Notes under the pieces: generated by a model
Seen by the model: the letters and a program-made list of their open reading frames with translations, nothing else
What the model was told of the DNA's origin: nothing
The model's database searches: none
Made by a program: the position numbers and the translations under genes
Source: Crambe crambe
Taxonomy: Eukaryota; Porifera; Demospongiae; Poecilosclerida; Crambeidae
Direction of reading: 5' to 3'
DNA: 64,000 bases
Assembly: GCA_963924555.1 (NCBI GenBank)
Contig: OZ004589.1
Coordinates: forward strand, 5,146,001 to 5,210,000
Part shown: positions 1-64,000 of the stretch, in pieces
Numbering within the stretch: the first letter of the stretch is position 1
Layout: every line of letters begins with the position of its first letter

Positions 1-444
1 TATAAAGGTATTTGCAACCGTTACGGCATGTATATATATATAGTTTCTAGTCCACTGATTATCATTATTTCTTAGCATTTCTCATTTGCCATAGATGTTA
101 TACATCCCAAAATATTGCAAAACATCGTTATAAATGTACAAGTGATGAGGTATGGTATAATAATCTATCATAGACATAATAGCTAGCTAATAATTAATTA
201 ATTTTTGATGCACATGCACAAGAGAAAAGAAGAGCCTGAACTTCACATACAATCAGGTTATTAATAGCTAATAACTGTGTGAACTACATAATAATATTAT
301 TATTGTTATAGGCATATTACATTCTAGTGTCTATGAGTATGTAAAAAAGAAAAGAAAGCTACACACAGGTATCTGTACAAAGGCTTAGCCATTGATTTAG
401 TTAGCTATTCAATGAATGATATGTACACAGCATGAACACACCCA
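1..444. other. AT-rich non-coding flank
   Basis: No convincing exon or repeat structure was seen. The stretch is AT-rich, with short TA and TAGC tracts like those scattered through the whole window. Confidence 0.5.
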
Positions 445-528
445 GCCCCTTGGTCATTCACTATAACTGCTATTTGAAATTTGAAGAATCTAGAAAGTTA
501 TAGCAGTTATAGTAAATGATTAAGGGGC
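445..528. repeat. Small foldback repeat, 28-bp arms
   Basis: Arms at 445-472 and 501-528 are reverse complements with about three mismatches (both contain TAGCAGTTATAGT in inverted sense), separated by 28 nt. It looks like a small MITE or hairpin. No target duplication was identified. Confidence 0.6.
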
Positions 529-641
529 AAGGTGAATGCAAATGGACTTTAGCTACACTTCATGCAAGCTATGCTATTTTTTGCTTCATTATAGACTTAG
601 CCGAGGAAGAAGTAGCTATCATCTACAGAGAATGAATAAAG

Positions 642-1358
642 TCCACTATATTGTCTGATTCCATTGTCACTGCTGCACAATGCTTATTAAAGGAGAAATA
701 TAAGCATGTTGGAGGTTTAGAGCCTATTATGACACGTACATTCGATATTCAGAGGGGTAACTTTATTCAGATTCTGAACGTATATGGTTCTCACTGGATC
801 ACTGTAGCGAATGGCTGTTCTTCTGGTTCAGTTAATGTTTATGACAGTCTGCCAAATTATGCACTCTACAGTCATACGAAGAAGCAACTTGCTTCCATCC
901 TCTGCAGCAAAGACAAAAAAATATCTGTTAATTTCATTGATGTCCAAACCCAGAGCAGTGGTAATGACTGTGGTCTGTTTTCTATAGCATTTGCAGCTTC
1001 ACTTTGTGCAGGTGAGCCTGAGTTTCTTGCCAGTATTTCATTGATCTTTTACTTGGCATGTGTAGGTGAGAATCCATCTGAGCTGCACTACATTCAACAT
1101 GACTTCCGCAACCATTTATTCAAGTGCCTAGAAGCTAATCTGGTTACTCCATTTCCCCGAAGAAATCGGAAAAGAAAGGGTGGGAATCGTGGCCAAACCA
1201 GTTTTGGAATTTTTTGTACTTGTAGGCTGCCTGCATATGGTAAAATGATATCGTGTAGTTCTTGCCACGAGTGGTTTCACCGAAAATGTGTTGTAGCACC
1301 AACTGAAGTATGGAGAAGGAAGGAAGTAGATTGGTACTGTAATTCATGTATAAAATAG
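642..1358 (+). CDS. Ulp1/C48-like cysteine protease fused to a PHD finger (5' end missing or broken)
   Basis: The open frame encodes a SUMO-protease-like fold with the expected catalytic order: His in GSHW, Asp in VYDS, and Gln/Cys in QSSGNDCGLF. A C-terminal PHD finger follows, with a Cys4-His-Cys3 pattern starting CTCRLPAYGKM and ending WYCNSC. A 54-nt GTGAGC...TAG segment at 1012-1065 is probably an intron; removing it keeps the frame and joins CAG to GENP. No ATG opens the frame: TGA at 633 closes it upstream, and an acceptor-like AAAG at 638-641 could begin an exon. The gene is therefore either missing a 5' exon or truncated. From memory, Ulp1-PHD proteins are frequent, often transposon-linked, in sponge and cnidarian genomes. 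The PHD part is secure; the protease part is probable. Confidence 0.65.
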   Translation, partial: STILSDSIVTAAQCLLKEKYKHVGGLEPIMTRTFDIQRGNFIQILNVYGSHWITVANGCSSGSVNVYDSLPNYALYSHTKKQLASILCSKDKKISVNFIDVQTQSSGNDCGLFSIAFAASLCAGEPEFLASISLIFYLACVGENPSELHYIQHDFRNHLFKCLEANLVTPFPRRNRKRKGGNRGQTSFGIFCTCRLPAYGKMISCSSCHEWFHRKCVVAPTEVWRRKEVDWYCNSCIK

Positions 1359-1915
1359 CTAAAGCTATTCCAATCAATGTACACATTATCACTACTAAAA
1401 TATTTGCTGTAGCCAAGTTTCATAACAGTGGCAGAGACCTACTGTATTGATATTTTTTAAATGAACAACAATTTTTTTCCAAGTCAAACAGCAGCTATAG
1501 CTAGCTAGTTATAACATGCATGAAACATGGTCATGCAGACTTCTTATTGGCTAGCTGAATCTTAGAGGACACTCAGATTGCATGACTAAAATTCAGGATA
1601 TATTTAGGCATTCTAGCTACTGTAAGACTGTTCATAGTGGTAACAGGGAATCACTGCATCTCTGAAACAAGCTCTATTGTCAGAGGAGCCATAGCCCCTA
1701 GCTCTACTGATGCCTCTTTGCATCCTTTTATTTCTACTTTTTAAAAAAAGGGGGGAAAGCTTTACACTAAGAGGGGAGCTAGTTCAAGAATGAAGAGTGT
1801 AAAAATCAAGTCCAGCCATAAGGTAGCTCATAAGTTATCACACTAGCTGATAATAAGTATGATAGATTTAACAAAAGGATTGTTGGATAGCTATTCCATG
1901 AAGATAACAGTAGCT
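1359..1915. other. Non-coding spacer after Ulp1-PHD gene
   Basis: No gene seen. The sequence around 1415-1560 reappears, diverged, at about 2090-2260, showing that a stretch including the Ulp1-PHD gene and its 3' flank was once duplicated in tandem. Confidence 0.5.
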
Positions 1916-2310
1916 ACTGATTCCATTGTCACTGCTGCACAATGGAGGTTCCGAGCCTATGTATTATGACATACAGTCATATGAAGAAGTACCTTGCTTC
2001 CATTCTCTAAAGCAATAACAAAAATATCAGTTAGTTCATTTTGTACACTCGTATCTCACTATAGTATCACCACCTATAAATCGTTCTTCAATTTCATAAC
2101 AGTGGCAAAGATTATTGATTCACTTTATGAACAACACTGACAAGTAAAATTCGGTTGTTGTTTTTTTTGTTTTATTGCCGTTTGTTTTTTTGCTTTTGGG
2201 GGGTGTTGTTTTATTTTGCAAGCCAAAACAGCAGCTATAGCTACGTATATGAAACATGGTCAGGCTTCTTAGTAAAAAACTGAATTCAGGAGACATTAGA
2301 TGTTCTAGCT
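1916..2310 (+). pseudogene. Decayed, internally deleted duplicate of the Ulp1-PHD gene
   Basis: Positions 1919-1945 repeat the start of the upstream frame (TGATTCCATTGTCACTGCTG) exactly. Short matches to its middle part follow (CATATGAAGAAG, CTTGCTTCCAT), then the 3' flank (TTCATAACAGTGGCA and CAGCAGCTATAGCTA). Most of the coding part, including the PHD finger, is deleted and no frame remains open. Confidence 0.65.
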
Positions 2311-2395
2311 ACATGCAGTGTTCATACACTCAGTGGTAGCTATAACAGATTTTCAAATTCATAATAAAAATAAGATTTAGTTCAACTATTGAAGA

Positions 2396-2620
2396 GCCCT
2401 AGGGGGACACTCTGCCCTAGTGTAGAATGTCCTAGGGGGGGGGGGGGGGGGGGGACAGTCTACACTAAGGGGGGACACTCTGCCCTAGTGTAGAATGTCC
2501 TAGGGGGGGGACAGTCTACACTAAGGGGGGACACTCTGCCCTAGTGTAGAATGTCCTAGGGGGGACATTCTACACTAGGGTAGAGTGTCCGGGGGGACAA
2601 TTTTTAGAGGGGACAATCTA
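2396..2620. repeat. G-rich tandem repeat with internal inverted symmetry
   Basis: About three to four units alternate GGGGACACTCTGCCCTAG, TGTAGAATGTCCTAGGGGGG and GACAGTCTACACTAAGG. A G homopolymer lies near 2436-2454. Adjacent units also read as imperfect reverse complements, so the DNA could form hairpins or G-quadruplexes. The G-run is a likely site of assembly error. Confidence 0.75.
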
Positions 2621-2629
2621 CACTATGAC

Positions 2630-3360
2630 ACCGACTTACTGGCTATAGTCATCAAAATTCTGCTTTGGCCATCTGTTAGAGCGGCACCTAGAGGCTGATC
2701 TTTTGCTATTAGTTTTGACTAAGGCTCTACTTCACTATTCGATAGCACTCGGAACACAGCTGCTAATCTTCTACGCCATTTTGAAGGGGGCGGGGCTTAT
2801 GGGCGGAGCCACGTAAGCTTAAGTTTAGCTATAGCCAAGGTCTTCATTCATTATCTGATGATGTTCCAGTCACTCCTTGCTGAATTACAGTACAGATGCT
2901 CATCCTATAGTAGCATTATAGCCAGTACTTGGCTGTAGTGTAGTCAGCTCACTTCACCATGCCGTGTACATGTCATTTACATTGCTGTCGCTGTAAAGTT
3001 TTATATCAACAAAACTTAAATAGCTAAACAAATTCTTCAACCAGAGACACTGTATGTACCTACAAAAGAGGTTTATGTAGAGCTGGCTTTGTATAGTACT
3101 GTACTGTAGCCTCCCTCATTCAACTTCAAGCACTAAGAAAAAGGATAGAAACAAGTGAGCGTAAAAAATAAAAAGGTTAAGTAGGGATAGCCTAAAATCT
3201 AGCTGGGCTATCTATAATGTGCTGCAGCCTCGTATGAAAAAAATCTTCGCGATATTACCTCATAAAAGGGGTGGGGCAATTAATAGCAGTTCTCCTCATA
3301 TAACACCTGCACAGGATGTGGCCATTTGATGGCATCCACTATTATGATCACTACACCAAA
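2630..3360. repeat. Duplicated block, copy 1 (pair of 63051-64000)
   Basis: Starting at CCGACTTACTGGCTATAG, this block is nearly identical to 63051-64000. The copy here lacks the 211-bp MITE at 63348-63558 and a short TTTCTTCAA tract. The right-hand copy runs off the window while still matching, so the full block is longer. No gene was recognised in it. Confidence 0.9.
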
Positions 3361-3621
3361 TGCATAAACTCCCCATACTCCTCCCTCAAGCAAGACATAC
3401 GTACCATCTCAATAATTATTTCAGTGATCACATATGTAACAATTAGCTAATGCTGTTCACTTTTTAAAATGTTCACTCCTTTCAGTACTCCATTACACTG
3501 CAGATGATCATCCTTCAAACTCTCCTCCCTGAACAGAATGAAATACTGATCATTAGTTCAATCAAGGAAGCCTTTAGTGTCTATCAATTTTCATAATCAC
3601 AAAGAAAAAGAATGCAAACAT

Positions 3622-4062
3622 GTGAATGCAAAAAATTTCTTCGAAATAAAAATGTGAAGTAGGGATGCTATTATAACTGCAGCTTCATTATGAAAACCAA
3701 GTACTGCAGCATCGAAGCAGTATGGTCCAAAAATCTAGCTGGAATATGTATTATAACTGCATGCAAGAGAGTGAACTTAGTGAAGTGACCCTTACCCATC
3801 ATCAAGTACAAGATACTATTCCTACTTCACTCCCATGATCAAGGGCCAAGGGAGTGAAGTAGGAATAGTATCTCGTACTTGATGATGGGTAAGGGTCACT
3901 TCACTAAGTTCACTCTCTTGCATGCAGTTATAATACATATTCCAGCTAGATTTTTGGGCCATACTGCTTCGATGCTGCAGTACTTGGTTTTCATAATGAA
4001 GCTGCAGTTATAATAGCATCCCTACTTCACATTTTTATTTCGAAGAAATTTTTTGCATTCAC
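3622..4062. repeat. Long foldback (palindromic) element, arms about 212 bp
   Basis: The left arm (3622-3834) and right arm (3850-4062) are near-perfect reverse complements around a 15-nt spacer. The ends read GTGAATGCAAAAAATTTC and its complement, and each arm contains GTGAAGTAGGGATGC near the outside. It belongs to a MITE family in this window whose ends share the GTGARYRCAAAAA...AAGTAGGGAT pattern (also near 3150, 21147, 40307, 51333 and 63790). A clear target duplication was not seen. Confidence 0.85.
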
Positions 4063-4076
4063 TTGTAATAATATGC

Positions 4077-4742
4077 TCAATGGATCATGATGTCATGACG
4101 CATGTTATAGTTGTTTTCACTACAAAATTCATCAAGTGGTAACTCTATATGTTCACGTCTTCTTTCAAAAGCTTCAATTAAACTTTGATGCACAGAGAGA
4201 ACTATTTTGCCTGAGTGGGTTCTTGACCATCTAAAAACCATGACCTGCAGAGAGTAAAGCCAGCAATGGGGAAGTGCATAATAATCATGGTAGCTACGTA
4301 GCTACAAACCACATAGCTAGCTATTATAGTGCATATGAAAATTCTCTCATGCTCCATCACATGGCCAAACAAACATAATTAATAGCTAGTCACTTCCTTT
4401 ATCTAGTTTTCAACTTTGATGAAGAAAAAAAATATATTGAAACACAGCATTTTGGCTTTAGCTATTTTGATTAAGTTTGTGTGGTCTCTTTTGTGGTAAT
4501 GGGCATGAGAGCTTCAGATTTGATAGCTAACTGAAGAAATTATCTTGACTGTTGTAAAAATTTTTATAAGAATTAGGACAGGTAGATGTTTAAATTACCA
4601 TAAGTATCGGTGGAATTGTTCCAGGGATTTTTACAATAGTGTCTTTCATACAGATCATCTTCTTATATTTCTCAGTGAGAATTGATCTTATATCCTCCTG
4701 TTCTTTTCTATTCACTACACTTTTCAACTCCACAAATATACA
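4077..4742 (-). pseudogene. Extra copy of terminal exons 19 and 20 of gene A
   Basis: The minus strand encodes a second, diverged copy of the last two exons of gene A. The exon 20 copy (4077-4246) keeps an acceptor, SRTHSGKIVLS and a stop. The exon 19 copy (about 4600-4742) keeps [18 protein letters not shown], but the segment holding the acceptor (ATATAGATGAAACA in the intact copy at 7861) is deleted. The pair lies 3' of gene A and is probably a non-functional duplicate. The exon 20 copy could still be used as a distal alternative last exon. Confidence 0.7.
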
Positions 4743-5700
4743 GGTTAGTATACATATGCACAAAATTGAGCTATAGAGGAAAGGGATGAGTGCATGGTTA
4801 TAGCTAAAAGAACTGGAACAAGGCTGCACATGGGGCTTGCTACAAAAAAGTCATTACCCTATACTTCAAAATTTTAAACCTCAAAAAGTGTTTACTACAC
4901 TCTATTTTGTCCCAATGCACACACTGCTTTGCTTTTAGTGTGTATTTTGGGACTATATTTATTGTGCAGTACACAATTTTATTTTTACAGTGTAAAACTG
5001 TAGGCAGGGTTATGGTGAGTTATGGGAATGTCAGCTCCAGATCATTTGTTATGTAAACTTGTGACCATGACATACGTCCAAGTTCTTACGTATGTATAGT
5101 AGACATAATATCCTTGATCTGGAGTTATATACACGAAAAAATAACCATCATAATAGTATATAGTATTTTAATTTTTTGGTGCTGTATCTAGTTAGCTATA
5201 GCTGGCATGATGAACTACTGTAGTATGCATGCACCAACATAATTATAGTGCATCATTTCAGAGAGGTGATCATTGATCAGCTGTAAGTGTTGAGTACAAA
5301 GTCTATATACATTTTCATTTTGAATCACCTAGCATGAATGCTGCTTCAGCAATATGACTACGTGATGGTAGATAAGCATTATGGTATAGTGCATTGTAGC
5401 TATGAAGCTAGCTATGTACAATAGTGTCATCTTTCTGGAGTAGAGCAAATAAATAATTCAAACAATGGAAAGTATATAAGTTGAAACGTTTGAATTCCTA
5501 TAGGCTGTGGATCGAGTCAATGTGACAAATAAATGTTGCCTTCTTTCTGGTCTTAATTTATGGCGCAATTTAAATACTAGAGAGTATTGTTAGCTACTGT
5601 ATAGGCATTGTTGAGGCTGAAGTTGAAGATAGCTACTGGTTGCATATGGTACATAGATATAACAGACACACATGACTGAGTATCCATGCACTTGCACTAT
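4080..5700. repeat. Direct duplication of the gene A 3' region
   Basis: The segment matches 7160-12310 once two later insertions there (8120-8414 and 8655-11758) are ignored. Shared landmarks include the exon 19/20 copies, CTGTAGGCAGGGTTATGGTGA-type sequence near 5000 and 8470, GCTGGCATGATGAACTA near 5205 and 11790, and GGATCGAGTCAATGTGACA near 5510 and 12120. The duplication explains the supernumerary terminal exons. Confidence 0.8.
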
Positions 5701-6131
5701 AGTTATTGAAATTGGTTATAGAATTAGGGCTATTTAACTTTTGAACTTTATATTATGGATTTGTCACCTTTTATGCATTTAATGCAGATTAGATGGTGCA
5801 GGTAGCTATCCAGAATAATTATAGCAACAACCAAAGGAAGGCTACAAGTTAAAATCAAAAATAATGTTCCCATAATGAATTTCGCTTAATGTTCGCACAT
5901 TAATTTACTGGATTGTTTTTCTCATACGTAACTAGAGTTATATGGTCAACTTGTTGACAATTATTCAGAGGTAGTAGTGCATGACCACACACTTCTTCCA
6001 GTTTGTCCTAGCTACTGGGCCACATTATTCTCTTCTTGGGTGCTCTCCACTTCCAATGCTATATGGCCTTCTGGAGGTGAGGTCTGATACACTTTCAACT
6101 GACTTCACTCTGCTGTTTCGTAGTGGTAATA

Positions 6132-6313
6132 CACTGCAAAAACAGAATTGTTATTTTAATAAACATAACAGTTAATTAAGACTAATCATCGTTGAAACAA
6201 CCAAACAGTTTGTTGTATTCACCAAAAATATAGCGTCATTTTGACAGATTTCAAATGATTAATCTCACCTAACTAAGCAAGTTTGTTAAAATAACAATTT
6301 CGTTTTTGCAGTG
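6132..6313. mobile_element. TA-flanked MITE (CACTGCAAAAA ends)
   Basis: The 182-bp insertion has inverted ends CACTGCAAAAACAGAATTG and its near complement (...TTCGTTTTTGCAGTG), extended by TTGTTATTTTAA and TTAAAATAACAA. TA flanks both sides. The homologous segment of gene B (near 33343) reads GGTAATAGGATG with no insertion, which fixes the boundaries. The TA duplication is typical of Tc1/mariner-type elements; the family assignment is inference. Confidence 0.85.
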
Positions 6314-6581
6314 TAGGATGTGGCCTTTGAGACCACTTAAGGCAAAACTGTTCACTGAATGTGTTTTTTGTTTTGTTTTGTTTGTAGTTTTTTTTGCTAT
6401 TTTTTTGTGGTGCTTATTTCCTTTTACAACAGAGGCAATATTCATTCAAGAATGATAAAAATATTTACTTTCAGCAGAGGAAGTTAAAAATGCTGGTATT
6501 AAAAACACAACATAATGATAATAAAAGTAATTAGCTACAAAAAAACACAGCAAGCCATAAGTTTTAGCCATATCTAGCCAG

Positions 6582-6749
6582 TTACACAGACACAAGAGAG
6601 TAATCACAGATTTGATTACAATACTTATCAAATGGTGAGTCTGTAAACTTATCACACAGCCATTTCTTTTTTGCAAAACCCAGAATTTCCTGAAGAGCTG
6701 AGGTGAGTATTTTTCCTGACCACGTCAGTATCCACCCAGAATTGACTAC
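6582..6749 (-). other. Alternative last exon of gene A (gene B/C type)
   Basis: A 168-nt exon with acceptor TTTTGCAG and stop encodes [18 protein letters not shown]...YSLVSV, almost identical to the last exons of genes B and C. It lies about 400 bp downstream of gene A's own last exon, which is of another type ([11 protein letters not shown]). Both accept exon 19 in phase 0. Gene A could therefore end in either of two C-termini, both carrying the SGK lysine motif. It may instead be a silent relic. Confidence 0.6.
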
Positions 6750-7162
6750 CTGCAAAAGAACATCTTTTAGTTCCATGCAGTTGCCATTGGAAATTATGAC
6801 TGTGTTCTTGCTCAGCACAACATGAGATAAGTAACTCGTGCATGATCATAATATCCGTCTTTGATCTCATGGAGTCATATTTATGAGATAATTTTGGCAG
6901 TACTCTCACACTATAGTATAATAGCCTGGTTAATGAGACTATAGCTATATGTAACAGTATAAATATAGAACATCGAATGCTGCAAAATTATCCAAAAATT
7001 TCTGAACCAGCTATGGTTGAAATAGTTTAAATGGTTGAAAAATTCAACAAAACTGAACTTATTATTGGTATAAAATTATTGACAAATAGTTAGCTATAGT
7101 CAAACATTTATGAAAAAAAAACAACAAAAAAAACAAAAAAAATGAAAATTACTCTAATATGC

Positions 7163-10100
7163 TCAATGGACCATGATGCTCAATGGACCATGACGCATGT
7201 TATAGTGTTTTACAGTGCAAAATTCATCAAATGGTAACTCTGTAGGTTCACGTCTCCATATTTTTTCAAAAGCTTCAATTAAACTTCGATGCACAGAGAG
7301 AACTACTTTGCCTGAGTGGGTTCTTGACCATCCAAAAACCATGACCTGCAGAGAGTAAAGCCAGCAATGGGGAAGTGCATAATAATGTAGTTAAATTTAT
7401 CATGGTACGTACGTAGCTACGTAGCTCTATATAGTGCATATGAAAATTCTCTCATGCTCCATCACATGGCCAAGCAAACATAATTAATAGTCACTTCCTT
7501 TATCTAATTTTCAACTTTGATGAAGTCTTTGCAAAGAAAAAAATTATTGAAACCTATAGCATTTTTGCTTTAGCTATTTTGATTAAGTTTGTACGGTCTC
7601 TTTTATGGTAATGGGCATGAGAGCTTCAGATTTGATAGCTAACTGAAGAAATTATCTTGACTGTTGTAATAACATAAGAATTAGGACAGGTAGATTTTTA
7701 AATTACCACAAGTATCGGTGGAATTGTTCCAGGGATTTTTACAATAGTGTCTTTCATACAGATCATCTTCTTATATTTCTCAGTGAGAATTGATCTTATA
7801 TCCTCCTGTTCTTTTTTATTCACGACACTTTTCAACTCCACAAATATGCAGGTTGTTTCATCTATATTATACATATACATATACACAAAATTGAATAATA
7901 GTAGCTATAGAGGAAAAATTAAAGGGATGACTGCATGGTTATAGCTAAAAGAACTGGAACAAGGCTGCACATGGGGCTTAATTGCTACAAAAAAGTCATT
8001 GACCCTATACCTCAAAATTTTAAACCTCAAAAAGTGTTTACTATACACTCTATTTTGTCCCAATGCACACACTGTTTTGCTTTTAGTGTGTACAGTATTT
8101 TGGGATTATATTTAGTGCGCAGTGGCGGATTTAGAGTGGTTTCTGTGGTTTCCATTGAAACCCCCTTTGCTCCGCGCTAGCACGCGTGATAGGTGACCAG
8201 TCTATAGTGCGCGCTATTTTAATACCCACCTGTCAGTACTGAGCGTCTTTTCAAAGAGCCTTCAGTCGTCCAGAAACGGCTAGCTAGCTGAAGTTACCAT
8301 CTTCATCACTCGTGTCCAAACAATCCAAAAAGGGTGTGGTTACGGGAAAGTGGGCGTGGTCAGACAAAAATTTTTAGCTGAAACTCCCTTTTAATTTTTC
8401 TATATCCGCCACTGGTGTGCAGTACATAATTTTATTTTTACAGTGTAAAATTGTACGCCTATGAGCTAGGCTGCAGAAGGGTTATGGTGAGTAATGGGAA
8501 TGTCAGCTCCAGATACTAATTTGTTATGTAAACTTGTGACCTTGATATAGTTCAAGTTCTTATGTTTGATATAATAGAGCCTTAATCTGGAGTTCGAAAA
8601 AATAACCATCATATAGCAATAATTATTTTATTTTTTCGGTACTGTATCTAGTTAACCCTCAGCGCGCATGCGCAGAGGGTTATAGTACTCAGTTGTGTCT
8701 GTGTGTTTATCTGTTACATCCATACCTGGACGAGCAGCGATAGAGATGCTCCAACTTCAGTCTCAACAATGTCTAAACAATGCGCTCGAGGTTTAAATTA
8801 GCCAGATTTTTTGATAAAGGTAAACTAATGCACCTATCAATGTTAGTCCCCGGGGGGGGGGGGGGGGGGCTGTTGGGACATTGCTGTGGAATAGTGGGGG
8901 ATTTGACTGATAACTTGACCCCAACTGTATATGGGGCATTTGACCACTAAAAGAATAGTGTCAGAGTTCAGAATTGCCATGTGCAGTTTTGAAAGAAATG
9001 GCTGCAAAGAGTGTTTTGGTACATTTTGGCTCTAGAACAAAGATAGTCAAGTTTGACAGTGATGAAGCTTTGAATGGTGAAGTAAAGAAGTCTTTTAACC
9101 TGGATAGTGATATTCATCTAATTGTTCAGGTAAGCTAGCTCGCCACCTATCATAATAGTTCTTTGGGCAGTATTCTGGGGAACAGTATCAAGCAACTTGT
9201 TTTATTTTGTTTTGTTTCATACTACAGCAAAAAAATGAAGAGTGGGGTGGGGTCTTTGTTGATATGGATGCAGAAAGCCCCATTGTAGATCATTCAGTGC
9301 TGAAGATTAATTTATTGTCGATGAGAATAAGGTATGCATTTTGATTTTATGCCCCCAAAATTGAAAAAAAAAGAAGTTATTACTACTCTCATGCAGCTAG
9401 CTGCATATGCTATGTAAAACTTCTCTAGCTACTAGTTTAAAAATTCTTTCATATTGCATACAATAGGGTTCAGAAACCACATATCCACCCCAACTTCTGC
9501 TGGATCAATTTCCCCTGGTATTTCTTCTGGTGGGCCACTGCTTCAATCCAGGCTTTGCTATGCACAATCTACTGGACTATCTCTTGAAAAATCTGTGCAA
9601 CAGGTGAGACAATAATTGCCCTGGCTACCTTTGACTGGTGGTATGTGAATGTGATTTTGTGGTTGTATTGATATGCCTGCATAGTACACTAACGTGCACA
9701 ATTTATTCATACAGGGTAGTCATGGCATTGAATCTAGCAAGATAATTGAGGCAGCCCAGATATATAAAGTTGGAAGCGATAAGCCCCTCTCGGACTACAA
9801 GAAAAGGATAAATGAAGAAGCTGGGAAGCTCACATTGCAATTCCCATCTCTGCTTAAGAACAGAGGAGAGCTACTAATATGTGCACAACAAAGTCTTCAT
9901 GACAGTGGCTATGTGTACAAGAAGGGGAAGTCCAGGTCTAAAAGGCTCTGTTCATCTAGTGATAGTGGTGATACTACTCCAAAGAGACCGAAAATGACAG
10001 ACAAGAACGTTTGGCTGAAGTGAATGAAGATATTAAGCATATCACACAGCAACTTCAAATTAAGGAGAAAAGAATTCAGTCTGAGGCGATAAAAAAATTA

Positions 10101-13100
10101 TAAACTATGTGATGATATCATAGATCAGATCAGGAAGTTGAATTCTACACTCCGGGAGAAAAAGAATGAGGCAAAGCTTTTGCTCCGTAAGGCATCACAG
10201 GCAGCTTGGTACAATAGGCGTAAAAGCTCTAGCTCACAGAGTGAAGTTGCTGAAACAGAGACAGATGCCGACACAATTACTGATGATGATTCATCATTGC
10301 CTGCAAAGGATACTCGATCTCCGTCACCACTCTTTACAACACCTCCCAGTATGCTGACACTACCGAGTCAGCCAGAAAGTGTATCGCCACCTCTCTTCGT
10401 TCCTCAGCCTGGCTCTTCCACCATCCCATCTGATCATTGTTCTCCCTCTGATCTTGAATGCAGCCAACCCATTGATCCTTCTGGGCAGTATGTTCAGTAG
10501 TGCCTCCCTGTGACATGAACACAGGGAGGCTTTTGTATACAAAGGATAGCAAAAAGAAACAATGTGAACTGGTACGTGACAACCCTACAGATTATGTTCT
10601 GATTCAAGAAGTATGGAGTATCCGTGATGCACACATGATTCCTAACCTTCCATCACAGTATTTGTTTTACCTCAAGTGCTGTCATAGGGATAGCTGTCCA
10701 CATCCTATTTGTCAACAACTGTCAAAGGAAACACACTGGTATCACGGTGGACCTAGTTTGGACTATTTACCATTACCAGTTCCAGACCCTAAGAGACGAT
10801 TGGGAAACAGTAGCTGTACACAGTGTGCTAAATTTAATTTGTTGTGGTCACTATCTTGATCCAAAGGAAGCAGTAACATCCTCCCAACCAAAGCAAAGAA
10901 AGCCACCATCAACTTTGTTGAAAGCTGCTTTTACTAGTGAACCACAGGAATCAGAAATAGAAGAGGCTGCCAAGGAGTGCTTGCTACAGGTTTGTGATGT
11001 CAAGATGTGGTTCGATCACCTTGCCATTATCCAAAAAAACCGCCAAAGAGGAGCAAAGCGGGCTGCAGCTACAAAACAAGCAAGGAAATAACAGCAACAA
11101 TCTAAAGCTAGTGAATTGCGTGGTGTCTGTCATGAGCCTTATGAAGATGAGACTGAGGATCCTGAAGACTGGATACAGGTGTGACACCAGTGACCTGCTC
11201 TATCTGGTTTCACTATCACTGTGTGGGAGTGCTCATTGGGCAGGAACCTGAAAGTTTTTTGTTCATCATGTTGCTAACACAATTTTGTACACATAGCTAG
11301 CTAATATCAAGTTTTTTTTTGTCAAATCTCAGTGAAATCCCAGGGTATGGAAGAGGGGATGATGAGGAGATTTGATGTCAGGAGTTGCCCCCAAGTAGAG
11401 GAATTTGACAAGTAAATTTGTCAAATCCCCACGTATCCCCTACAGGGCCCCCTGGGGACTAACATTGATAGGTGCATAAAGTGGGCGGGGGATGAGAAAC
11501 TTGTAATCAACCAATAGTGGCCTAACCTACCGTGCGAGGCAGCCGGCCATAGCATTGCGCCAAATAAGTTTGATGACCATTTCCTAGTCTGAGCCTGGGT
11601 GACAAGCATGTGGACTCTCTAGTAGAAACATGCTAGCTAGCTCAACTGCTTTATAAATGAATGGAAATGAATGATACTTTTAAATACCTCCTGCTCATCA
11701 GTTAGCTATCTGCTCAATATCTGTAATAATTATCGATACTTGCTATAACGCTGAGGGTTAGCACTTCAGTGCTTTTCATTAGCTATAGCTGGCATGATGA
11801 ACTAGTATGCATGCACCAACATGCATCATTTCAGTTAAATGGCATGCATGTTGCTTCAGCAATGATATGACTATGTAATGGTAGTGCATTGTATGGAGCA
11901 TGAAGCTAGATACAATAGTGTCATCTTTCTGGACAAATAATTTAAAGAATGGAAAGTATTAGCCTCGTCCCCAGGCCTTCCTCTCTCACTGGTATAGTCT
12001 CTCACTTTACCTTTTCTTCGTGAGAGAGACTATACCAGTGAGAGAGGAAAGCCTGGGAACGAGGCTAGGAAAGTATATTGTCTGGACAGAAGTTGAAACG
12101 TTCGAATTCCTATAGGCTATGGATCGAGTCAATGTGACAGATAAAGCTACAAATGTTGCCTTCTTTCTGGTCTTAATTAATTTTATGGCGCAATTTAAAC
12201 ACTAGAGAGTATTGTTACTGTATAGGCATTGTTGAGGCTGAAGTTGAAGATAGCTACTGGTTGCATATGGTACATAGATATAACAGACACACATGACTGA
12301 GTATCCATGCACTTCCACATGTACTAAGTGGTGGTACACTGTTGATTGAGTATAGCTGGAACTAACACTCGCATATGTGCTGAGATAACATGGTGAGATC
12401 TATATGTATCTTAAGCTAGGGTCCTCAATGAAAGGTATCAAGGTGGTACATAGGTGCATGTGCCGAATTTGGTAGCCAGATTATTTAGCTTAATGGAGAT
12501 TACGGCACCTATAAGCTCAATTGAATGTGATCATGTGATCATGGCCTCATGAATTATTATAATCTTACAGTCAAACTTGTCTTGTAATACAGCAAGTTGA
12601 GCAGTCTCATTTCGATGTCCAGCCACAGAGATTTCTACAATTCGTTTATCACTTTTAATCTGCAGAATGATAGCTAGCTAATTTATTGAATTCTATTTTA
12701 TTCTAGTACCAGTTCATCTTCGATGTGTGCAACATCCAACCATTGTCCTTGAACTCTCATAGCACCATTTAATCTCCCTGTGATCCTATAACCACCGTTT
12801 TCAAGTCTCAGAGCCAGGTCAGAAGTGAAAAATCCCTCTCCTATAATAATAATATGAGCATGCATGTATAAAGAGAAAAATGTAGCCCTTAAATTGTCCC
12901 ACTATCTGCATGGGGGATAATTTTGTCTTATGTTACAGTGCTATAGCTATACTCTCACTACAGACTTCCATGGAATTTCCATGTCTACATAATTATTATA
13001 TCATTCTGCATACCATATTCTTTAAAATTGAAATAAATTTCTCTGAATTTTTTCTTCCTCATTCCTGTAACATCTCTAGCCATTCCTGGTAGAGGTTGTT

Positions 13101-16100
13101 TTAAGCAAAGGTATCCTGGATTAACCATTTTACCAACTTTCTCCACTCTCTGTAGATTATAATATCAATTTTGTCACTAAAGGTTTATTCTAGCTTTCCA
13201 GATTAAAAATTAGCTGCATAAAAGTATACAGCTGAAGCTTTAGTTGTAGATATACGTATGCATGGTACTAGTACAGTCAAACTTAAGCACGTCATATTCG
13301 ATCCACTTACATCACAAGGATCATAGATGACAGGGTCGACTCCTAAGAAAGGCTTGGCAGGAAAATTTCCTGATGGCAGAGCAGTTAGACCATGATCAAT
13401 AATGATGGCAATTCCACCAGTTTCTGTATAAAATGTGCAGCTACAATATATAAAATTGTAGTATTGAAATTCTATGCATTACCTGTCTGCCACCATGTGT
13501 CCACAAATTTACATTGCTCGCATCCAATATTTTCTCTTAACCAGCTACAAACATCACTATTCAGAGGTTCGCCAACTATAATTACAAGCCTATTCATAGC
13601 TGCAATCATAATTATTGTAGCTAGCTAACTTGTTTGTTTGTTGTTGTTTCTTGTTTTTGTTTCGGTATGTAATTTTTGGGGTGTGGCATGAAAATTAACT
13701 AGCTGAATTACAATGGAAGAAGATAATGCACATACCAGTGGCAATTGTTTTCAATGATCTCAAGTCAAATTCTTTCTTGATCTTGGAAGCATCATCTGTG
13801 TCTTTCTTCAGTTGCCTGATCTCTTGTGGATTGACATACAACTGGTTTATTTTATGATCCTGTATAGCTTTCCAATATCGGTCTATATAACAATTATGAT
13901 CACAGAATAATATGGAAATTTAGGGCTAGCTAGGCCAACTGCTGTAGCTAATACCATTATTAGGAAATGTTGGGATGCCTTCAAAAAGCATTGTTGTAGC
14001 TCCATTGCATAGAGGACCATACACCACATAGGAATGTCCAGTGATCCAGCCTAGGACAGCTGTACATCCGAAGACATCTCCAGGCTTATAATCAAAGACA
14101 TACTGCAAATGGTGTATGAAAAAAATAACAGTGTAAAAGTAGCTATTTCAAACCTTGTGTGTTAAGGCAGCATAGAGTAGATATCCAGCAGTTGAATGTT
14201 TGATACCAGTAGGAATACATCCTGAGGTGGTGCCTGATGTGTACATGATGAACATTATATCTTCAGCTTCTACTGGTACTGGGTCAAATGTGGTAGGACA
14301 CTTCTCCATTTCCTAGATAAATTTAATTATATGTAATAATAATGTACAAAGTTATTACAGTAATAACCTTTTCAAGATCAAAATCATAGTTTTCATTCCA
14401 AGGAACTTGAGAATATTCTGCTGATGGATACCTGTTTGACACTAGTACGGTAAAATGTGGTTTTGGCCTTTCTTCTTCAGTGGATAAATGTTCATCACTA
14501 GTGACATAACCTTCCAAAGATGGCTTCTGAATAGCTGGCTCTTTTTTATTACATCCAGGTTCTGATTCGATCAAAAGCAAGGCATTATCAATGTTGGCTT
14601 TCAAAGGCAATTCTTTCTCTCCAATTTTAGCCACATTTGATGTGATTATGTACTTTGCTTTTGCTGAGTAACAAAAATTGAGTGAGGTTATTAAATTGCT
14701 AGTTGAAATAGCCATACAATTATGTCTGTAGTTCACTGGAGCATTGATTATAGTTAGTTATCAATCTTAAATTTTTATGTCTGTAGCTAGTTCACTGGAG
14801 CAACGATCTCACAATGTAGTTAGTTATCAATGTAGGAGCTTGATAGTACATAATAGCTGGGCATACTTACCATCTTCTATTCTGTCCTTCAATTCATTAA
14901 CTTTCAAGTCAGCAAAAGCAACACTATTAATATTAAAGAAAAAATGTTTTTTTTCACTCATGGAAAAAATAATCATAGCTCACGTGCTATTAATTATGTA
15001 GATAACATCCCATATAACACTGATTATAAACATGACTGTGCATGATTATTAATTATTCATAGCTATAACTAAACATGGCTAATTACAACTCAGTCATGTG
15101 ACTACAACTACATGGGTGGGATGTAAAGGAATAATTCTTGATCTTTAAAACAAAACACATAGTGAGCTAAACTCTAGTACATATAATTATAGCCAGCTGT
15201 TCTAACTAACTATAGCATTATGCAATAAGAATTATGCAGCATATCATACCTGTGAATAGCTCCAATTCTTGTACAGGCTAGCATGGCAGCCACAGCCATG
15301 GGAGAAGAAGACATGTAAATGATAACCACATCTCCTTTCACTACTCCTTTGTTAGTCAACACATGGGCTATCTGGCATATAATCTTCAGCAATTCACTGT
15401 AAGAATAAAGACTCAACTACCTGGAGATTAATTAACAGGTCTTACTAGTAACTGATCTTTTCAGATGTTCCGTCATTTTTTTCCCATATGATGGCTGTTT
15501 TGTTGGGAGTGGCTTTAGCATGTCGATCAAGACAATTTACTGAAGGTGAAAATTACAATAAGATAATAAATGTTGTGGCCAGGTCATATACATGTGAACT
15601 CACCTGATGCATTGAGCTTCCCATCAAAAAAGTGTATCTTCCCATTCTGCATATCACATCCTTCCATTACTTTCTCTGCTGTGCATGGTTCATTCCATAT
15701 TAACATTTTACTTGCCATTTTAAACCAAAATTTCTTTGGATTCTTGATGCTCTCCTCATACAATTTGTCATAATTTGCCATTACATCTGATATTGGGATC
15801 AGACTTTCATCTTTCACTATGTCATGGATATTTTGTGCCTGTGAGAACAAACAGTTGATATGATAGCTAGCTAAATAGATATATATATAGGCGGTGGAAC
15901 AGGTAAGGCCAGTCAGGCCCAGGCCTGACCAATATTTTGGGGAAAACAACAAGTGGCTATCAATGGGGGAAACAAGTTAATTATTATGTGGCTATCAAAT
16001 ATTTTTGGGGGAAAATTGTGGCTATCAATCGAAAGTGTCCTACATATGATGCTCGAATGTAGGAAATCATGTGTAACTTCCGTATGATGCAAATCATGTG

Positions 16101-19100
16101 TAGAACTTCGGTGATCTGGGGGATTACGTTTTAATTTCAGGCATGACCAATCAAATCTTGTTTCTAACACCTCTGAGATAGCTATGATATATACGTACCT
16201 GATAAAGAACATGATCATTAAGGGTCAGCTCAATTATCCCAGCCTGCCCAAAATCCGGTTGAAGCTTTTCACAAACTTCTTTTATATGTGAGCAAATGGA
16301 TTCAGGGACTTGCCAAAAAATTATGATGCAACCAGGATTGGCAGTTATAAATTTCAGCTGAGTAGGGTCAATAGAAAATTCACTTGCAATGTTTACACAA
16401 AGTTCGCTGAGTTTAGCTAATGTCATTCTTTTCATATCACCAGTAAATTTAGCTTTGAGCAATCTGACACCTTCATCCTTAACAATGGTACTGTGCACAT
16501 CCAAATAGTCCACAACAAGGGTCTCACGTTTATATTTCTCAACTTCAGTGCTGTGTTCCTTCAGTCTTTTCTCAAAGTTACACTTTTCATTCTCATCCTC
16601 AAAGCACTCATCTACTAGATCGTTCAGTAATTGAGAGTTGAGAAAATCTAAACCTTGATTCTGAGATAATTCTCTCATCATTTCTTCCCAATTAGATATT
16701 TCAGTTAACCTTTGATTTTCACTTCGCAATTTTAAGCCAAAGCCAGTGGTTAAGTAGACACGAAAAGGGCTCAAAGAAATCTCTTTACTATCCAAGTACC
16801 GATAGATATCTACAGTGATCTTTGCGAATTTCTTTCTCAAATTGACATATCCTTCCTTTGCAGCACGATTGATTGCTAATATATCAGTGACACAACACAC
16901 ACACACGTATAATGAACACGATAGTGTATGAGTAATAAGATAATTACATGCATGAAAATTAAGTAAACGTTGTAGACCAATTAATTAAACACATTGACTA
17001 TAATGATCAGTGTGATTTCTTGTTATACCAACAAGTGTGGAGGAAACTCATTCAGCTTGCTATATAGGTTTAGCTTGCAGTTAACATCCGATTCATAGCA
17101 CTGGTATTAGCAGTTTACTGCCATTTGTGTAACCCTTGTTTTTAAACATGAATTTATTATAAAAATATTAAAAAATAGCAGCGCACCATGGAGGAAACTA
17201 GATCATGATGTCTCATTACTACAGAATCATTTAGCTAATAACAGTAAACCATGCATAAAGGAAACTAGTGATGAATTATTCAGCACACTATTACAACATC
17301 TGGTTCATAATGTGGAATCAAGTTGCTCGATTATCAGCACACCATGGAGGAAACTAAATCATACGTAACTATACAGAATCAATTAACTATAGCTACATAC
17401 ATAGGTGCTGGAAGTGGGGGGGCCAGGGGGGCACTTGCCCCCCCCAGTTTTCTAGAATTGGGGGCACAGGGGGGCACTCCTCTGACAAGCTAGTTAGCTT
17501 TAATAGTTCAAAGTCCTTATACTACAAGTTAGTGGTTAGAGGCAGGCTCACACTAATCAATTTAGCTATGCTGACCAGCTGCATTCTTAGCAGTGAGTAA
17601 AATGGCAAAGCAAACTTCACTGACCTCTTGGATTCCTCAAGCCAAGAAGAGAAAGAGTGTAGAGAGGTACAGTGCATAGCTAGGAGTAGATCCTGTCATT
17701 AGCTACAAGTTAGTTGGTTACCATATTGATTTCAGATTTGATGACATGAGTGAAAGTTCTGAGTACGAGTCGTCTGATTGTTTGTCTCTGGTTAGTGATG
17801 ATAGTCATGATGATTATGATCTTGAAGTAGTAACAGAAGCTCCACTATCAGCTTCTGGTACTTCATGCACAGCAGCATGTTGTGACTTAGAAGGAGCAAT
17901 TTCAGGTCAGCCATATCAAGTGAAGAGCCAACATATGATTGCTAAAACTAAAAGGATTCAAGGGCGTAAGTTGAGGCAGTTTTCTACTAATTGGTATAAG
18001 AAATATTCTTGGCTGATGCTTTGTACTACATCCTCCAAAGCATTTTGTTATTTATGCAAATTTTGCTCTGAGAAAGGTTATCTATTAGACAAATATGTCG
18101 ACGAAGCATTTGTTAGCAGAGGGTTTAACAATTGGAAGAAGGCTCATGAGTGTTTTAAGAAGCATGCCAAGTCAAATTGTCATAGAGAGTCTGCCATGAA
18201 GATAAAAATGATGAAAAAACCTGGCATAGATGCTCAACTTGATGAGCAGCTAAAACAAGATCAGCAGCTACATCGCAGAATGCTCTTACTCCAGCTTTCT
18301 TCTTTACGATATCTGCTGCACCAAGGATTAGCAATACGTGGACATGAACAAATTGAAGGCAATTTGATGCAGCTGTTACTCCTGCGTAGTGAAGAGTGTT
18401 GTGAATTAAAGCAGTGGATAAATGAAAAGAAATACTTATCAAGTGAGATAATTAATGAAATGATTGCTTTAATGGGTCGAACTATTACATTACAACTTTT
18501 AGAAGATATTCGTGCAGCTTATATATATGCTTTGATTGCAGATGAAGCAACTGATATAAGCAACAAAGAACAGCTCTGTATATCACTTAGATGGGTTGAT
18601 GAAACATTTGCTATCCATGAAGATACTCTTGAATTGATCAACTTACCTAAGACAGATGCAGAAACTATTACCACTGTTATTAAAGATTTTCTGATTCGCC
18701 ATCAACTTCCTATAACCCAGTGTCGTGGTCAGGCATATGACGGAGCTTCTACTATGAGTGGCCACATCAGTGGTGTAGCTTGTAGAATTCAGCAGGAAGA
18801 GCCAACTGCTATATATGTGCATTGCTTGGCACACAGTTTAAACCTGTGCTTGCAAACAGCTACTAGACATCTAACACCCATCAAGGAAGCTTTGGATCTA
18901 GTCATGGAACTGGGAAAGTTCATAGATCTTTCGCCAAAACGATCCCATTTGCTAAAAACCCTACAAGAACAACTTTCACCTGATTCATCATCTATTAAAA
19001 TGCTCTGTTCAACACGCTGGACCGTGCGTACAAAAGCCATTGATGCCATTATAAAAAGCTATAAAGCTCTTGCAGCAGCAATGACTGAAATTCATAATGG

Positions 19101-22100
19101 CCAAAGGGATGAGTATGGAATGAAAGCTGGTGGATTTTTGCAGTCACTTGACAAATTTAGTACCTATTTTGGACTAAAGCTTTCATACCTTGTGTTCTCA
19201 GCTGCAGAACAACTATCTATTACACTTCAGTCAAAAAACACCACAATACAAGATGCTGTACTGAGTGCTAATTTGGCAGTCAACTTTCTAGATCGGCAAA
19301 GATGTGAGGAGTCATTTGAAATATTTTACTCAAAAATTTTGAAAGATACTAAGGATTTGACATCAGATCCCATTCTACCTCGCTACAGACGGATACCTAA
19401 TAGGCTTGATGAAGGAAGAAGTGAAGCACACAGATTTGAAGATGCTAAATCATTATACCGGCAGCAGTATTATGAAGCTTTGGAAACAGTGAAAGGAGAA
19501 TTAGTGAGGCGATTTAATCAAACACGCGGTATGCCAGTTGCAGCAGCTTTGGAAAAGTTACTTCTTCAATCTTTTAATGGAAAATTTGATCTTCCTGATG
19601 AAATCTCTATGTATTTGAAGGATATAAAGCTAGATCGTCTCAAAGTACAGCTCCAAATGCTCCCTGATCTGCTAAACACATACAATCAAAAAAATCCATC
19701 CACTAAAATTACATCTGTTACAAATTTGAGAACTCTGTGTGAACTAATGAACAACATTGACAGCAGCAAGGTGATGTTTAGTGAAGTATGTCAACTTTTA
19801 CATATAGTACTCACAATTCCCGTCACTTCCGCTACTGCTGAACGCACATTCTCTGCTATGCGTAGATTAAAAAATTTTCTAAGATCTACAATGACACAAA
19901 CACTGTTTAACAATGTCATGCTCTCACATGTTCATAAAGACAAAACTGATAAAATAAACTTATTAACAATAGCTGATGAATTTATATCTGTAAATGATAG
20001 GAGAAAGCATTTTTTTGGAATGAAATAATTATCATACTAAGTGCGGGAGTGCCCCCTCAGATTGAAACTGATTCTGTCACCTATGACATAGCTATCTGTA
20101 ATAACAGTAAACTTAAACAATGGAGGAAACTGAATACACAAGCAATAAGGCTTCACAAACACTCAATTATACTAACAAGGAAATGGTTATAGAATAGTCT
20201 GATATCATTATAATCACAAGTAGCTATATGCACTGTAGCTAGCTGGTCGCACTGTTTTCAAAAATTGCTGATTTCCTTGCCTATCCCTATAGCTAACCAT
20301 ATAAGGTACATCCTGCAGACCACGACAGCTGCTGCAATAGTTTATCTAGCCCAGCCAAACTCCGCCAATTTTAATGTCTGACAACAATACTGTTTCATTA
20401 TCAAAAGTACTAGGCCATTAAGGTCACATGACCCCGTTTCTGGGCCAATCCAGTCTCCCGTTTTTCTAGACTGACTGCTGCCTGACAGGGGTCAAGACAT
20501 CAAGAGCCTTTCTCAAATTCTTGTAGATGACCTGTAGTAAAAGTTGCTAAATATAACCAGAGCCTATATTAAAACTTTGACTTTGATATAGCATTTACTG
20601 CACATAAATCTATCAATTTGAACAGCTTCTTGGCCCTTGTCTCTTCCAACTTTTCTTCCCACATTGAAAGAATGTCTGTGGAATCAGAAATGGATTTCTT
20701 CTGTGTTACTGAAGCGAAGTTCACGCATTCATTATCATACGTCACGAATACGTCACAAATATGCAATAATTATCCATCAAGCGATCTGATTGGTGGCGTC
20801 AAAATCTTGACGTGAGACACAAGTCATTGGTGCTAATGTCCCCAGACCCTTTCCCTTCTCTTGGGTTGGTAAGGGTCACCGCTATGCCAGTTGGTTGTTT
20901 GGAAAGAACAAGTCACAAAGGTCATGAGTTTAAACTCTTATTTCAAGTCTATAGCTACTTTCTACACAGGTCTCAAAAGAACTACAGACAACTAGCTAAT
21001 ACATCTTCATTATTATTATGAGTTCAAAGAATTCAAGATATGTTTTATTCATAAAATTGACTTTGTTATCATTACCATCTGTTTGAGCACTATCTAGAGG
21101 TGTGCCTTTTGCTGTTCATTTTGACTAAGCTGCCACTATAGAAAACAGGTGAGCACAAAAAAATTTACTGTGGGGATGCCATGGCCCCAAAACCTAGCTA
21201 GGTATATACTCTCCTAGCTCCTTCGAGACAAATATTAGCAGATATAGCTAGCTACATACATACAGAAAAATTACATAGAAAATAAAAATTTCTTCTAATA
21301 ATATAGGGATCTAGCTCGATTATGTGCTAGACTGCAGACTATATTTTGGGGCCATCCATCCCTACTTGACATTTTTTTTTGCGCTAATGTAAACATGCAT
21401 GTCACTCATGGCAAGGGCAGATTGAGCTGCTTTGCAGCTTGATACGCACAAGCACTCAAGTTTCTAGCTATGGATCTGACTCAAATAATGAATCTTTGCT
21501 CTAAGAGTCCAACAAGCTGCTAGGAAACGAGATCATCTTAGTGCAGACTATTTTTAACCTCCTCCAGAGACCTCCACCAACCCATATCTGTTCCTTTGAT
21601 ATGTGTGCAAAATTATGATTATACCGTGCATGTGATAATCTACGTTCCTGGAATTCCAAAGTGACAAGTTGTTGATGCTAATGTCTCCAGACCTTTTCCC
21701 TTCCCTTGGGTTGATAAGGGTCGCCACTATACCAGACTACTATACTACATCATTATGTAGGTGTGGTTCTTTCATCATTCTAATGTACCTTGCCCCCGAA
21801 TGTTATTACAGGAATGTTATTACACAGTCATAACCATCACATGTGGTTTATTTCATGGTTATATGTACATAATAACATTCCTTAATGGCCTGGGCTTAGT
21901 GTAGACTGATGTACACACACACCACCATTTACCACAACCACCACCATGGAGTTAAATTTTACATAGCTATTCAACTGACAATACTAAGATCTCTGCTTAC
22001 AATTTGGAGGAGGTGGAGGAAGTGAATCATGTGATCCTAACCCTTCACGATGTGACTTTGGTCCTCCTTTGGTAAATAATGGAGCTCCTGGGGGAACCAA

Positions 22101-22945
22101 TTCACATTTTTCTGGATTTAATTCTTCGCTAGCTTGAGGTGATATTTGCCCTTCTGTGAATGTATTGATAATTAACTACTTCTTGTAATAATCATTTATT
22201 TTATGATACGTACCTAGATTATTTTCAGGAGAAGATGGAGAGTCATGGTCAGCTTGTCCCTCAAAGCGTGCATGTTGATTGTGATTCACTAGAATTGAAA
22301 ATTCTTGTCAAATATGCATCTAATAAGTTCCTTATAAGGCCACTATTAATAGAATGATTGTTTCCTGTCCACTGCCCGTGTATTGAAAATGTCACCGCAT
22401 CAAAAAATATTATTACTGCCATTGCTCATAGAGCGCACACATTTGGCTTCACATTATATGGGAAAGCCCGTGGTGAATGATGAAGACAGGAGACCTTTGA
22501 GACAAACAACGAAGCAATAATAGAAATAACCTCCCGCCCACAGCACTTGTGGATGTCTTCCTAGGATTCTAATAGTGGCCTAATGATTTCACATAGTCAT
22601 GTGATCATTGTAGCTAAAAGCATGTGATATAGTTTATGATTTCGTTTGTTTAACTGATAGACATAGTGTTTTGAGTTGTGTCCCCGAATTTCAGTAAGTT
22701 TCTAGAGGCAAGGGGTTTGTTATGGGAATTATAGTGTATACACTGTAGCTTGAGCTAAAACTTACATCCCACATTTCCTTGTTCTTCTTGATCTCTTACA
22801 TGTAGAGGTCCTGAGTTGATATACAATATTGTAAGTTAAAATAGTCTGAACTATAATAAGTAGCCAGGGATCTAACTAGAGAGTTAGCTATAGCCATTAG
22901 CTATTACTATTCAAACTGACTTTGGGGATCATTCTCTTCACTCAT
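7163..22945 (-). CDS. Gene A: unknown domain plus acetyl-CoA synthetase-like protein, about 1051 aa
   Basis: Minus-strand exons: 22921-22945, 22766-22810, 22214-22288, 22001-22153, 16199-16875, 15604-15838, 15446-15539, 15250-15396, 14871-14923, 14368-14663, 14154-14312, 13955-14102, 13736-13882, 13483-13575, 13311-13423, 13014-13149, 12710-12840, 12569-12659, 7707-7861, 7163-7345. Total is 3156 nt with consistent phases and no internal stop. Residues 1-99 are low-complexity and end in a proline run. Residues about 100-325 form an unrecognised domain ending [14 protein letters not shown]. The rest is acetyl-CoA synthetase-like: N-terminal ACAS region, [13 protein letters not shown] at the P-loop position, [46 protein letters not shown] and SGKVVLS. 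The canonical P-loop lysine is absent. Intron 4 carries a hAT element; intron 18 carries two insertions. Catalytic activity is uncertain. Confidence 0.85.
8120..8414. mobile_element. MITE with CAGTGGCGGAT ends
   Basis: This 295-bp insertion begins CAGTGGCGGATTTAG and ends ATATCCGCCACTG, an inverted terminal repeat. The paralogous segment near 4965 (TTATTGTGCAGTACAC) lacks it. Flanks GTGCG and GTGTG suggest a target duplication of about 5-8 bp. The CAGTGGCGGA terminus resembles hAT-type non-autonomous elements; that assignment is inference. It lies in intron 18 of gene A. Confidence 0.8.
8655..11758. mobile_element. 3.1-kb insertion with ACCCTCAGCG inverted ends and inner inverted repeats
   Basis: Ends are ACCCTCAGCG at 8655 and CGCTGAGGGT at 11758. 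The paralogous segment near 5180 (CTGTATCTAGTTAGCTATAG) lacks the whole stretch. Inside is a second perfect 23-bp inverted pair, at 8829-8851 and 11454-11476 (containing CACCTATCAATGTTAGTCCC), flanked by TAA on both sides. This could be a coding DNA transposon nested in, or part of, the outer element. A G homopolymer follows the left inner repeat. The interior encodes the broken gene at 8998-11091. The superfamily was not recognised. Confidence 0.7.
8998..11091 (+). pseudogene. Broken transposon-borne gene of unknown function (coiled coil and CPHPxC motif)
   Basis: Plausible exons are 8998-9129 (starts [19 protein letters not shown]), 9228-9331, 9474-9603 and 9715 onward, with consistent phases and GT-AG borders. 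The frame then breaks near 10000 and again near 10100. The other frames continue sensible sequence: a charged coiled coil ([14 protein letters not shown], then [14 protein letters not shown]), a Ser/Pro-rich region, and a part with [30 protein letters not shown] and GHYLDPK. Another shift lies near 10800. I recall similar CPHP...GGP...PDP proteins in sponge repeats but cannot name the family. It is probably a dead copy of an element-encoded gene; sequencing error in the A-run near 10090 could explain one break. Confidence 0.6.
11960..12067. mobile_element. 108-bp foldback MITE with 9-bp target duplication
   Basis: The element starts TAGCCTCGTCCCCAGGC and ends GCCTGGGAACGAGGCTA. The arms pair almost completely around a short TTTACCTTTTCTTC loop. 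GGAAAGTAT occurs on both sides (11951-11959 and 12068-12076), and the paralogous site near 5466 has a single GGAAAGTAT. A 9-bp duplication suggests a Mutator-like (MULE) origin. Confidence 0.9.
17397..20087 (+). mobile_element. hAT DNA transposon in intron 4 of gene A
   Basis: The 2.7-kb element is flanked by ATAGCTAC (17389-17396) and ATAGCTAT (20088-20095), an 8-bp duplication with one mismatch. The homologous intron of gene B (near 42575) has the uninterrupted site AACTATAGCTATCTG. Near the ends are inverted CATAGGTG (17400) and CACCTATG (20078), followed by G-rich subterminal sequence with GGGGGCACTCC and its complement. It lies antisense to gene A and does not touch exons. It encodes the transposase described separately. 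Confidence 0.9.
17602..20028 (+). CDS. hAT-family transposase (TTF-type zinc finger, DUF4371-like), 785 aa
   Basis: Two exons: 17602-17666 (starts [18 protein letters not shown]) and 17736-20028, joined in frame across a 69-nt GT-AG intron to give 785 residues with no internal stop. The N-terminus has a basic stretch and a TTF/BED-like zinc finger (FCYLCKFC...HAKSNCH, about residues 120-170). The RNase H-like catalytic core shows D in IADEATDIS (about 291), D in [11 protein letters not shown] (about 356), the Cys/His segment [12 protein letters not shown], and E in [17 protein letters not shown] (about 722) within the C-terminal hAT dimerisation region. Length and domain order match ZMYM1/ZNF862-like hAT transposases. 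The intact frame suggests recent activity. Confidence 0.95.
20569..20766 (-). other. Open frame shared by introns 4 of genes A and B
   Basis: A 65-codon frame (contains [17 protein letters not shown]) is repeated at 43066-43272 in the homologous intron of gene B with small changes. The flanking intron is about equally conserved, so the frame may simply reflect recent duplication. I do not recognise the peptide. It could be a fossil exon. Confidence 0.3.
21147..21390. mobile_element. MITE of the GTGAGCAC...AAGTAGGGATG family
   Basis: Inverted ends GTGAGCACAAAAAAATTTAC...GATGCC...GGCCCCAAAA and TTTTGGGGCCATCC...CCCTACTTGAC...TTTGCGCT bound about 240 bp. The same insertion is at the homologous place in gene B (about 51333-51600), so it predates the gene duplication. 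Its ends resemble those of the long foldback at 3622-4062. Confidence 0.7.
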
Positions 22946-23118
22946 TTTGAACTTGGAAATTGCTACAGGTCGATTTTTCGAGGAATTCTTGCAGCACTCG
23001 CTTATCAGGAGTTGTATTTAAGAGTAGAAACAGACGATTTGAACGATTAGCAAGCTGTTATATGGGGGTATTTTTTGGGGCGTTTCCAATAATAATTATG
23101 AATAAAGAAACAGGTTTA

Positions 23119-23132
23119 TGCGCATGCGCGCG
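23119..23132. promoter_or_regulatory. NRF1-like palindrome upstream of gene A
   Basis: TGCGCATGCGCGCG lies about 175 bp upstream of the gene A start codon. The identical sequence is at 53414-53427, about 120 bp upstream of the gene B start, in otherwise AT-rich DNA. GCGCATGCGC matches the known animal NRF-1/alpha-Pal consensus. The promoter role is inferred from position and conservation; gene C has only a partial match (CGCGCATGC near 62778). Confidence 0.5.
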
Positions 23133-23929
23133 CTCGGTATTATAGCGTATAGACGTAGACTACGTAACCCAGTCAAACCGCACGTGTACGTTTACGTTTT
23201 GAGGCGATTTTATTTGCAACCGGAAGTACGAAAAATGGCTCGATTAGGTACCAGCTGGAAAAGCGTTCCTTCTGCAGTCTCGAGACATTTCGTTTCCCTT
23301 TAACAGCTAATACTGTTTCTAAGGAGGGTATTCAGTATATTTATGGCTACTGTTTCGAGGAACTGGTAAAAGGAGTGCTGTGACAGTGAAGAAAAGTGAG
23401 CAAATCTTGGTCTTGTTCCTACTCCTCGTGCTACAATTTGGACCCAATCTAAGACAGTAAGTGCAGGACAATCAGGATCTGTGGGTCATATTTTACTGCA
23501 ATCATCACTGAACTAGTTTGCTGAGTTCTGGGGTTGTAGCCTTTGCGTTATGGTTATGTCCGGCGAAAGTATAGCTACACTTCATGTCGTGGATGCCATA
23601 TTTGCAAGAGATTGAAGCACCACTTGGCCTCTTGCCCTTTAATGGCCATATTTATGTACTTTAAGGTGACATGCACCCTCTCTCCTTGTTAATTATGTAT
23701 ATGGTGAAAAGTAAGTATGCAAGCTCAACATGGCCTCCCAGGATGATACTATACTAATAATTTACCATCTTCAAAGCACCTGTATGATTATTTCTTCCTT
23801 TAACTTGCAGGAACACAATTTCAGTCAAATCTTACCATGTTGTAGTCTATAGATTAAACAAAGTTCTATAGTCTTGACAGCTGGTCATGCATTAATGTCC
23901 AAAATAGAAACGTAATAGGTATCATAATG

Positions 23930-24260
23930 GAATAAATAGCTATAAGGCCACTATTATTAGAATGATTGTTTCCTGTCCACCGCCCGCGTATTGAAAATGT
24001 CACCGCATCAAAAATATTATTACTGCCTAGCGCCTGCCATTGCTCATGCACGCAGTAGGCGCGCAAATTTTGGCTTCAAATGCAGCTCTTTTGAGAAAGC
24101 CCGTGCACCGTAGTGGTGAATGAGTAGTCTCGCGGGCCGCGAGACTAGTGAATGACGAAGACAGGACCCTTGAGGCAAACAAAGAAGCAGTAATAGAATA
24201 ATTATAATAACCGCCCGCCCGCAGCACTTGTGGATATCTTCTTGGACAGGAAACTAGGAT
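23930..24260. repeat. Diverged duplicate of the gene A exon 3 to upstream region
   Basis: This stretch repeats the sequence at about 22325-22600 (TAAGGCCACTATTA, TTTCCTGTCCACCGCCC, GAAAATGTCACCGCATC, GCAGCACTTGTGGAT). A third copy is at about 52550-52900 in gene B. Only the intron 2 side of the region is duplicated here and no exon is preserved. Confidence 0.75.
24116..24155. mobile_element. 24-bp palindromic micro-insertion with 8-bp target duplication
   Basis: GTGAATGA at 24116-24123 and 24148-24155 flanks a 24-nt palindrome whose halves are TAGTCTCGCGG and CCGCGAGACTA. The paralogous copies (near 22480 and 52810) have one GTGAATGA and no insertion. It reads like two transposon ends joined with almost no interior. 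Confidence 0.8.
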
Positions 24261-25896
24261 TCTATAAATAGTGGCCTAAACTTTATTTTTCATTGTGCAT
24301 TGTATGGTACAGCTAGCTATAGCTGTAATCTCTCTCCTCTATAATATATAATGGGTCACATCAGCCAATGTAGCACCTGACATGCACACGCCTCCCAGGG
24401 TGCATTCGGCACTAATTACATGATGTATGTGTCATGGAAATAAAACGATCACGGGCAAATAAAGACAACTGTTTTGTTGAAGAAGAATCAGGCACTACTA
24501 GTGCATGAAAGCCTATTACTGGCATGAAAAACACACATTTATTCAACAGCTCATACGTACAAACACAGACATGGGACAATAATGATCAATGGATAATCAA
24601 ACACATTAGAGCTAAGCTAGATTACTTATGAATGGAACAGGTTTGCGTTAAGGATATGTCCGGCGAAACTATGAGGCTAGTCAAATTCACTAAAATGCCC
24701 CAAAACTATGTTCAAGCCAAAATGATGTTCGACTGAACCGGGATTGGAAACGCAATATAAACTGCCCGGCCACTCCTTATTGCGCATGCCTGTATTAATT
24801 AATACAATAAGAAAAAAGATAATAATTATCAAATTTGGGTATTAAGTGTGCAGCTATTGATCCTGGTGATTTCTTTCAAGTTCTTCTTCACCTCTGCACC
24901 TTCTTGTTCTCTGCCCGAACTGTGAGTGAAGATATTGAAGCCTCCCTCTCAGTTGATCATCCCTGAGGAATATAGCTAATATTGAAAATTAATGTACTCT
25001 AATCGTTGAGCTTTTTCTTGGCAAGGGAATGCATACATTTGGAAAGCATAGGTGGAGGGCATGAAGGAATAACTACTTGTTATGAATATAAATTGGGGTC
25101 ACTAGAAACAACTTCACTTTTTCAAAAAAGGTATGCAAAGACACACCCAGCAAATGTGAACTATTGGCTGAAACTCTTGAATACATGCAAAGTTCACTAC
25201 ATTTTAGGTATGAGGGCATGAAGTAGACTGTACACTAAACTCTGAAACTGTAAGTTGAATATTTACTCTTTCATGTAAGAGGATACAGGTACACAAAGCC
25301 AAAACAGGCTAAAACAGGCTGGTATGGGTGTCCTAGCAGCAAAAAATTTGCTTTTTGCACGAGTAAGGTGGTGAAGTTACTAGCTATGCTATGGACTTAC
25401 TTCTGAACTTCGAGAGGTCGATTCCTCCACGTTTGGCTTTTTCAGCTCTTCCACGCACCGCAATACGGATTGTACCGCGCATGTTGTACATTGTTGCTAT
25501 GGCACGGGTGTTTTGATCCCAATATGCGCATGGACTTTTTCACTATGCCTAGTAATACCATAGCAACCGTGTTTCCTGGTTTAGCACTATGCACTTAGTG
25601 ACCATTTCCGGGGTCATAGTACTTTACCAGCCACGTGGCAATAGAGAAGAAGAGTAGCTCTACAAACTGGTGAAAAAACGGGGGAAAAAGAACAAGTGTG
25701 AGAATATTTACACGCGCTTGAACTTTGAAGGAGTCTAACTCTTGTTTATACCATCCAGAAAGTTTGTAGACAGGAGAATAGCAGTGGAAAAGAAAATCCC
25801 ATCATCCTGCTTCTAGGTAATATCAATATTATTTTACTTATAATTTTTTCCAGAGAGTTACAGCCATATGTATTATGCATGTTATTTGGTTCAGTG
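24261..25896. other. Intergenic sequence between gene A and the RAG1-like gene
   Basis: No gene was supported. The last 400 bp (25420-25700) is richer in GC, with short inverted GTTGCTATGG (25493) and CCATAGCAAC (25559) motifs. It may belong to the 3' end of the RAG1-like element. Confidence 0.4.
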
Positions 25897-28800
25897 TTAG
25901 ACATCCTTTGGTTTGGGTTTAGGCTGAGGTAATTTAGATGTGTTGATAGGACATATCTGCCTAAAGTGCTCTGTCATTATGCACTCCAGACGTTGCACAC
26001 TGTTAGGCATATTGATGTAGCTCCTTTTGATGGCGTTAAAACGAGCATGAATAGACTCTGCTCCCTGTTCCCCAAGAAAACCTAAACCAACTCTCCATTT
26101 TTTCAGGAACGGAACCATGTGGTCTTCCAGCATGTGCATTTTTGGCAGAACTGTCGCATTTGGAAATGAATCCCTGTAGAAATCCATGAAGTCTTTGATT
26201 CTAGAGTCTATTGAAATTAAAACAGGTTTGTACAATGTATATTCATGGCATCCTACTTACCAAGCTCGTCTATTTCCTTCTCTTCCAGAACCCTACTGCT
26301 GTCATATATTGAATGACATCTAGCAAAATAACTGAATGCCTTAGTAAAGGTTTTTTGAATGAATTGTGCCTTTGGTAGAAGTTGTGAGCATCTGTCCTGG
26401 GCCAACTCAACAACAGAATTGCAGAGTGTGGAAATATTTACTTCCTGCTGACAAACACATCTTTAACACCTGCTTGAAGGTGCATACTTAGTTTACCTTG
26501 AGTGTTCTATGCACGTGGTTACCAATAAATGTTCCACCATAATAGGCCTGCCTATGCACATTGAATGAGATCAATGCTGTATCCAGTGCCAAACAAAAAG
26601 GGCCATCCTTTCTTGAAAAGCTCTTCTTTTTTGTTAGTGCTGATAATTCTGTTGTCTTTATGATTGAGGGAGTATATATTTAATTTTATTAGGTGTATGA
26701 CTACTTACTATGGCATCCAACATTGCTTTATGCTCTTTGATGGCTTTGGTTACGGATACGATTGATGGATCTGATGGACCGCTGGCATTGAGAGCACAAA
26801 GCGTCAGAGTCTGATCAAGCCACTTCAGATGTTGTTCAAAGCTGTCTTTTATATCCAGCAACTCCCTTTCCTTCCTTACCAAGTCACAGTACTTGGCATA
26901 TCCAGGTGAGTCTTCTTCTTTTGAGGAGAGTAGGGCCATTTGTATGTCCAGCTCGTGACATTCATCCTCCAATAGTGTGAAGAGACGAAAGAAGATGCCA
27001 AGAGTGATGTGTAAGCCAGGAAGACAGACCTAAGTGACAGGTTAGTATATTATTTGTATTTTACTCTATGTATTATTTGGTAATGGTACCGATTCGATCT
27101 CAATATTAAAGATATGTGATGCCATAGCATTGTTAAATTCTTTGGCCCTCTTGATGTTGCCACCATCAGCAAGGAAGTTGGAATAGTCCTTCTTGATCCC
27201 TTCCAATGTTCGTTTGGTGCTGGTACCACGTTCGGCTATTGGGATTTTCAAATCTTCACTTTTAATGAGGCACCAGAGACAATTGTGGCGACCTACCCAT
27301 TTTTTGATAATTATTTGAAAGGAATAGGACTATATACTTATATCCTTACCACTTGCTCCTGATAACCCATACAAGTTACAAAGAAACTCGTAGTCCCCTG
27401 ATAGGAATACACGTGTGATGTGGTTTTCACCTGATGAGTTCCTATAATAATATACTGTAGACCTTTTCTTCTGGTACTATTATTATGCATGTACCTCCAT
27501 ACAAGCTTTTTTAAATCATCAACTTGTGACTTGTATGCATCCAAGGAGAGATGCAGGTTAGTTTTGCTGTCTGATGCCTCGTAGGCTACAAACACACATG
27601 TGTTTGTGACTGCATTTGGTTTTGAGCAGTTTCCAATTTGAAAATTCATCTTCATTGACCCCCCACCTTTATCGCCACCAAGTTTGATCCAGATTTCATT
27701 ACGAGGAATAATCCCATGTGTAGTCAGTCTGGACAAACTATTATAATTTAGGTAATAATAATATTTTTATTTGTGTGGTTTTTATACCTGTCATTTTGAT
27801 CTAGTATCTGTTTCACTTTAGCCACTAGATCAGGAACATAGGCAATCGGTGCCTTTCTGATTTCCTCTCCACCATGATCAAGGGGAAACGAGAAGGCAAC
27901 TAGTTCAGACTTCAGATTTGGACCTAACAACTCCTTAGATATGGAACGCTGCTTCGCTTCACTACCTAAATGTATCTTCCAAGCTTTCATCCACCTATGA
28001 ATGAAGGTTTGTATTGGATAGTTGTGGTTTAATTATTTGCATACCTCTTCATTATTCTCATTTTATTCCATGGAATTGAAAGGTCTGCCTTCAATGCCAG
28101 AACATCCTCAGCTGGAACTTCTGCACGAGCCTCCCCTACACATGCTTGATCCAGCAAAGACTCTCTCTCAACTTTGGTCAACGTCTTCAATTCATATTGG
28201 AGTTGTTCCATCTGCGAGCCTTTGCTGACTAGCTCACAGACATTGCTAATTTCATCGCTCCTCCTCTTCAAGGTTCTCCTGGAGGCTTCACTTGAATCTA
28301 TTCGGGGTGTGGTCACACGTACTACTGATATCGGCTAGTAAATTGTAATTTTGAAGATAAAATTGGTTAACGAATTAATTTTAGTGCCTTACCTTTCCAC
28401 TAGCTGACCTACAACTAATGAATCCATTGGTGGGCATCAATTTGTCAACTAGTAAGCCTATTGCTTGTTTTTCCATTCGAGATTGAGTAGGGATGTCTGA
28501 GGTGTGCAAGAGATGGTTGACAGTGATCTTTGAGGGAGATGGAATTTCAATGTGGGTGCAGTTTGATGTAATATGCAGCTTCAGATCCTTAAGTTGCATC
28601 ACTTCTCCACAGTCATTCTTACACCTCACCAAAAGGCTACTGAATACTTTCATCACAACTGGAGATGGAATGCACAGGTGATGAGGCAGTATAGACCTTC
28701 CATTGCAGTTACAGAGAAGAGAGCTACCACTTTCACAACTGCTGACAATACAAGGTACACATATATAGTGCCGGCAAGTTGCTATTTCCAGTGGTTGATT

Positions 28801-29294
28801 CGGAATGCAGGAACAGCTCAAACAGAGCAAATCATTCAGCATGGAATTGGGAAGGAAATAGGAGGGTTGTAGTTGGAAATTCACAAATTGGGGTGGATCG
28901 ATTTCAGCTACTCTGGTCATTATCGATCTATTCATGTTATCTTTACTTGGTCGCCCTTTCACTTCTAATGCTACTTTCCTTCTTTTAGGCTTCCCACCAC
29001 CTGACACAGTCAAACAAACTTCACAATCTTCAGAATGTGGAAGCCATGATTTTAATTTTAAATTGGTGGATCGTACTTCACCCCTTTCCTTTGCCTTTTG
29101 GATCTCTTTCAATGTCAAGTAGCAGCTGTTGCACACCACTGGAGGGTAGATATTGTCAGATTCAGAAGAGACCTCCAGGCTGAGCACTGATAAGAGGATA
29201 CCCTTACATGCAGCACTATATTATGTTCATATCCTTTAGGCTTCTTTCCACACACCCTACATCTATTTTTAATGCACTTTTTATGATGCTCCAT
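25897..29294 (-). CDS. RAG1-like transposase/recombinase gene, ten exons, one frameshift, about 970 aa
   Basis: Minus-strand exons: 28393-29294, 28045-28334, 27788-27994, 27495-27737, 27350-27441, 27090-27292, 26709-27029, 26497-26655, 26261-26444, 25897-26207. All borders are GT-AG with matching phases, except that exon 1 needs one extra base near 29206, where the frame slips just after EHNIVLH. The N-terminus matches the RAG1 layout: CRVCGKKPKGYEHN, CNSCYLTLKEI, WLPHSEDCEVC, a RING (CLSCSC...CRHYICVPC...CNCNG) and a further zinc motif (CKNDCG...HITSNCTH). The core has KLGGDKGGGS (D600 position of RAG1), SGDYEFLCNLYGLSGASG then HNCLWC (D708 and the C-x2-C zinc ligands), HMLEDH (H-x4-H ligands) and GEQGAESIHARFN (E962 position). 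Residue matches are from memory. It resembles N-RAG-TP/Transib-type elements. Function is unknown. Confidence 0.88.
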
Positions 29295-29942
29295 AGACAC
29301 TGAAAAAAAATTATAAGTTAAATATTTTATTTATAGTATTATAATTTAGACCTTCATTTGTTTTATCAGTGTAATACCTGAATTATTATTGTTAGGTCCA
29401 GACCACAAGGAATTTCAAGACGGTGCCTTCTCCAATGAATACCGATGTTTCATAGATAGTTGCTATGGTATCGATGCGCAGTTGTGTTTAGCGTAAAAAC
29501 CACTTATGCGCGTGGTTTAGACCGGGTTTTCCCTTTGTTGTTTGACCTTTTGGGGCTATCTATAGGGCTTCACAGCAACCCAAAAGGTCACAAAGCCCCT
29601 AGCAACTACTGCCCATCGTTGTCATGCATAATGTAATTTAATTTTGTTAGACCGGAAATGTTGAACACAGTCTAATCGCCAGTGGACGTAATTAATTACC
29701 ACGTATTAGCGATGACGTCATAAATTGTAGTCGAAAAACAGAAATTGTGCGGGTGTTTTGTATGGACTGTAACTGCCTCTTAGAAGCCGAAGAAGCAATA
29801 TGGAGAGCACTTTCTGCTAAAGATGAAACCTAGGTAAGTATTACTGCACAGTAAACATTGTTGCAAGCTATAAACAGGCAGAAAATTCAGCTATATGTTG
29901 CCTCTGACTAAGAGCATGCACATCATGAACAATAACTTCCTC
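29295..29942. other. 5' flank of the RAG1-like gene with a possible divergent exon
   Basis: This 650-bp spacer is richer in GC than its surroundings. On the plus strand, 29763-29832 reads MDCNCLLEAEEAIWRALSAK up to a stop, and a strong donor (TAGGTAAGT) follows directly. An acceptor-like CTATTCAG lies at 32569-32576, just past the Penelope insertion. It could be a first exon of a divergent transcript. The product is not recognised and the evidence is weak. Confidence 0.3.
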
Positions 29943-30424
29943 AATAGAATTAGTTCTCATAAAATTAGCTTATGAAACAAACCACCAACGTTTCGACCAG
30001 AATACTCTAGCCTTCATCAGGGTGATACAAAAAATGCACACAGAAACGTCCTTATATAGCTACGCTCGTTATCTAGACAACGCACATGCATACGCCTATG
30101 GATATTATATTATAGCATGCCAATACCTGAAGTCGTAAACACTATTTCCCTAAGGCTTTAAGCGTAGAAACCCAGCAACCTTGAAGTTCTAGACCTACAT
30201 CCCTATTAAAACGCTGCTCTTCTGAAGATAAACCAATATGAAGCGCTTCTTTTAGAAGCAGCTCCTTCCTAGTCCTAGCTTGATCTACAACTGAAGCTTC
30301 CTTCCATAATATAGGATGATGATTACTCCAGGCATGATCAGCAACAGCAGATTTCTCTTGTTCTCCTCGTAGGCAAGCTTCCTTATGCTCCTTCAGCCTA
30401 GCTTCCAGCCTTCTCACCGTTCCA
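29943..30424 (-). repeat. Left inverted copy of the Penelope element 3' end
   Basis: Reading on the minus strand, this arm repeats the last 94 codons of the element's protein (from GTVRRLEARLKEH to the stop) and the 3' untranslated part. It contains no independent gene. It faces the right arm at 32038-32519. Confidence 0.92.
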
Positions 30425-32320
30425 TCAGAGGAAGAAGTTTTAAAATTAGGCTTGAATTTTGTTCCAGCACCTAAAAAACTCCCTTTAATTAATACAGTGG
30501 CAGCAGTAGAAGGAGGGGCTAGGAGGCTGAAGGAGGAAGAGGCCAATGACCTGAGAGGGAGAGTATGTGGACTCATCAGAAGGGCGAAACTACCCAAGGA
30601 CAATTTGAGCAAGGACCAGAGGAAGGCTTTGAAAGACCTGGAGAGGCTTGATGATGTGGTTATCTTGCCGGCGGACAAAGGGAATGCCACGGTCCTGATG
30701 ATGAAGGATGATTATGACTCCAAGCTTATGGGGATGTTGGGCTCTGACACCTACAGTATCCTAAATAAGGATCCAACGAAAACCCAGGAGGCTAAGTTAA
30801 CTAGGGAATTAAAAAGATTAGAGAGGACAGGAGAGATTCCAAATGAATTATACAATAGGATTAGGCCTGTAGGGAGTAAACCTCCTAGGTTATATGGTCT
30901 GCCGAAAATACATAAGGCAAATGTTCCTTTAAGACCTATTGTTGCATGTATAAATTCTCCATGTTATAATCTCTCTAAGTATGTAACAAAGTTAATTTCC
31001 CCTTTAGCGGGAAAATCTGATTCCTATGTTAAGAATTCTGAGCATTTCATTAGCATGATTAAAGATTTGAACTTAGGTCCAAACGAAACACTTGTTAGCT
31101 TTGATGTTTCTTCTCTCTTTACTAATGTTCCGGTAGATGAGGCTGTGGAAGTTATACATGATATGCTGGTGAAAGATGAGACACTGGATGAGAGGACTAC
31201 GCTGTTACCTGATAGAATAGCAGAGCTTTTAGAAACATGCCTTAACTCTACTTATTTTAGTTATAAGAATGTTATTTACAAACAGGTAAGAGGTGCTGCC
31301 ATGGGTTCTCCTGTTTCTGCTGTGGTAGCTAATCTGTATATGGAGTTTTTTGAGGAACTGGCCCTGAAAACATCACCAGTGAAGCCTAGAGTTTGGAAGA
31401 GATATGTGGATGATACATTTTGTATTATGAAGAAAGGTTCTGAAATGGTGTTCCTTGAACATTTGAATAAAGTTAGACCTTCAATTAAATTTACGGTAGA
31501 GTTAGAGAAAGATGGTAAACTTCCTTTCTTAGATTGTTTATTAGAGGTGGGCAATGATGGTAAAATTTTATCCACAGTATATAGGAAACAGACACACACG
31601 GATAGGTATTTAAATTATAGATCACACCATCCAATACATGTAAAAAGAGGAGTTATTAAAAGCTTGTATGACAGAGCCACAAGGGTTACTACGCATGAAG
31701 AGGACTTGGTTAGGGAGCATATGCATCTTAAAAAAGTTTTTGTGAATAATGATTATCCAGAAGCCTTTCTCTCTGCAACTTTAAATCCCATAGCACCGAA
31801 ACCTAGGGAAAATAGTAGTAATAGTGAAGAAAGACAGAAACAAATAGTAATTCCATATGTTAAAGGCCTTAGTGAAGACATTAGGAGGGTTTGTAGAAAG
31901 TTTGATATTAGGGTTGTTTTTAGATCAGGGGTTAGTTTGAGATCCAAACTTTCTAAGATTAAGGATAAGTTACCATCTGATCAAAATTCTAATGTTGTTT
32001 ATAGGGTACCTTGTAGTTGTGGGAAATTTTACATTGGTGGAACGGTGAGAAGGCTGGAAGCTAGGCTGAAGGAGCATAAGGAAGCTTGCCTACGAGGAGA
32101 ACAAGAGAAATCTGCTGTTGCTGATCATGCCTGGAGTAATCATCATCCTATATTATGGAAGGAAGCTTCAGTTGTAGATCAAGCTAGGACTAGGAAGGAG
32201 CTGCTTCTAAAAGAAGCGCTTCATATTGGTTTATCTTCAGAAGAGCAGCGTTTTAATAGGGATGTAGGTCTAGAACTTCAAGGTTGCTGGGTTTCTACGC
32301 TTAAAGCCTTAGGGAAATAG
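30425..32320 (+). CDS. Penelope-like reverse transcriptase with GIY-YIG endonuclease, 5' truncated
   Basis: The frame is open from the inverted-repeat junction (reads SEEEVLKLGLNFVPAPKK) to TAG at 32318-32320, about 630 residues. No ATG occurs in the first 80 codons, so the natural start is missing and the copy is 5' truncated. Reverse transcriptase motifs visible are VILPADKGNATV, PPRLYGLPKIHK, SFDVSSLFTNVP (first catalytic Asp), GAAMGSPVSAVVANLYM and RYVDDTFCIM (catalytic DD). The C-terminal endonuclease has VPCSCGKFYIGGTVRRLEARLKEH, the GIY-YIG pattern of Penelope-like elements. Transcription would run opposite to genes A and B. As it stands the protein probably cannot be made in full. Confidence 0.93.
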   Translation, partial: SEEEVLKLGLNFVPAPKKLPLINTVAAVEGGARRLKEEEANDLRGRVCGLIRRAKLPKDNLSKDQRKALKDLERLDDVVILPADKGNATVLMMKDDYDSKLMGMLGSDTYSILNKDPTKTQEAKLTRELKRLERTGEIPNELYNRIRPVGSKPPRLYGLPKIHKANVPLRPIVACINSPCYNLSKYVTKLISPLAGKSDSYVKNSEHFISMIKDLNLGPNETLVSFDVSSLFTNVPVDEAVEVIHDMLVKDETLDERTTLLPDRIAELLETCLNSTYFSYKNVIYKQVRGAAMGSPVSAVVANLYMEFFEELALKTSPVKPRVWKRYVDDTFCIMKKGSEMVFLEHLNKVRPSIKFTVELEKDGKLPFLDCLLEVGNDGKILSTVYRKQTHTDRYLNYRSHHPIHVKRGVIKSLYDRATRVTTHEEDLVREHMHLKKVFVNNDYPEAFLSATLNPIAPKPRENSSNSEERQKQIVIPYVKGLSEDIRRVCRKFDIRVVFRSGVSLRSKLSKIKDKLPSDQNSNVVYRVPCSCGKFYIGGTVRRLEARLKEHKEACLRGEQEKSAVADHAWSNHHPILWKEASVVDQARTRKELLLKEALHIGLSSEEQRFNRDVGLELQGCWVSTLKALGK

Positions 32321-32569
32321 TGTTTACGACTTCAGGTATTGGCATGCTATAATATAATATCCATAGGCGTATGCATGTGCGTTGTCTAGATAACGAGCGT
32401 AGCTATATAAGGACGTTTCTGTGTGCATTTTTTGTATCACCCTGATGAAGGCTAGAGTATTCTGGTCGAAACGTTGGTGGTTTGTTTCATAAGCTAATTT
32501 TATGAGAACTAATTCTATTGAATTTTTATCATGTTAGCTGAGAATAAGCAGAGTTTGAATAACTTCCTC

Positions 32570-33606
32570 TATTCAGATGGTGGGCTTGTAAATCTTTGAG
32601 AGGAACCATCGTCTCAGAGAAGATGGCTCCAGCAACAGTAGCAGTGAAGTGCCAGGACTGCAAAGGAGAATAGAAGATGAAGTCAGAGTATGCTGTGTGT
32701 GTTGTTAATTTTAATGATAGCTGAATTTGGGACCAGGAATTTTGTTCAGTAGCTATACCTATAGGTAAATTTCTACTTGTTGCAGGTTTTATCATAGGAA
32801 TGTAAAAAGGAAATAGCTCACTCATTGTCAGCACTGATGTAGCTAGCTATAGCTCATTAACTCCCAATGAGAGCTCTCGTGGGGAGTGAAGTGGGATAGA
32901 TCTAGAGTAATAATCATGGGTGTAGTTATTGAAATTAGTTATAGAATTGGCTATGGCTATTTAACTTTTTTGAACTTTATATACAACCATCCCTAGGATT
33001 TGTCTCTTTTATTTTAGAACATCACCTTTTATACATATAATGCAGATTAGTAGCTATCCAGAATAATTATAGCAACAACCAAAAGGAAAATGTGATGGCT
33101 ACAAGTTAAAATCAAAAATAATGTTCCCACAATTAATTTCGCTTAAAGTTCGCACATTACTAGATTGTTTTTCTCATAACTAGAGTTGGTTGGTCAACCT
33201 GTTGAGGTAGTAGTGCATGATCACACACTTTTTCTGGGCCACATTCTCTTCTTGGGTGCTTTCCACTTCCAGTGCTATATGGCCTTCTGGAGGTGAGGTC
33301 TGATACATTTTCAACTGACTTCACTCTGCTGTTTCATAGTGGTAATAGGATGTGGCCTTTGAGACCACTTAAGGCAAAACTGTTCGCTGAATGTGTTTTT
33401 TTGTTTTGTTTGTAATTTTTTGTTGTTTTTTTGTGGTGCTTATTTCCTTTTACAACAGAGGCAATATTCATTCAAGAATGATAAAAATATTTACTTTCAG
33501 CAGAGGAAGTTAAAAATGCTGGTATTAAAAACACAACATAATGATAATAAAAAATATTAGCTACAAAAAACACAGCAAGCCATAAGTTTTAGCCATATCT
33601 AGCCAG
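32570..33606. other. Spacer between Penelope element and gene B 3' end
   Basis: From about 32925 the sequence matches 5690 onward, downstream of gene A (AGTTATTGAAATTRGTTATAGAATT; CAGAATAATTATAGCAACAACC). This shows that the 3' flanks of the paralogs were duplicated with them. No coding sequence seen. Confidence 0.6.
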
Positions 33607-36172
33607 TCACACAGACACAAGAGAGTAATCACAGATTTGATTACAATACTTATCAAATGGTGAGTCTGTAAACTTATCACACAGCCATTTCTTTTTTGCA
33701 AAACCCAGAATTTCCTGAAGAGCTGAGGTGAGTATTTTTCCTGACCACGTCAGTATCCACCCAGAATTGATTACCTGCAAAAGAACATCTTTTAGTTTTG
33801 TAAAGTGCATGCATGGATTAACCTGCAAGAATAATTATTAATTTTCATGAGGAAATTTTATCGTTGTAGTTAACTACCAATTTTTTGTTTTTCGTGGATA
33901 GCCTACATAAAGAGGGGGTGTGCAAATCCACACCCAGCTTGAAAATTACCTTCATTTTCTTAAGCATGGCTAAAAATGCAAGGGAAATGCTAACTAGCCA
34001 GTTGCTCCTTGGTTTGAAAAGCAGTTCATGTTCTGCTGAGGCAGCTCTAACTTCATGTACCTTGCTTGATTAACTTTATAGCCTAGTTCGGAACTTGACA
34101 TAGCCTCAGGCTTTATTTAGCTATAGCTGGCTTTATATAAACTTACTACAAACACTGATGGAATTACTCCAGTGATATCAACTCCACTGATATCGGCATA
34201 ACACTCGTCCATGTTTGTCAGTTCTCTATACTTCTTCGTGATGGTATTTTTTAAATTGTCATAATCAGCATCCTTCTCTCTGTCTTTAAGCTCCACAAAT
34301 ATGCAGGCACTTTCATCTAAATACAAACAAGTTCACAGATATACAGTGGAATCTTTAAGTGTGGACACTAGATCATATATAGAGTATACCAGCAGTGAGG
34401 ATTATAACTCTTTTGAAATGATCTCAGACCATGGGAAGAGTTGATTGGCCATAATGATATGGCCTTTAAATACGTAGATACATTCCTAAGTGCAATGGGA
34501 TGTTGATCAGACATTGACCTTTTGACCGAGTAAATGGCCTATGGAAGACTATTATAATCCTCACTGTACCAGTGATAAATATCACAATTAAAGAGATGTC
34601 CTTAATTCAGGGATGAATCAATATATCAAAGGGACCCGAAAAGTGTCTGTAATAATAATATTGTACAGTGAAACCTCCCAACAATGGGACTCCAAGACTC
34701 TCTACAGCAGCCAAACTACGGAATGATATCCTTATATAAACTAGCTAGACTCCAAGAAGTGGCAACCTCTTTACTCCGAACAACGGCCAACCATTGCTCC
34801 CAGCTACAAGATTCAGACTCTCATAATGGTCAGACACAAAACCACACCCAAGAATTGGGGAGCACACATGCCCAGTTTACCCAAGGTTGTCACTAAGATA
34901 AACTATGTACAACTTGGAGATAAAAATATTAAGTGAGTTAACTAATCAGTGTCAATGTACTTAATTTTCATCACTTTAGTGTTGAATTCACCCTATATCA
35001 GCTAGAGAGTACTATAGTACTCTCTAAGTAGGGATGGCACGGGTGGCCCCATTGGACTAATACCCCGAATACTTCCCTCTACAGTCAGCAACTCCTAACT
35101 TGAACAGAACACCTTCAATGTGCTTGGACTCAAGTATGAAGAGCAGAAGACAAAGCAGTATCATTTTACACAACTCAGTCTAAAATCGCCGTTTTCATCT
35201 GGTTGTTCATCATCATCATCAAATGACCTATTTCAGAAATGGCTCACTTGAATGCTACACTACTCAAAATTGACTGTGCTATAAATCTTTATGTTTAACT
35301 CGACATGTTCAAAAATAGCACGTCATTTTCCAACTTGCTAGCTTTCAACCAGATATTTTATGCCACACCCCCATACATGTGATTCTTGGACCTTGACCTC
35401 ACGACTGACTAGCGAGTCCGTCATTGGCTTTCTCTCTTGGTGTTGGTCTCTCAGAGCATAAATCCTAGGCACTAGTCTGGTTATGAATCAAGGCTCAATG
35501 TAACAGGTACATATCATAATATAAAATTAGGTCAATGGCGATCAGAGAGTACAATAGTGGTCTTTAGTAGGGATGGCACATTGGACTAATACTTAGTACA
35601 AGTAAGGGAAAAAACATTTTATGAAATGAAAAAAAGATGTAGGGATGACCACTGCTCAAAAAAGTAGGGAAACAAGAAGGATGGAAATGGGATCAATCTT
35701 TGTTCTGTATATCCAGCCAACAATCCCTACATATACGTACATTACTACACTATAATCTGAAGCTACCCGACGTATATATAGGGATTGTTGGCTGGATATA
35801 CAGAACAAAGACTGTCCATCCTTCTTGTTTCCTTACTTTTTTGAGCAGTGATCATCCCTACATCTTTTTTCATTTCACGAAATGTTTTTTCCCTTACTTG
35901 TTCCTAGTCTTTTCTCCTCTCTTTTATGATTTTACGTAGCTATGTATAGAGTTCATTCTTCTATGTGTATGCAGGGACAGATGAAAGAAGAATAGTTCTC
36001 CAATAGCATACCAGCCCAATCATTATCAACGAGTCAAGATGTTGTGTTATTGTTGAGCTATACTTGGAGAACACCTTCAATGTGCTAGGACTCAAGTATG
36101 AAGAGCAGAAGACAAAGCAGTATCATTTTACAGTGACTTCTAAAATCGCCGTTTTCATCTGGTCGTTCATCA

Positions 36173-36204
<32 letters not shown>

Positions 36205-39200
36205 CAACTTATTTCAGAAATGGTTCATTCAAATGCTATAATTTTCATACCATACTACTCAGTAATCCTTTACCTTTAACTCGACATATTCAAAAATAAT
36301 ATGTCATTTTCCAACTTGCTAGTTTTCAACCTACGATGTGGCAGACATTTTTATGCCCCGCCCTGTACACATGATTCTTGGACCTTGACACAACTGACTA
36401 GCGAATCTGTCATTAGTTTTCTCTCTTGATGTTGGTCTCTCGATGCTCAGAGCGTAAACCCTAGGCACTATAGTCTGGTTATGAATCAAGCCTTGATGCA
36501 ACAGTACATATCAGTTAAGGCCTTAAAAAAGAAACAAAATTAAGTCAATGGCAATCTTATTATAAACTGTATAGATAGCATTAGTCCTTCCAGATCAGAT
36601 TCATTTCGGCTCATACAATTTTATGATGAAACCTCCAATGAACTACATACGTAGCTACAATATGTGATAGCAGGATCAAGATGATGAACAAGTAAAGGAA
36701 AAAATATTTTAAAAAATAGGGATGGCTGCATGCGGTTCAAAAAAGTTCAGAGTGAACTTCAATCAAGTAACCCCTTACCCATCACCAACTTCACTCCCTT
36801 TATATTTCATCTTGGCCTGTCATGGGAGTGAAGTAGGAATAGTTAGGTAGTGATTGTGCCATGTAATAATGACCACACTCTGACAGTATACTGTGGGACT
36901 GTTCCATGTAAACATATATTATGTAGTTTCAGTCTTGAAGGGGCAGTACCCACTTGAAACACTTCGATATCTCTCAGTATTTTGGTTCTCATGTGTCTGA
37001 TTTTAGTGCAATCAGTCAATACTATAAATACCGTAAGGATTCTTTACCCGGAGAGATGTTTCGTGGTTCTTAAGAATTAATTATTACAAAGGATGAATTC
37101 TCTCCAAAACAATAACTGTATAGTAGCTTCAAATCTTACAGTCAAATCCTTGCTCTTGAGATTTAGTTTGAGCAGTCCCACTATGAATTCCAACCAGAGA
37201 TGTTTTCACAATTCGTTCATCAATTTTCATCTGTACAAAATACATTATGTAATCAAGTCACATAACAGGTAACTCGTAATCATTTGATTACCATCTGGTC
37301 TTCAATATAAGCGACATTTAACCATACACCTTGAATCCTCATGGCTCCATTCAGTCTTCCTGTGATCTTGTATCCTCCATTCTTAAGTCTAAGAGCCAAG
37401 TCAGAAGTAAAAAATCCATGACCTAAAAACCACAACCATAATGATTATTGTAAATAATTAGTGAAATATACTGAGTGTTATCAGAATAGTTTATTACTAG
37501 GGAAATGCAAAGCATTGTGGGGTGAGCGCACATGTTCGGTTTGCCCAAGGTCATCATGGAAATAAACTACAATGTTAGGATGTACATACGATAAATAAAT
37601 GCATATGTTTGCATATGAGGGTGAAAGGTCACTTTGCTTATCCCAATAAAGTAAAACTGTATAGCTAAAAATCATACCATATTTTTCATAGTTATAATAG
37701 GTGTCTTTGAAGCTCTTCTTGCTTTCATCATCATTAAATCTGGCCATTCCTGGTAGAGGCTGCTTCAAGCAAAGGTACCCAGGTTCACTCATACTACCAG
37801 CCGTTGGTCCTTTCTGCATTATTAATAACTACTTTCATGAATAATAATCATTGATAATAATACACTTGCATGATGAATATCATTGATGACAGGATTGACT
37901 CCAAAAAATGGCTTGGCAGGAAAATTTCCTGTTGGTAGATCAGTAAGACCATGATCAATGATGATAGCAATGCCCCCAGTTTCTACGTACATAAAGATAT
38001 ATACATAGCTGAACAAGACCACTATGATATGATTGCTTACCAGTTTGCCACCATGTATCCACAAATTTGCAATGGTCCGATCCAATTTTTTCACGAAACC
38101 AGTCACGAACTTTACTGTTTAGATGCTCTCCAACTATAATGATGTATTAGGGAGTAGAAGAGAACAGTAAAACTTTCTTGTTATGATTGATTGAATTCTA
38201 ACAAAAGGAATAAAGCATGATCGTGGTCTACATGTGGCTCTGAGAAAGCAAGTGAGGTCATCTATCTATTAATAGCCAAATAAAGGTAAGGAGTTTAGCT
38301 ATCAGATTTTTCATTTGTTTACAAGCATTCTTGACAGCTAAGCCATTTTAAAGCCTACAATGGAAATGTATTGGCTTCATCCTACTACGTAGGTAATAAT
38401 ATGAATAATACCTCGCTCCTCCCTTGTTGGCTTAGCCTATGTAAACAACCAGTCTACTGTATGGCATATAGAGCAGTACCAACAATCAGGCATGATGTAT
38501 GATTTGCCAAGGAATACATAATTGTCCAAAATTATGACTAGACAGCTAGTCCGTCATATCAGCACATTCCCAGCTATTATACTAAATACTGAGTAGACTA
38601 TAGACTAGGGTATAAGTATATTCATAGGCGTAGGAACAAGGGGGGGTAGGGGGCTACAAGCAATTTATCAGAAGGACAGATGAACTGAATTGAAATGAAA
38701 GTGCCAAACAAAAATTCTAGATATTTACTCAATAATATAGCTAGCTAATTATCGATAGGATTCAATCAGGGTAGAAACTTCTAAACAAAACTTCCCAACT
38801 TCCCCTCATCTCGTGTATATTATTTGTGACATAAACCCAGATTTGTCTCCAGATGCAATCTAAGGGGATCAAATTTTCCCGGGGGAACATGCCCCTGGAC
38901 CCCCCTAGATGGCAAACTTTGTGTGCTATGTAGCCTAGCTACTGCCCTCCTAACCGAAATTATCTTCCTACGCCTATGGTATTCATAATTAAGGTACAAA
39001 AATTATAAGGGGATTTTCTACTGAACTGACTTAACAACTCATATTCAGCTCTTGGCTTCTGTATATCTCAGCTTCTCTATTGGTCCTCCCTGTAGCTAGT
39101 CAAGCCAGCCTCAAACTGAATAGCTACCCTTAAAAAATCACTTGACTCCTTTCACACATAACTTCAGTGAAGGTTACTTTAACTACAGCTTCATGGCTTA

Positions 39201-42200
39201 CCAGTTGCAATTGTTTTAAGTGAAGATAGTTTGAAATTGGAGACATCCTTATCACCCAACTCCTTCATCAAACCGGTAATCACTTGTGGAGTGACATAAA
39301 ACTGATTTATTTTATGATTCTCGATTGCTTTCCAGTATCGATCTATATAAAATTAATTCAGTACTAATATAAAGTCTTAGATAACTCCTTAACATACCAT
39401 TATCAGGATGTGTAGCAGTGCCCTCAAAGAGCAAAGTAGTAGCTCCATTGCAAAGAGGACCATACACCACATAGGAGTGTCCAGTGATCCAGCCAAGGAC
39501 AGCCATGCACCCAAAAACATCTCCAGGTTTATAATCAAAGACATACTGTTTGAAAAGGCACAAGGTGAATGATGTTTCATAATCAACGACCAAGGGCAAC
39601 CCTTCACCAGGAGCTACAGACTGCATACACTACACATGTGCAGGATATATAGCTAGCTAGCTCTGCACCAGATGATGTACCCCCAAGTCTCGAGCTAGTA
39701 AAGCTGCTTAAAAAATCCATGCTCAATAATTATTTTCCCTGGGGGGGGCATCTGTTTTACTAACATAGACAGCTCTGGATTACATACGTATTATAGGCAT
39801 GTGCATGGAATAATAATAGGAGATTAGTACATGCTACAAATTTTTTTGTGACCTTGTGTGTTAAGGCAGTGTAGAGTAGATATCCAGCAGTTGAATGTTT
39901 GATACCAGTAGGAATAGAGCTTGAGGTGGTGCCTGATGTGTACATGATGAACATTGTATCTTCAGCTCCTACTGGTACTGGGTTAAATGTGATAGGATGC
40001 TTTTCCATTTCCTATTAATCATAATAACATTTTTGACACTTGTAACTAGCCATTGCTTTCATCATTAATAACCTCTTCAAGACTGAAATTACAGCTTTCA
40101 TCCCAAGGAACCTTTTCTGATGGATACCTGTTTGCTACTAGGACAGTGAACTGTTGTTCTTGCATTTTTGCACTTGCAGATTTTATCATACGCAAGGCAG
40201 TATCCAAATTGAATTTCAAATGGAATTTTTTCCTTCCAATTTCAACCACATTCGATGTGATAATGCACTTTGCATCAGCTGGATACAAACATATGAGTGA
40301 CAAGTGAGTGCAAAGCGAAGTAGGGATAGCAATAAAATTCTATCGCTCATAGCTTCAATAACTACGCCTATATCACCCAACTTAATCCCTGTTCTTCACT
40401 CCCCCTCAGCATCAGCTGGGTACAAACATAATTATGAGTGATACTTATCAGCTAGTGATTAGATTTAGCTAATAGTAGATATTAATGAATAATGGCTAGG
40501 ACATACCATCCTGTATTCTGTCTTTTAATTCACCCACTTTCAAGACAGCAAATACAACACTAAAAAGAAAGATGTTATTCAAATTCCACAATGAACACAA
40601 TGAATCTACTATGGGATTGGATTTGGGGGAGGGTAGGGGTGGGAGGGGCAGTATAGAATCCAGCTGTGGAGTTTTTATTATACCTGTGGATAGCTCCGAT
40701 TCTTGTACAGGCTAGCATGGCAGCCACAGCAATGGGAGAAGAAGACATGTAAATGATAACCACATCTCCTTTCACTACTCCCTTGCTAGTCAGCACATGG
40801 GCTATCTGGCATGTCATCTTCAGCAATTTACTAGCAATAATGACAGCAAAGACTCATCTACATAGATATTAATTAACAATTAAGTCTTACTAGTAACTGA
40901 TCTTTTCAGATGTTCCGTCATTTTTTTCCCATATAATGGCTGTTTTGTTGGGGGTGGCTTTAGCATGTCGATCAAGGCAATTCACTGGGTGGAATTGCAA
41001 TAAGATGAGGTATATGATAATAAAAGTTGTGGGTAAGCTATGTATATACACATGAACTCACCTGATGCATTGAGCTTCCCATCAAAAAAGTGTATCTTCC
41101 CATTCTGCATATCACATCCTTCCATTACTTTTTCTGCTGTGCATGGTTCATTCCATATTAACATTTTATTTGCCATTTTAAACCAAAATTTCTTTGGATT
41201 CTCGATGCTCTCCTCATACAATTTGTCATAATTTGCCATTACATCTGATATTGGGATCAGACTTTCATCTTTCACTATATCATGGATATTTTGTGTCTGT
41301 GAGAACAAACAGTTCAATATCGTGATATGATAGCTAGCTAAATAGATAGCTATGACATTATAGCTATTACTTACGTACCTGATAAAGAACATGATCATCA
41401 AGGGTCAGCTCAATTATCCCAGCCTGCCCTAAATCCGGTCGAAGCTTTTCACAAACTTCTTTTATATGTGAGCAAATGGATTCAGGGACTTGCCAATAAA
41501 TTATGATGCAACCAGGATTTACAGTTATCAATTTCAGCAGAGTAGGGTTAATAGAAAATTCACTTGCAAAATGTGCACAATGTTCGCTGAGTTGAGCTAA
41601 TGTCATTCTTTTCATATCACCAGTAAATTTAGCTTTGAGCAATCCAACATCTTCATCCTTAACAAAGGTACTGTGCACATCCAAATAGTCCACAACAAGG
41701 GTCTCACGTTTATATTTCTCAACTTCAGTGCTGTGCTCCTTCAATCTTTTCTCAAAATCACACTTATCATTCTCATCCTCAAAGCACTTTTTTATTAGAT
41801 GTTTCAGTAATTTAAAGTTGAGAAAATCTAAACCTTGATTCTGAGATAATTCTTTCATCATTTCTTCCCAATTAGCTATCTCAGTTGACCCACTTCCCAA
41901 TTTTAAGCCAAGGCCAGTGGTTAAGTAGACACGAAAAGGGCTTAAAGGAATATCCTTGCTCACCAAGTACCGATAGATATCTGTAGTGATCTCTGCAAAT
42001 TCTGTTTTCAAATTGTCATATCCTTCCTTTGCAGCAGGATTGATTGCTAATATACAGTGACACAACACACACATGTATAATGCAGTCATGATCACAATAG
42101 TATAGAGTAATAAAATAATTACATGCATGAAAGTAAAGTAAAAGTTGTAGACCAATAATTAATTAAACACATTGACTATAATGATCAGTGTGATTTCTTG

Positions 42201-45200
42201 TTATACCAACAAGTGTGGAGGAAACTCATTCAGCTCGCTATAGGTTTAGCTTGCAGTTAACATCTGATTCATAGCACTGGTATTAGCAGTTTACTGCCAT
42301 TTGTGTAACCCTTGTTTTCAAACATGAATTTATTATAAAAATATTTAAAAAATAGCAGCACACCATGGAGGAAACTAGATCATGATGGGCCATGATGTCT
42401 CATTACTACAGAATCATTTAGCTAATAACAGTAAACCATGCATGAAGGAAACTAGTGATGAATTATTCAGCACACTATTACAACATCTGTTTCATAATGA
42501 GAAATCAAGTTGCTCGATTATCAGCACACCATGAGGAAACTAAATCATATGTAACTATACAGAATCAATTAACTATAGCTATCTGTAATAACAGTAAACT
42601 TAAACAATGGAGGAAACTGAATACACAAGCAATAAGGCTTCACAAACACTCAATTATACTAACAAGGAAATGGTTATAGAATAGTCTGATATCATTATAA
42701 TCACAAGTAGCTACGTATATGCACTGTAGCTAGCTGGTTGCACTGTTTTCAAAAATTGCTGATTTCCTTGCCTATCCCTATAGCTAACCATAATTATAAG
42801 GTACATCCTGCAGACCACGACAGCTACTGCAATAGTTTATCTAGCCCAGCCAAACTCTGCCAATTTTAATGTCTGACAACAATACTGTTTCATTATCAAA
42901 AGTACTAGGCCATTAAGGTCACATGACCCCGTTTCTGGGCCAATCCAGTCTCCCGTTTTTCTAGACTGACTGCTGCCTGACAGGGGTCAAGATATCAAGA
43001 GCCTTTCTCAAATTCTTGGTGATGACCTGTAGTAAAAGTTGCTAAATATATAACTAGAGCCTATATTAAAACTTTGACTTTGACATAGCTATTAAAACAT
43101 TTACTGCACATAAATCTGTCAACTTGAACAGCTTCTTGGCCCTTGTCTCTTCCAACTTTTCTTCCCACATTGGAAGAATGTCTGTGGAGTCAGAAATGGA
43201 TCTCTTCTGTGTTACTGAACCGAAGTTCACGCATTCATTACCATACGTCACGAATACGTCACAAAAATGCATCCATCAAGCGATCTGATTGGTGGCGTCA
43301 AAATCTTGACGTGAGACACAAGTTATTGATGCTAATGTTCCCAGACTCTTTCCCTTCCCTTGGGTTGGTAAGGGTCACCGCTATGCCATACTAGTAGTAT
43401 AGTTGGTTGTTTGGAAAGAACAAGTCACAAAGGTCATGAGTTCAAACTCTTATTTCAAGTCTATACTTTCTACACAGGTCTCAAAAGAATTACAGACAAC
43501 TAGCTAATACTTATTATTATGAGTTCAAAGAATTCAAGACATGTTTTATTGACTTTGTTATCATTACCATCTGTTTGAGCACTATCTAGAGGTGTGCCTT
43601 TTACTGTTCATTTTGACTAAGCTGCCACTATAGCAGGCCCGTACGCAGGATTTTGAAAAGGGGGGTTACTAGGTTAATACACATGGAAAACCACACCCAT
43701 TTTAATGACCACACCCCTTAGAACAAAAATTAATTAGAAATCAAATGATAAACTCGCATTTTCCATTCTATGCGGATGTTTCTTAAGGAAAAGTTTACAC
43801 ACTTCATCTATATTTAGTTCTGGATAGTTTACATGAAGGTAGCTAACTAGGTATAATAGGTATGTACTGTACATCATGTGCAGTAAATTAGCTACAGCTA
43901 ACATATATGGGTACATGGACAGTTAAAGTGAAGTGACATGCATTTGTGTAGACATGGAACTGTCAGTGACTGAGTGTAATTAAGGTCACATTGAGCTAGC
44001 CAAGAAGCAGCATGCAACTAACTTCTTCATCTTTTTGAAAAATATGACTGAATTGTAGTATTTGTTCTCTTCCATTCTTTGCTCAATCATGTAAACTAGT
44101 TAGATGGCATGGCAGCAGTGTAGTGTATCTCTGTGTGTGCTGTCTTTGTGTGATTGTTAGTTTAACCTTTGTATCATTGCCTATTCATCTGTGGTTATTG
44201 GTTTTTGTAATTAGCATGCTATAAGACGTTCTAGAACTTTTAGTTCAATGCAGATCAGACTTTTGTAGCTATCTATAATTATTGTTGTTATTAAAAACTT
44301 GCCCTCAACTATAACATTGGCGACGAGGATGGCGACTACAGTGGTAGCAGCCACATACGGATCACTTCCAGAGTTTGATGCAGAAAACGAGTCTGTCAAG
44401 TCCTACACTGCTAGGGCTAAGATCTATTTCAGGGCTAATTCTATTCCTGATGGCATACAGGCTTCAGTGCTTCTGAGCTGCATTGGTGGAAAAACGTACG
44501 ATATCCTGGAAAGTCTTCTCGCTCCAGCTCCTCTGGACGAAGCAACCCTGGACACTCTAGTTTTAACGCTAGAAGAGCATTTTCAACCTAAGCCAAATGT
44601 GATCGCTCAACGTTTTACCTTCCATCAAAGGAATCAGAAGCCAACCGAAAGCATTGCAGAATATCTTGCTGCTCTTCGAAAGCTTGCTATCGACTGCGAT
44701 TTTGGCGCAAAGGAGGTACTGGAAGCAACCTTGCGAGATCGTCTTGTTGGTGGAATCAGAAATACCGCCCTACAGAAGAAACTGCTATCCACGAAGAATC
44801 TCACTTTCAAGGATGCCTGCGATGTAGCCAAGAGTGTGGAAGCTGCTGAAGCCAACGCTAAAGCCATTGGCAATGCACATGCCAGTACGACCACAACAAC
44901 TTCAGTCCATACTGTGGCAAAGTATAAGCAGAAAAGAGATAAGCCAAGCACCGTGTCTCCGCTCGATCAGAAAAAGCAACAGCCGTGTTATCGTTGTGGC
45001 AGACGAAATCATCTTCCCTCCGCTTGCAAATTTACCGATGCTACCTGCCATTCGTGCGGGAAGAAAGGCCATATTGCACCAGTGTGCCACTCCCGTCCAA
45101 AGCAACCGCAAGCTCCCAGGAAGCGACCACAATACGGAAGTCATCAGCCCAAGCCTACTCATTATGTGGGTATTGATGCCGCACCAGATGTAGAAGAGGA

Positions 45201-48200
45201 GGAGCTCTACTTATTTGCTCTTGGCAGCAAGTCTAGCCGGGAGGTGAAACCAATTCGGTGTAAGGTGCTAGTGGATGAAGTACCTGTGTGGATGGAGATT
45301 GATACTGGTGCTGAAGTCTCAGTCATGCCTGAAGCAGTCTATCTGTCACTATTTCCAGAAAAGCAGCTGGTCAAATCCTCAGTTATTCTCAAGACCTACA
45401 CAGGAGAAGTTATTCCAGTAGTGGGTGAGATTTCTGTACAAGTTCGACACAACTCACAGTCTACCCAGACGATGCTGGTGGTAGTGTCCACAGATGGCCC
45501 GGTCCTCCTGGGACGGGACTTGTTGGGAAAGATCAAGCTGGACTGGCAGCAGTTGAACCAAGTTCGAAGTGAGGAGCGACCGACATTATCAGCAGTATTG
45601 GACCAGCATAAGTCTGTTTTTAAGGATGAGTTGGGTACAGTGAGAGCCCATCGAGCCAAGCTGCATGTGTGTCCATCGACCATGCCAAAGTTCTTCAAAC
45701 CTCGACCGATTCCGTTCGCCATCAAAGACATCATTGGTGCAGAGCTAGACAAAATGGAGAAAGCTGGTATTTTGGAAAAGATATCCCATAGTGAGTGGGC
45801 AGCTCCCATAGTTACCGTACCAAAGAAAGATGGCACTTACCGTATCTGCGGTGACTACAAGGTCACAGTGAATTCTGCTCTGGATGTTGATCAATATCCA
45901 CTACCAAACCCGACCGATTTATTTGCATCCCTTGCTGGGGGACAAAAATTTTCCAAGCTGGACCTTTCAAGAGCTTATCAGCAATTATTATTGGATGATG
46001 ACTCCAAGAACTTTACCACTATTAATACTCATCAGGGGATGTACCGTTATACCCGCCTGCCATTTGGGATTGCATCTGCCCCTGCGATTTTTCAGAGAAC
46101 AATGGACTCAATATTGCAGGGAATACCCAACGTCATTTGCTATCTGGATGACATTCTGGTCACAGATACTGATGATCAAGCTCATTTGCAGAATCTGAAG
46201 GCAGTCCTTCACCGCCTGGAAGAGTGCGGTCTCCGAGTCAAGCTGGCGAAATGTGAGTTCATGAAAGCATCCGTTGAGTATCTTGGTCATCGAGTGAGCT
46301 CCCAAGGACTACATCCGTTGGAGAGCAAGCAAGACGCTATTGTTCAGGCCCCAGAGCCACAGAATCTTCAGCAGTTAAGATCCTATCTGGGACTTCTCAA
46401 CTACTATGGGAAATTTATCCCTAATCTGGCCACCATTGCACATCCACTCCACAATCTGCTGCGGAATAATGTCAAATGGAGTTGGACCTCAGAGTGCACT
46501 CGAGCTTTCAAAGCCACCAAACAGGCTCTGGTATCTTCAGATGTGTTGATACATTATGACCCAACTTTACCTATTTCCCTTGCAGGTGATGCCTCTGCCT
46601 ATGGGCTTGGAGCTGTGATATCACATACTCTACCAGATGGCACCGAACGCCCAATTGCATTTGCCTCCCGAACTTTATCATCAGCAGAGCAGAATTATGC
46701 TCAGTTAGAGAAGGAGGCTGCATCGTTAATATTTGGGATAAAGAAATTCCACCAATACCTCTATGGTAGGAAATTTACACTGGTAACCGACCACAAGCCA
46801 CTCACAGCTATTTTAGGCCCCAAGAAAGGTATTCCAACACTGGCAGCTGCTCGATTGCAGCGTTGGGCAGTTTTGCTTTCTGCATATTCTTATACGATTC
46901 AGTTTAAGCCCACAGCAGACCATTCCAATGCGGATGGCCTATCCAGACTACCACTCCCAGAGGTCACACTTGAGGGTCAGAGTGCAGAAGCAACCATTTT
47001 TAATATCAGCCAGATTGAGAACTTACCAGTCACTGCTGTGCAAGTTCGCCAAGCAACCCAAAATGATGCTGTTTTGAGCAAAGTATTGAAGTTTACACAG
47101 CAAGGGTGGCCCAAAGATGTTGAGAGCGATCTCATACCATATCAGAACAGAGCTCAGGAACTTTCAGTGGAAGACAACTGTCTTCTGTGTGGAAGGAAAG
47201 TAGTGGTACCTGCAGAGCTAAGAGAGAAGGTTCTAGAGGAGCTCCATGCTACTCATCCAGGAATTGCCAGGATGAAGGCCATGGCTCGCAGTCATGTGTG
47301 GTGGCCGGGGATTGACAAGCAAATCGAAGCTGTGGTAAAGAGTTGTCTCCCATGTTTGAGAGTTAAGCAAACTCCAGCATCTGCCCCACTACATCCATGG
47401 ACTTGGCCGCCCAAGCCATGGCAACGTATACATGTAGATTTTGCAGGGCCTTTCCTCAACAAGATGTTTTTTATTATCGTGGATGCACACTCCAAGTGGC
47501 CAGAGATATATGAGATGAGTTCGACTACATCTCAAAGCACCATCAATGTTTTGCGACATATGTTTGCTAGCTATGGTCTACCCCTCCAATTAGTGTCTGA
47601 TAATGGACCACAATTTGTGGCAGCCGATTTCACATCTTTCCTCGAGGAGAATGGAGTAAAACACATCCGTAGTGCCCCTTACCATCCTGCCACAAATGGG
47701 TTGGCGGAGAGATTTGTGAGGTCATTCAAAGAAGCCATGAAAGCTGCAGGAGCATCAGCCACATCTGTCCGCCAGAAGTTGGAGAATTTCCTGCTATGTT
47801 ATCGCTCTACCCCTCATGCAACTACCGGTGTAGGAGCGATATGGGGCCCCCCGTGATATGGGGCCCCCCGGCCGTATATCACTAGTGAAATGGGGCCCCC
47901 AGGGGGGCCTCAAAGCGCTAGTATTTTGGGGCTCCCCCAGTGAAATGGGGCCCACGCACGCGTGCTGGCAATCAGCTGGGAATAGCAGCTAGCTATGTCA
48001 GTATTCCTACACAGCCATCAAAAGAGTACTTGACAGGTGGAGTGTATCCTGATGGCTATGACAAGCAGTCTAAGAATGAAGAGGAGGAAGATCCACAAAA
48101 CTGCAGCATATAAAAATTGCTATAGGCGCTAGGCTGATGTGTTGATTTGGTGGGCAGAGGTTCTTGGAGTTAGCCCCTAGAGACACTAGGTTCATGCGTG

Positions 48201-51200
48201 CCTGCCCTGTTCATCTAGGCATGCATAGCTAGCTGCCATGAGTTTCAGGGGGCTAACCATGTGAGGTAGGCGCCATTGACTTGGGCTAGCTGGTATGCAT
48301 TGCATACAAGAGGCAAAGATACATAGTTTCTATATAGATTCCTCATAGCTATACAGCATTCTAATGGTGTGTTAGAGTCAGTTGGAGTATTATAACCACG
48401 ATCGAGTGTGAATTTTCTGACTTGCTTCATAGACTCTGTGACGTTGACCATACAGACTGAGATACTTTTCTAGTGTTATGTGACACAGCTTACTGAGTAG
48501 AAAATAAGGAACCTCACCTAGCTAGATAGCTATTTTGTGGTAGAACTATCCAGTTAATTGTGGACCAAGATGACATTTTCTCATCTAGCACGTGACATAT
48601 AGCTAGAGTTTTACCACGCTTCTTCCATGCTTCTTCCAAGGTGATTTTTTTGATAAAGAGTTTGGTGCTACAGAACTAAAGCATAGTGAAACATGTTGCC
48701 AGACTAACACCACGTGCTGGTGAAGCTGGAAATAAAATAAAGTGAAGTGAAGTATGTACAAAGGTTGTAACTTAGAGAACTATAGTATAAAAATAAAAAT
48801 TTGTAGTGACTGTAGTAGGTTAAATGGCATGTTGAGCAAGGACAGCATATATGATATGTACATAGCCTGGCTTGATTAAAGTTGTTCATGAAATGTGCCA
48901 TGAAAACTGTAAAAGTTGAATGACTTTTCAAGATTCACTTGAGGCATTGAGTTCCGCAGCCATGATATTCTGCTGAAATAGAAGTGGCGGCCCACGATGG
49001 TGCGATTAAACTTGTACTCCAGTTTGTTGTTCAATGCTTCCCTAGTTGCATTTGTAGAGAAGCAGATGTAGTCTGAGATGTCTAGCTAGACTGGAGAAAA
49101 CTACCAATCTCTCTCTCGTATCCATGCAGTAACAATTCTTCAGCCTTGAGGATTTCATTATTCACTGAGGGGGGACAGTGAATTATGGACATTATTCACT
49201 GGTGAAAATTGTCCACTGGGACAAATTTTGGGAGGACAATATTCAGACACCATAAGCTTTTATTTTGTTAGGAAGCTTGGAAAACTGAGGGAGCCCCATA
49301 TCACTGACAGCTTTTATTTTGCTAGGAAGCTTGGAAAATTGAGAGAGCCCCATATCACTGACTGGTCCCTATAGCTTATTTTGCTAGGAAGCTTGGAAAA
49401 TTGGGGGAGCCCCATATCACTGACTGGTCCCTATAGCAAAAGCTTTTATTTTGAAAATTGAGGGGGCCCCATATCACTGACTGGTCCCTATAGCAAAAGC
49501 TTTTATTTGCTAGGAAGCTTGGAAAATTGAGGGGGCCCCATATCACTGACTGGTCCCTATAGCTTTTATTTTGCTAGGAAGCTTGGAAAATTGAGGGAGC
49601 CCCATATCACTGACTGGTCCCTATAGCAAAAGCTTTTATTTTGCTAGGAAGCTTGGAAAATTGAGGGGGCCCCATATCACTGACTGGTCCCTATAGCAAA
49701 AGCTTTTATTTTGCTAGGAAGCTTGGAAAATTGAGGGAGCCCCATATCACTGACTGTCCCTATAGCTTTTATTTTGGTAGGAAATTGAGGGAGCCCCATA
49801 TCACTGATGGTCCCTATAACAAAAGCTTTTATTTTGAAAATTGAGGGGGCCCCATATCACTGACTGGTCCCTATAGCAAAAGCTTTTATTTTGCTAGGAA
49901 GCTTGGAAAATTGAGGGGGCCCCATATCACTGACTGGTCCCTATAGCAAAAGCTTTTATTTTGCTAGGAAGCTTGGAAAATTGAGGGAGCCCCATATCAC
50001 TGACTGGTCCCTATAGCATGCAAAAGCTTTTATTTTGCTAGGAAGCTTGGAAAATTGAGGGGGCCCCATATCACTGACTGGTCCCTATAGCCCTAGGAAT
50101 ATGGGGACTACGGGGTCCCCATAACCCTAGTTGTATGGGGCCCCCCCAGCCCTAAATCTCTAGTGATTTGGGGATGGGGGGCCCCAAAACCAGGGGGGCC
50201 CCATTTCACTACTACACCGGGCGTACTCCAGCATCTCTATTTTTACAAAGAGACCTCCGTACCAGATTACACCTTCTGAGACCCAATTGTGAAGGTCAAG
50301 TACTAGATCAACAAGCCAAGCAAATTCAACAACGCAGCCAACATGATCAGCCCAGAGACTTCTCTGTTGGACAGGCAGTTATGGCCCGGAACTATGGTTT
50401 AGGAGAAAAGTGGATTCCTGGAGTTGTCACTCAGAAGCAAGGCCCCTTATCTTATCAGATACAGACTGAAAAGGGTCCTTGGAATCGCCACATAGATCAG
50501 CTCCGGGAGAGATCGATCAGATCTACCTTACCTACTAGTCCACCATCTCTGGACTATTCATTTGAAAGTGACTTCGATTTATCATTCGAGCCTGTGCCCT
50601 CTGAGACTGAACCTGAACCAGTTACTTTGGCAGTGCCTCAGTCTCCTGCAGAGCCAACACCAATGTCCGCCTCTGCTGAGCCAACTGAATTGGCTCCATC
50701 AGCTCGATACAATTTTCGTCGTCGTCCACCCCCTGACTATTATGGTCATTGAACACGTATGGAATTGTCTTTTTGTTTACTTGGGGAGGAGTGTAGTGTA
50801 TCTCTGTGTGTGCTGTCTTTGTGTGATTGTTAGTTTAACCTTTGTATCATTGCCTATTCATCTGTGGTTATTGGTTTTTGTAATTAGCATGCTATAAGAC
50901 GTTCTAGAACTTTTAGTTCAATGCAGATCAGACTTTTGTAGCTATCTATAATTATTGTTGTTATTAAAAACTTGCCCTCAACTATAACAAGCAGCATGAG
51001 ACAAAGTCATGTGATTGTCACTGTTATGAATATCATTACTTTCAAAGGGGGGTTACCAGTAACCCCCAAAAACTTCTCCTGTGTACGGGCCTGTATAGCT
51101 ACGTACATAATCAGTGCTATAGATAACATGTGGAACACCACCATATTGAAACTTGCGCAGGCAGGGGCACGGGCACTTCAGATTGCGCACCTGGCGCCAA

Positions 51201-53293
51201 GCTTACTTGGCCTTGACTGTGAGTGTTATACTCTCCTCTAGAAAGGTCTACCTTTGTGCTTGTAGCTAGTATACAAATGATCAGATGGTGTTATACTTGA
51301 AGCTTTAGCTATTAGCTATTACAAAGAAAACAGGTGAGTGCAAAAAAATTTCAAATATCAAGTATACTGTGGGGATGCCAAAACCTAGCTAGGTATATAC
51401 TCTCCTAGCTCCTTCAAGACAAATATTAGCAGATATAAAGTCTTGAGTCCAGTATAGCTAGCTACATACATACAGAAAAATTACAATAGAAAATAAAAAT
51501 TACTTCTAAATAATTATAGGGATCTAGCTTGATTATGTGCTAGACTGCAGACTATATTTTGGGGCCATCCCTACTTGACATTTTTAATTTTTGCGCTAAT
51601 ATAAACATGCATGTCACTCATGGCAAGGGCAGATTGAGCTGCTTTGCAGCTTGATACGCATAAGCACTCAAGTTTCTAGCTATGGATCTGACTCAAATAA
51701 TGAATCTTTGCTCTAAGAGTCCAACAAGCTGCTAGGAAACGAGATCATCTTAGTGCAGACTATTTTTAACCTCCTCCAGAGACCTCCACCAACCCATATC
51801 TGTTCCTTTGATATGTGTGCAAAATTATGATTATACCGTGCATGTGATAATCTACGTTCCTGGAATTCCAAAGTGACGTCCAAGTCGTTGATGCTAATGT
51901 CTCCAGACCTTTCCCTTCCCTTGGGTTGATAAGGGTCGCCACTACGCCAGACTACTATACTACATCATTATGTAGGTGTGGTTCTTTCATCATTCTAATG
52001 TACCTCCCCCCCCGAATGTTATTACAGGAATGTTATTACACAGTCATAACCATCACATGTGGTTTATTTCGTGGTATTATGTACATAATGACATTCCTTA
52101 ATGGCCTGGGCTTAGTGTAGACTGATGCACACACACACCATCATTACCACCACCACCACCATGTTAAATTTTACATAGCTATTCAACTGACAATACTAAA
52201 AAATCAAAGATCTCTGCTTACAATTTGGAGGAGATGAATCATGTGATCCTAACCCGTCACGATGTGACTTTGGTCCTCCTTTGGTTAATAATGGGGTAAC
52301 CAATTCACTTTTTTCTGGATTTGATTCTTCGCTAGCTTGAGGTGACATTTGCCCTTCTGTGAATGTATTGATAATTATATGAAAGCAACTAACTACTTCT
52401 TGTAATAATTATTTATTTTATGATACGTACCTAGATTATTTTCAGGAGAAGATGGAGAGTCATAGTCAGCTTGTCCCTCAAAGGGTGCACGTTGATTGTG
52501 ATTCACTAAAATTGAAAATTCTTGTCAAATATGCATCTAACAAGTTCCCTATAAGGCCACTATTATTTCCTGTCCACCGCCCGCGTATTGAAAATGTCAC
52601 TGCATCGAAAAATATTATTACTGCCATTGCTCATGCATGCAGTAGAGCGCACACATTTGGCTTCACATTATCACTGTAAAAATGAAAGTGTGTACTGCAC
52701 ACTAAATTGTCCCAATACACACACCAAAAACAAAAACAGTGTGTGTATTGGGACAAAATGGTGTGCAGTAAACACTTTTGTTATTACACAGCTCTTTTTG
52801 GGAAAGCCCGTGGTGAATGATGAAGACAGGACCTTTGAGACAAACAACGAAGCAATAATATAATAACCTCCCGCCCGCAGCACTTGTGGATGTCTTCTAC
52901 AGGAATTTTATAAAATAAATAGTGGCCTAATGAGCGATTTTAATTTATTTCACATAGTCATGTGATCATTGTACCTAAAAGCATGATGATATAGTTTATG
53001 ATTTTGTTTGTTTAACTGATAGACATAGTGTTTTGAGTTGATCTAAGTTTCTAGAGGCAAGGGGTTTGTTCAGTATGGGAATCATACTGATTACACTGTA
53101 GCTTGAGCTAAAACTTACATGCCACATTTCCTTGTTCTTCTTGATCTCCTACATGTAGAGGTCCTGAGTTGATATACAATATTGTAAGTTAAAATAGTCT
53201 GAACTATGCCAGGGATCTGAGTTAGCTAGCTATAGCCATATGCTATTACTATTCAAACTGACTTTGGGGATCATTCTCTTCACTCGTACTCAT
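33607..53293 (-). CDS. Gene B: unknown domain plus acetyl-CoA synthetase-like protein, about 1012 aa
   Basis: Minus-strand exons: 53263-53293, 53119-53163, 52431-52505, 52222-52356, 41379-42046, 41062-41296, 40891-40984, 40684-40830, 40507-40559, 40073-40278, 39853-40011, 39398-39545, 39202-39342, 38041-38133, 37870-37982, 37678-37813, 37292-37422, 37140-37230, 34147-34316, 33607-33774. Total is 3039 nt, in frame. Residues about 96-318 are the unrecognised domain ([26 protein letters not shown]). The enzyme-like part has [13 protein letters not shown] (P-loop lysine lost), [47 protein letters not shown] and WSGKILTS. Exon 10 is the shortest of the three paralogs. Exon 15 ends at a GCAAGT donor. 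Intron 4 is swollen to 10.2 kb by nested transposons. The start was chosen by homology to gene C (MS...SEENDPQS). Confidence 0.85.
35110..36240. repeat. Direct repeats in intron 18 of gene B, with ATC microsatellite
   Basis: About 35110-35460 and 36070-36440 are direct, partly diverged copies (AATGTGCTTGGACTCAAGTA; AGAGCAGAAGACAAAGCAG; ATTCTTGGACCTTGAC). The second copy has an expanded CAT repeat near 36173-36201. No exon seen. Confidence 0.75.
35599..35900. repeat. Foldback element between the direct repeats
   Basis: The left arm from CAAGTAAGGGAAAAAACATT and the right arm ending TTTTTTCCCTTACTTG are reverse complements over about 130 bp. Both contain GATGTAGGGATG and TGTATATCCAGCCAACAATC in opposite orientation. 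It is a MITE-like palindrome in intron 18 of gene B. Confidence 0.8.
38623..38978. mobile_element. 356-bp MITE with CATAGGCGTAGGAA ends
   Basis: Ends CATAGGCGTAGGAA and TTCCTACGCCTATG are perfect inverted repeats, followed inside by G-rich and C-rich tracts. The homologous intron of gene C (near 58565, AAGTATATTCATAATTG) lacks the insertion. Flanks GTATATT and GTATT suggest a target duplication of 5-8 bp. Confidence 0.8.
44119..44316 (+). repeat. 5' LTR of gypsy element
   Basis: Begins TGTAGTGTATCTCTGTG and ends CTCAACTATAACA. The coding start lies 12 nt downstream. No difference from the 3' LTR was found. Confidence 0.95.
47829..50215. mobile_element. TIR element carrying a satellite array, inserted in pol
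   Basis: ACCGG on both sides (47824-47828 and 50216-50220) marks the duplicated target. The ends form a 21-bp inverted repeat with three mismatches: 47830-47850 reads GTAGGAGCGATATGGGGCC and 50195-50215 is the complement of GTAGTAGTGAAATGGGGCC. Further GTGATATGGGGCCCC-like copies lie inside both ends. The middle (48000-49150) has no convincing gene, and the right half is a tandem array. The superfamily is not recognised. Confidence 0.85.
49240..50095. repeat. Satellite array of about 12 units of roughly 70 bp
   Basis: Units contain TTTTATTTTGCTAGGAAGC, TTGGAAAATTGAGGG, GGCCCCATATCACTGACTGG and TCCCTATAGCAAAAGC, with small deletions in some units. The GGGGCCCCATATCAC part of every unit matches the terminal repeat of the enclosing element in reverse sense, which suggests the array grew from terminal sequence. 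Confidence 0.92.
50792..50989 (+). repeat. 3' LTR of gypsy element
   Basis: Same 198 bp as the 5' LTR. Directly followed by the target duplication AGCAG. Confidence 0.95.
52672..52791. mobile_element. MITE related to the CACTGTAAAAA family, in intron 2 of gene B
   Basis: Imperfect inverted halves: CACTGTAAAAATGAAAGTG...TACTGCACAC and GTGTGCAGTAAACACTTTTG..., meeting at CCCAATACACACAC and GTGTGTGTATTGGG. Homologous positions in gene A (near 22455) and its duplicate (near 24080) lack it. Related sequence is at about 4875-4992 and 8030-8440. Confidence 0.7.
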
Positions 53294-54846
53294 CTTGAAC
53301 TTGGAAATTGCTACAGGTCAATTTCTCGAGGAATTCTTCCAGCACTCACTTACTTATCAGGAGTTGTATTAAGAGTGGAGACAGACGAGTATTTTTTCGC
53401 AATAAATAGGTTTATGCGCATGCGCGCGCTCGGTATCAGTATTTTGGCTTCCAAAACCGTGCATTTTTGCACATCCAGTTATCCGGGAGAAAAACGGGAA
53501 ATATCCTGCTGATGAATATTCATTGTCGGCATGTCGGCACTATCAGTAAATAAGAGGTCTCAGTGAACAATAGAAAGATCGATAAGCGCTTTGATTCAAG
53601 TGCTTTTGCTTTGAAGAAGCTTTGATGTTTGCTTTCATCACTCTTTTTTTTTTTTTTTTTTTTAAGGAATGACTAGACATGCATGCCTCTACTTGCCTAC
53701 GTAGCCTATAGTTGTTTGGAGGTCTTAGCAGGAGAAGAAGCGGTGGAAAGGAGTGGCTTGTGCAGCTCGAGCTGCAAGTCAGGTTGCCATGGGGAGCATT
53801 GATGACGTAGGATTGGCCGTCCAATTTGCCACTGGTGTGTCGATCCTTTCTCGAGAGAAGAAGACAGCACTATTGAAGGTAAAGGGATATATAATACTAT
53901 TTAAACCCCTAGTTTAAATTGAGTTAACATTCCAAGGAGGGCCACTCCCCTGGGCGGAGCCAGGTGCACTAGGATCGTTCGCGCATGCCCAAGGGTGGTC
54001 GATTAGATCCGTAGGAGATGACTTGGTTCAAGGTCTAGATTTGGTGGAATGGAATACTGGAATGGAATATTGGTAAATTAAACTATCCAGCCACCAGTTT
54101 CTTTCTGACATTAAATTGATACAGCTAGAATAGGGAGCTGTTCACCATTCTATTTGGAGATTGGACTAAGGACCCGAGGGCATATCATGTACGTTCTTCT
54201 TTTCTCTTATACCTTCAAGTGATGATGTGCTAGTGTACCTTCCCGGAAACTTTTTATTCTCCTGCAGGAACCTAATCATTATTATAAGTACATCCTCAGG
54301 AATATAGGAACAAGTGGTCAGCAGAAAATAAATAGCTATAGTCTGCATGTGCTCATATGATCACATCTCCTCTTATGCTCTATGAGAGCATCACTGGGGA
54401 CATTCATGTCTGCCATGTAGAATAATTTGTGTTTATAATTTTCATGTTCATTGTTTACAGCTTACTTATAATTAGCTTTACACTATTGTAGCTACATTTT
54501 CATTTTTCTTTATTGAACATGACCATGAAACCAACAAAATATTCCCAATTGATGAAGTTGCCACATCCATGGTTTCCACCTTAATTAACTGCATCACACT
54601 GATGCATGTTACAAATTCCTGCATCAGATCCTCGTCAAGTTGTCATGTGGATGGAGAATAGAGAGTTGTATACTGACAAGTCATGGTTTTTTTGTGATTA
54701 TTATATCCCTTTTACAACAGAAGCAATGATAAAATTCTTGCCAGAGAGGAAGTCATATATAAATGGTGTTAAAAAAACAATCACAATGATAAAAATTAGC
54801 TGCATAAAACTCAGTCTATAAGTTTTATCCCTATAGCTATAGCCAG
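53294..54846. other. Intergenic region between gene B start and gene C end
   Basis: It contains the NRF1-like site at 53414-53427, a poly-T run near 53644-53662 and, from about 54680, the 3' flank shared by the paralogs (TTTTACAACAGARGCAATR). The sequence 53700-54150 is richer in GC but no exon structure was convincing. Confidence 0.5.
53414..53427. promoter_or_regulatory. NRF1-like palindrome upstream of gene B
   Basis: TGCGCATGCGCGCG is identical to the site at 23119-23132 upstream of gene A, at a comparable distance from the start codon. The flanks TTTA and CTCGGTAT are also shared. Role inferred. Confidence 0.5.
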
Positions 54847-57800
54847 TTACACAGTCACAAGAGAGTAATCACAGATTCGATTACAATACTTATCAAATGG
54901 TATGTCTGTAAACTTATCACACAGCCATTTCTTTTTTGCAAAACCCAGAATTTCTTGAAGAGCTGAGATGAGTATTTTTCCTGACCATGTCAATATCCAC
55001 CCAGAAACGATTACCTGCACATGAAAAAAATAAGTGCAAGCTACCATATAGTGCATGGTGAAATGTCATGGTTTTCATGGCTGAATGTGTAGCTAAGACA
55101 TCAACCATGCTCCCAATGTAGTAGGTTAAAAGCATAGAGACTTGTCTAAGATCTATAGTATTGTTATTGTGTATCTGGCAGAAGGCTAGGCACGGATCAT
55201 ATATGATCCGTGCCTTCTGCCAGATGCACAATATGCTAAGTATCATCCATGTACTGCGTGGCTCCTACCCCAAATGAGCTAGTCATATTCACACATATTC
55301 ACGACTTCTATTTCTAGTACAGGCACCTGCCACTCTTGCTGCTCATTCATGCTTAGAACTATACTAGCAGAAGTAGTCAATATATAGATGGGAGTGTGAT
55401 TTTATAGCATGGCCATTGTAAATGTGGTGTGTCAACAGATCCCCAATTTAATGGTATTTCTCCCTGAACACTTAGCTAAGAACTACTGCTGTATTATCAT
55501 AATGAAGTAGCTATAGGATAATGGAGATCAGAGCACCTTAGCCAGTATAAGCATATATATAGCTATCACCTTGCAGTGTGGTTAGAGTATTATCTATAGA
55601 TATAACAGTCATTCAATGGTTTCTCCTTAAGGTATAAACTTCATTTCAACTTTTTAGGTAGTTCCTTGATATAGCCTCGGGCTTTAGCTGGCTCTGCACT
55701 TACTACAAACACTGGCGGAATTACTCCAGTGATGTCAACCCCACTGATGTCAGCACAACATTCGTCAATGTTTATCAGTTCTCTATACTTCTTTGTGATG
55801 GTACTTATGATGCTGTTGTAATCTGCATCCTTCTCTCTGTCTTTCAGCTCCACGAATATGCAGGCACTTTTATCTAGATGAATACAAATGACTTTTGACA
55901 CCAGTAATAATGTCCTGATTAAAGAGGTGTCCTTAATAATTCGGCTGCACATGCATTTATAAAGTGTCTGGAATAATTATAAAGGTTTTTTATGGAGCCC
56001 CACATCTTCAATGTATATAGCTATAACAGTAACAATAATTATGACAATACTGTTGACTTAATTAACAAAAATTGTAGTATTAGTTAGGCAGTTCAACCTT
56101 AGCTGTATAGCAGCCGAAGGCTCTAGTGGCTGAAGCCAGATTGTAATAACAACCGAGGCAGAGCCGAGGTTGTTTTGCGGTTTGGCTGAAGCCACTACTA
56201 AGCCTTGGGCTGCTATACAGCTAAGGTTGAACTGCCTAACTGACTTTGAAATCGTAGGTAGCTAGCTTTAGCTGAGATACTATAGTTGCATGCCATATGT
56301 AGCATGTCTAGTCTCAAGTCTAACAACTGCACCAGTTGTTCCTGCTGCATTTTATTGCACAGCTGTAATTTTTGTGAGGAAAATTTGATGAAAGACACCA
56401 CTGAACATTTTTCTGCTCTTTCTATTTGTGGTGGCTTTACTAAGAAATCGAAGTTGAACTGACTCAAATCAAGAGGTATACTAGCTAGTCCATAGCTAGC
56501 TTTAGCTGAGATAGTTTCTTTTACCTATTATCTGTGGAATTAGTGCATGCCATGTATAGCCTGTCTAATCTCAGGTCTAACTATCTATAGCTACTGGCAT
56601 TAGTAATTCCTGCTGATTTGAATTGAATAGTTTACTACACTGTTGTGTTGTAATTTGTGTTCTTTGCAATTAATTTGATGATTCTTTGAAAAATTAATTA
56701 TTCATGAGGGATCTTATAGCGACTAGTTACGTAGATCCCTCTGGAGAGGAATCTAACTCAGTAACGTACTACAGAGTTTCTACACCAGATATGTACCTCA
56801 TACATCAAAGGGAATTATTCTAAGGTGAACAAGCAGGTTAAGTGATTATACAGTCTAATCATGACCTGTTTACAACTAATGGTTTACTGGTAATGATAAT
56901 GTTTACATAGGTTGGGTATTTGGGTATCATAATTTTATCATGATGAAAGCAATATTCATGTATCATGGATTCATGGTGGAGTGACAGTTTATGGATCATA
57001 TGGGCACAGTTTATTTATCACGATGTGTCAAAGTCTAATTTGCATCTGACCTCACTCAGTAAATACTTCACTGTGAGATTGCTTCATCTAAACAATGAAT
57101 CCAATAACTTGTCTAATTCAGATTTGAAGGCTTAAAAGCAGGTGTCTGGAGTCCAGACATGAAGGGGCAGTACCCAATTTTGTGTAATGAGTCAAGCCCA
57201 CAGATATTTACACTACTAGAAACTGAAAGAAAAAAGAAATTTTCATTGGGAGAGGAAATTGAAAGCATGAATTATAATGAACTAGACCTTTGAACTGTCA
57301 ATTGGTTGGTCAGTCAGTTAATCTAGCACATTAATAGTAAAATCTTACAGTCAAATCCTTGCTCTTGAGGTCTAGTTTGGGCAGTCCCACTATGAATTCC
57401 AACCAGAGATGTTTTCACGATTTTTTTATCACTTTTCATCTGTGCAAGAATACATCACATCAACCATCAACACTTATGCATAATAACTCGTAGTCATTAC
57501 CAGTTGGTCTTCAATATAAGCAACATTTAACCATACACCTTGAATTCTCATGGCTCCATTGTGTCTTCCTGTGATCTTGTATCCTCCATTCTCAAGTCTA
57601 AGAGCCAAGTCAGAAGTAAAAAATCCATGACCTGAAAAACACAAACCATATAAGCCATTGAATGAAATAGCAGGATATACTGAGTGTTGTCAGAATAGTT
57701 TACTAGAAAGTAATAATGTAGTTATTATAATAAACCATACCATATTTTTCATAATTGTAGTAAGTGTCTTTGAAGTTTTTCTTGCATTCTTCATCATCAT

Positions 57801-60800
57801 ATCTGGCCATTCCTGGTAGAGGCTGCTTCAAGCAAAGGTACCCAGGTTCACACATAGCACCCTTTATTGGTCCTTTCTGTATTATTAATAACTGCTGTCA
57901 TGACAGTAATAATGGATCATTGCACTTGCGTGATGAATATCATTGATGACTGGATCAACTCCAAAAAATGGCTTGGCAGGAAAATTTCCTGTAGGCAGAT
58001 CAGCAAGACTATGTTCAATGATGATAGCAATGCCCCCAGTTTCTGCATATACGTAAGATTAATGTAGCATATAGCTGAACAAGTACGAGCTGATAGACTA
58101 GCTGTATTATGATGTGATTGCTTACCAGTTTGCCACCATGTATCCACAAATTTGCAATTGTCTGATCCAATTTTTTCACGAAACCAGTCACGAACTTTAC
58201 TGTTCAGAGGCTCTCCAACTATAATGATGTACTATAATTGGAGTAGGAGTATTGCTTGTGTACATAATTGCCAGCCCTTATATGGAATGTTTATAACAAA
58301 AAGAGTAAAGCATTGTGGTCTACATGTGACTGATAAGTTTACATAAAGGCAAAGAGCTTATCAGATTTTTCATTTTGTTTGCAAACATTCTTGACAGCTA
58401 AGCTATAATTATGATTGTACTGATAATAAGTTAGTTACAGGTCAGTACGTAACTTTAGAGTTCAAACTTATCAACAGCAACACAAGCTAGTCTGTCATAT
58501 CAGCACATTGCCAGCTATTATAAATGCTGAGTAGACTACAGATCATACGCTAGGGTATAAGTATATTCATAATTGTGAAATTTGAGAAAAGGTACAATTT
58601 CACTCAGGTCTTGAGATATATTGTACAATGTGATATTAATTAAAGTGTAATCCAAAGCTGAGATATGTTGTTGTAAAAATTAAGCATGCAACTGTCAGCA
58701 ATTTTAGGGGTTTCCCTGGGAAACTACTGCACAAGAACAAGAAGTGGTTAGTATCTTGTAGACTGTACATAGATAACATGTAGTCTAGGGGATCAAGTCT
58801 GTTTATCTGCACTAATAGAGTGTGTGAAAGGTTAGTGGGCGATAATAATGGCTTCTGTACTAACCCTCCTGAGGGTTTGGCAATATTATGGGGAAATTGG
58901 CTTCTGCATACATATCTCGGCTTCTCTACTGGTCCACCCAATACTACCAACTTCAAACCGAATATTCCCCTATAATATTATTTCCCTTCCAGTCATGGTT
59001 ATAATTATAAGATTTCTTGAAAGTTCACAATTCCCTTCATACGTAACTTTAAGGAAAACTATTACGCTCTCATGACTTACCAGTTGCAATTATTTTAAGT
59101 GAAGATAAATTGGAGGCATCCTTATCACCTAATTCCTTCATCAAACAGGTAATCACTTGTGGAGTGACGTAAAACTGATTTATCTTATGATTCTCAATTG
59201 CTTTCCAGTATCGATCTGTGAAAATATTAAGTAAAAATCTTAGATATCCAATAATTGAGAGGGTTTACCATTATCAGGATGTGTAGCAGTGCCCTCAAAG
59301 AGCAAAGTAGTAGCTCCATTGCAAAGAGGACCATACACCACGTAGGAATGTCCAGTGATCCAGCCAAGGACAGCCATGCACCCAAAGATATCTCCAGGTT
59401 TATAATCAAAAACATACTGTTAAAAAAAAGGCGACAAGTTGAGCATGGCAACAGCAATAGCTTACAACTATGCAATGACCCTTCAACATCTATATGGCTA
59501 CAAAATTTATAATATAATGCAACCTTGTGTGTTAAGGCAGTGTAGAGTAGATATCCAGCAGTTGAATGTTTGATGTTAGCAGGAATAGAGTTTGAGGTGG
59601 TGCCTGATGTGTACATGATAAACATCGTATCTTCAGCTTCTACTGGTACTGGATCAAAAGTGGTAGGATGCTTTTCCATTTCCTATTAATAGTCATTATT
59701 TTATGCTTGTAACTACTAATTATTATTAATAACCTCTTCAAGATTGAAATTACAGCTTTCATCCCAAGGAACCTTTTCTGACGGATACCTGTTTGCTACT
59801 AGGACAGTAAACTGTGGTTCTAGTTGTTTGTCTTTCTCTGGAAAAGTGCTTTCTTCTGCTTCATCAAGGACAGTACCCTCCGAAAGTGACCTTCTGAATT
59901 CTGGTCCAGTGTGAGCATATGGTCTTTCCTCAGTGAGCATATCCAATGATTTTGCTGAACCTCTTCTATTTAAGGCTTTCATTCTTGCAGATTTTATCAT
60001 ACGCAAGGCAGTGTCCAAATTGGATTTCAAATGGAATTTTTTCTTTCCAATTTCAACCATGTTTGATGTAATAATGCATTTTGCATCAGCTGAGTAACAA
60101 TTATATTAGTGATAATCAAACAATAATAATCAACAGGGGTACATACTGATTTGACTGATATTATCAGAACATACCATCTTGTATTCTTTCTTTTAATTCA
60201 CCCACTTTCAAGACAGCAAATACAACACTGAAATCACAGAAAATAAACAACATTCTTATTCCACAAATCTTAGATTTGAGGGAGGGTAGGGGTAGGAGGG
60301 GCAGTAGATTCCAGTATACCTATGAATGGCTCCGATTCTTGTACAGGCTAGCATGGCAGCCACAGCAATGGGAGAAGAAGACATGTAAATGATAACCACA
60401 TCTCCTTTCACTACTCCCTTGTTAGTCAGCACATGGGCTATCTGGCATGTCATCTTCAGTAATTTACTACAAGCAATAATAACATTATAAGTAAGGACTG
60501 AACAGCTGTGGCTATCCAGCTATTAAATCTTACTAGTAACTGATCTTTTCAGATGTTCCGTCATTTTTTTCCCATATAATGGCTGTTTTGTTTGGAGTGG
60601 CTTTAGCATGTCGATCAAGGCAATTCACTGGAATAAGATGAGGTATGATAATAAAAGTTGTGGGTTAGCTATATACACATGAACTCACCTGATGCATTGA
60701 GCTTCCCATCAAAAAAGCGTATTTTCCCATTCTGCATATCACATCCTTCCATTACCTTTGCTGCTGTGCATGGTTCATTCCATATCAACGTTTTAGTTGC

Positions 60801-62514
60801 CAGTTCAAACCAAAATTCCTTTGGATTCTTGATGCTCTCTTCATAAAGCTCGTCATAATTTGCCATTACATCTGACACTGGGGTTAAATTTTCATTTTTC
60901 TCAATATCACAGATATTTTGTGCCTAAATAAAAATTTTAAAAACAACTATTGTTTAATGTAGAAAAAAATTTCACTTTTAATTCACATAACCAACAGTGT
61001 CATTTAGTTTACCTGATAGAGAACATTATCACCAAGGGAGAGTTCAATTATCCCAGCCTGCCCAAAATCAGGTCGAAACTTCTCACAAATCTCTTCTTGT
61101 ATGTGCAAGCTAATGGCTTCTGGAACCTGCCAATATATGATGATGCAACCAGAATTGACAGTTACCAAGTGCAGCATGTAATGATGAAGACGGAATTCTT
61201 TGATAATATATCCTCGAATATTGCTAAAGTCAGCTAATGTCATTTTATCTGAATCACCAGATAATTTAAGCTTAAACAATTCACGTCCTTTAGCAGCTTT
61301 GAAGTCCTCTGGTCTGTGTTCAATGTATATATCCAAAAAGTCCAATATAAGAGTCTCACTCTTGTATTTTTCAACTTCTGCGGTATAATCATTCAATCTT
61401 TTATCAAATGCATGATAATCTTCATTTTTAACTTCAAAGCACAAGTCGATTAATTCCACCGATAGATGATAGTTGAGAAAGTCTATTGCTTTTTTTTCTT
61501 TTAGTTCCAACAGAACATCTTTCCAGCTAGGTGTTGCTCTCTGATCTTCACTATCTGATTTCCCCAAATTTAAGTCGCAGTCAGTTAAATAGACAAGAAA
61601 AGGGTCTACAGAAATTTTCTTTTCCTCCAAGTACTTATAGATGTCTGTAGTGATTTTAGAAAATTTGCTTTTCAGAGCATTATAACCTTTCCTTGCATCA
61701 CGATCCACTACTGTTACTTTGTCTAAAGATATAAACCCACACAGTTATTATACCAATGTAACAGTCCCATGCAGGTATACGTAGCTAGAAATCTATAACT
61801 TATAGGCTGAAGTTTTAATGTGGAGATAGTGGCCTTATTATCTTGGAACACAGGGAGGGTAAATGTTTGGGTTTCATCAAAGCATGATTGAGAAAATTAA
61901 TTTTAAAAGCTATCAATAATCTCTACCTCCATGGGACTGTTGTCACAAAATAATATAGCTAAAGGGGGGGTGGGGGGTGGGGGAGCTTAGCTGTCTTCAA
62001 AGCTGCTCTGTCCACTGAATATTCAATGTCATATAGCTACTTTGTTGTGTCTGCCAGGCTTACCAGTTGGGCGATGTGATCCTGGATCTACATTGGTTAG
62101 CAAAGGACCAACAAATAGACTTTTAATTGGTCTTTGTTCATTGCAATCATGAGGTGGATTTTGCCCTAAATAGAGATTTTTCCAGGAGTAATATGCTTAT
62201 AACATGGGATTCAAACTGATCATACCTAGAGTTTCCAGATTAGAATGAGGATGATCCATCTGCTGCTCGAAAATCTGCTGCTCTCTGTGATCCACTAAAT
62301 GAAAAATAAATAGCTAATTCTAGCTAGAGCTAGCTAGATAGCTAGTTCTATCTATATTACTTTCTGTTGGCTGTTCTTGTTCTACTGGAATTTGAAGACC
62401 AGGCCCTAAATGAATAATAATATGGACTGAACCAGAAAGCTGGATGCCATCAAACTTACTTTCAGCTGCATGGTCTTTGGACTTGGAACTATCAGGGTTG
62501 ACATCTTCACTCAT
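54847..62514 (-). CDS. Gene C: unknown domain plus acetyl-CoA synthetase-like protein, about 1069 aa
   Basis: Minus-strand exons: 62460-62514, 62361-62405, 62226-62294, 62064-62165, 61013-61722, 60689-60923, 60534-60627, 60320-60466, 60175-60227, 59734-60089, 59524-59682, 59269-59416, 59081-59215, 58126-58218, 57930-58042, 57741-57876, 57501-57631, 57349-57439, 55704-55873, 54847-55014. Total is 3210 nt, in frame. Starts [15 protein letters not shown]. Residues about 91-327 are the unrecognised domain, the most diverged of the three. From 328 the ACAS N-terminal region ([16 protein letters not shown]) leads into the ANL core: [13 protein letters not shown] at about 646-658 (P-loop degenerate), [38 protein letters not shown] and SGKILIS (lysine about 1027). 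Exon 10 is the longest of the three, with an acidic linker. Intron 15 uses a GC donor. This is the most compact copy, free of large insertions. Confidence 0.87.
55165..55233. repeat. Hairpin-forming inverted repeat
   Basis: TATTGTGTATCTGGCAGAAG and CTTCTGCCAGATGCACAATA enclose an inner palindrome ACGGATCATATATGATCCGT. It lies in the last intron of gene C. No promoter or known RNA motif was recognised. Confidence 0.75.
56092..56241. repeat. Foldback element in intron 18 of gene C
   Basis: Outer arms AGTTAGGCAGTTCAACCTTA (56092) and its complement (ending 56241) are perfect. Pairing continues inwards with interruptions through TGTATAGCAGCC, AGTGGCT and CAACC. About 150 bp, MITE-like. Confidence 0.8.
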
Positions 62515-63050
62515 CTTGAATTTGGAATTTTCGGGGTCAGACTCACTTGGGTCAGACTCACTTGGCTCAAATCAGCCTGCTACCCAATAGCTAATAATGT
62601 TTCCTTTATTATGTCACCTCTATCTAGACTGCTCACCTGATTCAAGTGGCAGGCTCAGAGTACACAGTAAGTTGTATACGAATTTAACCAAGCCCTGACT
62701 GGCCCATTACCAGTGGGTATTTTCCCGGGGTTTAACGTTTCCTAGTCAATTGACTTTTGTGGTTCGTAGGAGTAACGCGCATGCCCACAGATGTATCAGA
62801 GAGTGCGGTAGCACTCTCTAAGTAGGGATGGCAGGTCAAAGTCCATAGGACAGTATAAACTAAAAACTCTTCTTTCTCTTCTACCCTTACTCTACAGGTT
62901 CTCAGAAGGCTACAGTGAATTATTATATCTACAAAGAAGAGAGGAGAATGTTCAAAAGCCAAAAATTCATTCGCCAACATAAGAAAAAAACGAGTTCTAA
63001 AATTGACTTTTCGTTCTTTTTCTTTATAATAATAATGTATAAGATCGACG
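62515..63050. other. Upstream region of gene C
   Basis: Contains GAGTCAGACTCACTTGG-type short repeats just upstream of the start, a partial NRF1-like motif (CGCGCATGC) near 62778, and a GAGAGTGCGGTAGCACTCTC hairpin at 62801 followed by TAAGTAGGGATGGCA, as in the MITE-like sequence near 35010. No exon recognised. Confidence 0.45.
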
Positions 63051-64000
63051 TACCGACTTACTGGCTATAGTCATCAAAATTCTGCTTTGGCCATCTGTTA
63101 GAGCGGCACCTAGAGGCTGATCTTTTGCTATTAGTTTTGACTAAGGCTCTACTTCACTATTCGATAGCACTCGGAACACTGCTAATCTTTCTACGCCATT
63201 TTGAAGGGGGCGGGGCTTATGGGCGGAGCCACGTAAGCTTAAGTTTAGCTATAGCCAAGGTCTTCATTCATTATCTGATGATGTTCCAGTCACTCCTTGC
63301 TGAATTACAGTACAGATGCTCATCCTATAGTAGCATTATAGCCAGTAAGGTAAAGCGGGGCTATTTCGAATGGCGGGTAATTCCGTATTGTTCAAATATT
63401 TCTGAAACTACTGAAGCTTCTGAGCTCAATGTTGGAGGATATAATCTACTATAATAGTAGAATATATTCTTCAAAATAGAGATCATAAGCTCGAGGAGTT
63501 TTGAAAATATTTGACCCTACGGAATAGCCCCACCGTTCGAAATAGCCCCACTTTGCCTTACTTTGCTGTAGTGTAGTCAGCTCACTTCACCATGCCGTGT
63601 ACATGTCATTTACATTGCTGTTGCTGTAAAGTTTTATATCAACAAAACTTAAATAGCTAAACATATTCTTCAACCAGAGACACTGTATGTACCTACAAAA
63701 GAGGTTTATGTAGAGCTGGCTTTGTATAGTACTGTACTGTAGCCTCCCTCATTCAACTTCAAGCACTAAGAAAAAGGATAGAAACAAGTGAGCGTAAAAA
63801 ATTTCTTCAAATAAAAAGGTTAAGTAGGGATAGCCTAAAATCTAGCTGGGCTATCTATAATGTGCTGCAGCCTCGTATGAAAAAAATCTTCGCGATATTA
63901 CCTCATAAAAGGGGTGGGGCAATTAATAGCAGTTCTCCTCATATAACACCTGCACAGGATGTGGCCATTTGATGGCATCCACTATTATGATCACTACACC
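63051..64000. repeat. Duplicated block, copy 2 (pair of 2630-3360)
   Basis: Nearly identical to 2630-3360 apart from the MITE at 63348-63558 and few small changes. It still matches at the last base of the window. In copy 1 this block lies just 3' of gene A, so a further minus-strand paralog probably ends shortly beyond the window. Confidence 0.9.
63348..63558. mobile_element. 211-bp Tc1/mariner-type MITE
   Basis: Ends are AGGTAAAGCGGGGCTATTTC and the complement of AGGCAAAGTGGGGCTATTTC, two mismatches in 23 bp. TA flanks both sides (63346-63347, 63559-63560). The other block copy has the empty site GCCAGTACTTGG with a single TA, which proves the insertion and its boundaries. Confidence 0.93.

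Follow-up and report, generated by a model that had tools for sequence, protein, structure and literature searches.

A degenerate transposon copy, very probably of the Chapaev superfamily, with a RAG1-type N-terminal region in the sponge Crambe crambe

Kapitonov and Koonin (2015; PMC4411706) described the Chapa domain in Chapaev transposons of the lancelet and the starlet sea anemone and named it after these elements. In two Chapaev subgroups described there, Chapa is followed by a RING finger, as in RAG1, and the paper proposes that Chapa and RING became fused to the transposase core in an ancestor shared by the Chapaev and Transib elements. Chapaev has also been reported, as one copy, in Trichoplax, another early-branching animal (PMC2871265). 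The hallmarks of the superfamily given in PMC4079192 are target duplications of 3-4 bp, 5'-CAC/GTG-3' ends, and the C(2)C, LH, and H(4)H motifs. PMC3985635 equates DUF1280 with Chapaev transposases and assigns RAG1 to the same RNase-H clade as DUF1280. The RAGL transposons described in PMC7204232 have 5-bp duplications and RAG2L, with a ZDD in molluscs and amphioxus, and PMC9435367 reports RAGL in cnidarians in a main text where the words sponge, Porifera, and Chapaev do not occur.

The element described here lies in a 64,000-nucleotide stretch of the Crambe crambe genome (the window; C12:5146001-5210000). It is in all likelihood a degenerate copy of a DNA transposon of the Chapaev superfamily (CMC/CMCT clade), a one-protein element in which Chapa, RING, and C2HC regions are joined to a DUF1280-type DDE core. 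This placement is based on Pfam matches, motifs, and terminal ends. The original prediction for the locus was a RAG1-like gene. That one gene of an early-branching animal combines an N-terminus of RAG1 type with the DDE arrangement of the RAG1 superfamily holds up, but membership of the RAG/Transib lineage does not, as the core is DUF1280 and the target duplications are 4 bp long.

The gene is on the minus strand, from an ATG at 29294 to a stop ending at 25897, within an element remnant (25503..29667, minus strand) whose homology to other copies begins at 25503 and ends at 29667. Splicing predicted from the sequence gives ten exons and nine introns, each intron being 50-60 bases long with GT-AG borders. 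Residues are numbered throughout on the open 971-aa protein of the C6 sibling copy. Exon 1 (28393..29294) encodes the Chapa domain, the RING, and the C2HC finger, and is followed by exons 2 (28045..28334) and 3 (27788..27994). The DUF1280 core (PF06918, E 1.3e-14) is in exon 4 (27495..27737), which also holds the D490 codon (27671-27673). D565 follows in exon 5 (27350..27441; codon 27393-27395), C584-x2-C587 in exon 6 (27090..27292; at 27270-27281), and the PGLH motif with H654 in exon 7 (26709..27029; codon 27009-27011). Exons 8 (26497..26655) and 9 (26261..26444) precede exon 10 (25897..26207), which carries H893-x4-H898 (26119-26136), E919 (26056-26058), and the stop. All ten are on the minus strand. 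The prediction is confirmed: ten exons join an N-terminal region of RAG1 type to a DDE core in which C-x2-C precedes H-x4-H.

The copy had also been called near-intact. Two caveats apply: exon 1 lacks four bases after codon 25, and the right inverted repeat is missing. The deletion puts the first 25 codons in a different frame from the remainder of the gene. The C21 copy shares the deletion, which is not found in C6, C1, C20, or C5, and C6 has the same ten exons, open over 971 residues. The frame shift could alternatively be read as a real intron of 21-30 bases, leaving the window copy fully intact in reading frame, and both GT and AG do occur in the stretch at about 29225-29190. However, a reading of that region by eye finds no phase-restoring GT-AG pair, the C6, C1, C20, and C5 copies have four extra bases there, and exon 1 of C6 is one open frame. 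On these grounds we rejected the micro-intron as very unlikely. The window copy is degenerate, with the frame of exon 1 broken and the right end lost, and in its present form cannot be mobilised by a protein of its own.

The left terminal inverted repeat, CACGGGTGTTTTG, lies at 25503..25515, and the same end is present in the C6, C21, C1, C5, C17, and C20 copies. At the other side the window element is truncated at 29667 and the right terminal repeat is gone; C6, C21, and C1 extend 41 bases further to the repeat end. The right ends of C6, C21, and C5 read CAAAACACCCGTG, the last base is changed in C1, and the ends of subfamily copies differ from CACGGGTGTTTTG / CAAAACACCCGTG by about one base. 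The ends fit a 5'-CAC ... GTG-3' inverted repeat pattern. Among the assembled loci, seven copies have both ends visible, and five of these seven are flanked by perfect 4-bp target duplications: C6 (8970550-8974782; 4,233 bp end to end, GGGT on both sides, with the open 971-aa frame), C21 (CCTC), C3:3085509-3089751 (GAGG), C3:732833-734669 (TCTA; internally deleted, 1,837 bp), and C14:6249127-6253134 (CACA). The other two, C1 and C5, are without a target duplication.

The genome searched comprises 143,139,886 bases in 119 contigs. Its mitochondrial COX1 is an open frame if TGA is translated as Trp, and AGR codons fall as Arg at conserved arginine positions, a code that fits a sponge. Exon 1 matches at least 57 places in it, and the frame around exon 4 at least 40. 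From the best 20 and best 30 matches of the exon 1 and exon 4-frame searches, 32 loci were assembled, and both halves are present in 18 of them; the enlarged copies C1, C20, and C6:71x are included among the 32 by their N-terminal part only. The sibling copies that the original prediction had proposed to look for thus exist, some near-identical and others diverged. An alignment of C6 with C21 covers 4,216 bases at 99.72% identity; the window copy matches C6 at 99.40% and C21 at 99.47%. Alongside this young family, several older subfamilies are apparent in a tree of 19 cores. Since C21 carries the same 4-base deletion and has both ends and a duplication, the broken-frame version was itself copied. 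This version probably relied on protein supplied by another copy, or its own protein may start further down. In three copies (C1, C20, C6:71x-72x), several kb of other DNA lie between the two halves, with common breakpoints (window 27654, 28280); judged from these three, an enlarged version seems to have been copied.

The same data bear on whether the gene could instead have been domesticated from a Chapaev and now have a function in the sponge. It is a multi-exon gene, and downstream of the deletion 10 codons differ between C6 and the window copy, with six synonymous and four amino-acid changes, too few to test. The window copy is frame-broken with one end missing, however, and near-identical copies with target duplications stand at several places in the genome. 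The latter identifies a mobile element rather than a host gene, making domestication extremely improbable.

The window contains other mobile elements. Just right of the Chapaev truncation point sits a unit (29941-32521) with a Penelope-like reverse-transcriptase ORF (30338-32320) and a weak GIY-YIG match below the cut-off; the ORF is bounded by 487-bp inverted repeats (29941-30427 and 32035-32521) that are 99.8% identical. An open hAT-type transposase ORF of 782 aa, with DUF4371 and a dimerisation region, occupies 17680-20025, and other places in the genome hold relatives of it at 45% identity. An open gypsy-type gag-pol ORF (44269-47853) has a near-identical copy on the same chromosome at C12:5234128-5237688, which begins about 44 kb beyond the start of this one. 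Contig C3, which makes up 6.8% of the assembly, holds 16 of the 32 Chapaev loci, mostly at 0.3-4.3 Mb, as well as 22 of the 68 hAT match pieces listed and none of the 42 gypsy match pieces listed, in tallies that scored 58 of 610 hAT and 39 of 1345 gypsy candidates. It is possible that C3 is a graveyard of old DNA transposons.

The N-terminal half of the protein is plainly similar to RAG1. The Chapa domain, which corresponds to the RAG1 importin-binding zinc modules, lies at 29014..29294 (minus strand), the RING, aligned to that of mouse RAG1, at 28705..28824, and the C2HC finger after the RING at 28558..28623 on the same strand. Exon 1 alone matches RAG1_imp_bd (PF12560) in Pfam at E 3.9e-9 and residues 154-376 of mouse RAG1 at E 2.2e-8 (phmmer). 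With five diverged sponge members combined into a profile, residues 102-378 of mouse RAG1 are recovered at E 4.4e-19 and a short construct of RAG1 at 1.3e-10; TRAF6, the strongest match outside RAG1, reaches 6e-8. The N-terminal stretch of mouse RAG1 scores 75.4 bits, and 1000 shuffles that left every Cys and His in position reached at most 14.5 bits, with 0 of 1000 as high. The likeness to RAG1 therefore goes beyond the zinc ligands. The predicted fold of the N-terminal exon alone has a mean pLDDT of 30.7, too low to be of use. Elsewhere in the genome, one short match to RAG1_imp_bd (E 2.9e-4), at C1:7499391-7499495, is near none of the Chapaev matches listed.

Conservation of single residues was counted in 24 diverged loci after nine near-identical rows were dropped; the counts are based on tblastn rows that were anchored on the query and filtered by local identity, with the rows that have a residue at the column as denominators. 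In the Chapa domain, C12 and C15 are kept in 10/11 rows, C31 in 9/9, C56 in 13/13, C59 in 14/14, H88 in 11/11, and C92 and C95 in 8/8. The RING ligands C159 and C162 (13/13), C175 (14/14), C180, C183, and C196 (11/11), and C198 (9/9) are kept throughout, and H177 is kept in 8/14. In the C2HC finger the counts are 10/11 for C226, 11/11 for C230, 9/9 for H242, and 10/10 for C247.

The core is of a different kind. DUF1280 (2e-14) and RAG1_imp_bd are the only Pfam families above the cut-off in the spliced protein, and DUF1280 is also matched by five of six aligned core members. The candidate core residues are D490, D565, C584-x2-C587, H893-x4-H898, and E919. In the diverged loci the acidic residues are kept in 18/20 (D490), 11/14 (D565), and 17/17 rows (E919), the zinc residues in 15/16 (C584, C587) and 14/15 (H893, H898), and the LH motif (PGLH, H654) in 13/13. 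D565 and C584 are 19 residues apart, as are D708 and C727 of RAG1, and H898 and E919 are separated by 21 residues compared with 20 for H942 and E962. The string D-x18-C-x2-C ... H-x4-H-x17-23-E, picked after the protein had been seen, occurs in 8 of 5000 core shuffles. Patterns matched 30, 62, and 14 stretches in searches for relatives in IMG/VR viral and GTDB prokaryote contigs, none of which was confirmed.

It was this match of catalytic and zinc residues in order and spacing, together with the RAG1-type N-terminus and the joint clade of RAG1 and DUF1280 in PMC3985635, that could argue for a true RAG1L element of the RAG1 core lineage (Transib, ProtoRAG, TransibSU) in the sponge. Several results speak against it. 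First, the core, queried alone or as a six-member profile against PDB, finds no chain at E<=10, including RAG1, ProtoRAG, and Transib (6pqn), whereas the RAG1 core used as a positive control finds ProtoRAG RAG1L at 2.3e-68 and Transib at 0.0056. Core similarity to RAG1, ProtoRAG, and Transib is thus absent from these PDB sequence searches. Second, hhalign of the sponge core (25 rows) against mouse RAG1 scores 15.8, under the maximum of 25.8 in 60 shuffles; the best local match is at the E962 region, and we do not count it as evidence because it is below the shuffle background. The mouse RAG1 core has no hit in a search with the sponge family profile, and the PF12940 profile and the mouse RAG1 core found nothing in the sponge genome, a result of little weight as the search had no working positive control. 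Finally, the target duplications are 4 bp in 5/7 two-ended copies and 5 bp in 0/7, and the 4,233-bp C6 sibling, with just 414 and 417 bases outside the gene at its two ends, has no room for a RAG2L gene. We rejected membership of the RAG1/Transib lineage on target duplications, gene content, and core similarity, and regard it as extremely unlikely.

The Chapaev assignment is consistent with every hallmark in PMC4079192: the ends, the 4-bp duplications, and the C(2)C, LH, and H(4)H motifs are all present. A Chapa zinc domain followed by a RING is found as well, which is the feature of the Chapa-RING subgroup. By analogy with the superfamily, the core would bind the CACGGGTGTTTTG ends and cut and join with a 4-base stagger. 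Catalysis would be carried out by D490, D565, and E919, and zinc would be held by C584, C587, H893, and H898. The N-terminal region may aid dimerisation, nuclear import, or a ubiquitin-ligase-type self-control, as in RAG1.

If the two halves had been inherited together since Chapaev and Transib split, the core would be expected to be the half more similar to RAG1. Between the window family and ten diverged loci, N-terminal identity (0.33-0.46) is lower than core identity (0.49-0.62) in 10/10 comparisons; the ten were chosen from the 24 diverged loci, and as filtering the tblastn rows for local identity inflates both halves, the values carry no meaning beyond their order. In the comparison with vertebrate RAG1 this order is reversed, with plain similarity confined to the N-terminus. 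This is a hint that the halves of RAG1 have separate histories. If Chapaev-like and Transib-like transposons exchanged the Chapa-RING-C2HC module once their cores had diverged, this would explain why the head resembles RAG1 and the core does not, even though the head is the less conserved half in the sponge family. RAG1 would then be a chimera whose non-core part came from, or was swapped with, Chapaev. We put this forward tentatively and think it somewhat improbable. An episode of rapid change in the core of RAG1/Transib could also explain the reversed similarity, as could a divergence floor set by zinc-domain structure. PMC4411706 and PMC8355894 differ here: the latter favors recombination between Transib and N-RAG-TP instead of fusion in a common ancestor. 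If the exchange took place, RAG1 did not descend in one piece from the ancestor that Chapaev and Transib share. The 18 loci with both halves are a large alignable set for asking whether the halves of RAG1 were co-inherited or assembled.

Since the Chapa-RING Chapaev architecture is already published, the sponge host is the addition made here. A shallow look at the literature found no report of a sponge Chapaev that carries the non-core module of RAG1; PMC5745447 mentions Chapaev and sponge. A recently copied Chapaev with this module is now placed in a sponge. It is not a precursor of V(D)J recombination, nor an ancestor of RAG1 proper.

With vertebrate RAG1 the element shares the N-terminal zinc region (mouse 102-378) and the order D, D, C-x2-C, H-x4-H, E. 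Unlike RAG1, it is a mobile element and has neither RAG2 nor RSS, and its core similarity is undetectable by sequence. Like the ProtoRAG/RAGL elements of amphioxus and molluscs (PMC7204232), it has a RAG1-type N-terminus, a DDE core, and ends starting with CAC, but RAGL has RAG2L and 5-bp duplications where the sponge element has one gene and 4-bp duplications. CAC termini and CMCT motifs are common to Transib (PMC12730594), which differs in its 5-bp duplications, its lack of a RAG1-type N-terminal region as described in PMC8355894 and PMC4411706, and its dissimilar core. N-RAG-TP of Aplysia is likewise a transposon with a RAG1-like N-terminal region; compared by description only, it differs in being made wholly of N-terminal-like sequence according to PMC8355894. 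The closest match is to the Chapa-RING Chapaevs, again compared by description (PMC4411706), which combine Chapa, RING, and a DDE core in one transposase with a Chapaev-type core and ends, and from which the element differs in its sponge host and its ten exons.
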